From: Gammaproteobacteria bacterium
GTDB lineage: Bacteria; Pseudomonadota; Gammaproteobacteria; SZUA-229
Direction of reading: 5' to 3'
NCBI GenBank assembly: GCA_029882215.1
Contig: JAOULC010000031.1
Location: forward strand, 1 to 37,291
Length of the DNA: 37,291 nt
Below, in pieces: positions 1 through 37,291 of the stretch. The translations under genes and the position numbers were made by a program. Within the stretch, counting starts at the first letter, position 1. Each line of letters begins with the position of its first letter. The notes beneath the pieces were generated by a model that saw only the letters and a list, made by a program, of their open reading frames with translations, did not search any database and was not told where the DNA came from.

Positions 1-1403
<1,403 letters not shown>

Positions 1404-1458
1404 AGCGCGGCGATATTATCATAAACCAGTGAAAATATGGCACGCTTTAGCACTTTTT

Positions 1459-1488
1459 AGAGGGAGAGATTATATAATCTCTCCCTCT
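1459..1488. repeat. Perfect 30-bp palindrome between a DUF1269-like gene and queA
   Basis: The 15-base arm AGAGGGAGAGATTAT is followed directly by its exact reverse complement. It begins 12 nt past the stop codon of the minus-strand gene above it and ends about 55 nt before the queA start. Neither strand has a T-run after the stem, so a classical intrinsic terminator is not supported. It could be an RNA 3'-end stem or a protein-binding dyad. Confidence 0.7.
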
Positions 1489-1500
1489 GCTTAACGAGGT

Positions 1501-2010
1501 TTAGGGAAAGACCGGGAGCGACGCTTCAACACCATGATCAGTCGCCTCAGGGTGAAGGTTTTTAATCATCTCTTCAATCTCAGTAACTCTTGAGCGTTTA
1601 ACATCAACAATCAGCAACAGACTGCCCGCGTTAAGTGCCGGCATAAATGGTTTTAACTGCGTGTTGGGAACATCGACTCCGATCATGCCAGCGATCCAGG
1701 CACCGATACCACCACCAGCCAGACATATCGCTAATATCGCGAAGCCGCCGATTTCCAAACCGGCCGATTGAAAGCTATAAGCAAGGATTCCGGCAAATAA
1801 TCCGGTACCGCCACCGATGGTTATTCCTCGTTCAACAGCCGGAACAAAATCACTGGTTTGTAGTAAATTAGCTTGAGGGAGGTCTCTTGGAACCTGATCG
1901 TCTTTGGCCATAACATGCATTTGTTTATCACTGATTCTTGCTAATAGCAGTTCATTAACAATCATGCGGCAGCTTTGAACGGTGGGTATTACAAAATATA
2001 ATCGTTGCAT
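1501..2010 (-). CDS. Small glycine-rich membrane protein, DUF1269-like
   Basis: The 169-residue protein has an N-terminal soluble part beginning MQRLYFVIPTVQ. Two hydrophobic, glycine-rich segments follow, roughly residues 65-85 (GITIGGGTGLFAGILAYSF) and 88-110 (GGFAILAICLAGGGIGAWIAG), and then a soluble C-terminal domain (LLLIVDVKRSRVTEIEEMI). This layout resembles the uncharacterised DUF1269 family, in which a glycine-zipper-like hairpin separates two alpha/beta halves. The start at 2008-2010 is chosen because AAGGAG lies at the proper distance upstream. The longer in-frame extension of 21 residues has no comparable signal. No enzymatic motif is visible and the function is unknown. It stands alone between queA and the divergent PstS-like gene. 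Confidence 0.8.
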   Translation of the reverse strand: MQRLYFVIPTVQSCRMIVNELLLARISDKQMHVMAKDDQVPRDLPQANLLQTSDFVPAVERGITIGGGTGLFAGILAYSFQSAGLEIGGFAILAICLAGGGIGAWIAGMIGVDVPNTQLKPFMPALNAGSLLLIVDVKRSRVTEIEEMIKNLHPEATDHGVEASLPVFP

Positions 2011-2352
2011 GGGTACTCTCCTTATCATTAATAAATGTAAATAAAGATACACATATCTGCTATGAGTTCTCACTCACTCCTTTATCCTGACATCCGGGAT
2101 GTCAAAAACGATTTGCTAGCATTAGCCCGACTTATTTTTTCTGTTTGCTGTTATCAAAAATTATCTATAGAGATATTAAGTATAGTCTCTAATTGACTAT
2201 AAATTTTATATTTTTTAAAAGTTTTATTTTGCTTTCATTAAGCTGATTAATGAGCATTTTATGCGCTACATCCACGCGTTGTGAGCTTTTTGATTTTTCA
2301 CCTGCGATAGGTTCATAATATAAATATATCTACTTTACCTTAGGTTGCCCTC
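2011..2352. other. AT-rich intergenic region between divergent genes
   Basis: These 342 bases hold no convincing coding sequence. They contain the Shine-Dalgarno of the minus-strand gene, a small dyad at 2088-2104 (TGACATCC, one base, GGATGTCA) that could be an operator, and a promoter candidate for the PstS-like gene at 2290-2319. I see no recognisable Pho box (two CTGTCAT direct repeats). Confidence 0.6.
2290..2319 (+). promoter_or_regulatory. Candidate sigma70 promoter of the PstS-like gene
   Basis: TTGATT (2290-2295) and CATAAT (2314-2319) are separated by 18 bp, which puts the transcription start about 27 nt before the ATG at 2353. The match is 4/6 and 5/6 to consensus, in an AT-rich background where chance matches are common. 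Confidence 0.4.
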
Positions 2353-3255
2353 ATGAAAATTATTAGCGGTTTACTAAAATTAATATTCATCAATATACTT
2401 ATTTATTTTTCGTTCAATGCACAGGCAACGGAAGGCGATGATCTATTATGGAGTGGTTGTGGTATTACCAAAAAAGCTTTTATGGCTGAATTAGGTAAAG
2501 CCTATACGGCAAAAACAGGGGTTAATGTTGTCATTAAAGGCGGTGGTGCAACAAAAGGTATCCGCAATGCGGCTAATGGCTCAATTGATATTGGTGGTGC
2601 ATGTCGCGCAACAATCCAGAACATCAAAGACGAAAGTGCGGCGTATCAGATTCCGGTGGCCTGGGATGCACTTGTGGTCATTGTCAATAAAGCAAACCCG
2701 GTTAACAGCATCTCGTTTAAACAACTGCAGCAGTTATATATTGGTCAGATTAAAAACTGGAAAGAACTCGGGGGCAATGATTCACCCATAGAGTTATATG
2801 AGCGCAAAGGTAAATTATCAGGTGTCGGACGAACTTTGCGAGAGCTGGTGTTTGCAAATTATGAGCAGGACTTTGTCGTCGCACACACGGTTAACTCTTC
2901 AGGTCCTCTGGAGGAAGGCATTTTAAATAATGTGAATGGCATAGGCACAACCGGTGTCAGCAGCGCAAAAAGACGGGATTTAAAAATCTTAAAACTTGAT
3001 GATAAAGAACCCTCTTACGAGAACATAAAAAATGGTGAATATTTACTTTATCGTCCGCTCTATCTGGTGACTTCCGTACCCAGAAAAACCTCAGACAAAG
3101 TTAAAAAGTTTATCAGCTTTGCATTAAGTTCTGAGGGTAAAGCTATTATCAGAAAAGCCGGAACAGTTCCTTACAGCGATGCCATGTCGTTAGTGATGAA
3201 ACAGTTACAACAATATAAAAAAGCCAGAGACTCCGGCATTTTTTCGAATAACTAG
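2353..3255 (+). CDS. PstS-like phosphate ABC transporter substrate-binding protein (orphan)
   Basis: A 300-residue periplasmic binding protein of the PstS/PBP-like family. A signal peptide (basic start MKIISGLLK, hydrophobic core to about residue 22, cleavage probably after AQA at 23-25) is followed by the usual opening block LLWSGCGITKKAF. GGGATKGIRN and the ADIGGACR-like segment IDIGGACRA form the anion-loop region. FKQLQQLYIGQIKNWKELGG is the classic PstS fold motif, and SSGPLEEGI and INGIGTTGVS-like segments follow. The usual PstS companions pstC, pstA, pstB and phoU are absent, and the next gene is msrA on the other strand. It may therefore feed a distant transporter, act in sensing or adhesion, or bind another oxyanion. 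Ligand identity is inferred only from the family. Confidence 0.85.
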   Translation: MKIISGLLKLIFINILIYFSFNAQATEGDDLLWSGCGITKKAFMAELGKAYTAKTGVNVVIKGGGATKGIRNAANGSIDIGGACRATIQNIKDESAAYQIPVAWDALVVIVNKANPVNSISFKQLQQLYIGQIKNWKELGGNDSPIELYERKGKLSGVGRTLRELVFANYEQDFVVAHTVNSSGPLEEGILNNVNGIGTTGVSSAKRRDLKILKLDDKEPSYENIKNGEYLLYRPLYLVTSVPRKTSDKVKKFISFALSSEGKAIIRKAGTVPYSDAMSLVMKQLQQYKKARDSGIFSNN

Positions 3256-3270
3256 CGTATTAAGAATTAT

Positions 3271-3298
3271 CTCAGCCTGGCCGGTAGCTCAGGCTGAG
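3271..3298. repeat. Inverted repeat after the PstS-like gene
   Basis: CTCAGCCTG (3271-3279) and CAGGCTGAG (3290-3298) form a perfect 9-bp GC-rich stem with a 10-nt loop, 15 nt after the stop codon. No T-run follows on either strand, so it is either a 3'-end stabilising stem or a terminator without a U-tract. Confidence 0.5.
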
Positions 3299-3455
3299 AC
3301 CCCGGTTACATCTCTGTGCGGTGGGTTTCTGATATGACACAAAAGCACCTGCTTGTTTTTTATACCCTTGCCTGCGTCGGTACAGGCTGTCTGCTGCGCG
3401 ATTTACATTACATGCCGCACAGTTTTCAATCGCTACAGACTTGTTGCAAATAATA

Positions 3456-4022
3456 TTAATGAGGGTAAGTGACCCCGGTACCGCCTAGCCCGCAATAGCC
3501 TCCCGGGTTTTTAGCCAGATATTGTTGATGATAGTCTTCGGCATAATAAAATTTTTCGGCGGCTGTGATCTCTGTAGTGATCTCACCATAGTTAGCTGCT
3601 GTTAATGTTTCTTGGTACTGGCGGCGACTGTCTTGTGCGCAATCATACTGCTCACTATCAAGCGTATAAACACCGGAACGATACTGAGTACCACGATCAT
3701 TGCCCTGTCTCATACCCTGTGTCGGGTCATGTGACTGCCAGAAAATAGCAAGCAGATCATTTATACTAATTTTGCTCTGATCATAAACAACCAGCACAGC
3801 TTCATTGTGCCCGGTCAGGCCGCTGCAAACCTCCTGATAGGTCGGATCGGAAGTTGTACCGCCAATATAGCCCACGGCAGTGGTGTACACGCCTTCAATG
3901 TTCCAGAAGCACTTCTCTGCTCCCCAGAAGCAGCCCATGCCAAACACAATCGTTTTCATTCTTGCCGGGAACGGCGGTTTAATATTTGTCTGATTAACAA
4001 AGTGCGTATTAGCTGCGTTCAT
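3456..4022 (-). CDS. msrA: Peptide-methionine (S)-S-oxide reductase
   Basis: MsrA reduces methionine-S-sulfoxide in proteins using thioredoxin-derived electrons. The 188-residue protein contains the catalytic motif GMGCFWGAE with nucleophile Cys31, and then [11 protein letters not shown], the GHNEAV block and YRSGVYTLD. The C-terminal [13 protein letters not shown] supplies a probable resolving cysteine, Cys177. The length fits single-domain MsrA, with no fused MsrB. The ATG at 4020-4022 is preceded by AAAAGGAT at a good distance. It is monocistronic, with a roughly 280-nt AT-rich region between it and the divergent 64-aa gene. Identity is secure. Confidence 0.96.
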
Positions 4023-4231
4023 TTGTGCATCCTTTTGAGTCTTGCTTATAAAATATACAGTATAAATACATACCGTTTATCGGATTATTAATATTCAATA
4101 ATATTGGATTATTTGAATATATTGTTGAATTTTCATAAGAAAATCAATTAGATATACAGAATATAAATATATACCTAGGGATAACCCCTAACACTTCGTC
4201 ATCACCGCAGTCAATTGGGCCTTATTTAAAA

Positions 4232-4260
4232 TTTATACTGCCATAAATCTCCTATATAAT
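4232..4260 (+). promoter_or_regulatory. Sigma70-type promoter of the 64-aa gene
   Basis: TTTATA (4232-4237), a 17-bp spacer and a perfect TATAAT (4255-4260), followed by CGCGCCC. The predicted start is near 4267, giving a roughly 35-nt leader that carries GAGGAAA before the ATG at 4303. Confidence 0.6.
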
Positions 4261-4302
4261 CGCGCCCAATTCGATATTAATTCAATTTATGAGGAAATAG
4301 AA

Positions 4303-4497
4303 ATGCGTGATTCAGATACAGATGCCTGTTGCAAATATGCATACGCAATAGCTTTAACGGGCTTTAATGGCGCTGGTATTATGAATGAAAATGGAGAGAT
4401 AATTCCTGTTACAGAGAACATGGTTGTCAACGCTGTTAATCAGGTACATTCAGCATGGGATGCGACACGTGAACTAAAGCAGGCTATTTTGCGCTAA
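4303..4497 (+). CDS. Small conserved-looking hypothetical protein (64 aa)
   Basis: I do not recognise this protein. It has 64 residues, no signal peptide and no transmembrane segment. An adjacent cysteine pair lies at the N-terminus (DACCKYAYA, Cys9 and Cys10), followed by a small glycine-containing patch (LTGFNGAGIMNENGEI) and a predicted helical C-terminal half (VVNAVNQVHSAWDATRELKQ). Coding is supported by a well-placed GAGGAAA ribosome binding site, a TATAAT promoter at 4232-4260 and an intrinsic terminator 25 nt after the stop. Together these make a complete monocistronic unit. The N-terminal cysteine pair could bind a metal or take part in redox, but this is speculation. Confidence 0.7.
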   Translation: MRDSDTDACCKYAYAIALTGFNGAGIMNENGEIIPVTENMVVNAVNQVHSAWDATRELKQAILR

Positions 4498-4521
4498 TAC
4501 CCTCGCTTAAGTACTTCTATC

Positions 4522-4551
4522 AAAAAAGCCCTGCTTAGTCAGGGTTTTTTT
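4522..4551. terminator. Bidirectional intrinsic terminator overlapping a gene end
   Basis: A6-GCCCTG, loop CTTAGT, CAGGG-T7. The plus strand ends in seven Ts and the minus strand in six, so it can stop the 64-aa gene and the convergent DUF523 gene. The stop codon of the DUF523 gene (4535-4537) falls in the loop of the hairpin, so this terminator lies partly inside coding sequence. Confidence 0.85.
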
Positions 4552-5038
4552 GTGTGAGTTGATGAATAAACGCTAATCTTTTCATATCATCAGAAAAGCC
4601 CTGTTCGTCGATAATAATCAGATCAGGTAATAAGGCTTTCAGTTGCGCAATAAATATACCCGACGCATTCTCATGTATATTCAAGCCGTCACAATGTAGC
4701 TTGGTGGTCTGATAACCACAGCTAGGTGAGCCTTTTTTATTAATAAGCGCTGTCAAATCCGGGTGTAACTCTGAAAAACGACGTGCATACGCAGACAGTG
4801 AGTCGGTATAATCCTGTGTCATATCATCTCTGCGCCGGGCTCTTATTTGGCTGTTAACCATATCCAGTTGAATTGGTGGTCGTGGAACTCCCATGCCAGT
4901 TTCAACTTCAGGACAAAACGGGATAAGCTCATAACGCGAGTTTACAAAAGCAGATATTTCAGAACTGTATTTAGCAGTGCCATCATACCTGACACGCTCA
5001 CCCAGCAGGCAGCGACTGACAGCTACTTTAACTTTCAT
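4535..5038 (-). CDS. DUF523 family protein
   Basis: A 167-residue cytosolic protein of the DUF523 family, whose function is not established. Family hallmarks are the N-terminal VAVSRCLLGERVRYDG, the central FCPEVETGMGVPRPP, and GSPSCGY with a conserved cysteine. The two conserved cysteine motifs suggest metal or redox chemistry, but no reaction is known to me. The ATG at 5036-5038 gives the canonical MKVKVAVSRC start. An upstream in-frame TTG at 5048-5050 would add four residues and has no better ribosome binding site. It is 44 nt downstream of the tandem-thioredoxin gene on the same strand, so cotranscription is plausible. Confidence 0.85.
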   Translation of the reverse strand: MKVKVAVSRCLLGERVRYDGTAKYSSEISAFVNSRYELIPFCPEVETGMGVPRPPIQLDMVNSQIRARRRDDMTQDYTDSLSAYARRFSELHPDLTALINKKGSPSCGYQTTKLHCDGLNIHENASGIFIAQLKALLPDLIIIDEQGFSDDMKRLAFIHQLTQKNPD

Positions 5039-5082
5039 ATGTCTAATCAACCATGGTTTTGGCTTTTTGCTAAACAGATATA

Positions 5083-6099
5083 TTAATGATCTGTTTTGCC
5101 ATTGGATATGCGCCAGTCCTGAAAGCTTGAATGAGACTGATAACCTTTGGAGTTGATGAAATCTAAAACACGCCCCAGACGGTTCACCCAGACAACTGAG
5201 TCGATGCGAATAATTTCCTGACCGGTTTCATCAAAAAAGATGATGGTTGGTGAGTAATGGAGTGCCAGCTTTTTTCCCCATGCATTGACGGTTGTTTTTT
5301 CACCCTCAGGAGTAACAATCAATTGTGAGCTATTTAGTTCAAGCTGAATGACATCCAAATTTTCCAGCTGCTGACGAATAAGCGGATTTTCCAGCGGATT
5401 TGAGTGCAGAACATCGCAGGCATGGCAGTGTTTTTTCTCAAAAAAAACAGCCAACGGCCTTTCGGCTTTGAAGTGCTTCCGGCTTAAATTATAAGGCGGC
5501 AGTTCAAAATAAGGCTGGTTATTTAAGTTCTCTTTGCCATTTTCATCGAGAGCCTCGTTAGCCAGTGACATATAAACTGAAAAAGACTGTTGCTTATAAT
5601 GTTCATCAGCAACGTATTCCAGAGCCGCCATGAAACGATAAGGCTGTTGATAACCTGATAACTTTAATACCAGCTCCTCTTTCAGGTTATAAAATAAAAG
5701 AGAAGGCGTGAAATTTGTTTGCATTTTTATAGAGTACTGTTTTTCATCGTATACTAATCCATCGAAATCAGTGACTGATTTGATTCCTTTAGTATCAATT
5801 GCAACCACATCAAAATGCTTGTTTGTATAGAATACGATGTCGTCCCTGCTCCAGTTATTTTCAATCAGTGCTTTACAATAGGGGCAGTCTTTACGGCCAA
5901 AGTACAGTATAAGGCCTTTTTTTCTCGCCGATTCGGCATCAATGATGTCATCTTTTAAATCGAGAAAACTGAGTTTAAACCAGTCTGGTAACTGAATAGT
6001 CTGACTAAGTGTTTCATCTGAAAACTGGAAATCATCCGTGTCAGGATAGGCTGAGAAACTAAGTGTCAACAGGATCAACGAATAAATAAAGGTTTTCAT
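5083..6099 (-). CDS. Secreted protein with two thioredoxin-like domains
   Basis: A 338-residue protein with an N-terminal signal peptide (MKTFIYSLILLTLSFSAYPD). It has two consecutive thioredoxin folds. Domain 1, about residues 40-165, carries the active site DCPYC (Cys72, Cys75) and the cis-proline segment NFTPSLLFY. Domain 2, about residues 200-325, carries HCHAC (Cys225, Cys228) and HYSPTIIFF. Both CxxC pairs and both cis-prolines are intact, so both domains could be redox active. The fold resembles SoxW/DsbD-gamma type thioredoxins of the periplasm. No transmembrane partner such as DsbD/CcdA is adjacent, so the electron source is not visible. A role in reducing periplasmic disulfides is an inference. 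Confidence 0.85.
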   Translation of the reverse strand: MKTFIYSLILLTLSFSAYPDTDDFQFSDETLSQTIQLPDWFKLSFLDLKDDIIDAESARKKGLILYFGRKDCPYCKALIENNWSRDDIVFYTNKHFDVVAIDTKGIKSVTDFDGLVYDEKQYSIKMQTNFTPSLLFYNLKEELVLKLSGYQQPYRFMAALEYVADEHYKQQSFSVYMSLANEALDENGKENLNNQPYFELPPYNLSRKHFKAERPLAVFFEKKHCHACDVLHSNPLENPLIRQQLENLDVIQLELNSSQLIVTPEGEKTTVNAWGKKLALHYSPTIIFFDETGQEIIRIDSVVWVNRLGRVLDFINSKGYQSHSSFQDWRISNGKTDH

Positions 6100-6298
6100 A
6101 TATTAATTGTGAGTCATCATGCAGTGACTGTTCCCAGTATGTAAATCTACAGTTTGTGGCATATACAGGCCTTGCTTTAAGTCAACTTAGCAGTATTTAT
6201 GCCAGCTATAATACTCTTTTACCAGCAATATTGTTGCTTAAAGCACAGCTATAAATATGCTACAATTCACTTTTTTTAACCAGACTTACGTGAAACTT

Positions 6299-6784
6299 AT
6301 GACTAAAATTGCAAAAAATACAGTGGTATCGCTGGATTATACACTGACTAATGATGCCGGAGATGTACTCGACAAATCTGAAAATGGTCAGTTTGTTTAT
6401 TTGCACGGATCAAATAATATCATTCCAGGTCTGGAAGCGGCACTGACTGATAAAACTTTAAATGACGAGTTTAAAGTGAGCATTGAAGCTGACGATGCAT
6501 ATGGCCAGAAAGATGACAGCAAAAAGCAGGTTGTCGGTCGTGAGATGTTTGAGCCAGGCAGTCCGATTGAAGTGGGTACACAGTTTCATGCTCAGAGCCC
6601 TGAAGGTGATATGCTTGTGATTACAGTTACTGATGTCGCGGGTGATGAAATCACGATTGATGGTAACCACCCGCTTGCCGGTGAGCGCCTCCACTTTGAT
6701 GTGAAAGTAACGGATATTCGTGAGGCGTCTGAAGAAGAAGTAGCTCACGGACATGTGCACGGTCCGGACGGACATCATCACTAA
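6299..6784 (+). CDS. slyD: FKBP-type peptidyl-prolyl isomerase, SlyD
   Basis: SlyD is a cytosolic prolyl isomerase and chaperone that also binds nickel for metalloenzyme maturation. The 161-residue protein follows the E. coli SlyD plan. The FKBP half opens VVSLDYTLTNDAGDVLD and continues with YLHGSNNIIPGLEAAL. An inserted flap domain follows (EADDAYGQKD to about residue 125, including VDGNHPLAGE-like IDGNHPLAGE). The protein ends in the histidine-rich tail AHGHVHGPDGHHH, the presumed metal-binding end, shorter than in E. coli. I place the start at the ATG 6299-6301 by family alignment. An upstream in-frame ATG at 6257 would add 14 residues with no ribosome binding site. A TATAAT lies at 6207-6212 upstream. 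A strong bidirectional terminator follows. Confidence 0.93.
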   Translation: MTKIAKNTVVSLDYTLTNDAGDVLDKSENGQFVYLHGSNNIIPGLEAALTDKTLNDEFKVSIEADDAYGQKDDSKKQVVGREMFEPGSPIEVGTQFHAQSPEGDMLVITVTDVAGDEITIDGNHPLAGERLHFDVKVTDIREASEEEVAHGHVHGPDGHHH

Positions 6785-6817
6785 AAGCGATATACTGCCT
6801 CTTTATATGCCGTGTTC

Positions 6818-6863
6818 AAAAAGCACCCGATACAATCGAATACTTGTACTGGGTGCTTTTTTT
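6818..6863. terminator. Bidirectional intrinsic terminator between slyD and cmoM
   Basis: AAAAAGCACCC (6818-6828) pairs with GGGTGCTTTTT (from 6851), with a 22-nt loop. T-runs on both strands serve the convergent slyD and cmoM genes. Confidence 0.88.
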
Positions 6864-6881
6864 ATTGCCTGAATAAATAGA

Positions 6882-7649
6882 TTACTCAATCTGGCAGATG
6901 TAATGTATGTAACGCCCCATCATATTAAACGGCTCCTGATGTGCATAGATCGACTCTATTTCAATGATGTCGTCAAATGAGCGATTTTCTTTTAAGTCTT
7001 TTCTTAAGTAATCGTATAAAACACGAACACCTGTTTTTTTAAGTGTTTTAATTTGATGCTTATCAAGCCAGCCGTCCAGCTCTTGCGGGTTGATGGGATT
7101 TATAGGAGTCAGGCCACCCGGATGACCTTTAAAGTCTTGTTGCAGTACTTTTTTAAAGTTGCCTTTGAGCAGATTATAAAAAATAATCGAATTCAGATTA
7201 TAAAACATCAGGGAAATATACCCGCCCGGTTTTAATCTCTTTTTAAGTACCGGGATGATGGCTTGCGGGTCATCCAGCCATTCCAGTACCGCATGAAAGA
7301 TAACCAGATCGTATTTATGATCATGTTGTTCTCCCAGATCCTGTAGAGATGAGTGTATATACTCAATATCGGAAGGACTTGCACTCAGTGTCTGTTGAGC
7401 CATAGCGAGCATATCGGCAGAAATATCGCAAAGCGTCAAAGCTCTGTTTTCTTGCTCCAGTGCTTTAGACACCTGCCCCATACCGCAGCCGGCATCAAGA
7501 ATAGACAGCGGTTTATTGTCTAACAGAACGGGAATATTCTGCAAAATATCATCAACCACGATCTTCAGCCTGATCTGGCCTTTTGCTGTGTTGTAAATGT
7601 TTTTTTTAAACTTGACGCTATGCAGATCAAAATTAGTATCTTTAGACAT
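6882..7649 (-). CDS. cmoM: tRNA 5-carboxymethoxyuridine methyltransferase (SmtA/CmoM)
   Basis: CmoM methylates the carboxyl of 5-carboxymethoxyuridine at the tRNA wobble position, using SAM. The 255-residue class I methyltransferase matches E. coli CmoM block by block. It has NFD...KFKKNIYNTAKGQIR at the N-terminus, the SAM motif LDAGCGMGQV (51-60), LCDISADML, FHAVLEWLDDP, LKPGGYISLMFYN, KTGVRVLYDYLR, and EPFNMMGRYIHYI at the C-terminus. These blocks separate it from generic methyltransferases. GGGTG precedes the ATG at a moderate distance. It is monocistronic and convergent with slyD. It adds to the tRNA wobble modification genes in this window. Confidence 0.93.
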   Translation of the reverse strand: MSKDTNFDLHSVKFKKNIYNTAKGQIRLKIVVDDILQNIPVLLDNKPLSILDAGCGMGQVSKALEQENRALTLCDISADMLAMAQQTLSASPSDIEYIHSSLQDLGEQHDHKYDLVIFHAVLEWLDDPQAIIPVLKKRLKPGGYISLMFYNLNSIIFYNLLKGNFKKVLQQDFKGHPGGLTPINPINPQELDGWLDKHQIKTLKKTGVRVLYDYLRKDLKENRSFDDIIEIESIYAHQEPFNMMGRYIHYICQIE

Positions 7650-7832
7650 AAAACACCCGATAATTGAGCTGTCTATTATAGCCCTAATAGAACTCCGCTA
7701 CATTAATACCGCACATCCTGTAGCAAGTAACTGATTACAGCTTAAGTCGGCACCTTGCCCAGCGGACAAAAAATATTGCTTTCTGAATAATATCAATACT
7801 GATTTTAGAAATATTCAGGTTAAACTAGCACT

Positions 7833-10238
7833 ATGAAACCATTAAGCAGAAAACAACTAGAACTGAGCCCTCGTCTATACAGCAAGGATTTCATCAACAC
7901 CGAAGAGCTTGAGAGCTTACATGATGTGCTGGGTCAGGAACGTGCGTTAAAAGCTCTGGACTTTGCGATCGGGGTTAACCATCAGGGGTATAACCTGTAT
8001 GTCATGGGGCCGCCGGGTTTAAGTAAACACGCCATTATAAAAGATGTATTAAGCAAGATTGCCGCAGAGCGCCCTGCACCGTCTGACTGGTGTTATACGC
8101 ATAATTTTGAGCAGGATAACAGACCCAAAATTCTGGAACTGCCAGCGGGTCGCGGCAGAAAGTTCAGTAAAAATATGGATGCACTTATTACCGAGCTGGG
8201 CAAATCCATTCCGGCTGCTTTCGAGACTAATGAGTACAGGGAAAGAATACAGCTTATCGAGAGAGATGCATCAACCAAACAGACTGAACTCATTAAAAAG
8301 TACAAAAAGATAGCCCGTGAAGACTCGATTTTACTGGAAGAGACACCTTCCGGGTTTACGCTGAGCCCGATTGTTAATGAGAAAGCATTATCACTGGAAG
8401 AGTTTAATTTATTAGCTCAGGATACGCAGGACCAGTTTAATGAAAAAACAAACAAGTTACAGGAAGAGCTTGAATTTATTATCCCTCAGTTAAATCAGAT
8501 TAGCCGCGATTCAAATGATAAAATAAAATCAATGAACCGGGATGTTGCGCTGTATGCAACCGGCCATTTAATCAAAGACCTGATCGGCAGATACGGTGAC
8601 ATTAATAGCGTCGTATTATACCTTGAAAGCATTCAAAAAGATGTACTCGATCATCTGCAGGACTTCACCGAATATGAAGATGAAATACCCGGAGCGGAAT
8701 CAAACCCTGTTAAAAATAATTCTCTGGAGCGCTACAAACTGAACCTGCTGGTTGATAACAGCAAACTGACCGGTGCCCCCGTCATTTATCTTGATAACCC
8801 GACCTATCATAATCTGGTTGGGCGGATCGAATATGACAGCTACATGGGTTCGATTAGAACAGACTTCACTTTAATCAAGTCCGGCGCTATCCATCAGGCA
8901 AATGGCGGTTATTTAATCATTGATGCGGAAAAGCTACTGGTCCAGCCATTTGCATGGGATGCGCTGAAACGTGCACTGTATTCACATATGATCCGTATTG
9001 AATCAATGGAGCAGATGTTAAGCACAGACTCGACAAAAAGTCTTGATCCTGACCCTATTCCTATCGATCTTAAAATCATACTGATTGGTGACAGGCAGCT
9101 CTATTATGAACTGCATCAAATCGACCCGGATTTTTCTGAATTATTTAAAGTAGAAGCAGACTTCGATGAGGAAGTTATCCATACTGCAGAAAATAATTAT
9201 TTATACGCACGACTTCTGGCAACACGTTGCAGAAAACTTAATCTCAGGGAGATTGAAAAACAGGCCGTCAGTTATATCCTTTTATACAGTTCACGACTTG
9301 CTGGTGACAGTGAAAAGCTGTCAACAAAACTTCGCTCGATAACAGAGCTGCTTATCGAGGCAGACTACTGGGCTAATAAATCATCACATCAGTACATAAC
9401 ACTTGATGATGTTGTTGCAGCAATCCGTGCACAGACGCTTCGCTTATCACGAATCCAGACACTGATACAGGAAGACATTAACAGTGGCACAATACTTATT
9501 AACACCGACGGCAAACAAACCGGTCAGGTCAATGGCCTGTCTGTTTTTGATATTGGTAAATATGGCTTCGGCCAGCCATCCTGTATTACAGCCACGGTCA
9601 GACTGGGTAATGGTCATATCATTAACATAGAGCGCGAGGTTGATCTGAGCGGCTCGATCCATGATAAAGGCGTCCTAATATTATCTGCTCTGTTAGCCAG
9701 TCGCTATGGAAAAAATTTACCGCTGTCATTTTCTGCCAGCATCGCCTTTGAACAGTCATATGGCAGAATCGATGGTGACAGTGCTTCTGTAGCAGAATAC
9801 TGTGCTCTCATTTCTGCACTGATTGATTTACCAATAAATCAGGGATATGCGGTTACCGGCTCGCTCAATCAACAGGGAAAAGTTCAGGCAATTGGCGGTG
9901 TTAATGAAAAAATTGAAGGTTTTTTTGAAGTCTGTAAAAGCCGTGGCCTGACAGGAGAGCAAGGTTGCATTATTCCTGCCATAAACCGCAAGAACCTTTT
10001 GTTGAACGATGAGGTGTTAAATGCTATTGAGGAAGGAAACTTCCATATCTACGTGATTGAAAATATTGACGAAGCACTTGAAATTTTAACAGGGAGAGAA
10101 ACCGGCAAGTTAATGCCGGATGGTGAATACGAAGCTGAATCGATTAATGATCTGGTTAATAAACAGTTAATTGCAATGGCGGAGCGTTCAAGCTCTTTTA
10201 ATCAACTGACTCTGACTTCAGATACAAAAAGCAGTTAA
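7833..10238 (+). CDS. Lon-family ATP-dependent protease (LonB/LonC-like, AAA plus S16 protease)
   Basis: An 801-residue cytosolic protein with an N-terminal AAA-type region, a long helical insert (about 110-300, charged and coiled-coil-like) and a C-terminal Lon protease domain. The protease dyad is intact: Ser650 in DGDSAS and Lys693 in VNEKIEG, spaced 43 residues as in E. coli Lon (679/722). The domain opens TGQVNGLSV and contains the GSIHDKGV block. ANGGYLIIDAEKLL is the Walker B-like segment of this subfamily. The phosphate loop reads GPPGLSKH (59-66) rather than GxxGxGK(S/T), so the second glycine and the Ser/Thr after lysine are replaced and ATP use may be weakened. This is not the canonical housekeeping Lon, which has a different N-terminal domain. 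It is monocistronic with a long 5' spacer. Confidence 0.9.
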   Translation: MKPLSRKQLELSPRLYSKDFINTEELESLHDVLGQERALKALDFAIGVNHQGYNLYVMGPPGLSKHAIIKDVLSKIAAERPAPSDWCYTHNFEQDNRPKILELPAGRGRKFSKNMDALITELGKSIPAAFETNEYRERIQLIERDASTKQTELIKKYKKIAREDSILLEETPSGFTLSPIVNEKALSLEEFNLLAQDTQDQFNEKTNKLQEELEFIIPQLNQISRDSNDKIKSMNRDVALYATGHLIKDLIGRYGDINSVVLYLESIQKDVLDHLQDFTEYEDEIPGAESNPVKNNSLERYKLNLLVDNSKLTGAPVIYLDNPTYHNLVGRIEYDSYMGSIRTDFTLIKSGAIHQANGGYLIIDAEKLLVQPFAWDALKRALYSHMIRIESMEQMLSTDSTKSLDPDPIPIDLKIILIGDRQLYYELHQIDPDFSELFKVEADFDEEVIHTAENNYLYARLLATRCRKLNLREIEKQAVSYILLYSSRLAGDSEKLSTKLRSITELLIEADYWANKSSHQYITLDDVVAAIRAQTLRLSRIQTLIQEDINSGTILINTDGKQTGQVNGLSVFDIGKYGFGQPSCITATVRLGNGHIINIEREVDLSGSIHDKGVLILSALLASRYGKNLPLSFSASIAFEQSYGRIDGDSASVAEYCALISALIDLPINQGYAVTGSLNQQGKVQAIGGVNEKIEGFFEVCKSRGLTGEQGCIIPAINRKNLLLNDEVLNAIEEGNFHIYVIENIDEALEILTGRETGKLMPDGEYEAESINDLVNKQLIAMAERSSSFNQLTLTSDTKSS

Positions 10239-10406
10239 GTGACATGACGTAGGTATATCGTTATCGGGTAGCTGACCTGACTCATTGATAGCGATACGGC
10301 TGCCGGCACCGTGCTCTGATTATTATCGTGGTGATGGTCAGCCGCTTTAGCAACCGGCAGAAAAATCATTGCGTATTTTTAAATCATAATTTAGTCAGGA
10401 AAAAAA

Positions 10407-13076
10407 TTATGATAACAGGTCCGAAATAGCTGCAAGGAGGTCAGTGGTGGTATAAGGCTTGTGCAGCATGTTTTCAGTAAGGTCCTGCAGTTCCGGCTTT
10501 TGTGATTCGAATTTAGTAAAACCACTGGCCAGTATTATTTTAACACCGGGGTAATTATCTCTTACAATTGATGCGAGCTCATAGCCATCGACGTCAGGCA
10601 TAATAACATCAGAAAGTATGAGATCAATTTTTTCTTTCTTAAGACAGTCTAACGCCGATCTGGCATTATCAGCATCGAATACAATATATCCATTACCGGA
10701 AAGAATGTGCGTCGCCAGCTCTTTTAGCGCAGGTTCATCATCTACAACCAGTATTCTCTGTCCCTTTCCTGATACAGAAATATCGGTGTCCAAAGTGTCC
10801 GGGGTAGTGGCTATTGTTTCATCACAGTAACGTTTTAAATAAATATTAAACGTACTGCCCTTACCCAGTTCAGAATAAACACTAATATATCCTTGCGAGC
10901 GACTGATAAATCCAAAAACCTGACTTAGTCCAAGCCCGGAACCTTTCTCGCCTTTAGTGGTAAAAAACGGATCGAACAGCTGGTCTTTTACTGATTCTGT
11001 CATCCCGCATCCGCTGTCACTTATACTAATGCGTACATACTCACCCGGAGAAAGCTGTTTTGTCATGGCTTCTATTTTTGAAAGGCTAATGTTTCGCGTT
11101 GTAAATATCAGCTGCCCGCCGTCCGGCATTGCATGCATGGCGTTAATACTTATATTTAATATACTATCGAGAAATTCTGCAGCATCTATCCAGGTATCCC
11201 ATAAATTTTCATCAAAGTCGTATTTAATATCTATGATTGCAGTGAGTGTTTTCTGCAGCATGACAAGGTCACTATTGAGTAATGTGTTGATATTAACTGA
11301 CGATGAGCTTGAATTTTGTGATTTGGTAAAGGCTAATAGTTTTTTAGTAAGGTTAACACCGCGATTTCCGGCTTTTAATATTTCATTAGCAAAGTTTTTT
11401 AGCTTTTCGTTATCACATTCCATGGATAATAATTCTGCATAGCCAATAACAATACCGAGTAAGTTATTATAATCATGTGCAACACCACCGGTAAGTTTTC
11501 CAAGCGCATCGAGGCGCTGAGATCTTCTTAACTGCTGTTCCTGATTTTTCGCATCGGAGACATCTCTGCTAATGTATATATAACCGCCCCGTTCACCCTT
11601 TGTATTTTTAAAATCGGTATAAACAGTGTTTAGTATGTGTTGAATACCGCTTTCGCTAGACATCACTTCTTCTCTGTGTACTTCATGTCCCGTTTTATTA
11701 ATCTCAGCTTCTATCTCAAGGTGTTCTAAATATTTGTCGTGTGAAAATAAATCTGAATCGTGTCTGTGTCGCATTTCATTTTCAGACAGACCAATAGATT
11801 CGTTAAATGACTTATTGGATCCTAAGTAGCGGCCATCAATTGTTTTATAGTATATTTGATCCGGTATCGAATTTACGATTGAGTTCAGTAACAGATGCTC
11901 TCTCTCAAAGTTATCTTTTTCATTTTGAATTTTTTCAGAGGCATACTTTATTTCTGTGATATCTCGCGCAATACCCTCTATAGCAGTTATTTTACCTTTT
12001 TTGTTGGTAACAGATGACTCGGTTACCGCCATTCGCCTGATGCGCCCGTCTTTATGATAGACCTCAACTTCGTAAGGTGATATCACTTCACCCTCTAATA
12101 ACAGATTTGTTTGCCGGATGGCTTCCTTATTGAGCGGATTGTCTGTATAAAATGTATCATATTTCTGTAAATACTCTTCTTCAGAATAGCCCAGAACATC
12201 GGTAATTGACGGGCTAACATAGGTGAATATTCCGTTCACATCATGAGAATAGAAAATATATTCCGTCCTTAGGTTATCAATGAGCTTAGCAAACCTCCTT
12301 TCGCTTTTGTTCAGTGCTTTGTGCGAAATAATGATGTTATCTTCATGCTCACGCAAAGTTATCAGCATTTTATTAAAATCATGACACAACTCTTCCAGCT
12401 CATCATGACGGTTAAGTTCACAGATAACATCTCTGGAGCCTTCTGATATTTTGTCTATAGCGTCTTTTAAATTCCTTATACCACGGGTCAGACTTCTTGC
12501 CATGGCCCAGGCAAACAGAATACCAATAAAAATAGCCAGCGATGTATAGATTAAACCGTCTTTGGTAACCAGCTTAAGATTATTAGTCATGGATTGACGA
12601 CTGATACCAACCCTTGCCCAGCCAATGACTTTATCGTTGACTAAAACCGGTGCTGCAATATCAATTAATGCATTTGATTCATATATAGTTTTAATCTCAG
12701 CTTTGCCATTGAGAATTTTCTTGCTCACATCATCACTGATGTACAGGCCAGTTTTACTTCTGTCTGAATAACCCAGAACTTTTCCTTTAAGGTCGATAAA
12801 CATCGCATACTCAAGCTCGGGGTAATGACTCTGTGAACTAATGATTTCTTCAATGCCGACCAGGTCGTTTGCCAGTATCCAGGAGGATCCGTTTGTAGCC
12901 AGTGTAGCCGCCAGACCTATGGCCTGTTGATTACTTTGATACAGCATAAAATTGCGCTGCCTGTCGACAAGATCAAATACAAATATTGTCATTAAAACAG
13001 CATGTACAGCAGCTATTCCAACTATCAGCTGCCGGGCAAGAGATGAAAGTAAAAGCTTTTTAAATTTCCGGATCAT
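10407..13076 (-). CDS. Membrane hybrid sensor histidine kinase (Cache-like, HAMP, 2 PAS, HisKA, HATPase, REC)
   Basis: An 889-residue inner-membrane kinase. Order: a first transmembrane helix (about 14-37), a periplasmic Cache/PAS-like domain, and a second helix (about 165-190, LAIFIGILFAWAMA). These are followed by HAMP, two PAS domains with PAC-like ends (about 255-380 and 395-510), and HisKA with the phosphohistidine His534 in GGVAHDYNN. The ATPase has an N-box (ISINAMHAM), DSGCGM and GSGLGLS. A C-terminal receiver carries Asp779, Asp780 and the phosphoacceptor Asp823 (SDVIMPDVDG). No output domain is present, so it must pass phosphate on to a protein not seen here. The ATG at 13074-13076 lies 4 nt after the stop of the PhnD-like gene. 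A longer in-frame extension would overlap that gene. Tight linkage suggests that the binding protein feeds this sensor. Confidence 0.93.
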   Translation of the reverse strand: MIRKFKKLLLSSLARQLIVGIAAVHAVLMTIFVFDLVDRQRNFMLYQSNQQAIGLAATLATNGSSWILANDLVGIEEIISSQSHYPELEYAMFIDLKGKVLGYSDRSKTGLYISDDVSKKILNGKAEIKTIYESNALIDIAAPVLVNDKVIGWARVGISRQSMTNNLKLVTKDGLIYTSLAIFIGILFAWAMARSLTRGIRNLKDAIDKISEGSRDVICELNRHDELEELCHDFNKMLITLREHEDNIIISHKALNKSERRFAKLIDNLRTEYIFYSHDVNGIFTYVSPSITDVLGYSEEEYLQKYDTFYTDNPLNKEAIRQTNLLLEGEVISPYEVEVYHKDGRIRRMAVTESSVTNKKGKITAIEGIARDITEIKYASEKIQNEKDNFEREHLLLNSIVNSIPDQIYYKTIDGRYLGSNKSFNESIGLSENEMRHRHDSDLFSHDKYLEHLEIEAEINKTGHEVHREEVMSSESGIQHILNTVYTDFKNTKGERGGYIYISRDVSDAKNQEQQLRRSQRLDALGKLTGGVAHDYNNLLGIVIGYAELLSMECDNEKLKNFANEILKAGNRGVNLTKKLLAFTKSQNSSSSSVNINTLLNSDLVMLQKTLTAIIDIKYDFDENLWDTWIDAAEFLDSILNISINAMHAMPDGGQLIFTTRNISLSKIEAMTKQLSPGEYVRISISDSGCGMTESVKDQLFDPFFTTKGEKGSGLGLSQVFGFISRSQGYISVYSELGKGSTFNIYLKRYCDETIATTPDTLDTDISVSGKGQRILVVDDEPALKELATHILSGNGYIVFDADNARSALDCLKKEKIDLILSDVIMPDVDGYELASIVRDNYPGVKIILASGFTKFESQKPELQDLTENMLHKPYTTTDLLAAISDLLS

Positions 13077-13080
13077 AAAC

Positions 13081-14007
13081 TTATTCAATTTCTCGGACTT
13101 CTCTGGAAAACGTATGCAAAAAACGGCTGACCGCTGCATAGGTCGAATTATCGGCTCTTTCAAAAGCGGATAAAGCCATGCTATGCAATATGGCTTTACC
13201 TTCTTTTGTTTTGTGTAAATTAAATAGCAACGCAGATACTTTTTCTATGGTGTCGTCGGGTATTTCGTTACGCGCAACAAGGCTGTTATTGGGTAAGCTG
13301 TCAGTTTGCCACTTAACCTCTAACTGCTCTGCAATTTCAGGCCGCTCTCTGGTTAATGCAAGCCATGGTAGTGGCCAGGTAGCAGCAGCAGACGAGTGCT
13401 TTAAATAGACATTCATGATAGAGGACTCTTGTGAGCCAACGTAACGATTGTCAATGTCTTTCATTACATCAACACCATGTGACTGAATGTAATATTGCGG
13501 CATCATAGTTGCTGCAAGAGCGGTGGGCGCAGGATAACTGACAATTTTCCCTTTAAGGTCCGCTACCTCATTTATGTTACTGTCTTTGCGAACCAATATG
13601 ATGCCTCTGAAGTTATGATCGTCGGCCATTTTTGCAAAAATCTTATAGCCGTTTTTAACGGCATTGACGGTTTGATAGGGATTAGGCAGTGCAAAATCAA
13701 ATCTTTTCGCATAAAGTTTCTGGTCATAGACGCCATAGTTTCTGGATGCTTCTAATTTAAAAGTCACATTTTCTATCCGGCTACTAAGGTACTCCATCAA
13801 TGGAGAGAATACTTCATGCAGTCGCTGTGGATTATGCAGCGGATGGACACCAAAAATGTACTCTTTCTCTGCGGCTATTGGCGGGCTGTGTGAAAATGCG
13901 GGTTTATAGGTCGCTTCATTATCATCTGATGAGCAGGATACAATGAACACGGTATGAAATAACACAATAATTAAATTCAGTGCTCCGCGAAAGCTAGTTT
14001 TCGCCAT
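13081..14007 (-). CDS. PhnD-like phosphate/phosphonate-type binding lipoprotein
   Basis: A 308-residue lipoprotein with a hydrophobic leader ending in the lipobox IVSC (lipid-modified Cys25). It is followed by a periplasmic binding domain of the phosphonate/PhnD type: YIFGVHPLHNPQRLHEVFSPLMEYL is split by the motif for this family, with VADLKGKIVSYPAP and LPNPYQ-type segments and the closing ALLFNLHKTKEGKAIL. Family members bind phosphonate, phosphite or related anions. Here no phnC or phnE transporter gene is adjacent. The next gene, 4 nt away, is the hybrid kinase, so I infer a ligand-presenting sensor subunit rather than a transporter component. The true ligand is not readable from sequence. 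Confidence 0.88.
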   Translation of the reverse strand: MAKTSFRGALNLIIVLFHTVFIVSCSSDDNEATYKPAFSHSPPIAAEKEYIFGVHPLHNPQRLHEVFSPLMEYLSSRIENVTFKLEASRNYGVYDQKLYAKRFDFALPNPYQTVNAVKNGYKIFAKMADDHNFRGIILVRKDSNINEVADLKGKIVSYPAPTALAATMMPQYYIQSHGVDVMKDIDNRYVGSQESSIMNVYLKHSSAAATWPLPWLALTRERPEIAEQLEVKWQTDSLPNNSLVARNEIPDDTIEKVSALLFNLHKTKEGKAILHSMALSAFERADNSTYAAVSRFLHTFSREVREIE

Positions 14008-14234
14008 TTACTCCATGCCTCATCAAAGTCATCGATTGTCAGTTTTACCCTTACTTAATCATAGAGTATTTGCTGTCATTTATTCACTCTCATGGTGAAA
14101 AAATCACTCTAATAAGTAAGATCGCTATGTATATCAGACCTATAAATCATTTGTATTGTAAAGTCATAATATTCATATGCTTTTTAACAGGTTTAAAATG
14201 TTAGAATAGCAGTTTTAATCATGTACTGATTCCT

Positions 14235-16385
14235 ATGTCTGTAAGCGCTCATCTATTCTCTTATCGCCAATTCTGGGCCAAACGATTTGGCACCGCACCG
14301 GTACTGCCGATGACACGTGAAGAAATGGATGCTCTTGGCTGGGATTCTTGTGACATTATTCTGGTGACAGGCGACGCTTATATCGACCACCCAAGCTTTG
14401 GTATGGCTCTGATCGGTCGCTTGCTTGAGTCTCAGGGATTTCGTGTCGGTATCATTTCTCAGCCCGACTGGAACGATAAAGAAGCCTTCATGGCACTGGG
14501 TAAGCCTAATCTGTTCTTTGGTATCACAGCGGGCAATATGGACTCGATGGTTAACCGCTACACGTCTGATAAAAAGATACGCAGTAACGATGCCTATACG
14601 GCAGATGGTGCTGCCGGTAAACGCCCGGATCGCTCGGTCATCGTCTATGCACAGCGAGCGCGTGAAGCGTTTAAAGGTGTGCCGGTTATTATTGGCGGCA
14701 TAGAGGCCAGCCTGCGTAGAATCGCGCATTATGATTACTGGTCAGAGAAAGTCAGGCGCTCTGTATTACCTGATTCAAAAGCTGATATGTTGTTATTTGG
14801 TAATGCCGAACGAGCCATCGTTGAACTGGCTCATCGTTTAGCCGCAGGTGAAGCGATCGCTGAAATCCGAGATATATTGGGTACTGGCTTTATGACCCAG
14901 ACCATACCGGGTCACTATACGATCATCAATTCAACTGATGTTGATAAACCCGGACGTGTTGAGTCTCATATCGACCCGTATCAGGCTGAACCGGGCTGTG
15001 ATACCAAACCTGAGATAACAACCAGCAGTATTGTTAAGTTTCAGAAGAAGCCGGCAAAATTAGACCGTAAACACACTGTTATCAGACTACCGACTTACGA
15101 TCAGGTCGTCAGTGATGAAGTGACCTACGCCCATACCTCACGCGTTTTTCACCAGGAGACCAATCCGGGTAATGCAAGGGCTCTGGTACAACAACATGGC
15201 AAACGTTTTGTCTGGCTTAATCCGCCACCAGTGCCATTAGATACCGATGAATTTGACCGCTTATTTGAATTTCCATACACCCGTCAGCCGCACCCATCTT
15301 ACGGTCAGGCAAAGATGCCGGCTTATGAAATGATACGATTTTCAGTGAATATCATGCGGGGGTGTTTCGGAGGCTGTACTTTTTGCTCCATTACCGAGCA
15401 TGAAGGCCGGATTATCCAAAGCCGCTCGGAAGACTCGGTGATTCAGGAAATAGAAACCATCAGGGATAACGTTCCGGGCTTCACCGGACACATCTCTGAT
15501 CTTGGCGGGCCAACTGCGAATATGTACACGCTGACCTGTAAGAGCAAGAAAATAGAGAGCTCTTGCCGGCGCTTATCCTGTGTTTTCCCGGGTATTTGTG
15601 AAAACCTCAATACCGACCATAAACCATTAATCAGTCTCTATCGGCGCGCACGTTCACTGCAAGGTATCAAGAAAATATTCATTGCCTCTGGCTTACGCTA
15701 TGACCTGGCCGTTGAATCACCCGAATACGTTAAGGAGCTGGTGACGCATCATGTGGGTGGTTACTTAAAGATAGCGCCGGAACATACCGAACAAGGCCCG
15801 CTCAGTAAAATGATGAAACCGGGTATCGGCACCTATGATCGCTTTAAAGAAATGTTTGAGAAATACTCGGCACTTGCAGGCAAAGAACAGTACTTAATCC
15901 CCTACTTCATCTCTGCGCACCCCGGTACTACCGATGAAGACATGCTCAATCTTGCGCTGTGGCTGAAAAAGAACAAATTCAGACCGGATCAGGTGCAGGC
16001 CTTTTTACCGACACCGCTGGCCATTGCCTCGGCGATGTATCACACCGGTAAAAATCCGTTAAAGAAAGTCAGTCAAGACTCTGAAGGGGTTGATACGGTC
16101 AGCAGTCCAAAACAACGCAAACTGCATAAAGCTTTTTTACGTTACCATGCGGCTGAAAACTGGCCGATCCTGCGTGAAGCACTGAAAAAAATGGGGCGCA
16201 GTGATTTGATTGGCAATGGTAAAAGGCATCTGGTGCCAAACTGGCAGCCCTCTGAAAGTAAATCAGGTAAACAGACGCAGACAAAGAAAAAATCTTACTT
16301 TGCAAACCATAAAACAGCGGTAATGCCCGCCAGCCGAACGGCTAAAACCAAGGCATTTAATAAGCCACGAAAGAACAAGCCATAA
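14235..16385 (+). CDS. ygiQ: YgiQ family radical SAM protein
   Basis: A 716-residue radical SAM enzyme of the YgiQ/UPF0313 family, whose substrate is unknown. The N-terminal part (ARSON-like block [28 protein letters not shown]) resembles a B12-binding-type Rossmann region. The radical SAM cluster motif CFGGCTFC gives Cys377, Cys381 and Cys384. Further family segments are [28 protein letters not shown] and APEHTE. The last 50 residues are lysine-rich and low complexity ([14 protein letters not shown] and beyond), which is common in YgiQ. The start follows the family and has no strong Shine-Dalgarno. It is monocistronic, and a long hairpin follows at 16396-16439. Confidence 0.95.
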
Positions 16386-16395
16386 TCATTAGCGA

Positions 16396-16439
16396 GTGGT
16401 ATAAATAAAACAGACTGACTGTAATTTTATTTGTACCAC
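16396..16439. terminator. Probable bidirectional terminator between ygiQ and the DUF2288 gene
   Basis: GTGGTATAAATAAAA (16396-16410) pairs with TTTTATTTGTACCAC (16425-16439), 14 of 15 positions plus one G-U, around a 14-nt loop that can itself pair (ACAG/CTGT). The A/T-rich top of the stem replaces a trailing T-run. It lies between two convergent genes. Confidence 0.55.
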
Positions 16440-16446
16440 AACAGCT

Positions 16447-16761
16447 TTACGAATCTAATTTTCTATCGGCTAACTGCACGATAACAAAAGGAGCGACTAC
16501 CACCGACCAGAACTCGGCTTCACTGGCTGACCAGTCTTGCGCCTCATCCACTGATGCATTAGCCACCTCGCCCGAATCAAGCCATTCCTTAAGCGTGTCT
16601 TTATCATCTTTAGCAATGACTGCCGCGACTTTAATTAAATCCAGCCCTTTACTAACACGGATAACCACTCCGCGGGCAAAATGCCGTTCCAGTTCTTTCC
16701 AGGATAATATGGCCGTTTCGCTGTTCAGTTGTGCCATCAACTCATCGTGATCTTGTGTCAT
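16447..16761 (-). CDS. DUF2288 family protein
   Basis: A 104-residue soluble protein matching the DUF2288 pattern: LNSETAILSWKELERHFARG at the N-terminus, VVIRVSKGLDLIKVA, then DDKDTLKEWLDSGEV, and a C-terminal WSVVVAPFVIVQL stretch. The function of this family is unknown. I use the ATG at 16759-16761 (MTQDHDEL). A TTG four codons upstream is the alternative, and neither has a clear Shine-Dalgarno. It is convergent with ygiQ. It has no predicted signal peptide or membrane helix, so a cytosolic location is likely. Confidence 0.82.
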   Translation of the reverse strand: MTQDHDELMAQLNSETAILSWKELERHFARGVVIRVSKGLDLIKVAAVIAKDDKDTLKEWLDSGEVANASVDEAQDWSASEAEFWSVVVAPFVIVQLADRKLDS

Positions 16762-17022
16762 GAATAAAACCAAAAAGATAAAACAGGGGCGTTATTCTAA
16801 CGTGAATTAAGATATCGGGCGAATGTTTATCTGCAGGATAGACACAATCTAAGAACAGTCATTAATTTGATTTGATAATATCTGGAGCATCCCTGCTCAT
16901 ACTTTCTGTATGATCTGCATAGTGCATATTACTGATAGAAACTGTTTTATGTGACGAATAAGGAATTAGTAATGCTTTGCATGAGCATGTAAAATAAGCT
17001 TCAAATTTTTCAAAGGATAAAG

Positions 17023-17346
17023 ATGATGGATTTAAAAACACAAACTGAAATTGAAGCCGCTGCCTTTCGTGGTCTGGTAGAGCACCTGCGAAACCGTACC
17101 GATGTACAGAATATTGACTTAATGAACCTTGCCGGTTTTTGTCGTAACTGCCTGTCTAAATGGTACCTGGCTTCGGCTAAAGAGCATAATATAGATATGG
17201 ATTATGCCGCAGCTCAGCAAGCAATCTATGGCATGAGTATTGATGAATGGAAAGACAAATATCAGACCAAAGCCAGTGCAGAACAAATGAACGAGTTTGA
17301 AGCAACTAAGCCGTTACATGCTGTGATCAGCGGTCACAATTCGTAA
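17023..17346 (+). CDS. DUF1244 family protein
   Basis: A 107-residue cytosolic protein of the DUF1244 family. The hallmark is LMNLAGFCRNCLSKWYLASA, with paired cysteines Cys40 and Cys43, followed by the GMSIDEWKDKYQ segment. The cysteine pair suggests metal or redox function, but none is established. AAGGATAAAG lies just before two consecutive ATG codons (17023 and 17026), either of which could serve. It is convergent with the 80-aa gene, whose stop is only 6 nt away. Confidence 0.88.
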   Translation: MMDLKTQTEIEAAAFRGLVEHLRNRTDVQNIDLMNLAGFCRNCLSKWYLASAKEHNIDMDYAAAQQAIYGMSIDEWKDKYQTKASAEQMNEFEATKPLHAVISGHNS

Positions 17347-17352
17347 AAGCCT

Positions 17353-17595
17353 TTAACTCAGCCACTCAATTAAATAATACAAGTACTGCCCTTCAGAGGA
17401 TTTTGAAGGGCCCAAAACCCTGGCGGGAAACTGGTTATTAGCCTCATCGGAGGCTGCCAGTGCCGCCTGCTCCGATTGCATAATTTCTACACAACCGATA
17501 GAAAAGCGCTTACGACTTCGCCTTGGTACGTAGACAACGGCATACCTTTCAACAGAAACGCTGGTTAGAGGGTCTGGTGGTACAAATCCACGCAT
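17353..17595 (-). CDS. Small hypothetical protein (80 aa)
   Basis: I do not recognise this 80-residue protein with confidence. It starts MRGFVPPDPLTSVSVERYAVVY and has a basic patch (PRRSRKRF), one cysteine (GCVEIMQSE), and a C-terminal block (QYLYYLIEWLS) that looks like a beta-strand edge. There is no signal peptide or membrane helix. The composition, and a frame that fills the space between convergent and divergent neighbours without overlap, suggest a real gene. The Shine-Dalgarno is weak. An 8-bp inverted repeat (GCCCTTCA/TGAAGGGC, 17388-17411) lies inside its 3' coding end. Confidence 0.65.
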   Translation of the reverse strand: MRGFVPPDPLTSVSVERYAVVYVPRRSRKRFSIGCVEIMQSEQAALAASDEANNQFPARVLGPSKSSEGQYLYYLIEWLS

Positions 17596-17680
17596 AAAAC
17601 TTTGTCATATTTAAGTCTGGAAGCGGCATTTTAACTGATTTGATAGCGAAAAAATACGCTGTTCTTGCTATCATACGTCG

Positions 17681-19183
17681 ATGCCAGAAATCATCATATC
17701 CACACTCAATGCCCGCTATATCCATGCCTCTCTCGGTGCCAGATACCTTTACGCAAATATGGGTAAGTTACAATCTGTTACTGAAATACAGGAATTCATC
17801 ATCAATACCCGGCCGATTGATATCGCCGAAAAGCTGCTGGCTTCAAAACCCAAAATCATTGGTCTTGGTGTTTATATATGGAATGTGCCGCAGACCACGG
17901 AACTGGTTGCCCTGCTAAAGTCGATTGCGCCCGAAACCATCGTCGTACTGGGTGGCCCTGAGGTCAGTTACGAAACTGAGCAACAGGCCATTTTTGACTA
18001 TGCCGACTATGTTATTACCGGTCAGGCCGATCTGGCGTTTAGCCGCTTTTGTGAAGACATCTATCAGGGCATTTTACCAGCCTCTAAAATCATTAAGGCT
18101 GAACTGCCTGAGCTGGATCAAATCAAACTGCCTTATGATGTGCTAACACAGGAAGATATTGATAACCGGGTCATTTATGTCGAAGCCTCCAGAGGCTGCC
18201 CGTTTAAATGTGAATTTTGTTTATCATCGCTTGATAAAACAGCCATACCCTTTGACCTTGATCTTTTTCTTGACGCCTTACAAAAGCTTTATGAGCGTGG
18301 CGTGAGGTCATTTAAATTTGTTGACCGTACCTTTAATTTAAAAATAGAAAACAGCATCAGAATACTTAATTTCTTTCTTGATAAGACGGATAACGATCTG
18401 TTTTTGCATTTTGAATTAATTCCCGATCACCTGCCGGAAAAATTAAAAGACATCATCAAAAAATTTCCGGAAGGCCGGCTGCAATTTGAGATAGGCATCC
18501 AGAGTTTTGACGAGCATATTCAGCAAACAATCAGCCGCAAGCAAAACAACCTGAAGTCAGAAGAAAACATCAGATGGCTGGTGCAGGATACAACAGCACA
18601 CCTGCACACAGATCTGATTGTGGGTTTGCCGGGCGAGACACTGCAAACTTTTGCTAAAGGCTTTGATAAACTGGTTGCTCTCGGTCCGCATGAAATTCAG
18701 GTTGGTATCTTAAAGCGATTAAGAGGCACACCGATTATCAGGCACAGTTTTGAATACCAGATTAAATATAATCCGGTCGCGCCGTATAATATTTTAAAAA
18801 ATAAAGACGTCAGCTTTGATGATATGCAGCGTATGAGCCGCTTTGCCAGATACTGGGATCTGATTGCAAATTCCGGCCGCTTTAAATACAGCCTGCCACT
18901 GTTGCTGGGTGACACCCCGTTTAAAAACTTTATGGCATTAAGTGACTGGTTATTTCAAACCACCGATCAAACACATAAGATTTCCCTTAACAGGCTGTTT
19001 ACCCTATTGTATAAAGCCATGACCCGTTGCCTCAATATGACAGCTGATCAGGTTGCATCGGTGCTGACGCAGGATTTTGCAAGATCCGGCTTAAAAGGTA
19101 ATCCGGCTTTTATTGGTGATCATAGCCCGTCAGCTGTTGCTGTCGGCAGCTCTCATAGCAAACGCCAGAACAGACATCAGTAA
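17681..19183 (+). CDS. B12-binding domain radical SAM protein (DUF4080-like)
   Basis: A 500-residue enzyme with an N-terminal cobalamin-binding-type Rossmann domain (STLNARYIHASLGARYLYAN, then IGLGVYIWN, VLGGPEVS). A radical SAM barrel follows, with cluster motif CPFKCEFC (Cys173, Cys177, Cys180). FVDRTFN and FEIGIQSF are typical of this subgroup, and the C-terminal part resembles DUF4080. The substrate is unknown. B12-radical SAM enzymes often methylate or methylthiolate, and MiaB-like tRNA modification is a relative, but nothing here fixes the substrate. The stop codon TAA (19181-19183) abuts the ATG of trmH, so translation is likely coupled, which hints at an RNA-related role. Confidence 0.88.
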   Translation: MPEIIISTLNARYIHASLGARYLYANMGKLQSVTEIQEFIINTRPIDIAEKLLASKPKIIGLGVYIWNVPQTTELVALLKSIAPETIVVLGGPEVSYETEQQAIFDYADYVITGQADLAFSRFCEDIYQGILPASKIIKAELPELDQIKLPYDVLTQEDIDNRVIYVEASRGCPFKCEFCLSSLDKTAIPFDLDLFLDALQKLYERGVRSFKFVDRTFNLKIENSIRILNFFLDKTDNDLFLHFELIPDHLPEKLKDIIKKFPEGRLQFEIGIQSFDEHIQQTISRKQNNLKSEENIRWLVQDTTAHLHTDLIVGLPGETLQTFAKGFDKLVALGPHEIQVGILKRLRGTPIIRHSFEYQIKYNPVAPYNILKNKDVSFDDMQRMSRFARYWDLIANSGRFKYSLPLLLGDTPFKNFMALSDWLFQTTDQTHKISLNRLFTLLYKAMTRCLNMTADQVASVLTQDFARSGLKGNPAFIGDHSPSAVAVGSSHSKRQNRHQ

Positions 19184-19846
19184 ATGCCGGCACCGCGATT
19201 TGAAAAAATAAAAAAAATATTGTCACAGCGCCAGCCTGATCTTACTGTCTTGCTGGAGGGTGTGGAAAAGCCGCATAATCTGGCAGCTATCGCCAGAACC
19301 TGTGATGCCGTTGGCATCGCGGAAATTCACGCAGTAACAAGTGTTAAAGGCCTGAAGTTATCACAAAAGGCGGCCGGCGGGATACGCAAGTGGCTGGACC
19401 TTGTTCGCCACCCGTCGACCGATGATGCCTTTGCACATTTCAAATCCAGAAACATGCAGCTTGTTGTCACGCATTTGTCGGATAATACCATCGACTATAA
19501 AGAAATCGATTACACAAAACCGACCGTCATCATTGCCGGCTCTGAAGATCAGGGCGTCAGTGATTATGCCGTTAGCCATGCCGACCACTGCATCGCTTTA
19601 CCGATGTTAGGCATGGTGCAGTCACTCAATGTTTCAGTGGCCATGTCTGTCATCTTATATGAGGCATTAAAGCAACGACAACAGGCCGGGATGTATAAAA
19701 CAAAACGATTGCCGGCTGAAGAGTATGAACAAAAGTTATTTGAATGGAGTCAGCCAAAAATCACCCAGCTCTGTAAAGAAACCCGGCAAGGCTATCCGCA
19801 GCTGGACAGCGATGGTCAGCTTATAAATAAAGACCAGACTGAGTGA
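19184..19846 (+). CDS. trmH: tRNA (guanosine-2'-O)-methyltransferase (Gm18)
   Basis: TrmH 2'-O-methylates guanosine 18 in the D-loop of tRNAs, using SAM through the knotted SPOUT fold. The 220-residue protein matches E. coli TrmH throughout. It has QRQPDLTVLLEGVEKPHNLAAIARTCDAVG in separated family blocks, THLSDNTIDYKEIDYTKPT, the SAM/knot motif GSEDQGVS, LPMLGMVQSLNVSVA, and LYEALKQRQQAGMY. No ribosome binding site of its own is evident. The ATG directly follows the TAA of the B12-radical SAM gene, so the start is likely supplied by coupling. It is convergent with the MAPEG gene, with stop codons only 3 nt apart. Confidence 0.95.
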   Translation: MPAPRFEKIKKILSQRQPDLTVLLEGVEKPHNLAAIARTCDAVGIAEIHAVTSVKGLKLSQKAAGGIRKWLDLVRHPSTDDAFAHFKSRNMQLVVTHLSDNTIDYKEIDYTKPTVIIAGSEDQGVSDYAVSHADHCIALPMLGMVQSLNVSVAMSVILYEALKQRQQAGMYKTKRLPAEEYEQKLFEWSQPKITQLCKETRQGYPQLDSDGQLINKDQTE

Positions 19847-19849
19847 TCT

Positions 19850-20245
19850 TTATTTAACAGCATAAACCACATTCATTACCGCCATAATGATCAATATCAG
19901 CCAGCTAAAGAGCGTTCCATAAGTTCGCCCAAAAGAAACGGATACAGATTTTAGTAAACCACGGGCATGGATGATTCTTGCCAGTAAGAAAGCGGTGCCT
20001 AAAATAATCAGTATGATCTGATCAACGCCGTTGAGCTCTAGTAATATGAGTAACAGCAATGCCAGCGGTATGTTTTCAACCGCATTGGAATGCGCGCTCA
20101 TTGCACATTGCAACTCTATATTCTCGTTATCACCATAACCGACTTTATGTCTTTTTCGACAGCGTACAACCTGCATAGCAAGAACGATAATCAATAAAGT
20201 AAAACACAGGGAAAATACAGAGCTAACCGGTATTGAGATGATCAT
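19850..20245 (-). CDS. MAPEG family membrane protein
   Basis: A 131-residue integral membrane protein with four predicted helices (about 8-27, 58-75, 75-92 and 108-129). The family signature region is RKRHKVGYGDNENIELQ split around residues 31-47, then AHSNAVENIPLALLLL. MAPEG proteins include glutathione transferase-like enzymes, and bacterial YecN-type members have unknown roles. AAAGGAA lies at a good distance from the ATG at 20243-20245. It is monocistronic, with its end 3 nt from the trmH stop. Confidence 0.9.
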   Translation of the reverse strand: MIISIPVSSVFSLCFTLLIIVLAMQVVRCRKRHKVGYGDNENIELQCAMSAHSNAVENIPLALLLLILLELNGVDQIILIILGTAFLLARIIHARGLLKSVSVSFGRTYGTLFSWLILIIMAVMNVVYAVK

Positions 20246-20363
20246 ATTCAGTTCCTTTGAAATGTTGACAGAAAAGACTAAAACACTCTAAACAAAGGGA
20301 TGTTAAAGCGCAATAGCATTGTTATAATCATCACACTTATTCAATACAGCTGCTAATAATAAC

Positions 20364-21239
20364 ATGGCAAAAATTCTCGGCATTGGTATCGCAACGCTGG
20401 ATATTATCAATCATGTTTCTGACTACCCCGCCGAGGACAGTGAGATTCGCGCTCTTAAGCAAACCATTTGCCGTGGAGGTAATGTCACCAACACGCTGAC
20501 CGTTTTAAGCCAGTTAGATCACCAATGTTACTGGGGCGGCACATTAGCAGCTGAACCTGATGCCGATATCATTGTCAAAGAACTCAATCATTATTCAATA
20601 GATACTCGCTATGTTAAAAAACACTCCGGCGGTAAAGTGCCGACCTCATACATTTTGTTAAATCAAAGCAATGGCTCCCGCTCGATTGTTCACCACCGCG
20701 ATCTGGCTGAATTTTCTTTTCAGGACTTTAAAATCATACCGTTACATGAGTTTGACTGGGTTCACTTTGAGGGCCGGAATATCGAGCAAACCTGTGACAT
20801 GTTAAAATGGCTTAAATCCACACACGCTGCTATTCCCTGCTCTGTCGAATTTGAAAAACACCGGCCCGGTGTTGAAAGCCTGTATCCTTATGCAGACACG
20901 CTTATTTTCTCAAAAGCCTATTGTCAGGCTTCCCCTGCTGCTGATCCTGAATTGTTTTTAGCCGGCATGAATAAGTCATATCCGCAGAAAACCATTCTTC
21001 TGTCATGGGGAGAAAAAGGTGCTTATGCTGTTTCCAGTAACTCTGACATTATTTTCTCGCCGGCGATTGAACAGCCGAATATAAAAGACACACTGGGTGC
21101 CGGCGACAGCTTTAATGCAGCCGTGATTGATGCCTTGCTGGCAAATAATTCATTAAGCAAGACACTGCATTCTGCCAATAAACTGGCCTCATATAAAATA
21201 TCCGTCAGAGGATTTAATATCAGTCAATATGTCAGATAA
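20364..21239 (+). CDS. PfkB-family sugar kinase (ketohexokinase-like)
   Basis: A 291-residue ribokinase/PfkB-fold kinase. The N-terminal block ILGIGIATLDIINHV and CRGGNVTNTLTVLSQL (the PfkB substrate-side motif) precede PTSYILLNQSNGSRSIVHHR. The C-terminal ATP/catalytic motif is DTLGAGDSFNAAVIDALL, with catalytic base Asp248. The pattern resembles fructokinase/ketohexokinase-type members, but the substrate cannot be assigned. The upstream Shine-Dalgarno is weak. Its last 11 bases overlap the start of the SprT-like gene, so the two are translationally coupled, an unexpected pairing of a sugar kinase with a metalloprotease. Confidence 0.88.
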   Translation: MAKILGIGIATLDIINHVSDYPAEDSEIRALKQTICRGGNVTNTLTVLSQLDHQCYWGGTLAAEPDADIIVKELNHYSIDTRYVKKHSGGKVPTSYILLNQSNGSRSIVHHRDLAEFSFQDFKIIPLHEFDWVHFEGRNIEQTCDMLKWLKSTHAAIPCSVEFEKHRPGVESLYPYADTLIFSKAYCQASPAADPELFLAGMNKSYPQKTILLSWGEKGAYAVSSNSDIIFSPAIEQPNIKDTLGAGDSFNAAVIDALLANNSLSKTLHSANKLASYKISVRGFNISQYVR

Positions 21240-21924
21240 ATACTCTAAAATCGCCACTGTTTTGTGTGAAATAACTGACCAGCTGGTCATCGATCCGGCA
21301 GTTAATTTTAATAACAGATCACTCGACGATATAAACTTTAGCAGCCGGATGGGTAGTGGTCATGCCACTTACTGTAAACATGATGTACGCAACAATACCT
21401 ATAGCATTACTTACGGTAAAAAAATGATACAAAGCAAGCTCGATGAAAATAAAATAGTAAACTGGCTGACCTGGCGTGAAATAAGCAGATACAATTATTT
21501 TAGTGGTGATACATCAATTGCCAGTGTACTGGCTCATACTATTTGCCACGAGTTTTCACATCTGTTGCAGCAATATAATAAATGGCATATCAAAGGCAGC
21601 GTACACAATAAAAAATTCTATCACATCTTAAACCACCTTCACCAGACAGGTGTCGCTCAAAACATTAAAGATCAATTGCTAGAACAGTGTGATAACCTAT
21701 CAGTAGCACTTGAGTTTGAAACTCTAAAATCAGAAAAACCACTGGTCATTGAAAAGCAGTTCAGTATTAATGATGAAATCTGTTTCTCTCATAAAAATAA
21801 AACATACAATGGCAGAGTAATTAAAGTGAATAAAAAAACACTTATCGTGTCGGTAGCCTCATTTTTAAGAAAAACAGAATGGAAAGTCCCCAAGCCTCTG
21901 GCACTGAATAACACCCAGGGCTAG
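21229..21924 (+). CDS. SprT-like zinc metalloprotease domain protein
   Basis: A 231-residue protein with a SprT-like domain. The zinc-binding helix reads HTICHEFSHLLQ (His107, Glu108, His111), and a third likely ligand, His126, occurs in GSVHNKKFYHIL, as in the SprT pattern HG..F. The C-terminal 45 residues form a small KOW/Tudor-like beta domain (FSINDEICFSHKNKTYNG, then VIKVNKKTLIV), a pairing also seen in other SprT-like proteins. The family includes DNA-protein crosslink proteases, but the substrate here is unknown. The ATG lies inside the end of the kinase gene (11-bp overlap). No signal peptide is present, so it is cytosolic. Confidence 0.82.
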   Translation: MSDKYSKIATVLCEITDQLVIDPAVNFNNRSLDDINFSSRMGSGHATYCKHDVRNNTYSITYGKKMIQSKLDENKIVNWLTWREISRYNYFSGDTSIASVLAHTICHEFSHLLQQYNKWHIKGSVHNKKFYHILNHLHQTGVAQNIKDQLLEQCDNLSVALEFETLKSEKPLVIEKQFSINDEICFSHKNKTYNGRVIKVNKKTLIVSVASFLRKTEWKVPKPLALNNTQG

Positions 21925-22062
21925 ATATAAAACTTGCTGCACCCTTTTCTGGCGATAATAGCCTGTTTTCTATAATAGTGAGCAGCTATGTCGAGCAGAT
22001 GACGCAGCTTACAATCAGCTATAAATATTTCCTTTTCTAACAATAAATGTAAGAATCAAAAG

Positions 22063-22827
22063 ATGAATATTACAGATACTCACTGCCATATCGACTTGGC
22101 CGTTTTTGATGCTGACAGGGACAGTATTATAAAAAACTGTCTTTCACTCGGTATTAACCGGCTAGTGGTACCGGCGATAGCTGCGAATAGCTGGGACAAT
22201 CTGTTAAACATTACCCGCCAGTACAGCTGCCTTTCCCATGCCCTGGGCTTACACCCTGTTTTTATCCGTCAGCATAAGCCCTCAGATATCAGCTCACTTG
22301 AGCAATATATTAATCAACATAAGCCGATTGCAGTGGGTGAGATCGGTCTTGATTTTTTTATTGAGAACCCGGACAGAGAAAAACAGAAAGATGTATTCAA
22401 CGATCAGTTACTGCTGGCTGAACAACACCGGCTTCCGGTCATTTTGCATGTGCGTAAAGCACACGATGATGTGTTAGCATTATTGAAATCAAAAAAAATC
22501 ACCGGCGGCTCATGCCATGCATTTAATGGCAGCTTAGATCAGGCTAAGCGCTATATCGATCTGGGTTTTAAACTGGGCTTTGGCGGTACAATGACCTACC
22601 CTAATGCCAGAAAAATACATGAGCTGGCAAGGCAGCTTCCACTGGAATCAATCCTGCTTGAAACCGATGCACCGGATATGTCAGGCTTTTCGCATCAGGG
22701 TAGTCGTAATCAGCCGGACTTTATTATCGATGCTTTGAAAGCCCTGGCCGATATTAAATCCATGAGTTTGCAAGAGCTTGCAATGCAGACAACCGATAAT
22801 GCCCGGGAAGTATTTGGCTTTAGCTGA
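22063..22827 (+). CDS. TatD/YjjV family metal-dependent hydrolase
   Basis: A 254-residue TIM-barrel metallohydrolase. Metal-binding motifs are visible in order: DTHCHIDL (His7, His9), GEIGLDF (the bridging glutamate), LPVILHVRKA (histidine), SCHAFNGS (histidine) and LLETDAPDM (aspartate). This complete set indicates an active enzyme. TatD proteins are DNases/exonucleases, and the closest plan by eye is E. coli YjjV. The start is the first ATG, with a poor Shine-Dalgarno. A TATAAT lies at 21971-21976 without a matching -35. It is convergent with the HIT gene, 1 nt from its stop. Confidence 0.92.
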   Translation: MNITDTHCHIDLAVFDADRDSIIKNCLSLGINRLVVPAIAANSWDNLLNITRQYSCLSHALGLHPVFIRQHKPSDISSLEQYINQHKPIAVGEIGLDFFIENPDREKQKDVFNDQLLLAEQHRLPVILHVRKAHDDVLALLKSKKITGGSCHAFNGSLDQAKRYIDLGFKLGFGGTMTYPNARKIHELARQLPLESILLETDAPDMSGFSHQGSRNQPDFIIDALKALADIKSMSLQELAMQTTDNAREVFGFS

Positions 22828-22828
22828 A

Positions 22829-23251
22829 TCAGGGTGCTGCTGTAGCACTCTCTGTCATCGCTTTATTAACCACATCGAAAATTTTATTTAACTCATCTTC
22901 AGTGTATTTAATTGCCTCATGCCTGCCCCATACCGGTGCCGGCCATGAACGATCTTCATGATAGCGGGCAATGTGATGGACATGTAACTGCGGCACAACA
23001 TTACCTAATGCTGCAATATTAATTTTATCGGCATAGAAATAATTTTTCAGAATCAGCGAGAGAAAATTAGATTCTTGCATTAACAGCAACTGATCATCAT
23101 CAGAAAGCTCATAGATCTCGCTGATATCGGTGCGCTCTGGTACCAGAATAAACCACGGGTAGCTAGAATCATTCATTAATAAAAGACTGCATAACTCAAA
23201 CTGACCGAGTTCAATACAATCTTGTTGTAGTTGCGGGTGTAATTTAAACAT
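22829..23251 (-). CDS. HIT family protein
   Basis: A 140-residue histidine triad nucleotide-binding protein. The signature is VPQLHVHHIARYHEDRSWP, in which His90, His92 and His93 form the triad region, and the APVWG end is typical of one proteobacterial HIT subgroup. HIT proteins hydrolyse nucleotide phosphoramidates or dinucleotides, and the substrate of this subgroup is unknown. The ATG at 23249-23251 overlaps by one base the TAA of the EAL-HDOD gene (TAATG), so translation is coupled. An upstream extension of 12 codons lies inside that gene and is rejected. Confidence 0.9.
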   Translation of the reverse strand: MFKLHPQLQQDCIELGQFELCSLLLMNDSSYPWFILVPERTDISEIYELSDDDQLLLMQESNFLSLILKNYFYADKINIAALGNVVPQLHVHHIARYHEDRSWPAPVWGRHEAIKYTEDELNKIFDVVNKAMTESATAAP

Positions 23252-24462
23252 TAATTTTTTAATTCTCTTATTGTTGTGTCTGCCCACTTTACCGCAGTAA
23301 GATAGGATTCATTCAGTCGTTTTGTTTTTATACAACTATCATCGAGTTTATCAAACTCGGCTCGCTCATATAAAATACAGTTTTTAAGTAATTCGCCAAG
23401 CTCACCTTCATAATCCAGTAAAGCCAGTTTGATCGGTGTGGATAAAATAACTGTGTCGAGTAAGTCGATCATGGGTTTATCCATTAAAGCATCCAGCACC
23501 GAAAATAAACCGCAGATAAAGGCCTGTTTCTCAAGTTCAGGCGTCGTGTTACGGGCGATTAATTCGACCATCTTTGCGCGTTGCAAGGCTGTGGTAATTA
23601 ACTGGTCCGGTTTATCATCATTGAGCTTGCTGATTAATATAAGACTGGCCCAGTTTTTTATACTGTCCAGCCCAAGCAGTACAATAGCATCTTTGATTGA
23701 CTCTATTTCTCTGCGCAGGGAAAAGGCAGCACTGTTTATATAGCGCAGTAATTTGTAGGTGAGTGTCACGTCCCGGGACAGGACATCTTCAAGCCCTTGT
23801 ATTTCTGTCTCCGGTTTAAGTATCTCTGTGATCAGACTCATCACAACCATTTTATTGGCGCAAACCTTCTTTTGCACAACCATCTGCGGGTAGCAAAAAA
23901 AGTAACCCTGATAGTAGTCGAAATCCAGTGTCTTACACTGTAAAAACAGCTCATTAGTTTCGACTTTTTCTGCAATCAATTTTACTTTGTGATGCTTCTT
24001 TAATAGACTAATCAGTTCAGCCAGCTCTTTCTGCTGATAATCCAGCACATCAATCTTGACAAAATCGGCCAGCTCCAGCATTGGAATAATTTTCTCAGAA
24101 TAAACAAAGTCATCTAGTGCAATCTTGTAACCCTTTTCCTTCAGTCTTTTAACACCGCTGATAACCTCTTGGCTTGGCTCAACTTCTTCCAGTATTTCCA
24201 GTACTGATTGTTCATGAAACATCGGAATCAGCGCATTATCCAGAATAAACTCTGTCGGTAAATTGACAAAAGCCAGAGAGGTGCCAGCCAGATTATCTAT
24301 ACCGATATGTATGAATGAATTAACAATGGTTTCACTGGAGGCCGTTTTGCCATCTGTAAATTCCGCCATATTAGACTCACTGTCCCGGTATAACAATTCA
24401 TAGCCTATTATCTCAATAGCACTGTCATAGATCGGCTGGCGAGCAATATAGATATTATTCAT
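23251..24462 (-). CDS. EAL and HDOD domain signalling protein (YuxH-type)
   Basis: A 403-residue cytosolic protein. The N-terminal EAL-like domain (about 1-200) starts IYIARQPIYD and retains ExLxR as YELLYR (Glu22 to Arg26), VNLP, LDDF (Asp117, Asp118), VKID, IAEKVET and YYQGYFF. The C-terminal HDOD domain (about 200-400) includes LSRDVTLTYKLLRYINSAAF. YuxH-type proteins bind cyclic di-GMP signalling inputs, and several are catalytically degenerate. Some motif residues are present here, so activity cannot be excluded. It is the first gene of a two-gene unit with the HIT protein. The intergenic region to recQ (24463-24632) is divergent. Confidence 0.93.
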   Translation of the reverse strand: MNNIYIARQPIYDSAIEIIGYELLYRDSESNMAEFTDGKTASSETIVNSFIHIGIDNLAGTSLAFVNLPTEFILDNALIPMFHEQSVLEILEEVEPSQEVISGVKRLKEKGYKIALDDFVYSEKIIPMLELADFVKIDVLDYQQKELAELISLLKKHHKVKLIAEKVETNELFLQCKTLDFDYYQGYFFCYPQMVVQKKVCANKMVVMSLITEILKPETEIQGLEDVLSRDVTLTYKLLRYINSAAFSLRREIESIKDAIVLLGLDSIKNWASLILISKLNDDKPDQLITTALQRAKMVELIARNTTPELEKQAFICGLFSVLDALMDKPMIDLLDTVILSTPIKLALLDYEGELGELLKNCILYERAEFDKLDDSCIKTKRLNESYLTAVKWADTTIRELKN

Positions 24463-24632
24463 AAATATGAGTGTATTTGTGCAAAAAATAAATTATGGCA
24501 CATTAATTCAATAATTTTCTGGTAAAATCGGCGCAATCACTATTAAAATTTCATCCTGTCTCTGGCCGGCGATATTTTAGTAAAACTCTGTGTTGTCACA
24601 GACAACAACCTCACCCCAGATAAGCTTATCCC

Positions 24633-26753
24633 ATGAAAAATGCCTACCATGCTCTCAGTAAAATCTTCGGTTACCACGAGTTCAGGCATCATCAGGCCGA
24701 TATTATTCAGGATGTTCTGAATAATAATGATGCCATGGTTTTAATGCCAACAGGCGGCGGTAAATCCCTCTGTTACCAGATTCCGGCGATATTAAGACCC
24801 GGTGTTGGCATCGTGGTCTCGCCACTGATAGCTCTGATGCAGGATCAGGTTGATGCACTGACCCAGTTAGGAGTATCAGCCGGCTACCTTAATTCTAACC
24901 AGTCTGCTGAAGCTCAAAATGCAATTGAGCAACAGCTACTTAATAATGAATTAGACCTGCTGTATATCACGCCTGAACGTTTAATGAGCAACCGCATGTT
25001 ATCACTAATAGCGCAGTCTCAGATTGCACTGTTCGCCATTGATGAGGCTCACTGCGTGTCACAATGGGGGCATGACTTCAGGAAAGAATATCAGCAGCTC
25101 AATATTCTGCATCAGCGATTTCCCGACATTCCGCGTATTGCGCTGACGGCAACAGCCGATTCGAGAACCCGTCAGGAAATAATCGAACAGTTAGACCTGC
25201 ATAATGCCAGGACCTATATCAACAGTTTTGACCGGCCCAATATTCACTACCAGATCAGCGATCAGAGCAGTAAAACTGACCTTCTTAAATTCATAAAAAA
25301 CAGCCACCAGAATGATGCCGGCATTATTTATTGCCTGTCCAGAAAAAAGGTCGAAGAAACTGCTGCCTGGCTGGTGGAGCAAGGTTTCAATGCGCTACCC
25401 TATCATGCCGGCTTAACCCCGCAGCTACGTGAAACCAATCAAAAGCGCTTTCTTAGAGAAGAAGGCCTGATTATCGTCGCAACCATTGCCTTTGGCATGG
25501 GCATCGATAAACCGGATGTACGTTTTGTTGCTCACCTAAATCTGCCGAAAAGCATTGAGGCTTATTATCAGGAAACCGGCCGTGCCGGTCGTGACGGCCT
25601 GCCAGCTGATGCCTGGATGGCCTATGGCCTGAAAGATATGATGATGCTGAAACAAATGATTCAGGAAAGTGATAATGAAATGCAGCAGCGCATTTCGCAT
25701 TCAAAACTGGATTCATTAATGGCACTGTGTGAGACCACCAGTTGCCGGCGTTTTCACTTACTGGACTATTTTGGTGAAGTTACCGATAAGGCCTGTGGTA
25801 ACTGTGATACCTGCCTTTCACCACCAGAGACCTGGGATGCAACGGAGGCGGCCAGAAAGGCACTTTCCTGTGTTTATCGCAGCGGTCAGCGCTTTGGTAT
25901 TGGCTACCTGACAGATATATTGCTGGGTAAGAGTAATGATCGTATCAGCCAGAATAAACATGACACACTGACAACTTATGGCATCGGAACAGATATATCC
26001 GCAAATGAATGGAAAGGTATTTACCGGCAGTTAATTGCCATGGGTTATATCAATATCAATTTTGAACAGTTCGGTGCGCTTGTGCTGACAGATAAAGCCC
26101 GGCCATTATTGCGCGGTGAAATAGAACTTAAATTACGCAAGCCAACGAAGAAAAGTAGCAATAAATCCGAGACTAAACAGAAGTCTGCACTGCGCGATAT
26201 TGATCAGGAACTGTTTGAAGCATTACGTGCCTGTCGCTACAGCTTATCACAGGCAGAATCAGTGCCGCCTTACGTGATTTTTCACGATAAAACATTAATT
26301 GAGATGACCAAAATGCGGCCGCTGATGCTGTCAGAGCTGGGTAAAATTGCCGGCGTCGGTGAGAAAAAACTGGATAAATTTGGTCAGCAGTTTCTCGATA
26401 TTATTTTGCAGCATGATATTCACCCGTGGTTTAAAAATGATCTCAGTGAAACCATCAACAGCACTCTGGGACTTTATCTAAAACAGCAAAATGCACAGTC
26501 CGTAGCCGAAACACGTGAGCTTAGCCTGTCTACCATTTACACGCATTTATCAGCGGCGATAAAGCAGCAAGTGATTGCGCTTGAAGATATTAATGAAATT
26601 ACAGCAAGTGATATAAAAGATATCGAAAATGCGATAGAGTTATGTGCAGAGGGAGGCCAGGAAGGCACAAAACCGATATTCGAATTTCTTAACGGAGAAA
26701 TTGAGTACGGTATCATCCACTGCGTTCGGTCCAGCCTTGAAACGATTGAATAA
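24633..26753 (+). CDS. recQ: ATP-dependent DNA helicase RecQ
   Basis: RecQ unwinds DNA 3' to 5' in recombination and fork repair. The 706-residue protein has the full layout. The helicase core carries Walker A MPTGGGKS (38-45), DEAH (137-140), the aromatic-rich loop [17 protein letters not shown], and [12 protein letters not shown] with the arginine finger in [10 protein letters not shown]. The zinc-binding domain has CxxC as CGNCDTC, and RQC winged helix and HRDC (about 525-600) domains follow. The C-terminal extension (about 600-706) resembles a further HRDC-like or helix-turn-helix domain. It overlaps the NUDIX gene by one base (TAATG). Confidence 0.97.
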
Positions 26754-27337
26754 TGATGCACAACACCATTAAATACTGCACTGTGTGCGGCTCTAAAACT
26801 CAGCAGCTGATCCCTGATGGTGATGAGCGACTTCGTCATGTCTGTACTGAGTGCGACAACATACACTACCTCAATCCTAAAATCATTACCGGCTGCCTGA
26901 TAGAACACGACAATAAAATATTGCTCTGTCGCCGTGCAATCGAACCGCAGGCAGGCAAATGGACATTACCTGCCGGTTTTATGGAAAATAATGAAACCTG
27001 TAGTGAAGGTGCAGCCAGAGAAACACAGGAAGAAGCCAATGCCTCTGTCAGCGGGCTTGAACTATATTCGCTTTACGACATTCCGCATATCAGTCATGTG
27101 TATATGATTTACCGTGCCCGGCTGGCAAGCCCTGAATACTCACCCGGTGTGGAATCACTCGACGTGCAGCTGTTTGACAAAGATAACATCCCCTGGCAGG
27201 AACTCGCCTTTTCTGTCATAAGGCAGACCCTCATCAGTTATTTTAATGATAAAAAATCAGGCGATTTCTCACTGAAAACCGGTATTATTACGGCTGAGAT
27301 GAAGTCTTTATTAACGATCAAACCACCAGGGTTTTGA
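26753..27337 (+). CDS. NUDIX hydrolase with N-terminal zinc ribbon
   Basis: A 194-residue NUDIX enzyme. Four cysteines (CTVC, Cys9 and Cys12, and CTEC, Cys31 and Cys34) form an NADH-pyrophosphatase-type zinc ribbon. The NUDIX box reads GFMENNETCSEGAARETQEEA, with GX5EX7REUXEE intact around residues 84-104. The layout resembles NUDIX proteins active on NADH or other nucleoside diphosphate compounds, and the exact substrate is unknown. The ATG overlaps the recQ stop and is followed at once by a second ATG. Translational coupling with recQ is likely. Confidence 0.93.
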   Translation: MMHNTIKYCTVCGSKTQQLIPDGDERLRHVCTECDNIHYLNPKIITGCLIEHDNKILLCRRAIEPQAGKWTLPAGFMENNETCSEGAARETQEEANASVSGLELYSLYDIPHISHVYMIYRARLASPEYSPGVESLDVQLFDKDNIPWQELAFSVIRQTLISYFNDKKSGDFSLKTGIITAEMKSLLTIKPPGF

Positions 27338-27339
27338 AA

Positions 27340-27798
27340 ATGAAATTTATCCTTAGTTTATTACTGTTTATCACATCCGCACAGTGCAATGCTTTTGAGG
27401 AACTGCAAAGCATTCTTAAACATAAAACGGCACCTGAAGGTATCGTTATTGAAATCACCAGTGGTGACAAACTTTATTTAAAGAAAATCATGCCGGAGTT
27501 ACAGGCCGATATTAAAGCATTGCGCGCCCGCTTTGAAAAACTTCCTGTGGCAATCGTATCGCATGCAAAAGAGTCGCTTCTACTAAGCACAAAAAACAGC
27601 CTGAAACACCCGGAATTGCATCAGCAAATAAAATCATTATCTCAGGATGATGATACAGCGATACATGTCTGCGGCACGTATGCCAGCTGGTTTAATATAG
27701 CCGCCGAAGATTTTCCTGAATATATTAACGTCAGTCCGGCCGGCCCTGTACAGGTCAATGATTATATAGAGCTGGGCTATTTGCACGTCGAGTTATGA
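27340..27798 (+). CDS. Periplasmic DsrE-family-like protein
   Basis: A 152-residue protein with an N-terminal signal peptide (MKFILSLLLFITSAQCNA) and a small DsrE/sulfur-reduction-type domain. Segments are VIEITSGDKLYLKKIMPEL, LPVAIVSHAKESLLL, and IHVCGTYASWFNIAAEDFPEYINVSPAG with one cysteine in VCGTY. DsrE-like folds handle sulfur transfer, and the single Cys is the candidate active residue. The periplasmic location is inferred from the leader. The start is the ATG at 27340, 2 nt after the NUDIX stop, with AGGG upstream. A TTG two codons earlier is rejected. It is the third gene of the recQ operon. Confidence 0.72.
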   Translation: MKFILSLLLFITSAQCNAFEELQSILKHKTAPEGIVIEITSGDKLYLKKIMPELQADIKALRARFEKLPVAIVSHAKESLLLSTKNSLKHPELHQQIKSLSQDDDTAIHVCGTYASWFNIAAEDFPEYINVSPAGPVQVNDYIELGYLHVEL

Positions 27799-27814
27799 TC
27801 TGCCAGAGCAGAAC

Positions 27815-28399
27815 TTACAATAAATTAACATCTTTAATAAACTGTGAATAAACATCAATCAGCACTTCATTATAGTGAGTGACTAGCTGATATATGTCTC
27901 TGGTCTTATAAGACTTCACACTGCTATAGTCCTTATTCAGCAGCATCACTCCTTTTTTATCGACCATTTGTATACTGACTTTCAGCAGCAATGAAGATGC
28001 ATCAGGCAGGTAGTGTATTTCCATTTTACTAACAGATAACTGTAACCGGTAATTATGATCCGCCGTGTATTTATAGTGAATGATATTGTCACTATCGCCT
28101 GCCAGTTTTAAATAATCAATAAAATGACGGGTCAACAACTTCGGCAATGATTCATGCCATAAATGATAATGAAACGGAATGATTTCATTCGGCTTACCCT
28201 GTTCAACATACAATAAATTTCTGTTTTGCAACAGGCCGGAAACTTTAACTTGCGCTACCGCAATGCCGGCATCAAGACCGGCTTTAACGATGACATCATC
28301 TTCTTTAATATCAGTCAGCCGGTAGTAATGACTGTCGGGTGTGCTAACTGACCCGCAGCCAGTCAGTAACAGCATAAAGATTAAATAAAATAGCTTCAT
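27815..28399 (-). CDS. PqiC-like ABC transport auxiliary lipoprotein
   Basis: A 194-residue outer- or inner-membrane lipoprotein. The leader MKLFYLIFMLLLTGCGS has the lipobox LTGC (Cys15). The rest resembles ABC-type transport auxiliary lipoproteins (PqiC family): SVSTPDSHYYRLTDI at the N-terminus, IAVAQVKVSGLLQNRNLLY, then HLWHESLPKLLTRHFIDYL. PqiC-type lipoproteins contact MCE proteins to complete an envelope-spanning path. The ATG at 28397-28399 is 4 nt after the MCE gene stop. A longer ORF would overlap the MCE gene. It is the last gene of the operon and is convergent with dsrE. Confidence 0.88.
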   Translation of the reverse strand: MKLFYLIFMLLLTGCGSVSTPDSHYYRLTDIKEDDVIVKAGLDAGIAVAQVKVSGLLQNRNLLYVEQGKPNEIIPFHYHLWHESLPKLLTRHFIDYLKLAGDSDNIIHYKYTADHNYRLQLSVSKMEIHYLPDASSLLLKVSIQMVDKKGVMLLNKDYSSVKSYKTRDIYQLVTHYNEVLIDVYSQFIKDVNLL

Positions 28400-28403
28400 T
28401 GTA

Positions 28404-29303
28404 TTACCTGATTGCAGAATCTGTCGGGGACTGGTTTCTGATAATGACCGCCGGATTGTTTTTAATCTGACGGGTAATATCATTGATATTCTGACTGCTC
28501 AATTCAATCTGATTGAGTATCAGCTCAAGCTTGTCATTCAATAATCTGGTCGTTGTATTGACATTCTGTACAGAGTCACTGACCTGACTTTTGTTTTTAT
28601 CAACCAGTATATATATCGACTGTGAAATTAACTGAAGATTTTTGGCCATTGAATCCGCATTTTTTATAAAACTCGAAACCTTGGACTGATTACTGTCATT
28701 GAGTACTTTATCAATCACATCAGAATTTTTCTGTAACTTAGTCACCAGTAAATTCAGGTTTTTAGTCAGTTCAGGCAGATCATCACGCATGCTTTTACTG
28801 AATACTGAAATATCATCTTTGAGCTGTTCAATCATCGGTGTCAGTAAACCCGTGGAAATATTATTGATGTTTTCAGAAACAGATTTAACAACAGCCATCA
28901 CATCATTCGGTGGTTTGCTTTCGATATAGCCACCGGCAGCTATCACGGCACTGCCGTGACCTTCATCTATATTAAGTTGTGAGTCTGATAACATGCCTGT
29001 CTTGGTAATCATAATAGTACTGTCCTGCATGATAACCCAGCCTGATTTAACCGACAGAGTTAATTCAAAACGGGTGATATTATTCTTAAAAACAGGTCTC
29101 ATCTCAGTTAACTGCCCTACTTTATAACCCTTGTAGGTAATCGCAGTACCGTTGTTAATACCGGAAACATCATCAAGCACGGTATAATATTTGTCAGCAT
29201 CAGATACCCGGCCGGTTAAAAAATACAATACAATCAGTAAAGCAAAACCAATCGATACTACAAATACACCAGTCAGGGTGTAATTAATGTTGTCTCTTTT
29301 CAT
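28404..29303 (-). CDS. MlaD/MCE-family protein with long helical tail
   Basis: A 299-residue inner-membrane-anchored MCE protein. One transmembrane anchor (about 10-30, TGVFVVSIGFALLIVLYFLT) is followed by a single MCE domain (about 38-118, VLDDVSGINNGTAITYKGYKVGQ). A long helical and coiled-coil segment (about 135-290) is rich in Asn, Lys, Leu and Val repeats. E. coli MlaD is about 183 residues, so the tail here is much longer and resembles the helical barrel-forming tails of PqiB/Mce1-type proteins. MCE proteins form hexameric rings that move lipids between membranes. The stop lies 4 nt before the lipoprotein start. No mlaC gene is seen in the operon. Confidence 0.9.
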   Translation of the reverse strand: MKRDNINYTLTGVFVVSIGFALLIVLYFLTGRVSDADKYYTVLDDVSGINNGTAITYKGYKVGQLTEMRPVFKNNITRFELTLSVKSGWVIMQDSTIMITKTGMLSDSQLNIDEGHGSAVIAAGGYIESKPPNDVMAVVKSVSENINNISTGLLTPMIEQLKDDISVFSKSMRDDLPELTKNLNLLVTKLQKNSDVIDKVLNDSNQSKVSSFIKNADSMAKNLQLISQSIYILVDKNKSQVSDSVQNVNTTTRLLNDKLELILNQIELSSQNINDITRQIKNNPAVIIRNQSPTDSAIR

Positions 29304-29306
29304 GGT

Positions 29307-30089
29307 TTATTTGGTGAGTCTTGATAGATATTCATCGGCATTTATATCCTGTTTTCGGGATTGTCTGTTGATTAAATTCTGAATCTTTTCATTATCAGAT
29401 GATTTCAATTCAGCCACAGTTCCGACCATCAGCAGATCACCTCTGTCTACTACGGTGACTCTGTCTGCTATTTTATAAGTACTGTCAAGTTCATGGGTAA
29501 CGACAACAATCGTTATATTAAGAGCATCCCTGAGGTTTAAAATCAGATCATCAAGTTCCGCTGAAACAACCGGATCAAGCCCGGCAGATGGCTCATCAAA
29601 AAATAAAATTTTAGGGTCCATGATAATTGCCCGCGCAACGGCCGCCCGCTTTATCATTCCGCCGGAAAGTTCTGCTGGCATCAAATGCCCATAACCTGAT
29701 AGATTAACGATCTCTAACTTTATTCTAGTCATTATTTTAATAGTTTCATCATCAAGCCTGGTTAATTCCCGCAGCGGAAAAGCAATATTCTCTTCAACGG
29801 TCATAGAACCAAATAATGCTCCACCCTGAAAAGCCACGCCCATTTTTTGTCTCAAGAGATTTAATTCGACAGCAGATATTTTCCAGATATTACTGCCGAG
29901 AATTTCAATGATCCCGGATGTCGGGTGATTTAGTGCAAGCATGTGCCGCAGTAAGGTGCTTTTACCAGAACCACTGCCACCCATGATCACCATTATTTCA
30001 CCACGACGGATCGTTAAATCAATATTATTCAGTATACGTGTCGGGCCATAGTGAGTGGTTAAGTTAGTGATTTTGATAACGTCATTCAT
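29307..30089 (-). CDS. Mla-type ABC transporter ATP-binding protein (MlaF family)
   Basis: A 260-residue ATPase. Motifs: Walker A GGSGSGKST (37-45), Q-loop region GVAFQGGALF, signature LSGGM (140-144), Walker B ILFFDEPSAGLDP (160-172) and H-loop VTHEL (His198). The GALF and LSGGM combination is typical of MlaF. It would power lipid transport together with the MlaE permease. In E. coli MlaF also binds the STAS protein MlaB, and in this operon the STAS gene is two positions upstream. It starts 5 nt after the permease gene and ends 3 nt before the MCE gene start, and a full operon is implied. Confidence 0.93.
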   Translation of the reverse strand: MNDVIKITNLTTHYGPTRILNNIDLTIRRGEIMVIMGGSGSGKSTLLRHMLALNHPTSGIIEILGSNIWKISAVELNLLRQKMGVAFQGGALFGSMTVEENIAFPLRELTRLDDETIKIMTRIKLEIVNLSGYGHLMPAELSGGMIKRAAVARAIIMDPKILFFDEPSAGLDPVVSAELDDLILNLRDALNITIVVVTHELDSTYKIADRVTVVDRGDLLMVGTVAELKSSDNEKIQNLINRQSRKQDINADEYLSRLTK

Positions 30090-30094
30090 AAAAA

Positions 30095-30889
30095 TTAACG
30101 GTTGATAAAGTAAGTGAAGATCATATCTGCCATTACAATACTGCTTATAGCAAATACCACCGAGCGGGTTGTTGCCACACCAACACCCTCGGCCCCGCCA
30201 CGAACCTGAAAACCATTACTGGCACCGATTATAGTGATGAGCAGTGAAAATATGACACTTTTAGCAAGCCCCTGAAAAAGATCTGCGCTATGTAACACAT
30301 CAAATGTTCGGGCAATATAATTATCAAAGGTCATATCAAGTGTCAGTGTTGAATATAAAGCACCGCCTAGTAAGCCGGCTATATCTCCCAGAAAGGTCAG
30401 AGAAGGTAACATAACTAACATGGCCAGCAACAAAGGTGACACCAGATAACGAACCGGATTAATACCAATAACAATCAGCGCATCAACTTCCTGTGAACCC
30501 ATCATACTGCCAATCTTTGCGGTAATGGCTGAGCCGGAACGCCCCGCAATCAGGATGCCGACAATTAACGGTGAAAACTCCCTGGTCATGGAAAATGTAA
30601 TGCCGTATATCACCTGCGACTCTGCACCAAACACTTTCAGTGTTTCTATGCCCTGTATTGCCAGCATTACTCCCACGGAAAAACACAATATAATAACAAT
30701 CGGGATTGCCTGTATACCCACCTTAACTGCTTCAAAAGCAATCAGATGCAGGCGAACAGGCTGCCTGAAAAACGCACCGGCCAATATCCAGTAAATACTT
30801 TCATAACACAGCATAAAGATATAACCGGCCTCGGTTACAGTGGCAAAAGCTTTATGACCAATTAGTGTTATGAGTTTAGACGCTGACAT
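30095..30889 (-). CDS. Mla-type ABC transporter permease (MlaE family)
   Basis: A 264-residue inner-membrane permease with five or six predicted helices. It has the MlaE pattern: RQPVRLHLIAFEAVKVGIQAIPIV in the N-terminal part, REFSPLIVGILIAGRSGSAITAKIGSM in the middle (the conserved coupling region), and VIGINPVRYLVSPLLLAM. GASNGFQVRGGAEGVG lies near the C-terminus. It forms the dimeric core of the transporter with MlaF and docks the MCE ring. It lies 7 nt downstream of the STAS gene, which is close enough for translational coupling. Confidence 0.94.
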   Translation of the reverse strand: MSASKLITLIGHKAFATVTEAGYIFMLCYESIYWILAGAFFRQPVRLHLIAFEAVKVGIQAIPIVIILCFSVGVMLAIQGIETLKVFGAESQVIYGITFSMTREFSPLIVGILIAGRSGSAITAKIGSMMGSQEVDALIVIGINPVRYLVSPLLLAMLVMLPSLTFLGDIAGLLGGALYSTLTLDMTFDNYIARTFDVLHSADLFQGLAKSVIFSLLITIIGASNGFQVRGGAEGVGVATTRSVVFAISSIVMADMIFTYFINR

Positions 30890-30896
30890 ATCATTA

Positions 30897-31196
30897 TCAC
30901 TTTATTGGAAAAACCGAATCGAGTCTTGCCAGTTTTATTACCTGCATAACTGGCTGGCTGATATTAGTCATTACAAACCCAAGATTTTTATTTTTTGAAA
31001 TCTGAAAGGCTTCAACAAAACAAGCCACGCCAGAGCTGTCCAGATACTGAACATTACTGAGGTCAACCTCCAGTGAAACGTCCATTTTGTAAATATCCAA
31101 TATGGCCTTTCTCAGGTCAGGTGAATAATGCAAATCAATCTCACCAGACAGTGCCAGAATACTCAAGCCATCAGTATTAGTTATCGTATATTTCAC
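30897..31196 (-). CDS. STAS-domain protein (RsbV/SpoIIAA-like and MlaB-like)
   Basis: A 99-residue single STAS domain. It opens TITNTDGLSILALSGEIDLHYS and has VDLSNVQYLDSSGVACF around residues 44-60. The motif D53-S54-S55-G56 matches SpoIIAA DSSG, where the serine right after the aspartate is phosphorylated, so Ser54 is the predicted phosphosite. STAS proteins act either as anti-sigma antagonists or, as MlaB, as subunits of the Mla ATPase. This gene is placed 7 nt after the RsbW-like kinase and 7 nt before the MlaE permease, the point where the switch meets the transporter. Both roles fit, and I favour a phospho-controlled MlaB. Confidence 0.93.
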   Translation of the reverse strand: MKYTITNTDGLSILALSGEIDLHYSPDLRKAILDIYKMDVSLEVDLSNVQYLDSSGVACFVEAFQISKNKNLGFVMTNISQPVMQVIKLARLDSVFPIK

Positions 31197-31203
31197 CGCT
31201 ACC

Positions 31204-31623
31204 TCACAGATACTTCATTAAAGTTAGAATATTCCCACGAGTACCGTCCTTATGTGAAAAAATCATACTGTCCATTATTTCCTCTATGATATGTAAGCCA
31301 CGACCACCAGGCTTGAGTAAATCATTATTAACTGGCATGAGTTGCGGGCTATCGGAAAACTTTGCATCATCAGAAATAATGATCGAAAGGACATTCTCAT
31401 CAACCTTACATGAGACATTAATAAAACCACAGTACTGGCCTTTGTTGGCATGCTGAACAATGTTCATACATGCCTCATTCACCGCAATAATTATTTTATC
31501 CACATCGATATCTGTGCTGTTACGTGACAATAAAAATAACCGTAAATTATCACGAATAATTTTTAACGAGGCTGTATCTGATTTGTATTGCCAGCATGAG
31601 GCTGTTAATGAATCAGTGTCCAT
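31204..31623 (-). CDS. RsbW-like serine kinase / anti-sigma-type ATPase
   Basis: A 139-residue GHKL ATPase of the HATPase_c_2 type, as in RsbW, SpoIIAB and RsbT. The N-box is AVNEACMNIVQHANKG (Glu50, Asn54, His58). The usual DnGxPF-type box reads SDDAKFSD, with alanine in place of the glycine, and GGRGLHIIEEI (106-116) is the lid/G2 segment. These kinases phosphorylate STAS partners on serine. The STAS protein is the next gene. The ATG at 31621-31623 overlaps the end of the phosphatase gene by 11 bp, and an upstream ORF extension is rejected. Kinase activity despite the Gly-to-Ala change is plausible but unproven. Confidence 0.9.
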   Translation of the reverse strand: MDTDSLTASCWQYKSDTASLKIIRDNLRLFLLSRNSTDIDVDKIIIAVNEACMNIVQHANKGQYCGFINVSCKVDENVLSIIISDDAKFSDSPQLMPVNNDLLKPGGRGLHIIEEIMDSMIFSHKDGTRGNILTLMKYL

Positions 31624-33265
31624 TGACAACAAGTACCGTAACGTCATCGCTAATGACGGCTCTAGCAGTGGAGAATTCGTTTCTAATATGATCTATCTGA
31701 TCGCTCACAGGCAGTGAATAAATCTCTTTGAAGTACCTCAGTACACCGTCAATTTCAACTTTTTTTCCGTCTATTTCGGCTTCATTTAGTCCGTCACTAA
31801 AAACATACAACATCGAGTTTTTTAATAAAAAGCTTTCTGATGTGAACTCAGTATCGCGGATTATCCCGAGTGGAAACGTTGAAGAATTAATCTTTATACT
31901 GCCGCTGTCGCTGATAATGAACGCTGGCGGATGACCGGCATTAATAATCGTCAGCTTACCTGTTTTGGGAAAGTATTTACCGCAGACAAAAGTAACAAAC
32001 ATACCTCTTATTGAGGTTTCAACAAGCTCATTATTAATCACACTGACAAGCTTTTGAAGGTCGAAGATAAATTTACCAAGACAGTGAAAAAGGCTGCTGG
32101 TCTTAACCATCAAAAGAGAGGCATTTACGCCTTTTCCGGACACATCAGCCAGACAAAATATAATACTGCCGTCAGCAACTTTCTGGTAATCATAAAAGTC
32201 ACCGGATAACTGTTTAGCCGGAATATTAAAACCATGTACCGGCAAATCAGTTGCATCAGGTAACAAACTTTCCTGTACTTCAGTAGCAAGCGCCAGTTCA
32301 TTGTCCAGCTCCAGTGACAACCGGTCTCTTTCTTTTATCGTTTCCTGCAGCCTCCAGTTCAGCTCCTGTATCTCAAGGTTGTCCTGCGCCAGTTTGATAT
32401 TACTTTTTTTCAAAAGATCATTATATTCCGGCATATCGTCGATCAAAATACCAAGTGCATTAGCGGCTTTTTGAATTGAAGGTGATATTTTAGTCAGACA
32501 AGTATCGACTTCTTCGCCACTAAAGTTGATATTATTCTGTAACTGTAATTTACATAAATCCAGAGATATTTTGAGCTGATCAGATGCCATCACATAGGCC
32601 AGCCAGTCTGCCGCATTTAATATTGCATAAGTATCAACAATAGCGGATTTTTCACACTGATGATGATTTTTAACAGCTGAAATTATTGACTCAGGCAGTG
32701 ACCACTGCTCACCTATGATATTAAATACTTCTGTATGTGAATAACCAAAGACTGTTTTTTCAAAATCAGATCTGAGTGACGGACTAGTTTGTCTTAACTG
32801 CTGCCAGTTGCTAAGCTTATCCGGCTCCAGATAAAATAAAACAAGAAGTCCTAAATCCTGTAACAGGCCGGCGGTAAAACATTCATCAGGATCTTTTTTG
32901 TAGAGATTGCCAATGTATTTGGCGGCAACGGCTCTGAACACACTATCTGCCCAGAATTCATTTAGAAAATCGCTATCAAAGGTACTGCCAGAAAAAACTT
33001 CTTTAACCGATAAACACAGGCACAGATTGCGTAAACTTTTGACACCAATAACAGAGATAGCCTGACTGATAGAACTTATTTCATGTGTGATTGCATAAAA
33101 AGCAGAATTTACCATCCTCAATACTTCTGCTGTTAACTGAGGATCATTGGTTACAAATTTAGTAATCTCTGCATAGTCTGCAGAATCATCTGAGCAGGCT
33201 CTGAGGACACTCAACGACGCTTGTGGCGGTGACGGCAGTTCCGATGGTTCTATTGATCTGATCAT
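31613..33265 (-). CDS. HDOD domain fused to SpoIIE-type PP2C phosphatase
   Basis: A 550-residue protein. The N-terminal HDOD domain (about 5-200: ELPSPPQASLSVLRACSDD, FVTNDPQLTAEVLRMVNSAFY; the HD site reads LLQDLG, with histidine replaced) is followed by a linker coiled coil (about 270-340, LELDNELALATEVQESLLPD). The SpoIIE domain comes last: LSGDFYD (Asp356), LADVSGKGVNAS, SDGLNEA and SDDVTVLVV, all with metal-binding aspartates. SpoIIE/RsbU phosphatases remove phosphate from STAS proteins. The HDOD domain is the input that could regulate it. It overlaps the kinase gene and lies 40 nt after the response regulator gene. Confidence 0.93.
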   Translation of the reverse strand: MIRSIEPSELPSPPQASLSVLRACSDDSADYAEITKFVTNDPQLTAEVLRMVNSAFYAITHEISSISQAISVIGVKSLRNLCLCLSVKEVFSGSTFDSDFLNEFWADSVFRAVAAKYIGNLYKKDPDECFTAGLLQDLGLLVLFYLEPDKLSNWQQLRQTSPSLRSDFEKTVFGYSHTEVFNIIGEQWSLPESIISAVKNHHQCEKSAIVDTYAILNAADWLAYVMASDQLKISLDLCKLQLQNNINFSGEEVDTCLTKISPSIQKAANALGILIDDMPEYNDLLKKSNIKLAQDNLEIQELNWRLQETIKERDRLSLELDNELALATEVQESLLPDATDLPVHGFNIPAKQLSGDFYDYQKVADGSIIFCLADVSGKGVNASLLMVKTSSLFHCLGKFIFDLQKLVSVINNELVETSIRGMFVTFVCGKYFPKTGKLTIINAGHPPAFIISDSGSIKINSSTFPLGIIRDTEFTSESFLLKNSMLYVFSDGLNEAEIDGKKVEIDGVLRYFKEIYSLPVSDQIDHIRNEFSTARAVISDDVTVLVVNGH

Positions 33266-33305
33266 ATAGAAAGCGCTCGTAGCTGTAATAATGCTAACGT
33301 TCAGG

Positions 33306-34196
33306 CTAAATATTTATGGTCGCTTTCACCTGATTACCACAACCAAAATACTCGATATTTGAAAAGCTTAATAATTTTGCCATCGCAATACCGCGGCCAT
33401 GTGAGTCAAGAATGTCACTTAAATCTTTTTCCATGAAGTTTTTGTAATCAAAGCCCATTCCCATATCAGTAATTAAAAAGCTTATATTGGAATCTGATCG
33501 CTGATACTCTATAGTGACTCTTTTATCCTTATATGCATCTAAAGATAATCTTTTATTAATTTCCTCATACAACACATCATCTCTGAGTAAAATCGTTTTT
33601 TCGTCATAAGTAATACCAAGATTACCGTGTTCAACGGCATTAATGATCAGCTCAGACAAGCCGGTTACTGTCTTATTGGGTTCCGGGCAACAAATGGCGA
33701 GTAATTTGGAAAGGTTTCTGGCTTCTTCCAGCGTCGTACACTCAAACATACCGGACTGCAGTAAAGAAAATGAGTTGGTTGTGTCATTTAATTCTGATAT
33801 CAGTAACTCATGAGCGCGGAACTGATCGACAGCGGCTTTAAGTACAGTTAAAAGGGTTTTTCTGTCAAACGGCTTGGTTAGATAATAATACGAGCCACAT
33901 TCCAGTCCTTCCTGAATTTCAGACTTCATGGCTTTAGCGGTTTGCATAATGACAGGAATGTCATGTAATGCAGTGTTCGACTTCATTTCTTTGAGAACGC
34001 TCAGGCCATCCATATCAGGCATCATACGGTCCAGCAATACTGCAGAGAAACGATCCGGCTCCTTGTATAAATTTTCAAGTGCCTGTGTACCACATTCCGC
34101 GTGAACCGGATCATAACCGGCATCCACTATATATTCATTCAGCAGTAACCGGTTGATCGCTTCATCATCGACTATCAATACAGATGTCTTGGGCAT
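33306..34196 (-). CDS. Response regulator fused to RsbW-like ATPase
   Basis: A 296-residue protein. The N-terminal receiver (1-125) has Asp10, Asp11, phosphoacceptor Asp56 (VLLDRMMPDMDG) and the conserved lysine in LTKPFD. The C-terminal GHKL/RsbW-like ATPase (about 150-296) has the N-box LSELIINAVEHGNLG, DMGMGFDY with the DxGxG glycines intact, and GRGIAMAKLL. It is the first gene of the eight-gene operon, 40 nt before the phosphatase gene, with a candidate promoter and dyad directly upstream. The receiver would let an unknown histidine kinase control the second ATPase. No cognate kinase is adjacent. The hybrid kinase at 10407-13076 is about 20 kb away and its link is unproven. Confidence 0.93.
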   Translation of the reverse strand: MPKTSVLIVDDEAINRLLLNEYIVDAGYDPVHAECGTQALENLYKEPDRFSAVLLDRMMPDMDGLSVLKEMKSNTALHDIPVIMQTAKAMKSEIQEGLECGSYYYLTKPFDRKTLLTVLKAAVDQFRAHELLISELNDTTNSFSLLQSGMFECTTLEEARNLSKLLAICCPEPNKTVTGLSELIINAVEHGNLGITYDEKTILLRDDVLYEEINKRLSLDAYKDKRVTIEYQRSDSNISFLITDMGMGFDYKNFMEKDLSDILDSHGRGIAMAKLLSFSNIEYFGCGNQVKATINI

Positions 34197-34228
34197 TTAA
34201 TATACTTTTGCGGCTTAGATTAAAACTA

Positions 34229-34257
34229 AATATAGTAGATAAAATATATATTTGTAA
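34229..34257 (-). promoter_or_regulatory. Candidate promoter of the switch-transporter operon
   Basis: Read on the minus strand, TTACAA and TATATT are separated by 17 bp, placing the start about 25 nt before the ATG of the response regulator gene. The -10 matches 5/6 but the -35 only 3/6. The -35 lies inside the inner edge of the dyad at 34251-34291, so a regulator bound there could activate or block it. Confidence 0.4.
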
Positions 34258-34291
34258 CGTTTATCGTAAAAGCTACGAAAAACGTTACAAA
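34251..34291. repeat. 41-bp interrupted dyad upstream of the partner-switch operon
   Basis: TTTGTAACGTTT pairs with AAACGTTACAAA (12 bp, perfect). Inside, TCGTA pairs with TACGA around AAAGC, with one A-A mismatch between. It can be an operator or, in RNA, a long hairpin that could end the FHA transcript from upstream, although the following bases are mixed A/T rather than a T-run. Confidence 0.7.
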
Positions 34292-34348
34292 AGTAGAAAC
34301 CCGGCAGGGAAAGTGGCGTCAAAAAAGCCAGTATGGGATAGTAAATGC

Positions 34349-34705
34349 TTAACTATTGTTCAAAATATGAGCAGTGGCTTCGTGTTTATCATAATCATCA
34401 CCGATAAACTTAAACTCGTTCCAGCCAATTTTAACCATGTCATTATTCGTCAGTTCTTTACGCGCTACAACGCGGCTACCATTCACAAACGAGCCATTGG
34501 TACTGCCTAAATCATGTAAATAGTAGCGATAATGCCCTTCATAATAAGGGTCTTCTTCCCGCTCAAACTGTGCGTGTAAGCCGCTAACCGCGATATCATC
34601 AATCACCAGGTCATTGTCCTGATTTCTTCCAACCGTCAAAATATCAATATCCAGCTCCAGCTTAGAGCTCACCACACGATCAACCAGTTGTAATAATAAG
34701 GCCAT
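34349..34705 (-). CDS. FHA domain protein
   Basis: A 118-residue single forkhead-associated domain. Phosphothreonine-binding positions are present: VGR (Gly26, Arg27), SGLH (Ser41, His44) and GSTNGSFVNG (Asn70). FHA proteins read Ser/Thr phosphorylation. It is the gene directly upstream of the partner-switch operon on the same strand (152-nt gap with a dyad), so a role in the same signalling is possible but not shown. No Ser/Thr kinase of the Hanks type is in the window. The start ATG at 34703-34705 has a weak ribosome binding site (GAG). Confidence 0.93.
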   Translation of the reverse strand: MALLLQLVDRVVSSKLELDIDILTVGRNQDNDLVIDDIAVSGLHAQFEREEDPYYEGHYRYYLHDLGSTNGSFVNGSRVVARKELTNNDMVKIGWNEFKFIGDDYDKHEATAHILNNS

Positions 34706-34791
34706 TTAACTAACTCAAAAAATAAAAACGCAATATTATCATAGTAGAAACAAAATTAACCTTTCAAAAACAACAAGCAGCCGGTCAATTA

Positions 34792-34821
34792 ATGACTAAA
34801 TCGGCCAAATATTTGTATAAT
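34792..34821 (+). promoter_or_regulatory. Candidate promoter of pgsA
   Basis: ATGACT (34792-34797), an 18-bp spacer and a perfect TATAAT (34816-34821), followed by ACGCGC. The predicted start is about 20 nt before the ATG, and GAGG serves as the ribosome binding site. Confidence 0.5.
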
Positions 34822-34848
34822 ACGCGCTGATTACGAGGCCCTTATATA

Positions 34849-35406
34849 ATGTGGAACATTCCCAATAGCTTAACGCTCAGCAGAATCTTTATGATACCCA
34901 TCCTGGTGGTGGTCTATCTATTCGACAATCACTGGTCAAACATGGCCAGTGCCGCCATATTCGCACTAGCCGCCATTACCGACTGGTTTGACGGCTACCT
35001 GGCTAGAAAACTCAGCCAGTCTTCATCATTTGGTGCTTTTTTAGATCCCGTTGCCGATAAACTAATGGTATCCACTGCCCTCATCCTGCTGGTATTTGCA
35101 CAGGGACAGAATCTACTCATTGTTATCTCAGCCATTGTCATCATTGGCCGTGAAATTACCATTTCAGCATTACGAGAATGGATGGCCGAACTAGGACAAC
35201 GAGCAAACGTAGCCGTATCCATGCTCGGAAAAGTCAAAACCTTTGCCCAAATGGGCTCAATCACCCTGCTGCTTTACCAGGACAACCTGTTCACATTACC
35301 CATATTTATGATCGGTGAAGTGCTATTAATTGTCTCTGCGGTATTGACAATCGTCTCCATGTTTATCTATTTGAAGGCCGCATGGAAAGTTATGAAAAAT
35401 ACTTAA
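34849..35406 (+). CDS. pgsA: CDP-diacylglycerol-glycerol-3-phosphate 3-phosphatidyltransferase
   Basis: PgsA makes phosphatidylglycerol phosphate in the inner membrane, the committed step to phosphatidylglycerol and cardiolipin. The 185-residue protein has several membrane helices and the full CDP-alcohol phosphotransferase motif DWFDGYLAR, then G..., then D...D (Asp45, Asp48, Asp66, Asp70 in FGAFLDPVADKL). The start follows GAGG at about 10 nt. Its 3' end is followed by the tRNA-Gly/Cys/Leu cluster, as in E. coli, although there uvrC is nearby. It lies close to the lipid-transport operon but is transcribed the other way. Confidence 0.97.
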   Translation: MWNIPNSLTLSRIFMIPILVVVYLFDNHWSNMASAAIFALAAITDWFDGYLARKLSQSSSFGAFLDPVADKLMVSTALILLVFAQGQNLLIVISAIVIIGREITISALREWMAELGQRANVAVSMLGKVKTFAQMGSITLLLYQDNLFTLPIFMIGEVLLIVSAVLTIVSMFIYLKAAWKVMKNT

Positions 35407-35424
35407 AAAACATCGAATTAGGTG

Positions 35425-35452
35425 TTGACAGAAATCAGTGGCTCTATATAAT
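35425..35452 (+). promoter_or_regulatory. Strong sigma70 promoter of the tRNA cluster
   Basis: Perfect TTGACA (35425-35430), a 16-bp spacer and perfect TATAAT (35447-35452). The bases after it, AGCGCCCT, form a GC-rich discriminator typical of stable-RNA promoters under stringent control. tRNA-Gly begins at 35466. Confidence 0.92.
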
Positions 35453-35465
35453 AGCGCCCTCTGTT

Positions 35466-35540
35466 GCGGGAATAGCTCAGTGGTAGAGCACAACCTTGCC
35501 AAGGTTGGGGTCGAGAGTTCGAACCTCTTTTCCCGCTCCA
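35466..35540 (+). tRNA. glyW: tRNA-Gly (anticodon GCC)
   Basis: The full cloverleaf is present: acceptor GCGGGAA/TTCCCGC, the D-arm, an anticodon stem CAACC/GGTTG around GCC (35498-35500), a T-arm with TTCGAAC, and an encoded CCA. It is the first tRNA of the pgsA-linked cluster, and its E. coli equivalent is glyW. Confidence 0.97.
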
Positions 35541-35549
35541 TTATTTATG

Positions 35550-35585
35550 AAAACCCCGGTCAGTGATCTAACCGGGGTTTTTTTT
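35550..35585 (+). terminator. Intrinsic terminator between tRNA-Gly and tRNA-Cys
   Basis: AAAACCCCGGT pairs with ACCGGGGTTTT across a 10-nt loop and is followed by a run of T bases, 9 nt after the CCA of tRNA-Gly. It is one of the strongest terminators in the window. Confidence 0.9.
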
Positions 35586-35600
35586 ATAAAAAGATCTTTA

Positions 35601-35674
35601 GGCGGAATAGCAAAGTGGCTATGCAGTGGATTGCAAATCCATCTACCTCGGTTCGACTCCGGGTTCCGCCTCCA
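35601..35674 (+). tRNA. cysT: tRNA-Cys (anticodon GCA)
   Basis: Acceptor GGCGGAA/TTCCGCC, anticodon GCA at 35633-35635 in the loop TTGCAAA, a T-arm with TTCGACT, and an encoded CCA. It lies 15 nt beyond the strong hairpin, with no promoter of consensus quality between them. The E. coli equivalent is cysT. Confidence 0.96.
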
Positions 35675-35732
35675 TCTTTACCCATACGGTTCGTCTGAAC
35701 TGTATAATGGCAACGCAAGTTGCAAGACACCT

Positions 35733-35819
35733 GCCCAGGTGGCGAAATTGGTAGACGCAAGGGACTTAAAATCCCTCGGTGGAAACACCGTGCCGGTTCG
35801 ATTCCGGCCCTGGGCACCA
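35733..35819 (+). tRNA. leuZ: tRNA-Leu (anticodon UAA)
   Basis: An 87-nt class II tRNA with a long variable arm. Acceptor GCCCAGG/CCTGGGC, anticodon TAA in the loop CTTAAAA (35767-35769), a T-arm with TTCGATT, and an encoded CCA. The E. coli equivalent is leuZ. It is the last tRNA before a helicase gene on the other strand, so this tRNA is a possible integration site. Confidence 0.96.
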
Positions 35820-36080
35820 TTCTTACGTGTGAAGATGACACGAAAATCATTCATCCCGACAGGGATTCTCATTAGCTTTAAAATGACAAGCTCCATACTA
35901 AAAATTGAAGAAAACCTAACGCTGAAATAAGTGAAATATCCTTCAGTATTTATTGATTAATTCCATCGCTGGTGACTGGGTAGGGATTCGATACCTGGTC
36001 CCAACCGAGGACTAACAAAAAGCTTAAGATCACCTCTTGTTATTTACTCAAATTAACGGAATCACTGTAGTACCTAACTT

Positions 36081-37291
36081 TTATTCAATGATGTCATCTG
36101 ATTGAGTCATTAGCCGACAAAATGTATTTACCTTAGTAAGCTGACTGAGACTATTAACACTTTGTTCTTGTAATTTTGGGTTGGCTACTACTATAGCCAG
36201 TGCTTGCGCTCTTGATACAGCCACATTGATACGGTGCTTATCAAATAAGAAATCAATCCCACGTAACGATTCACTGGCATCACTGGTACACATACTCAGA
36301 AAGACGACCGGTGCTTCCTGGCCCTGAAATTTATCAACACTACCTACCTGGGCTTTATCTCCCAACGCGATGCGCAGTTTATTCACCTGATGATTATATG
36401 GCGCTACAAACAACATATCAGGCCAGGCTATTTGACGTTTGTTGCCTTCCTTATCTGTAAATACCCGCCCAATTAATTGACTCGCAAGCTCCTTGATCAC
36501 ACTGACTTCTTCATCACTGGCTTGCGTATTACCTTCATGCTCGACGGGCACAATAACAATGCCGGCTTCTTTATCAAGCAGACCTGAATAGTTTTCAGGA
36601 ACCGCCACGCTTTGTTGGTCATTTTCAAGGTGTGCGTTTAATTTTCCTTCATAAATCGCGTTACTAATAAAATAGTTGACCGCAGAGTGCATTCGATAAG
36701 TAGTGTCTAAAAACACCCCCATGCTGTCAGGAATGGTTGGACTCTCATGTAACAGGTAATCGAGTATGGAGAGACCGCTATCTGCCGGGTGTGTGCCCTG
36801 TGACGGCTGACCTAATTGCATTTGATCACCCATTAACACAATATTTCGAGTAGATCGACTCATACCGATTAGGTTAGCCACCGATACCTGCCCTGCTTCA
36901 TCTATAAATAGATAATCAAGCTCACCTTCAATCTCGTCTCTGCAAAAACCCCACGCTGTTGTTCCGATAACACATGACGTTTGTACACAGTCATTCAAGT
37001 CACTGTTTCCTATAACTTCAATACCGTTTTCTTCTATCTCATCACCTGTATCCCGCGTGCAAAAACACGCAACGTTTATATCCTCATCATTGCACTGCTG
37101 TGCAACACCCACTAACAAATTATTAATGGCTTTATGGCTATTGCTTGAAATACCGACTCGCATGCCTTTTTTTACCAATTCGGCAATAATATGTTTAGCC
37201 GTATAGGTTTTACCCGTACCAGGTGGCCCCTGAATGGTTAAATAGCTATCATCTAGATTAACGACCGCTGAGATAGTTTCTTTTAAACGTT
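36081..37291 (-). CDS. SF1 helicase, DNA2/TM0106 RecB-like type (N-terminus cut by window edge)
   Basis: The frame is open to the window end, so only the C-terminal 403 residues or so are seen. Helicase motifs: Walker A QGPPGTGKTYTA near the edge, SNSHKAINNLL (motif Ia), LFIDEAGQVS (DEAG box), GDQMQLGQPSQGTHP, TTYRMHSAVN, VDKFQGQEAPVVFLS and NVAVSRAQALA (motif VI). The phrases FIDEAGQVSVANLIGMSR and LDTTYRMH resemble the helicase half of TM0106-type RecB-like nuclease-helicases, whose N-terminal nuclease would lie outside the window. It is minus strand, 261 nt downstream of tRNA-Leu, with no neighbours visible beyond it. Confidence 0.9.
   Translation of the reverse strand, partial: RLKETISAVVNLDDSYLTIQGPPGTGKTYTAKHIIAELVKKGMRVGISSNSHKAINNLLVGVAQQCNDEDINVACFCTRDTGDEIEENGIEVIGNSDLNDCVQTSCVIGTTAWGFCRDEIEGELDYLFIDEAGQVSVANLIGMSRSTRNIVLMGDQMQLGQPSQGTHPADSGLSILDYLLHESPTIPDSMGVFLDTTYRMHSAVNYFISNAIYEGKLNAHLENDQQSVAVPENYSGLLDKEAGIVIVPVEHEGNTQASDEEVSVIKELASQLIGRVFTDKEGNKRQIAWPDMLFVAPYNHQVNKLRIALGDKAQVGSVDKFQGQEAPVVFLSMCTSDASESLRGIDFLFDKHRINVAVSRAQALAIVVANPKLQEQSVNSLSQLTKVNTFCRLMTQSDDIIE

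Follow-up and report, generated by a model that had tools for sequence, protein, structure and literature searches.

A partner-switching gene set with an Mla-type lipid transporter ATPase as its probable output in Gammaproteobacteria

In the lipid transporter MlaFEDB of Escherichia coli, the STAS-domain subunit MlaB sits beside the ATPase MlaF. According to two papers (PMC7367683, PMC5016091), assembly of MlaF needs MlaB, which is gripped by a C-terminal extension of MlaF; the MlaB substitution T52E lowers association with MlaF, and T52A MlaB still binds MlaF with loss of the ATPase activity. Phosphorylation of MlaB was raised in 2016 (PMC5016091) and again in 2020 (PMC7367683) without a kinase, and MlaB has no known kinase or phosphatase. 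In the Mpc system of Brucella abortus (PMC12436622), an MlaE-type permease to which a STAS domain is fused is combined with an MlaF-type ATPase, a long MCE protein and a PqiC-like lipoprotein. The partner switches RsbU-RsbW-RsbV and SpoIIE-SpoIIAB-SpoIIAA consist of a SpoIIE-type phosphatase, an RsbW-type kinase and a STAS protein with a conserved serine, and have a sigma factor as output. A non-sigma target is described for Pseudomonas aeruginosa SiaABCD, where a PP2C phosphatase and a kinase balance the phosphorylation of a small protein and the target is a diguanylate cyclase (PMC7647112). An MCE transporter can also have a dedicated regulatory protein: the negative regulator of mycobacterial Mce1 is reported to be a membrane protein (PMC10517005). 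Literature joining MlaF with RsbW, or an MCE protein with SpoIIE and STAS, was not found, nor was a kinase or phosphatase of MlaB reported among the matches listed, in searches whose scope excluded preprints and most subscription papers.

The window analysed here, a contig of 37,291 nucleotides from a gammaproteobacterium of the SZUA-229 lineage, carries the genes of a putative partner switch directly followed by those of an Mla-type transporter:

34349-34705, minus strand: FHA-domain gene (Pfam FHA), upstream of the receiver-RsbW gene on the same strand
33306-34196, minus strand: receiver plus HATPase_c_2 protein, a REC-RsbW-type fusion (Pfam Response_reg, HATPase_c_2)
31613-33265, minus strand: HDOD plus SpoIIE (PP2C-type) phosphatase (Pfam HDOD, SpoIIE)
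31204-31623 (alternative start 31647), minus strand: predicted RsbW-type HATPase_c_2 serine kinase (Pfam HATPase_c_2; NCBIfam RsbW below cut-off)
30897-31196, minus strand: STAS protein of 99 aa with a GTG start (Pfam STAS)
30095-30889, minus strand: MlaE-family permease (Pfam MlaE, E 2e-64)
29307-30089, minus strand: MlaF-family ABC ATPase with a C-terminal extension (NCBIfam best match MlaF, below cut-off)
28404-29303, minus strand: long single-MCE-domain, MlaD-like protein (Pfam MlaD, E 1.9e-10)
27815-28399, minus strand: PqiC-like lipoprotein (Pfam ABC_trans_aux, E 1.2e-8; pqiC 22.4 bits, below the NCBIfam cut-off)

A Pfam scan recovered the eight genes from the receiver fusion to the lipoprotein, with the domains and the common strand that the first-pass annotation had read from the DNA, and the spacings given there (40, -11, 7, 7, 5, 3 and 4 nt) are exact with the starts chosen. 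For the kinase these are 31647 or an internal ATG at 31623, and for the lipoprotein the ATG preceding the lipobox LTGC, which is visible in the sequence. The proposed eight-gene unit is conserved as a seven-gene core; the receiver-RsbW gene is limited to the genus of the window, being seen at its position, among the loci examined, only in the window, L018 and L020. The receiver-RsbW protein is probably an input or a phosphatase co-regulator, accessory to this genus. The FHA gene is a possible further accessory, FHA genes being present in 22 of 65 scanned loci.

The transporter set of MlaE, MlaF, long MCE protein and PqiC-like lipoprotein has the Mla-Pqi composition of the Mpc type, but in the window the STAS protein is separate and accompanied by a kinase and a phosphatase. 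MlaC and MlaA are absent from the operon by Pfam; MlaC is found in variant loci such as L144 and L164. As in MlaFEDB, a STAS protein is encoded beside an MlaF with a C-terminal extension, and it has a Ser/Thr residue at the position that in E. coli MlaB lies in the MlaF interface. Unlike E. coli MlaB, it comes with a dedicated candidate kinase-phosphatase pair, and by sequence it resembles RsbV. Unlike in the classical partner switches, the linked gene is that of MlaF, and, as the first reading had it, no sigma factor gene is found: Pfam and NCBIfam detect 0 sigma domains in 23 other ORFs of the window, a scan that left out the ORFs called recQ, Nudix and pgsA and smaller ORFs. The proposed target differs from that of SiaABCD in being an ABC transporter ATPase, and the proposed STAS phosphorylation differs as a means of control from that of the Mce1 regulator.

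Elsewhere in this genome, on contig C59 (L019), lies a canonical mla operon that includes a short STAS gene. A second copy of the switch operon, on contig C24, was considered as a paralogue and rejected, since it has the same flanks (genes called pgsA, recQ and Nudix) and 60% phosphatase identity; it may belong to a sister-species contig within the assembly (contamination 4.64%).

To judge how widely the arrangement occurs, a class sample of 369 Gammaproteobacteria genomes was used, with the STAS subfamily defined by the window's STAS protein. This subfamily is found in 58 of the 369 genomes, at 59 loci. An RsbW-type kinase gene lies just upstream of STAS in 57 of these, a SpoIIE phosphatase gene within 6 kb in 53, and an MlaF gene is present at 51. 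Three of the 8 loci without a scored MlaF run into contig ends (L150 after MlaE, L176 within MlaE and L167 within MlaF); in the remaining five MlaF is absent locally, and in four of these five genomes an MlaF of the same subfamily is encoded at another place. The order recurs in loci labelled as Gammaproteobacteria, in Alphaproteobacteria (mainly Rhodospirillales) and in one Desulfobulbaceae record, so that the objection of an order peculiar to this genome falls away. In Desulfobacula-type records the arrangement is divergent.

The permease, on the other hand, varies. STAS and MlaF occur without a permease gene in L152, L156 and L168, they are followed by a canonical MlaE-MlaD-MlaC set in L144, L164 and L189, and two permease sets lie downstream of one MlaF and STAS in L142, L143 and L145. 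The kinase-STAS pair has its constant partner in MlaF, and not in MlaE or the MCE protein, as expected if the STAS protein is a phospho-controlled MlaB.

The STAS subfamily and the matching MlaF subfamily are found together in 56 of the 369 genomes, STAS only in 2, MlaF only in 4 and neither in 307, as raw genome counts that are not corrected for ancestry. G365 has the kinase-STAS pair and no MlaF of the matching subfamily; G119 and G287 have this MlaF and no switch STAS. In some genomes the gene of the switch STAS lies apart from an mla operon that contains the matching MlaF and lacks an mlaB-like gene. Further mla operons that contain the matching MlaF, or have their MlaF at the switch locus, are without a STAS (mlaB) gene in 10 of 10 cases; of 14 genomes examined with the same Pfam search, 7 have an mlaB next to a canonical operon. 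A missing neighbouring mlaB is not unique to the matching MlaF, because L241, an ordinary mla operon in G365, shows none either. In G357, MlaF is encoded only at the switch locus, and MlaE-MlaD-MlaA-MlaC elsewhere without MlaF or MlaB; the genomes of L142, L143 and L145 each have one MlaF fewer than MlaE.

The STAS protein itself scores as RsbV-like (61.3 bits to TIGR00377, cut-off 53.45) and lies below the mlaB_1 equivalog threshold of NCBIfam (25.9 bits, cut-off 90). Among solved structures, anti-sigma antagonists come nearest to it. The STAS protein had no relative among viral contigs, and a search of plasmid DNA yielded no match. Ser54, for which conservation had been called for, is kept without exception across 104 distinct STAS sequences and is aligned with Ser58 of SpoIIAA and with Thr52 of E. 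coli MlaB, at the MlaF interface. From this alignment Ser54 is proposed as the phosphosite. Its conservation was rejected as proof of phosphorylation, because MlaB proteins without a known kinase, such as that of E. coli, keep Ser or Thr there; the window genome's own MlaB also has Ser at this position. The earlier identification of the STAS protein as a phospho-controlled MlaB gains support from the constancy of MlaF and the invariance of Ser54, and is weakened by the RsbV-like sequence and the missing MlaB equivalog match.

Both candidate enzymes have retained their catalytic residues. In the kinase, Glu58, Asn62, Asp93 and Gly114, 115 and 117 (numbered from 31647), presumably the nucleotide-site residues of an RsbW-type GHKL kinase, are kept in 99 of 99 sequences. 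In the phosphatase, Asp356, 374, 491, 540 and 541, which we take to be the metal-binding residues of SpoIIE/PP2C, are shared by all 97 of the distinct homologous domains compared. The HDOD-SpoIIE protein is proposed, from its sequence, to dephosphorylate Ser54. Phosphatase-kinase fusions occur in L059, L060, L085, L100-L106, L110 and L111 (confirmed by Pfam for L059 and L100).

PDB chains of MlaF rank among the best matches of the operon's MlaF. In its C-terminal extension, Tyr254, Leu258 and Thr259, invariant in 22 alignment rows, align with Tyr261, Leu265 and Leu266 of E. coli MlaF. AlphaFold2 read-through models gave a pTM, an indirect measure, of 0.81 for STAS-MlaF and 0.62 for a STAS-MlaE control that differs in having a membrane-protein partner, 55 against 79 rows and a linker of about 51 against 34 codons. 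The STAS-MlaF rows were picked by trial so that both halves align, the alignment and not the score being tuned. In comparison with PDB chains, the MlaF half of the model is best matched by MlaF (7ch8_J, Z 35.5, rmsd 2.1, 251 residues aligned), all matches listed being ABC ATPases, and the comparison covers this half. We propose that STAS and MlaF may form a physical complex.

Taken together, the operon is quite likely a partner switch with a lipid transporter ATPase, instead of a sigma factor, as its output, and the kinase, phosphatase and STAS protein probably turn the transporter on and off by phosphorylation. The RsbW-type kinase would phosphorylate the STAS protein at Ser54. Removal of the phosphate would fall to the HDOD-SpoIIE phosphatase, under the drive of signals received by its HDOD sensor and, in the window genus, perhaps also of the receiver-RsbW protein. 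Dephosphorylated STAS would serve as the MlaB subunit, docking on the helical face of MlaF, stabilising MlaF on MlaE and permitting ATP hydrolysis, upon which the Mla-Pqi hybrid transporter would move lipid. Phospho-STAS would be unable to dock, and transport would therefore stop without new gene expression. Such on/off docking may be too simple, because T52A MlaB is bound yet inactive.

An ordinary partner switch, controlling a sigma factor or other regulator encoded elsewhere with the transporter genes merely co-transcribed as members of its regulon, would agree with the scoring and nearest structures of the STAS protein, with the six loci at which no Mla genes adjoin the switch (L085, L146, L158, L177, L181 and L183) and with related STAS proteins of about 90-100 bits, whose 23 short loci are all devoid of Mla genes and include 19 with an RsbW-like gene. 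We nevertheless consider it highly improbable: the scanned window ORFs contain no sigma-factor domain, MlaF stays the fixed partner while permease types exchange, and four of the five unlinked cases in the class sample keep the matching MlaF in an operon without mlaB, which mere co-transcription does not predict.

Within a switch acting on MlaF, the polarity might be reversed, phospho-STAS being active and the phosphatase the off-switch, or the phosphate on Ser54 might be part of a catalytic cycle. The lost ATPase activity of the T52A complex indicates a role of the hydroxyl beyond permitting docking, but T52E cuts the association with MlaF, and a phosphate in the middle of the interface should repel; this scheme appears unlikely. 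Tight binding of the STAS partner, in addition to its phosphorylation, is a property of kinases of the SpoIIAB/RsbW type, so the kinase itself might be the true effector, sequestering dephosphorylated STAS or binding MlaF, with phosphorylation only freeing the kinase. The fused phosphatase-kinase proteins suggest a balance of phosphorylation and not a competition for binding, and we give a kinase effector very little chance.

For the preferred switch, with MlaF as output, the loci with an Mpc-type and a canonical MlaE-MlaD-MlaC set (L142, L143 and L145) and the genome G357 raise the tentative possibility, which we rate below even, that a single phospho-switched STAS-MlaF pair is a power unit common to two lipid routes.

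Phosphorylation of MlaB has long been suspected. The operon class brings a candidate kinase, phosphatase and substrate together in one place in many species, and the question therefore becomes directly testable in vitro. If the proposed mechanism is true, partner switching would reach beyond transcription and second messengers and act directly on an ABC transporter ATPase, and envelope lipid balance would gain a signal-driven on/off control. If the power unit is indeed shared, phosphorylation would set how much ATPase each envelope lipid pathway receives. It would then control MCE transport in general, in roughly one sixth (58/369) of the sampled Gammaproteobacteria species.

The first-pass annotation described eight minus-strand genes that couple a partner switch (RsbW-type kinase, HDOD-SpoIIE phosphatase and STAS protein) to a lipid transporter, and the domains are indeed present:

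27815-34196, minus strand: eight genes, for receiver-HATPase_c_2, HDOD-SpoIIE, HATPase_c_2, STAS, MlaE, MlaF-type ATPase, MCE protein and ABC_trans_aux (PqiC-like) lipoprotein

Taking ATG starts at 31623 (kinase) and 28399 (lipoprotein) gives exactly the claimed spacings of 40, -11, 7, 7, 5, 3 and 4 nt. Because of the close packing and common strand, the eight genes likely form one operon; a promoter scan, at 35 promoter-like sites against 24.5 expected, is not decisive on this. In line with the earlier statement that no sigma factor gene is visible, the 23 other window ORFs scanned contain no sigma-factor domain. An EAL-HDOD protein gene (23251-24462, minus strand) lies ∼3.4 kb past the operon end. 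The assembly (3.4 Mb, 144 contigs, the window being C90; 98% complete, 4.64% contamination) holds the complete operon a second time, as L018 (G000 contig C24, 1-16412), with equal flanks and a phosphatase identity of 60%. The common flank genes are presumably pgsA, recQ, Nudix and FHA. L018 is probably not a paralogue but part of a contig that the assembly includes from a sister species. Among the fetched loci of the order sample, the receiver-kinase gene is restricted to the window, L018 and L020. L019, the separate canonical mla operon of this genome, has a gene for an outer-membrane efflux protein (OEP, TolC-like; 7872-9296) between mlaD and mlaC.

A close HDOD-SpoIIE relative occurs in 12 of 54 genomes of the order. 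The gene order extends beyond this genome, phosphatase-kinase-STAS-MlaE-MlaF-MCE-lipoprotein being kept in the fetched order loci within otherwise different surroundings. Exceptions are L021 and L027, cut inside MlaE by contig ends, and L024, with MlaF split across two ORFs; L031, a second, partial match in G032, has none of the other operon genes. GTDB species genomes were scanned with the phosphatase alignment, and the best 80 of 523 relatives were analysed; several of these loci are on the same contigs as loci of the family sample. By record title, the 80 come from Gammaproteobacteria (Thiogranum, Thiohalobacter, Chromatiales), Rhodospirillales, Desulfobulbaceae and Desulfobacula-type bacteria, nearly all MAGs. 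Counting presence, not order, 62 of these best 80 have kinase, STAS and Mla permease or ATPase. Kinase and Mla genes are found in three (L066, L068, L098), where the available stretch ends in MlaE; kinase and STAS only in four, of which L037, L053 and L086 are near contig ends and L085 is genuine; and kinase only in one, at a contig end (L033). Ten have no kinase, STAS or Mla gene, including seven with >6 kb downstream (L074, L075, L084, L088, L095, L096, L097). Where at least 4.5 kb follow the phosphatase, kinase, STAS and MlaF are present in 47 of 59 loci within the best 80. By these counts, HDOD-SpoIIE by itself is not always Mla-linked. In L085, the place after a phosphatase-kinase fusion and STAS where MlaE or MlaF would be expected is taken by a protein of 169 aa (9444-9953) that matches no Pfam family.

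A 28-row STAS alignment, used as profile against 369 genomes drawn from the class, matches in 62, of which 58 reach at least 110 bits. Surroundings were examined for 60 STAS matches together with the window, L018 and L030, yielding 59 strong loci. In 57 of the 59 the kinase immediately precedes STAS (L146 begins at the edge of a contig, and in L182 a kinase gene is present but misses the distance rule), and a SpoIIE-type phosphatase lies within 6 kb in 53. MlaF is scored in 51; three of the other eight leave the contig (L150 after MlaE, L176 within MlaE, L167 within MlaF), and in five MlaF was not found locally (L146, L158, L177, L181, L183). Among four weaker class matches (65-77 bits), L199 is Mla-linked and L198, L200 and L201 are not. 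All 23 phylum-sample STAS loci of ∼90-100 bits (L210-L232) have no Mla gene nearby (1.5 kb), and in 19 of them an RsbW-like gene (mostly a weak match) is present, so that STAS proteins under ∼100 bits are mostly part of other kinase-STAS pairs. Many genomes of a single large family, f207, encode this related protein.

MlaF is the constant partner of the switch, and permeases differ between loci. The window type combines MlaE, a long MCE protein and a lipoprotein. Elsewhere STAS-MlaF precedes canonical MlaE-MlaD-MlaC (L144, L164, L189), or STAS precedes them with MlaF divergent (L185, L193, L194, L196). Both permease sets follow one MlaF in L142, L143 and L145, the second being close behind in L145 and separated by a gap in L142 and L143; STAS-MlaF has no permease gene in L152, L156 and L168. 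MlaE versus MlaF counts in two-set genomes are 4 vs 3 (G089), 3 vs 2 (G337) and 3 vs 2 (G152). In loci of the Desulfobacula type, the kinase and phosphatase genes run divergently to MlaF-MlaE-MCE-STAS. In L049, a second SpoIIE-domain protein (10440-11591) directly follows STAS-MlaF.

A subfamily profile from 22 switch-linked MlaF proteins (same 369 genomes, limit 1e-85) scores at least 380 bits in 60 genomes, and below this gives just 342, 334 and 289 bits; other MlaF proteins of 26 genomes score at most 272 bits. Switch STAS and this MlaF co-occur in 56 genomes, with STAS only in 2, MlaF only in 4 and neither in 307 (Fisher p 8e-59, genomes being counted as independent with no correction for ancestry). 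STAS-only genomes are G267 (contig ends) and G365; MlaF-only genomes are G064 (contig end), G123 (STAS 73 bits, yet linked), and G119 and G287, both genuine.

Mla operons were examined where the switch has no adjacent permease/ATPase, or where a second operon with switch-type MlaF exists.

Mla regions searched for STAS (genome, contig)
G096, C9
G236, C1
G172, C5
G394, C19
G357, C89
G299, C2
G173, C34
G360, C11
G342, C32
G287, C21

A STAS-like gene is absent from all ten by Pfam STAS_2 and by a wide STAS profile, the two positive controls of which belonged to its training set. Pfam STAS_2 does detect mlaB beside canonical operons (G000, G075, G222, G096, G236, G342, G299). Six further regions have no STAS-like gene by the wide profile. 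One of these is L241, the ordinary mla operon of G365, so the lack of mlaB is not peculiar to switch-type MlaF. G357, G172 and G394 (assemblies 91, 100 and 85% complete) each have a single MlaE gene; in G357 the only switch-type MlaF is at the switch locus, with MlaE-MlaD-MlaA-MlaC on another contig. As the only MlaE-type transporter of these three genomes has no adjacent mlaB, the obvious candidate for its MlaB-equivalent is the STAS of the switch; the genomes do hold other STAS genes elsewhere. Counter to the reading that the switch STAS serves this MlaF, each occurs without the other: the MlaF in G287 and the switch STAS in G365.

Conservation of the proposed phosphosite, STAS Ser54, is complete (104 of 104 distinct sequences from the examined loci), as it is for Asp21, Asp53 and Ser55; Gly56 is present in 103. 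Near-identical sequences were counted separately, and selection by profile score (STAS at least 100 bits) favours conserved sites. Kinase Glu58, Asn62, Asp93, Gly114, Gly115 and Gly117 (numbered from start 31647) are conserved in 99 of 99 sequences, and phosphatase Asp356, Asp374, Gly377, Asp491, Asp540 and Asp541 in 97 of 97. Ser54 corresponds to SpoIIAA Ser58 (structure-match register) and E. coli MlaB Thr52 (alignment). The C-terminal extension of MlaF is present in the window protein, where Tyr254, Leu258 and Thr259, invariant in a 22-row alignment, align with E. coli MlaF Tyr261, Leu265 and Leu266, which touch MlaB according to a passage of PMC7367683. The natural STAS-MlaF read-through of L049 (423 residues, 79 rows) is predicted with mean pLDDT 88.2 and pTM 0.81 (disordered linker 125-156), and the control STAS-MlaE (L035, 435 residues, 55 rows) with pLDDT 84.8 and pTM 0.62 (disorder 125-164). 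These scores, overall values for one pair each, fit a defined STAS-MlaF arrangement in the models and none for STAS-MlaE.

Passages of two E. coli papers (PMC7367683, PMC5016091) describe MlaB as needed to keep MlaF with MlaE; T52E lowers MlaF binding, whereas with T52A binding stays and ATPase activity is abolished. Both raise MlaB phosphorylation as a hypothesis. MlaF is adjoined by kinase, phosphatase and STAS, all three with their active sites conserved; on the simplest model, phosphorylation of Ser54 would therefore take STAS off MlaF, upon which transport would stop. The phosphatase sensor module is HDOD in the window but GAF in L100 and L107, and in L059 and L100 phosphatase and kinase are fused; the output is thus constant and the input exchanged. 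Of 65 scanned switch or transporter loci, 22 carry FHA-domain genes, such as that of the window (34349-34705), and 15 carry a gene for a PP2C phosphatase; associated loci are L151, L154, L157, L166, L170, L171, L177, L178, L181, L183, L184, L192, L199, L247 and L249. A eukaryotic-like protein kinase sequence was recognised by eye in L181. These FHA, PP2C and protein kinase genes hint at a possible link to Ser/Thr kinase signalling.

The transporter of the window operon matches Mpc, the Mla-Pqi chimera of Brucella abortus, whose permease carries the STAS domain as a fusion (PMC12436622). The switch matches RsbU-RsbW-RsbV, yet the output linked to it is an ATPase; it is therefore read as a variant partner switch that acts on an ABC transporter, new as judged against one open-access literature collection. 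The transporter operons L247 (G119) and L248 (G287), with switch-type MlaF in genomes without the switch STAS, are natural tests of this MlaF working without the switch.
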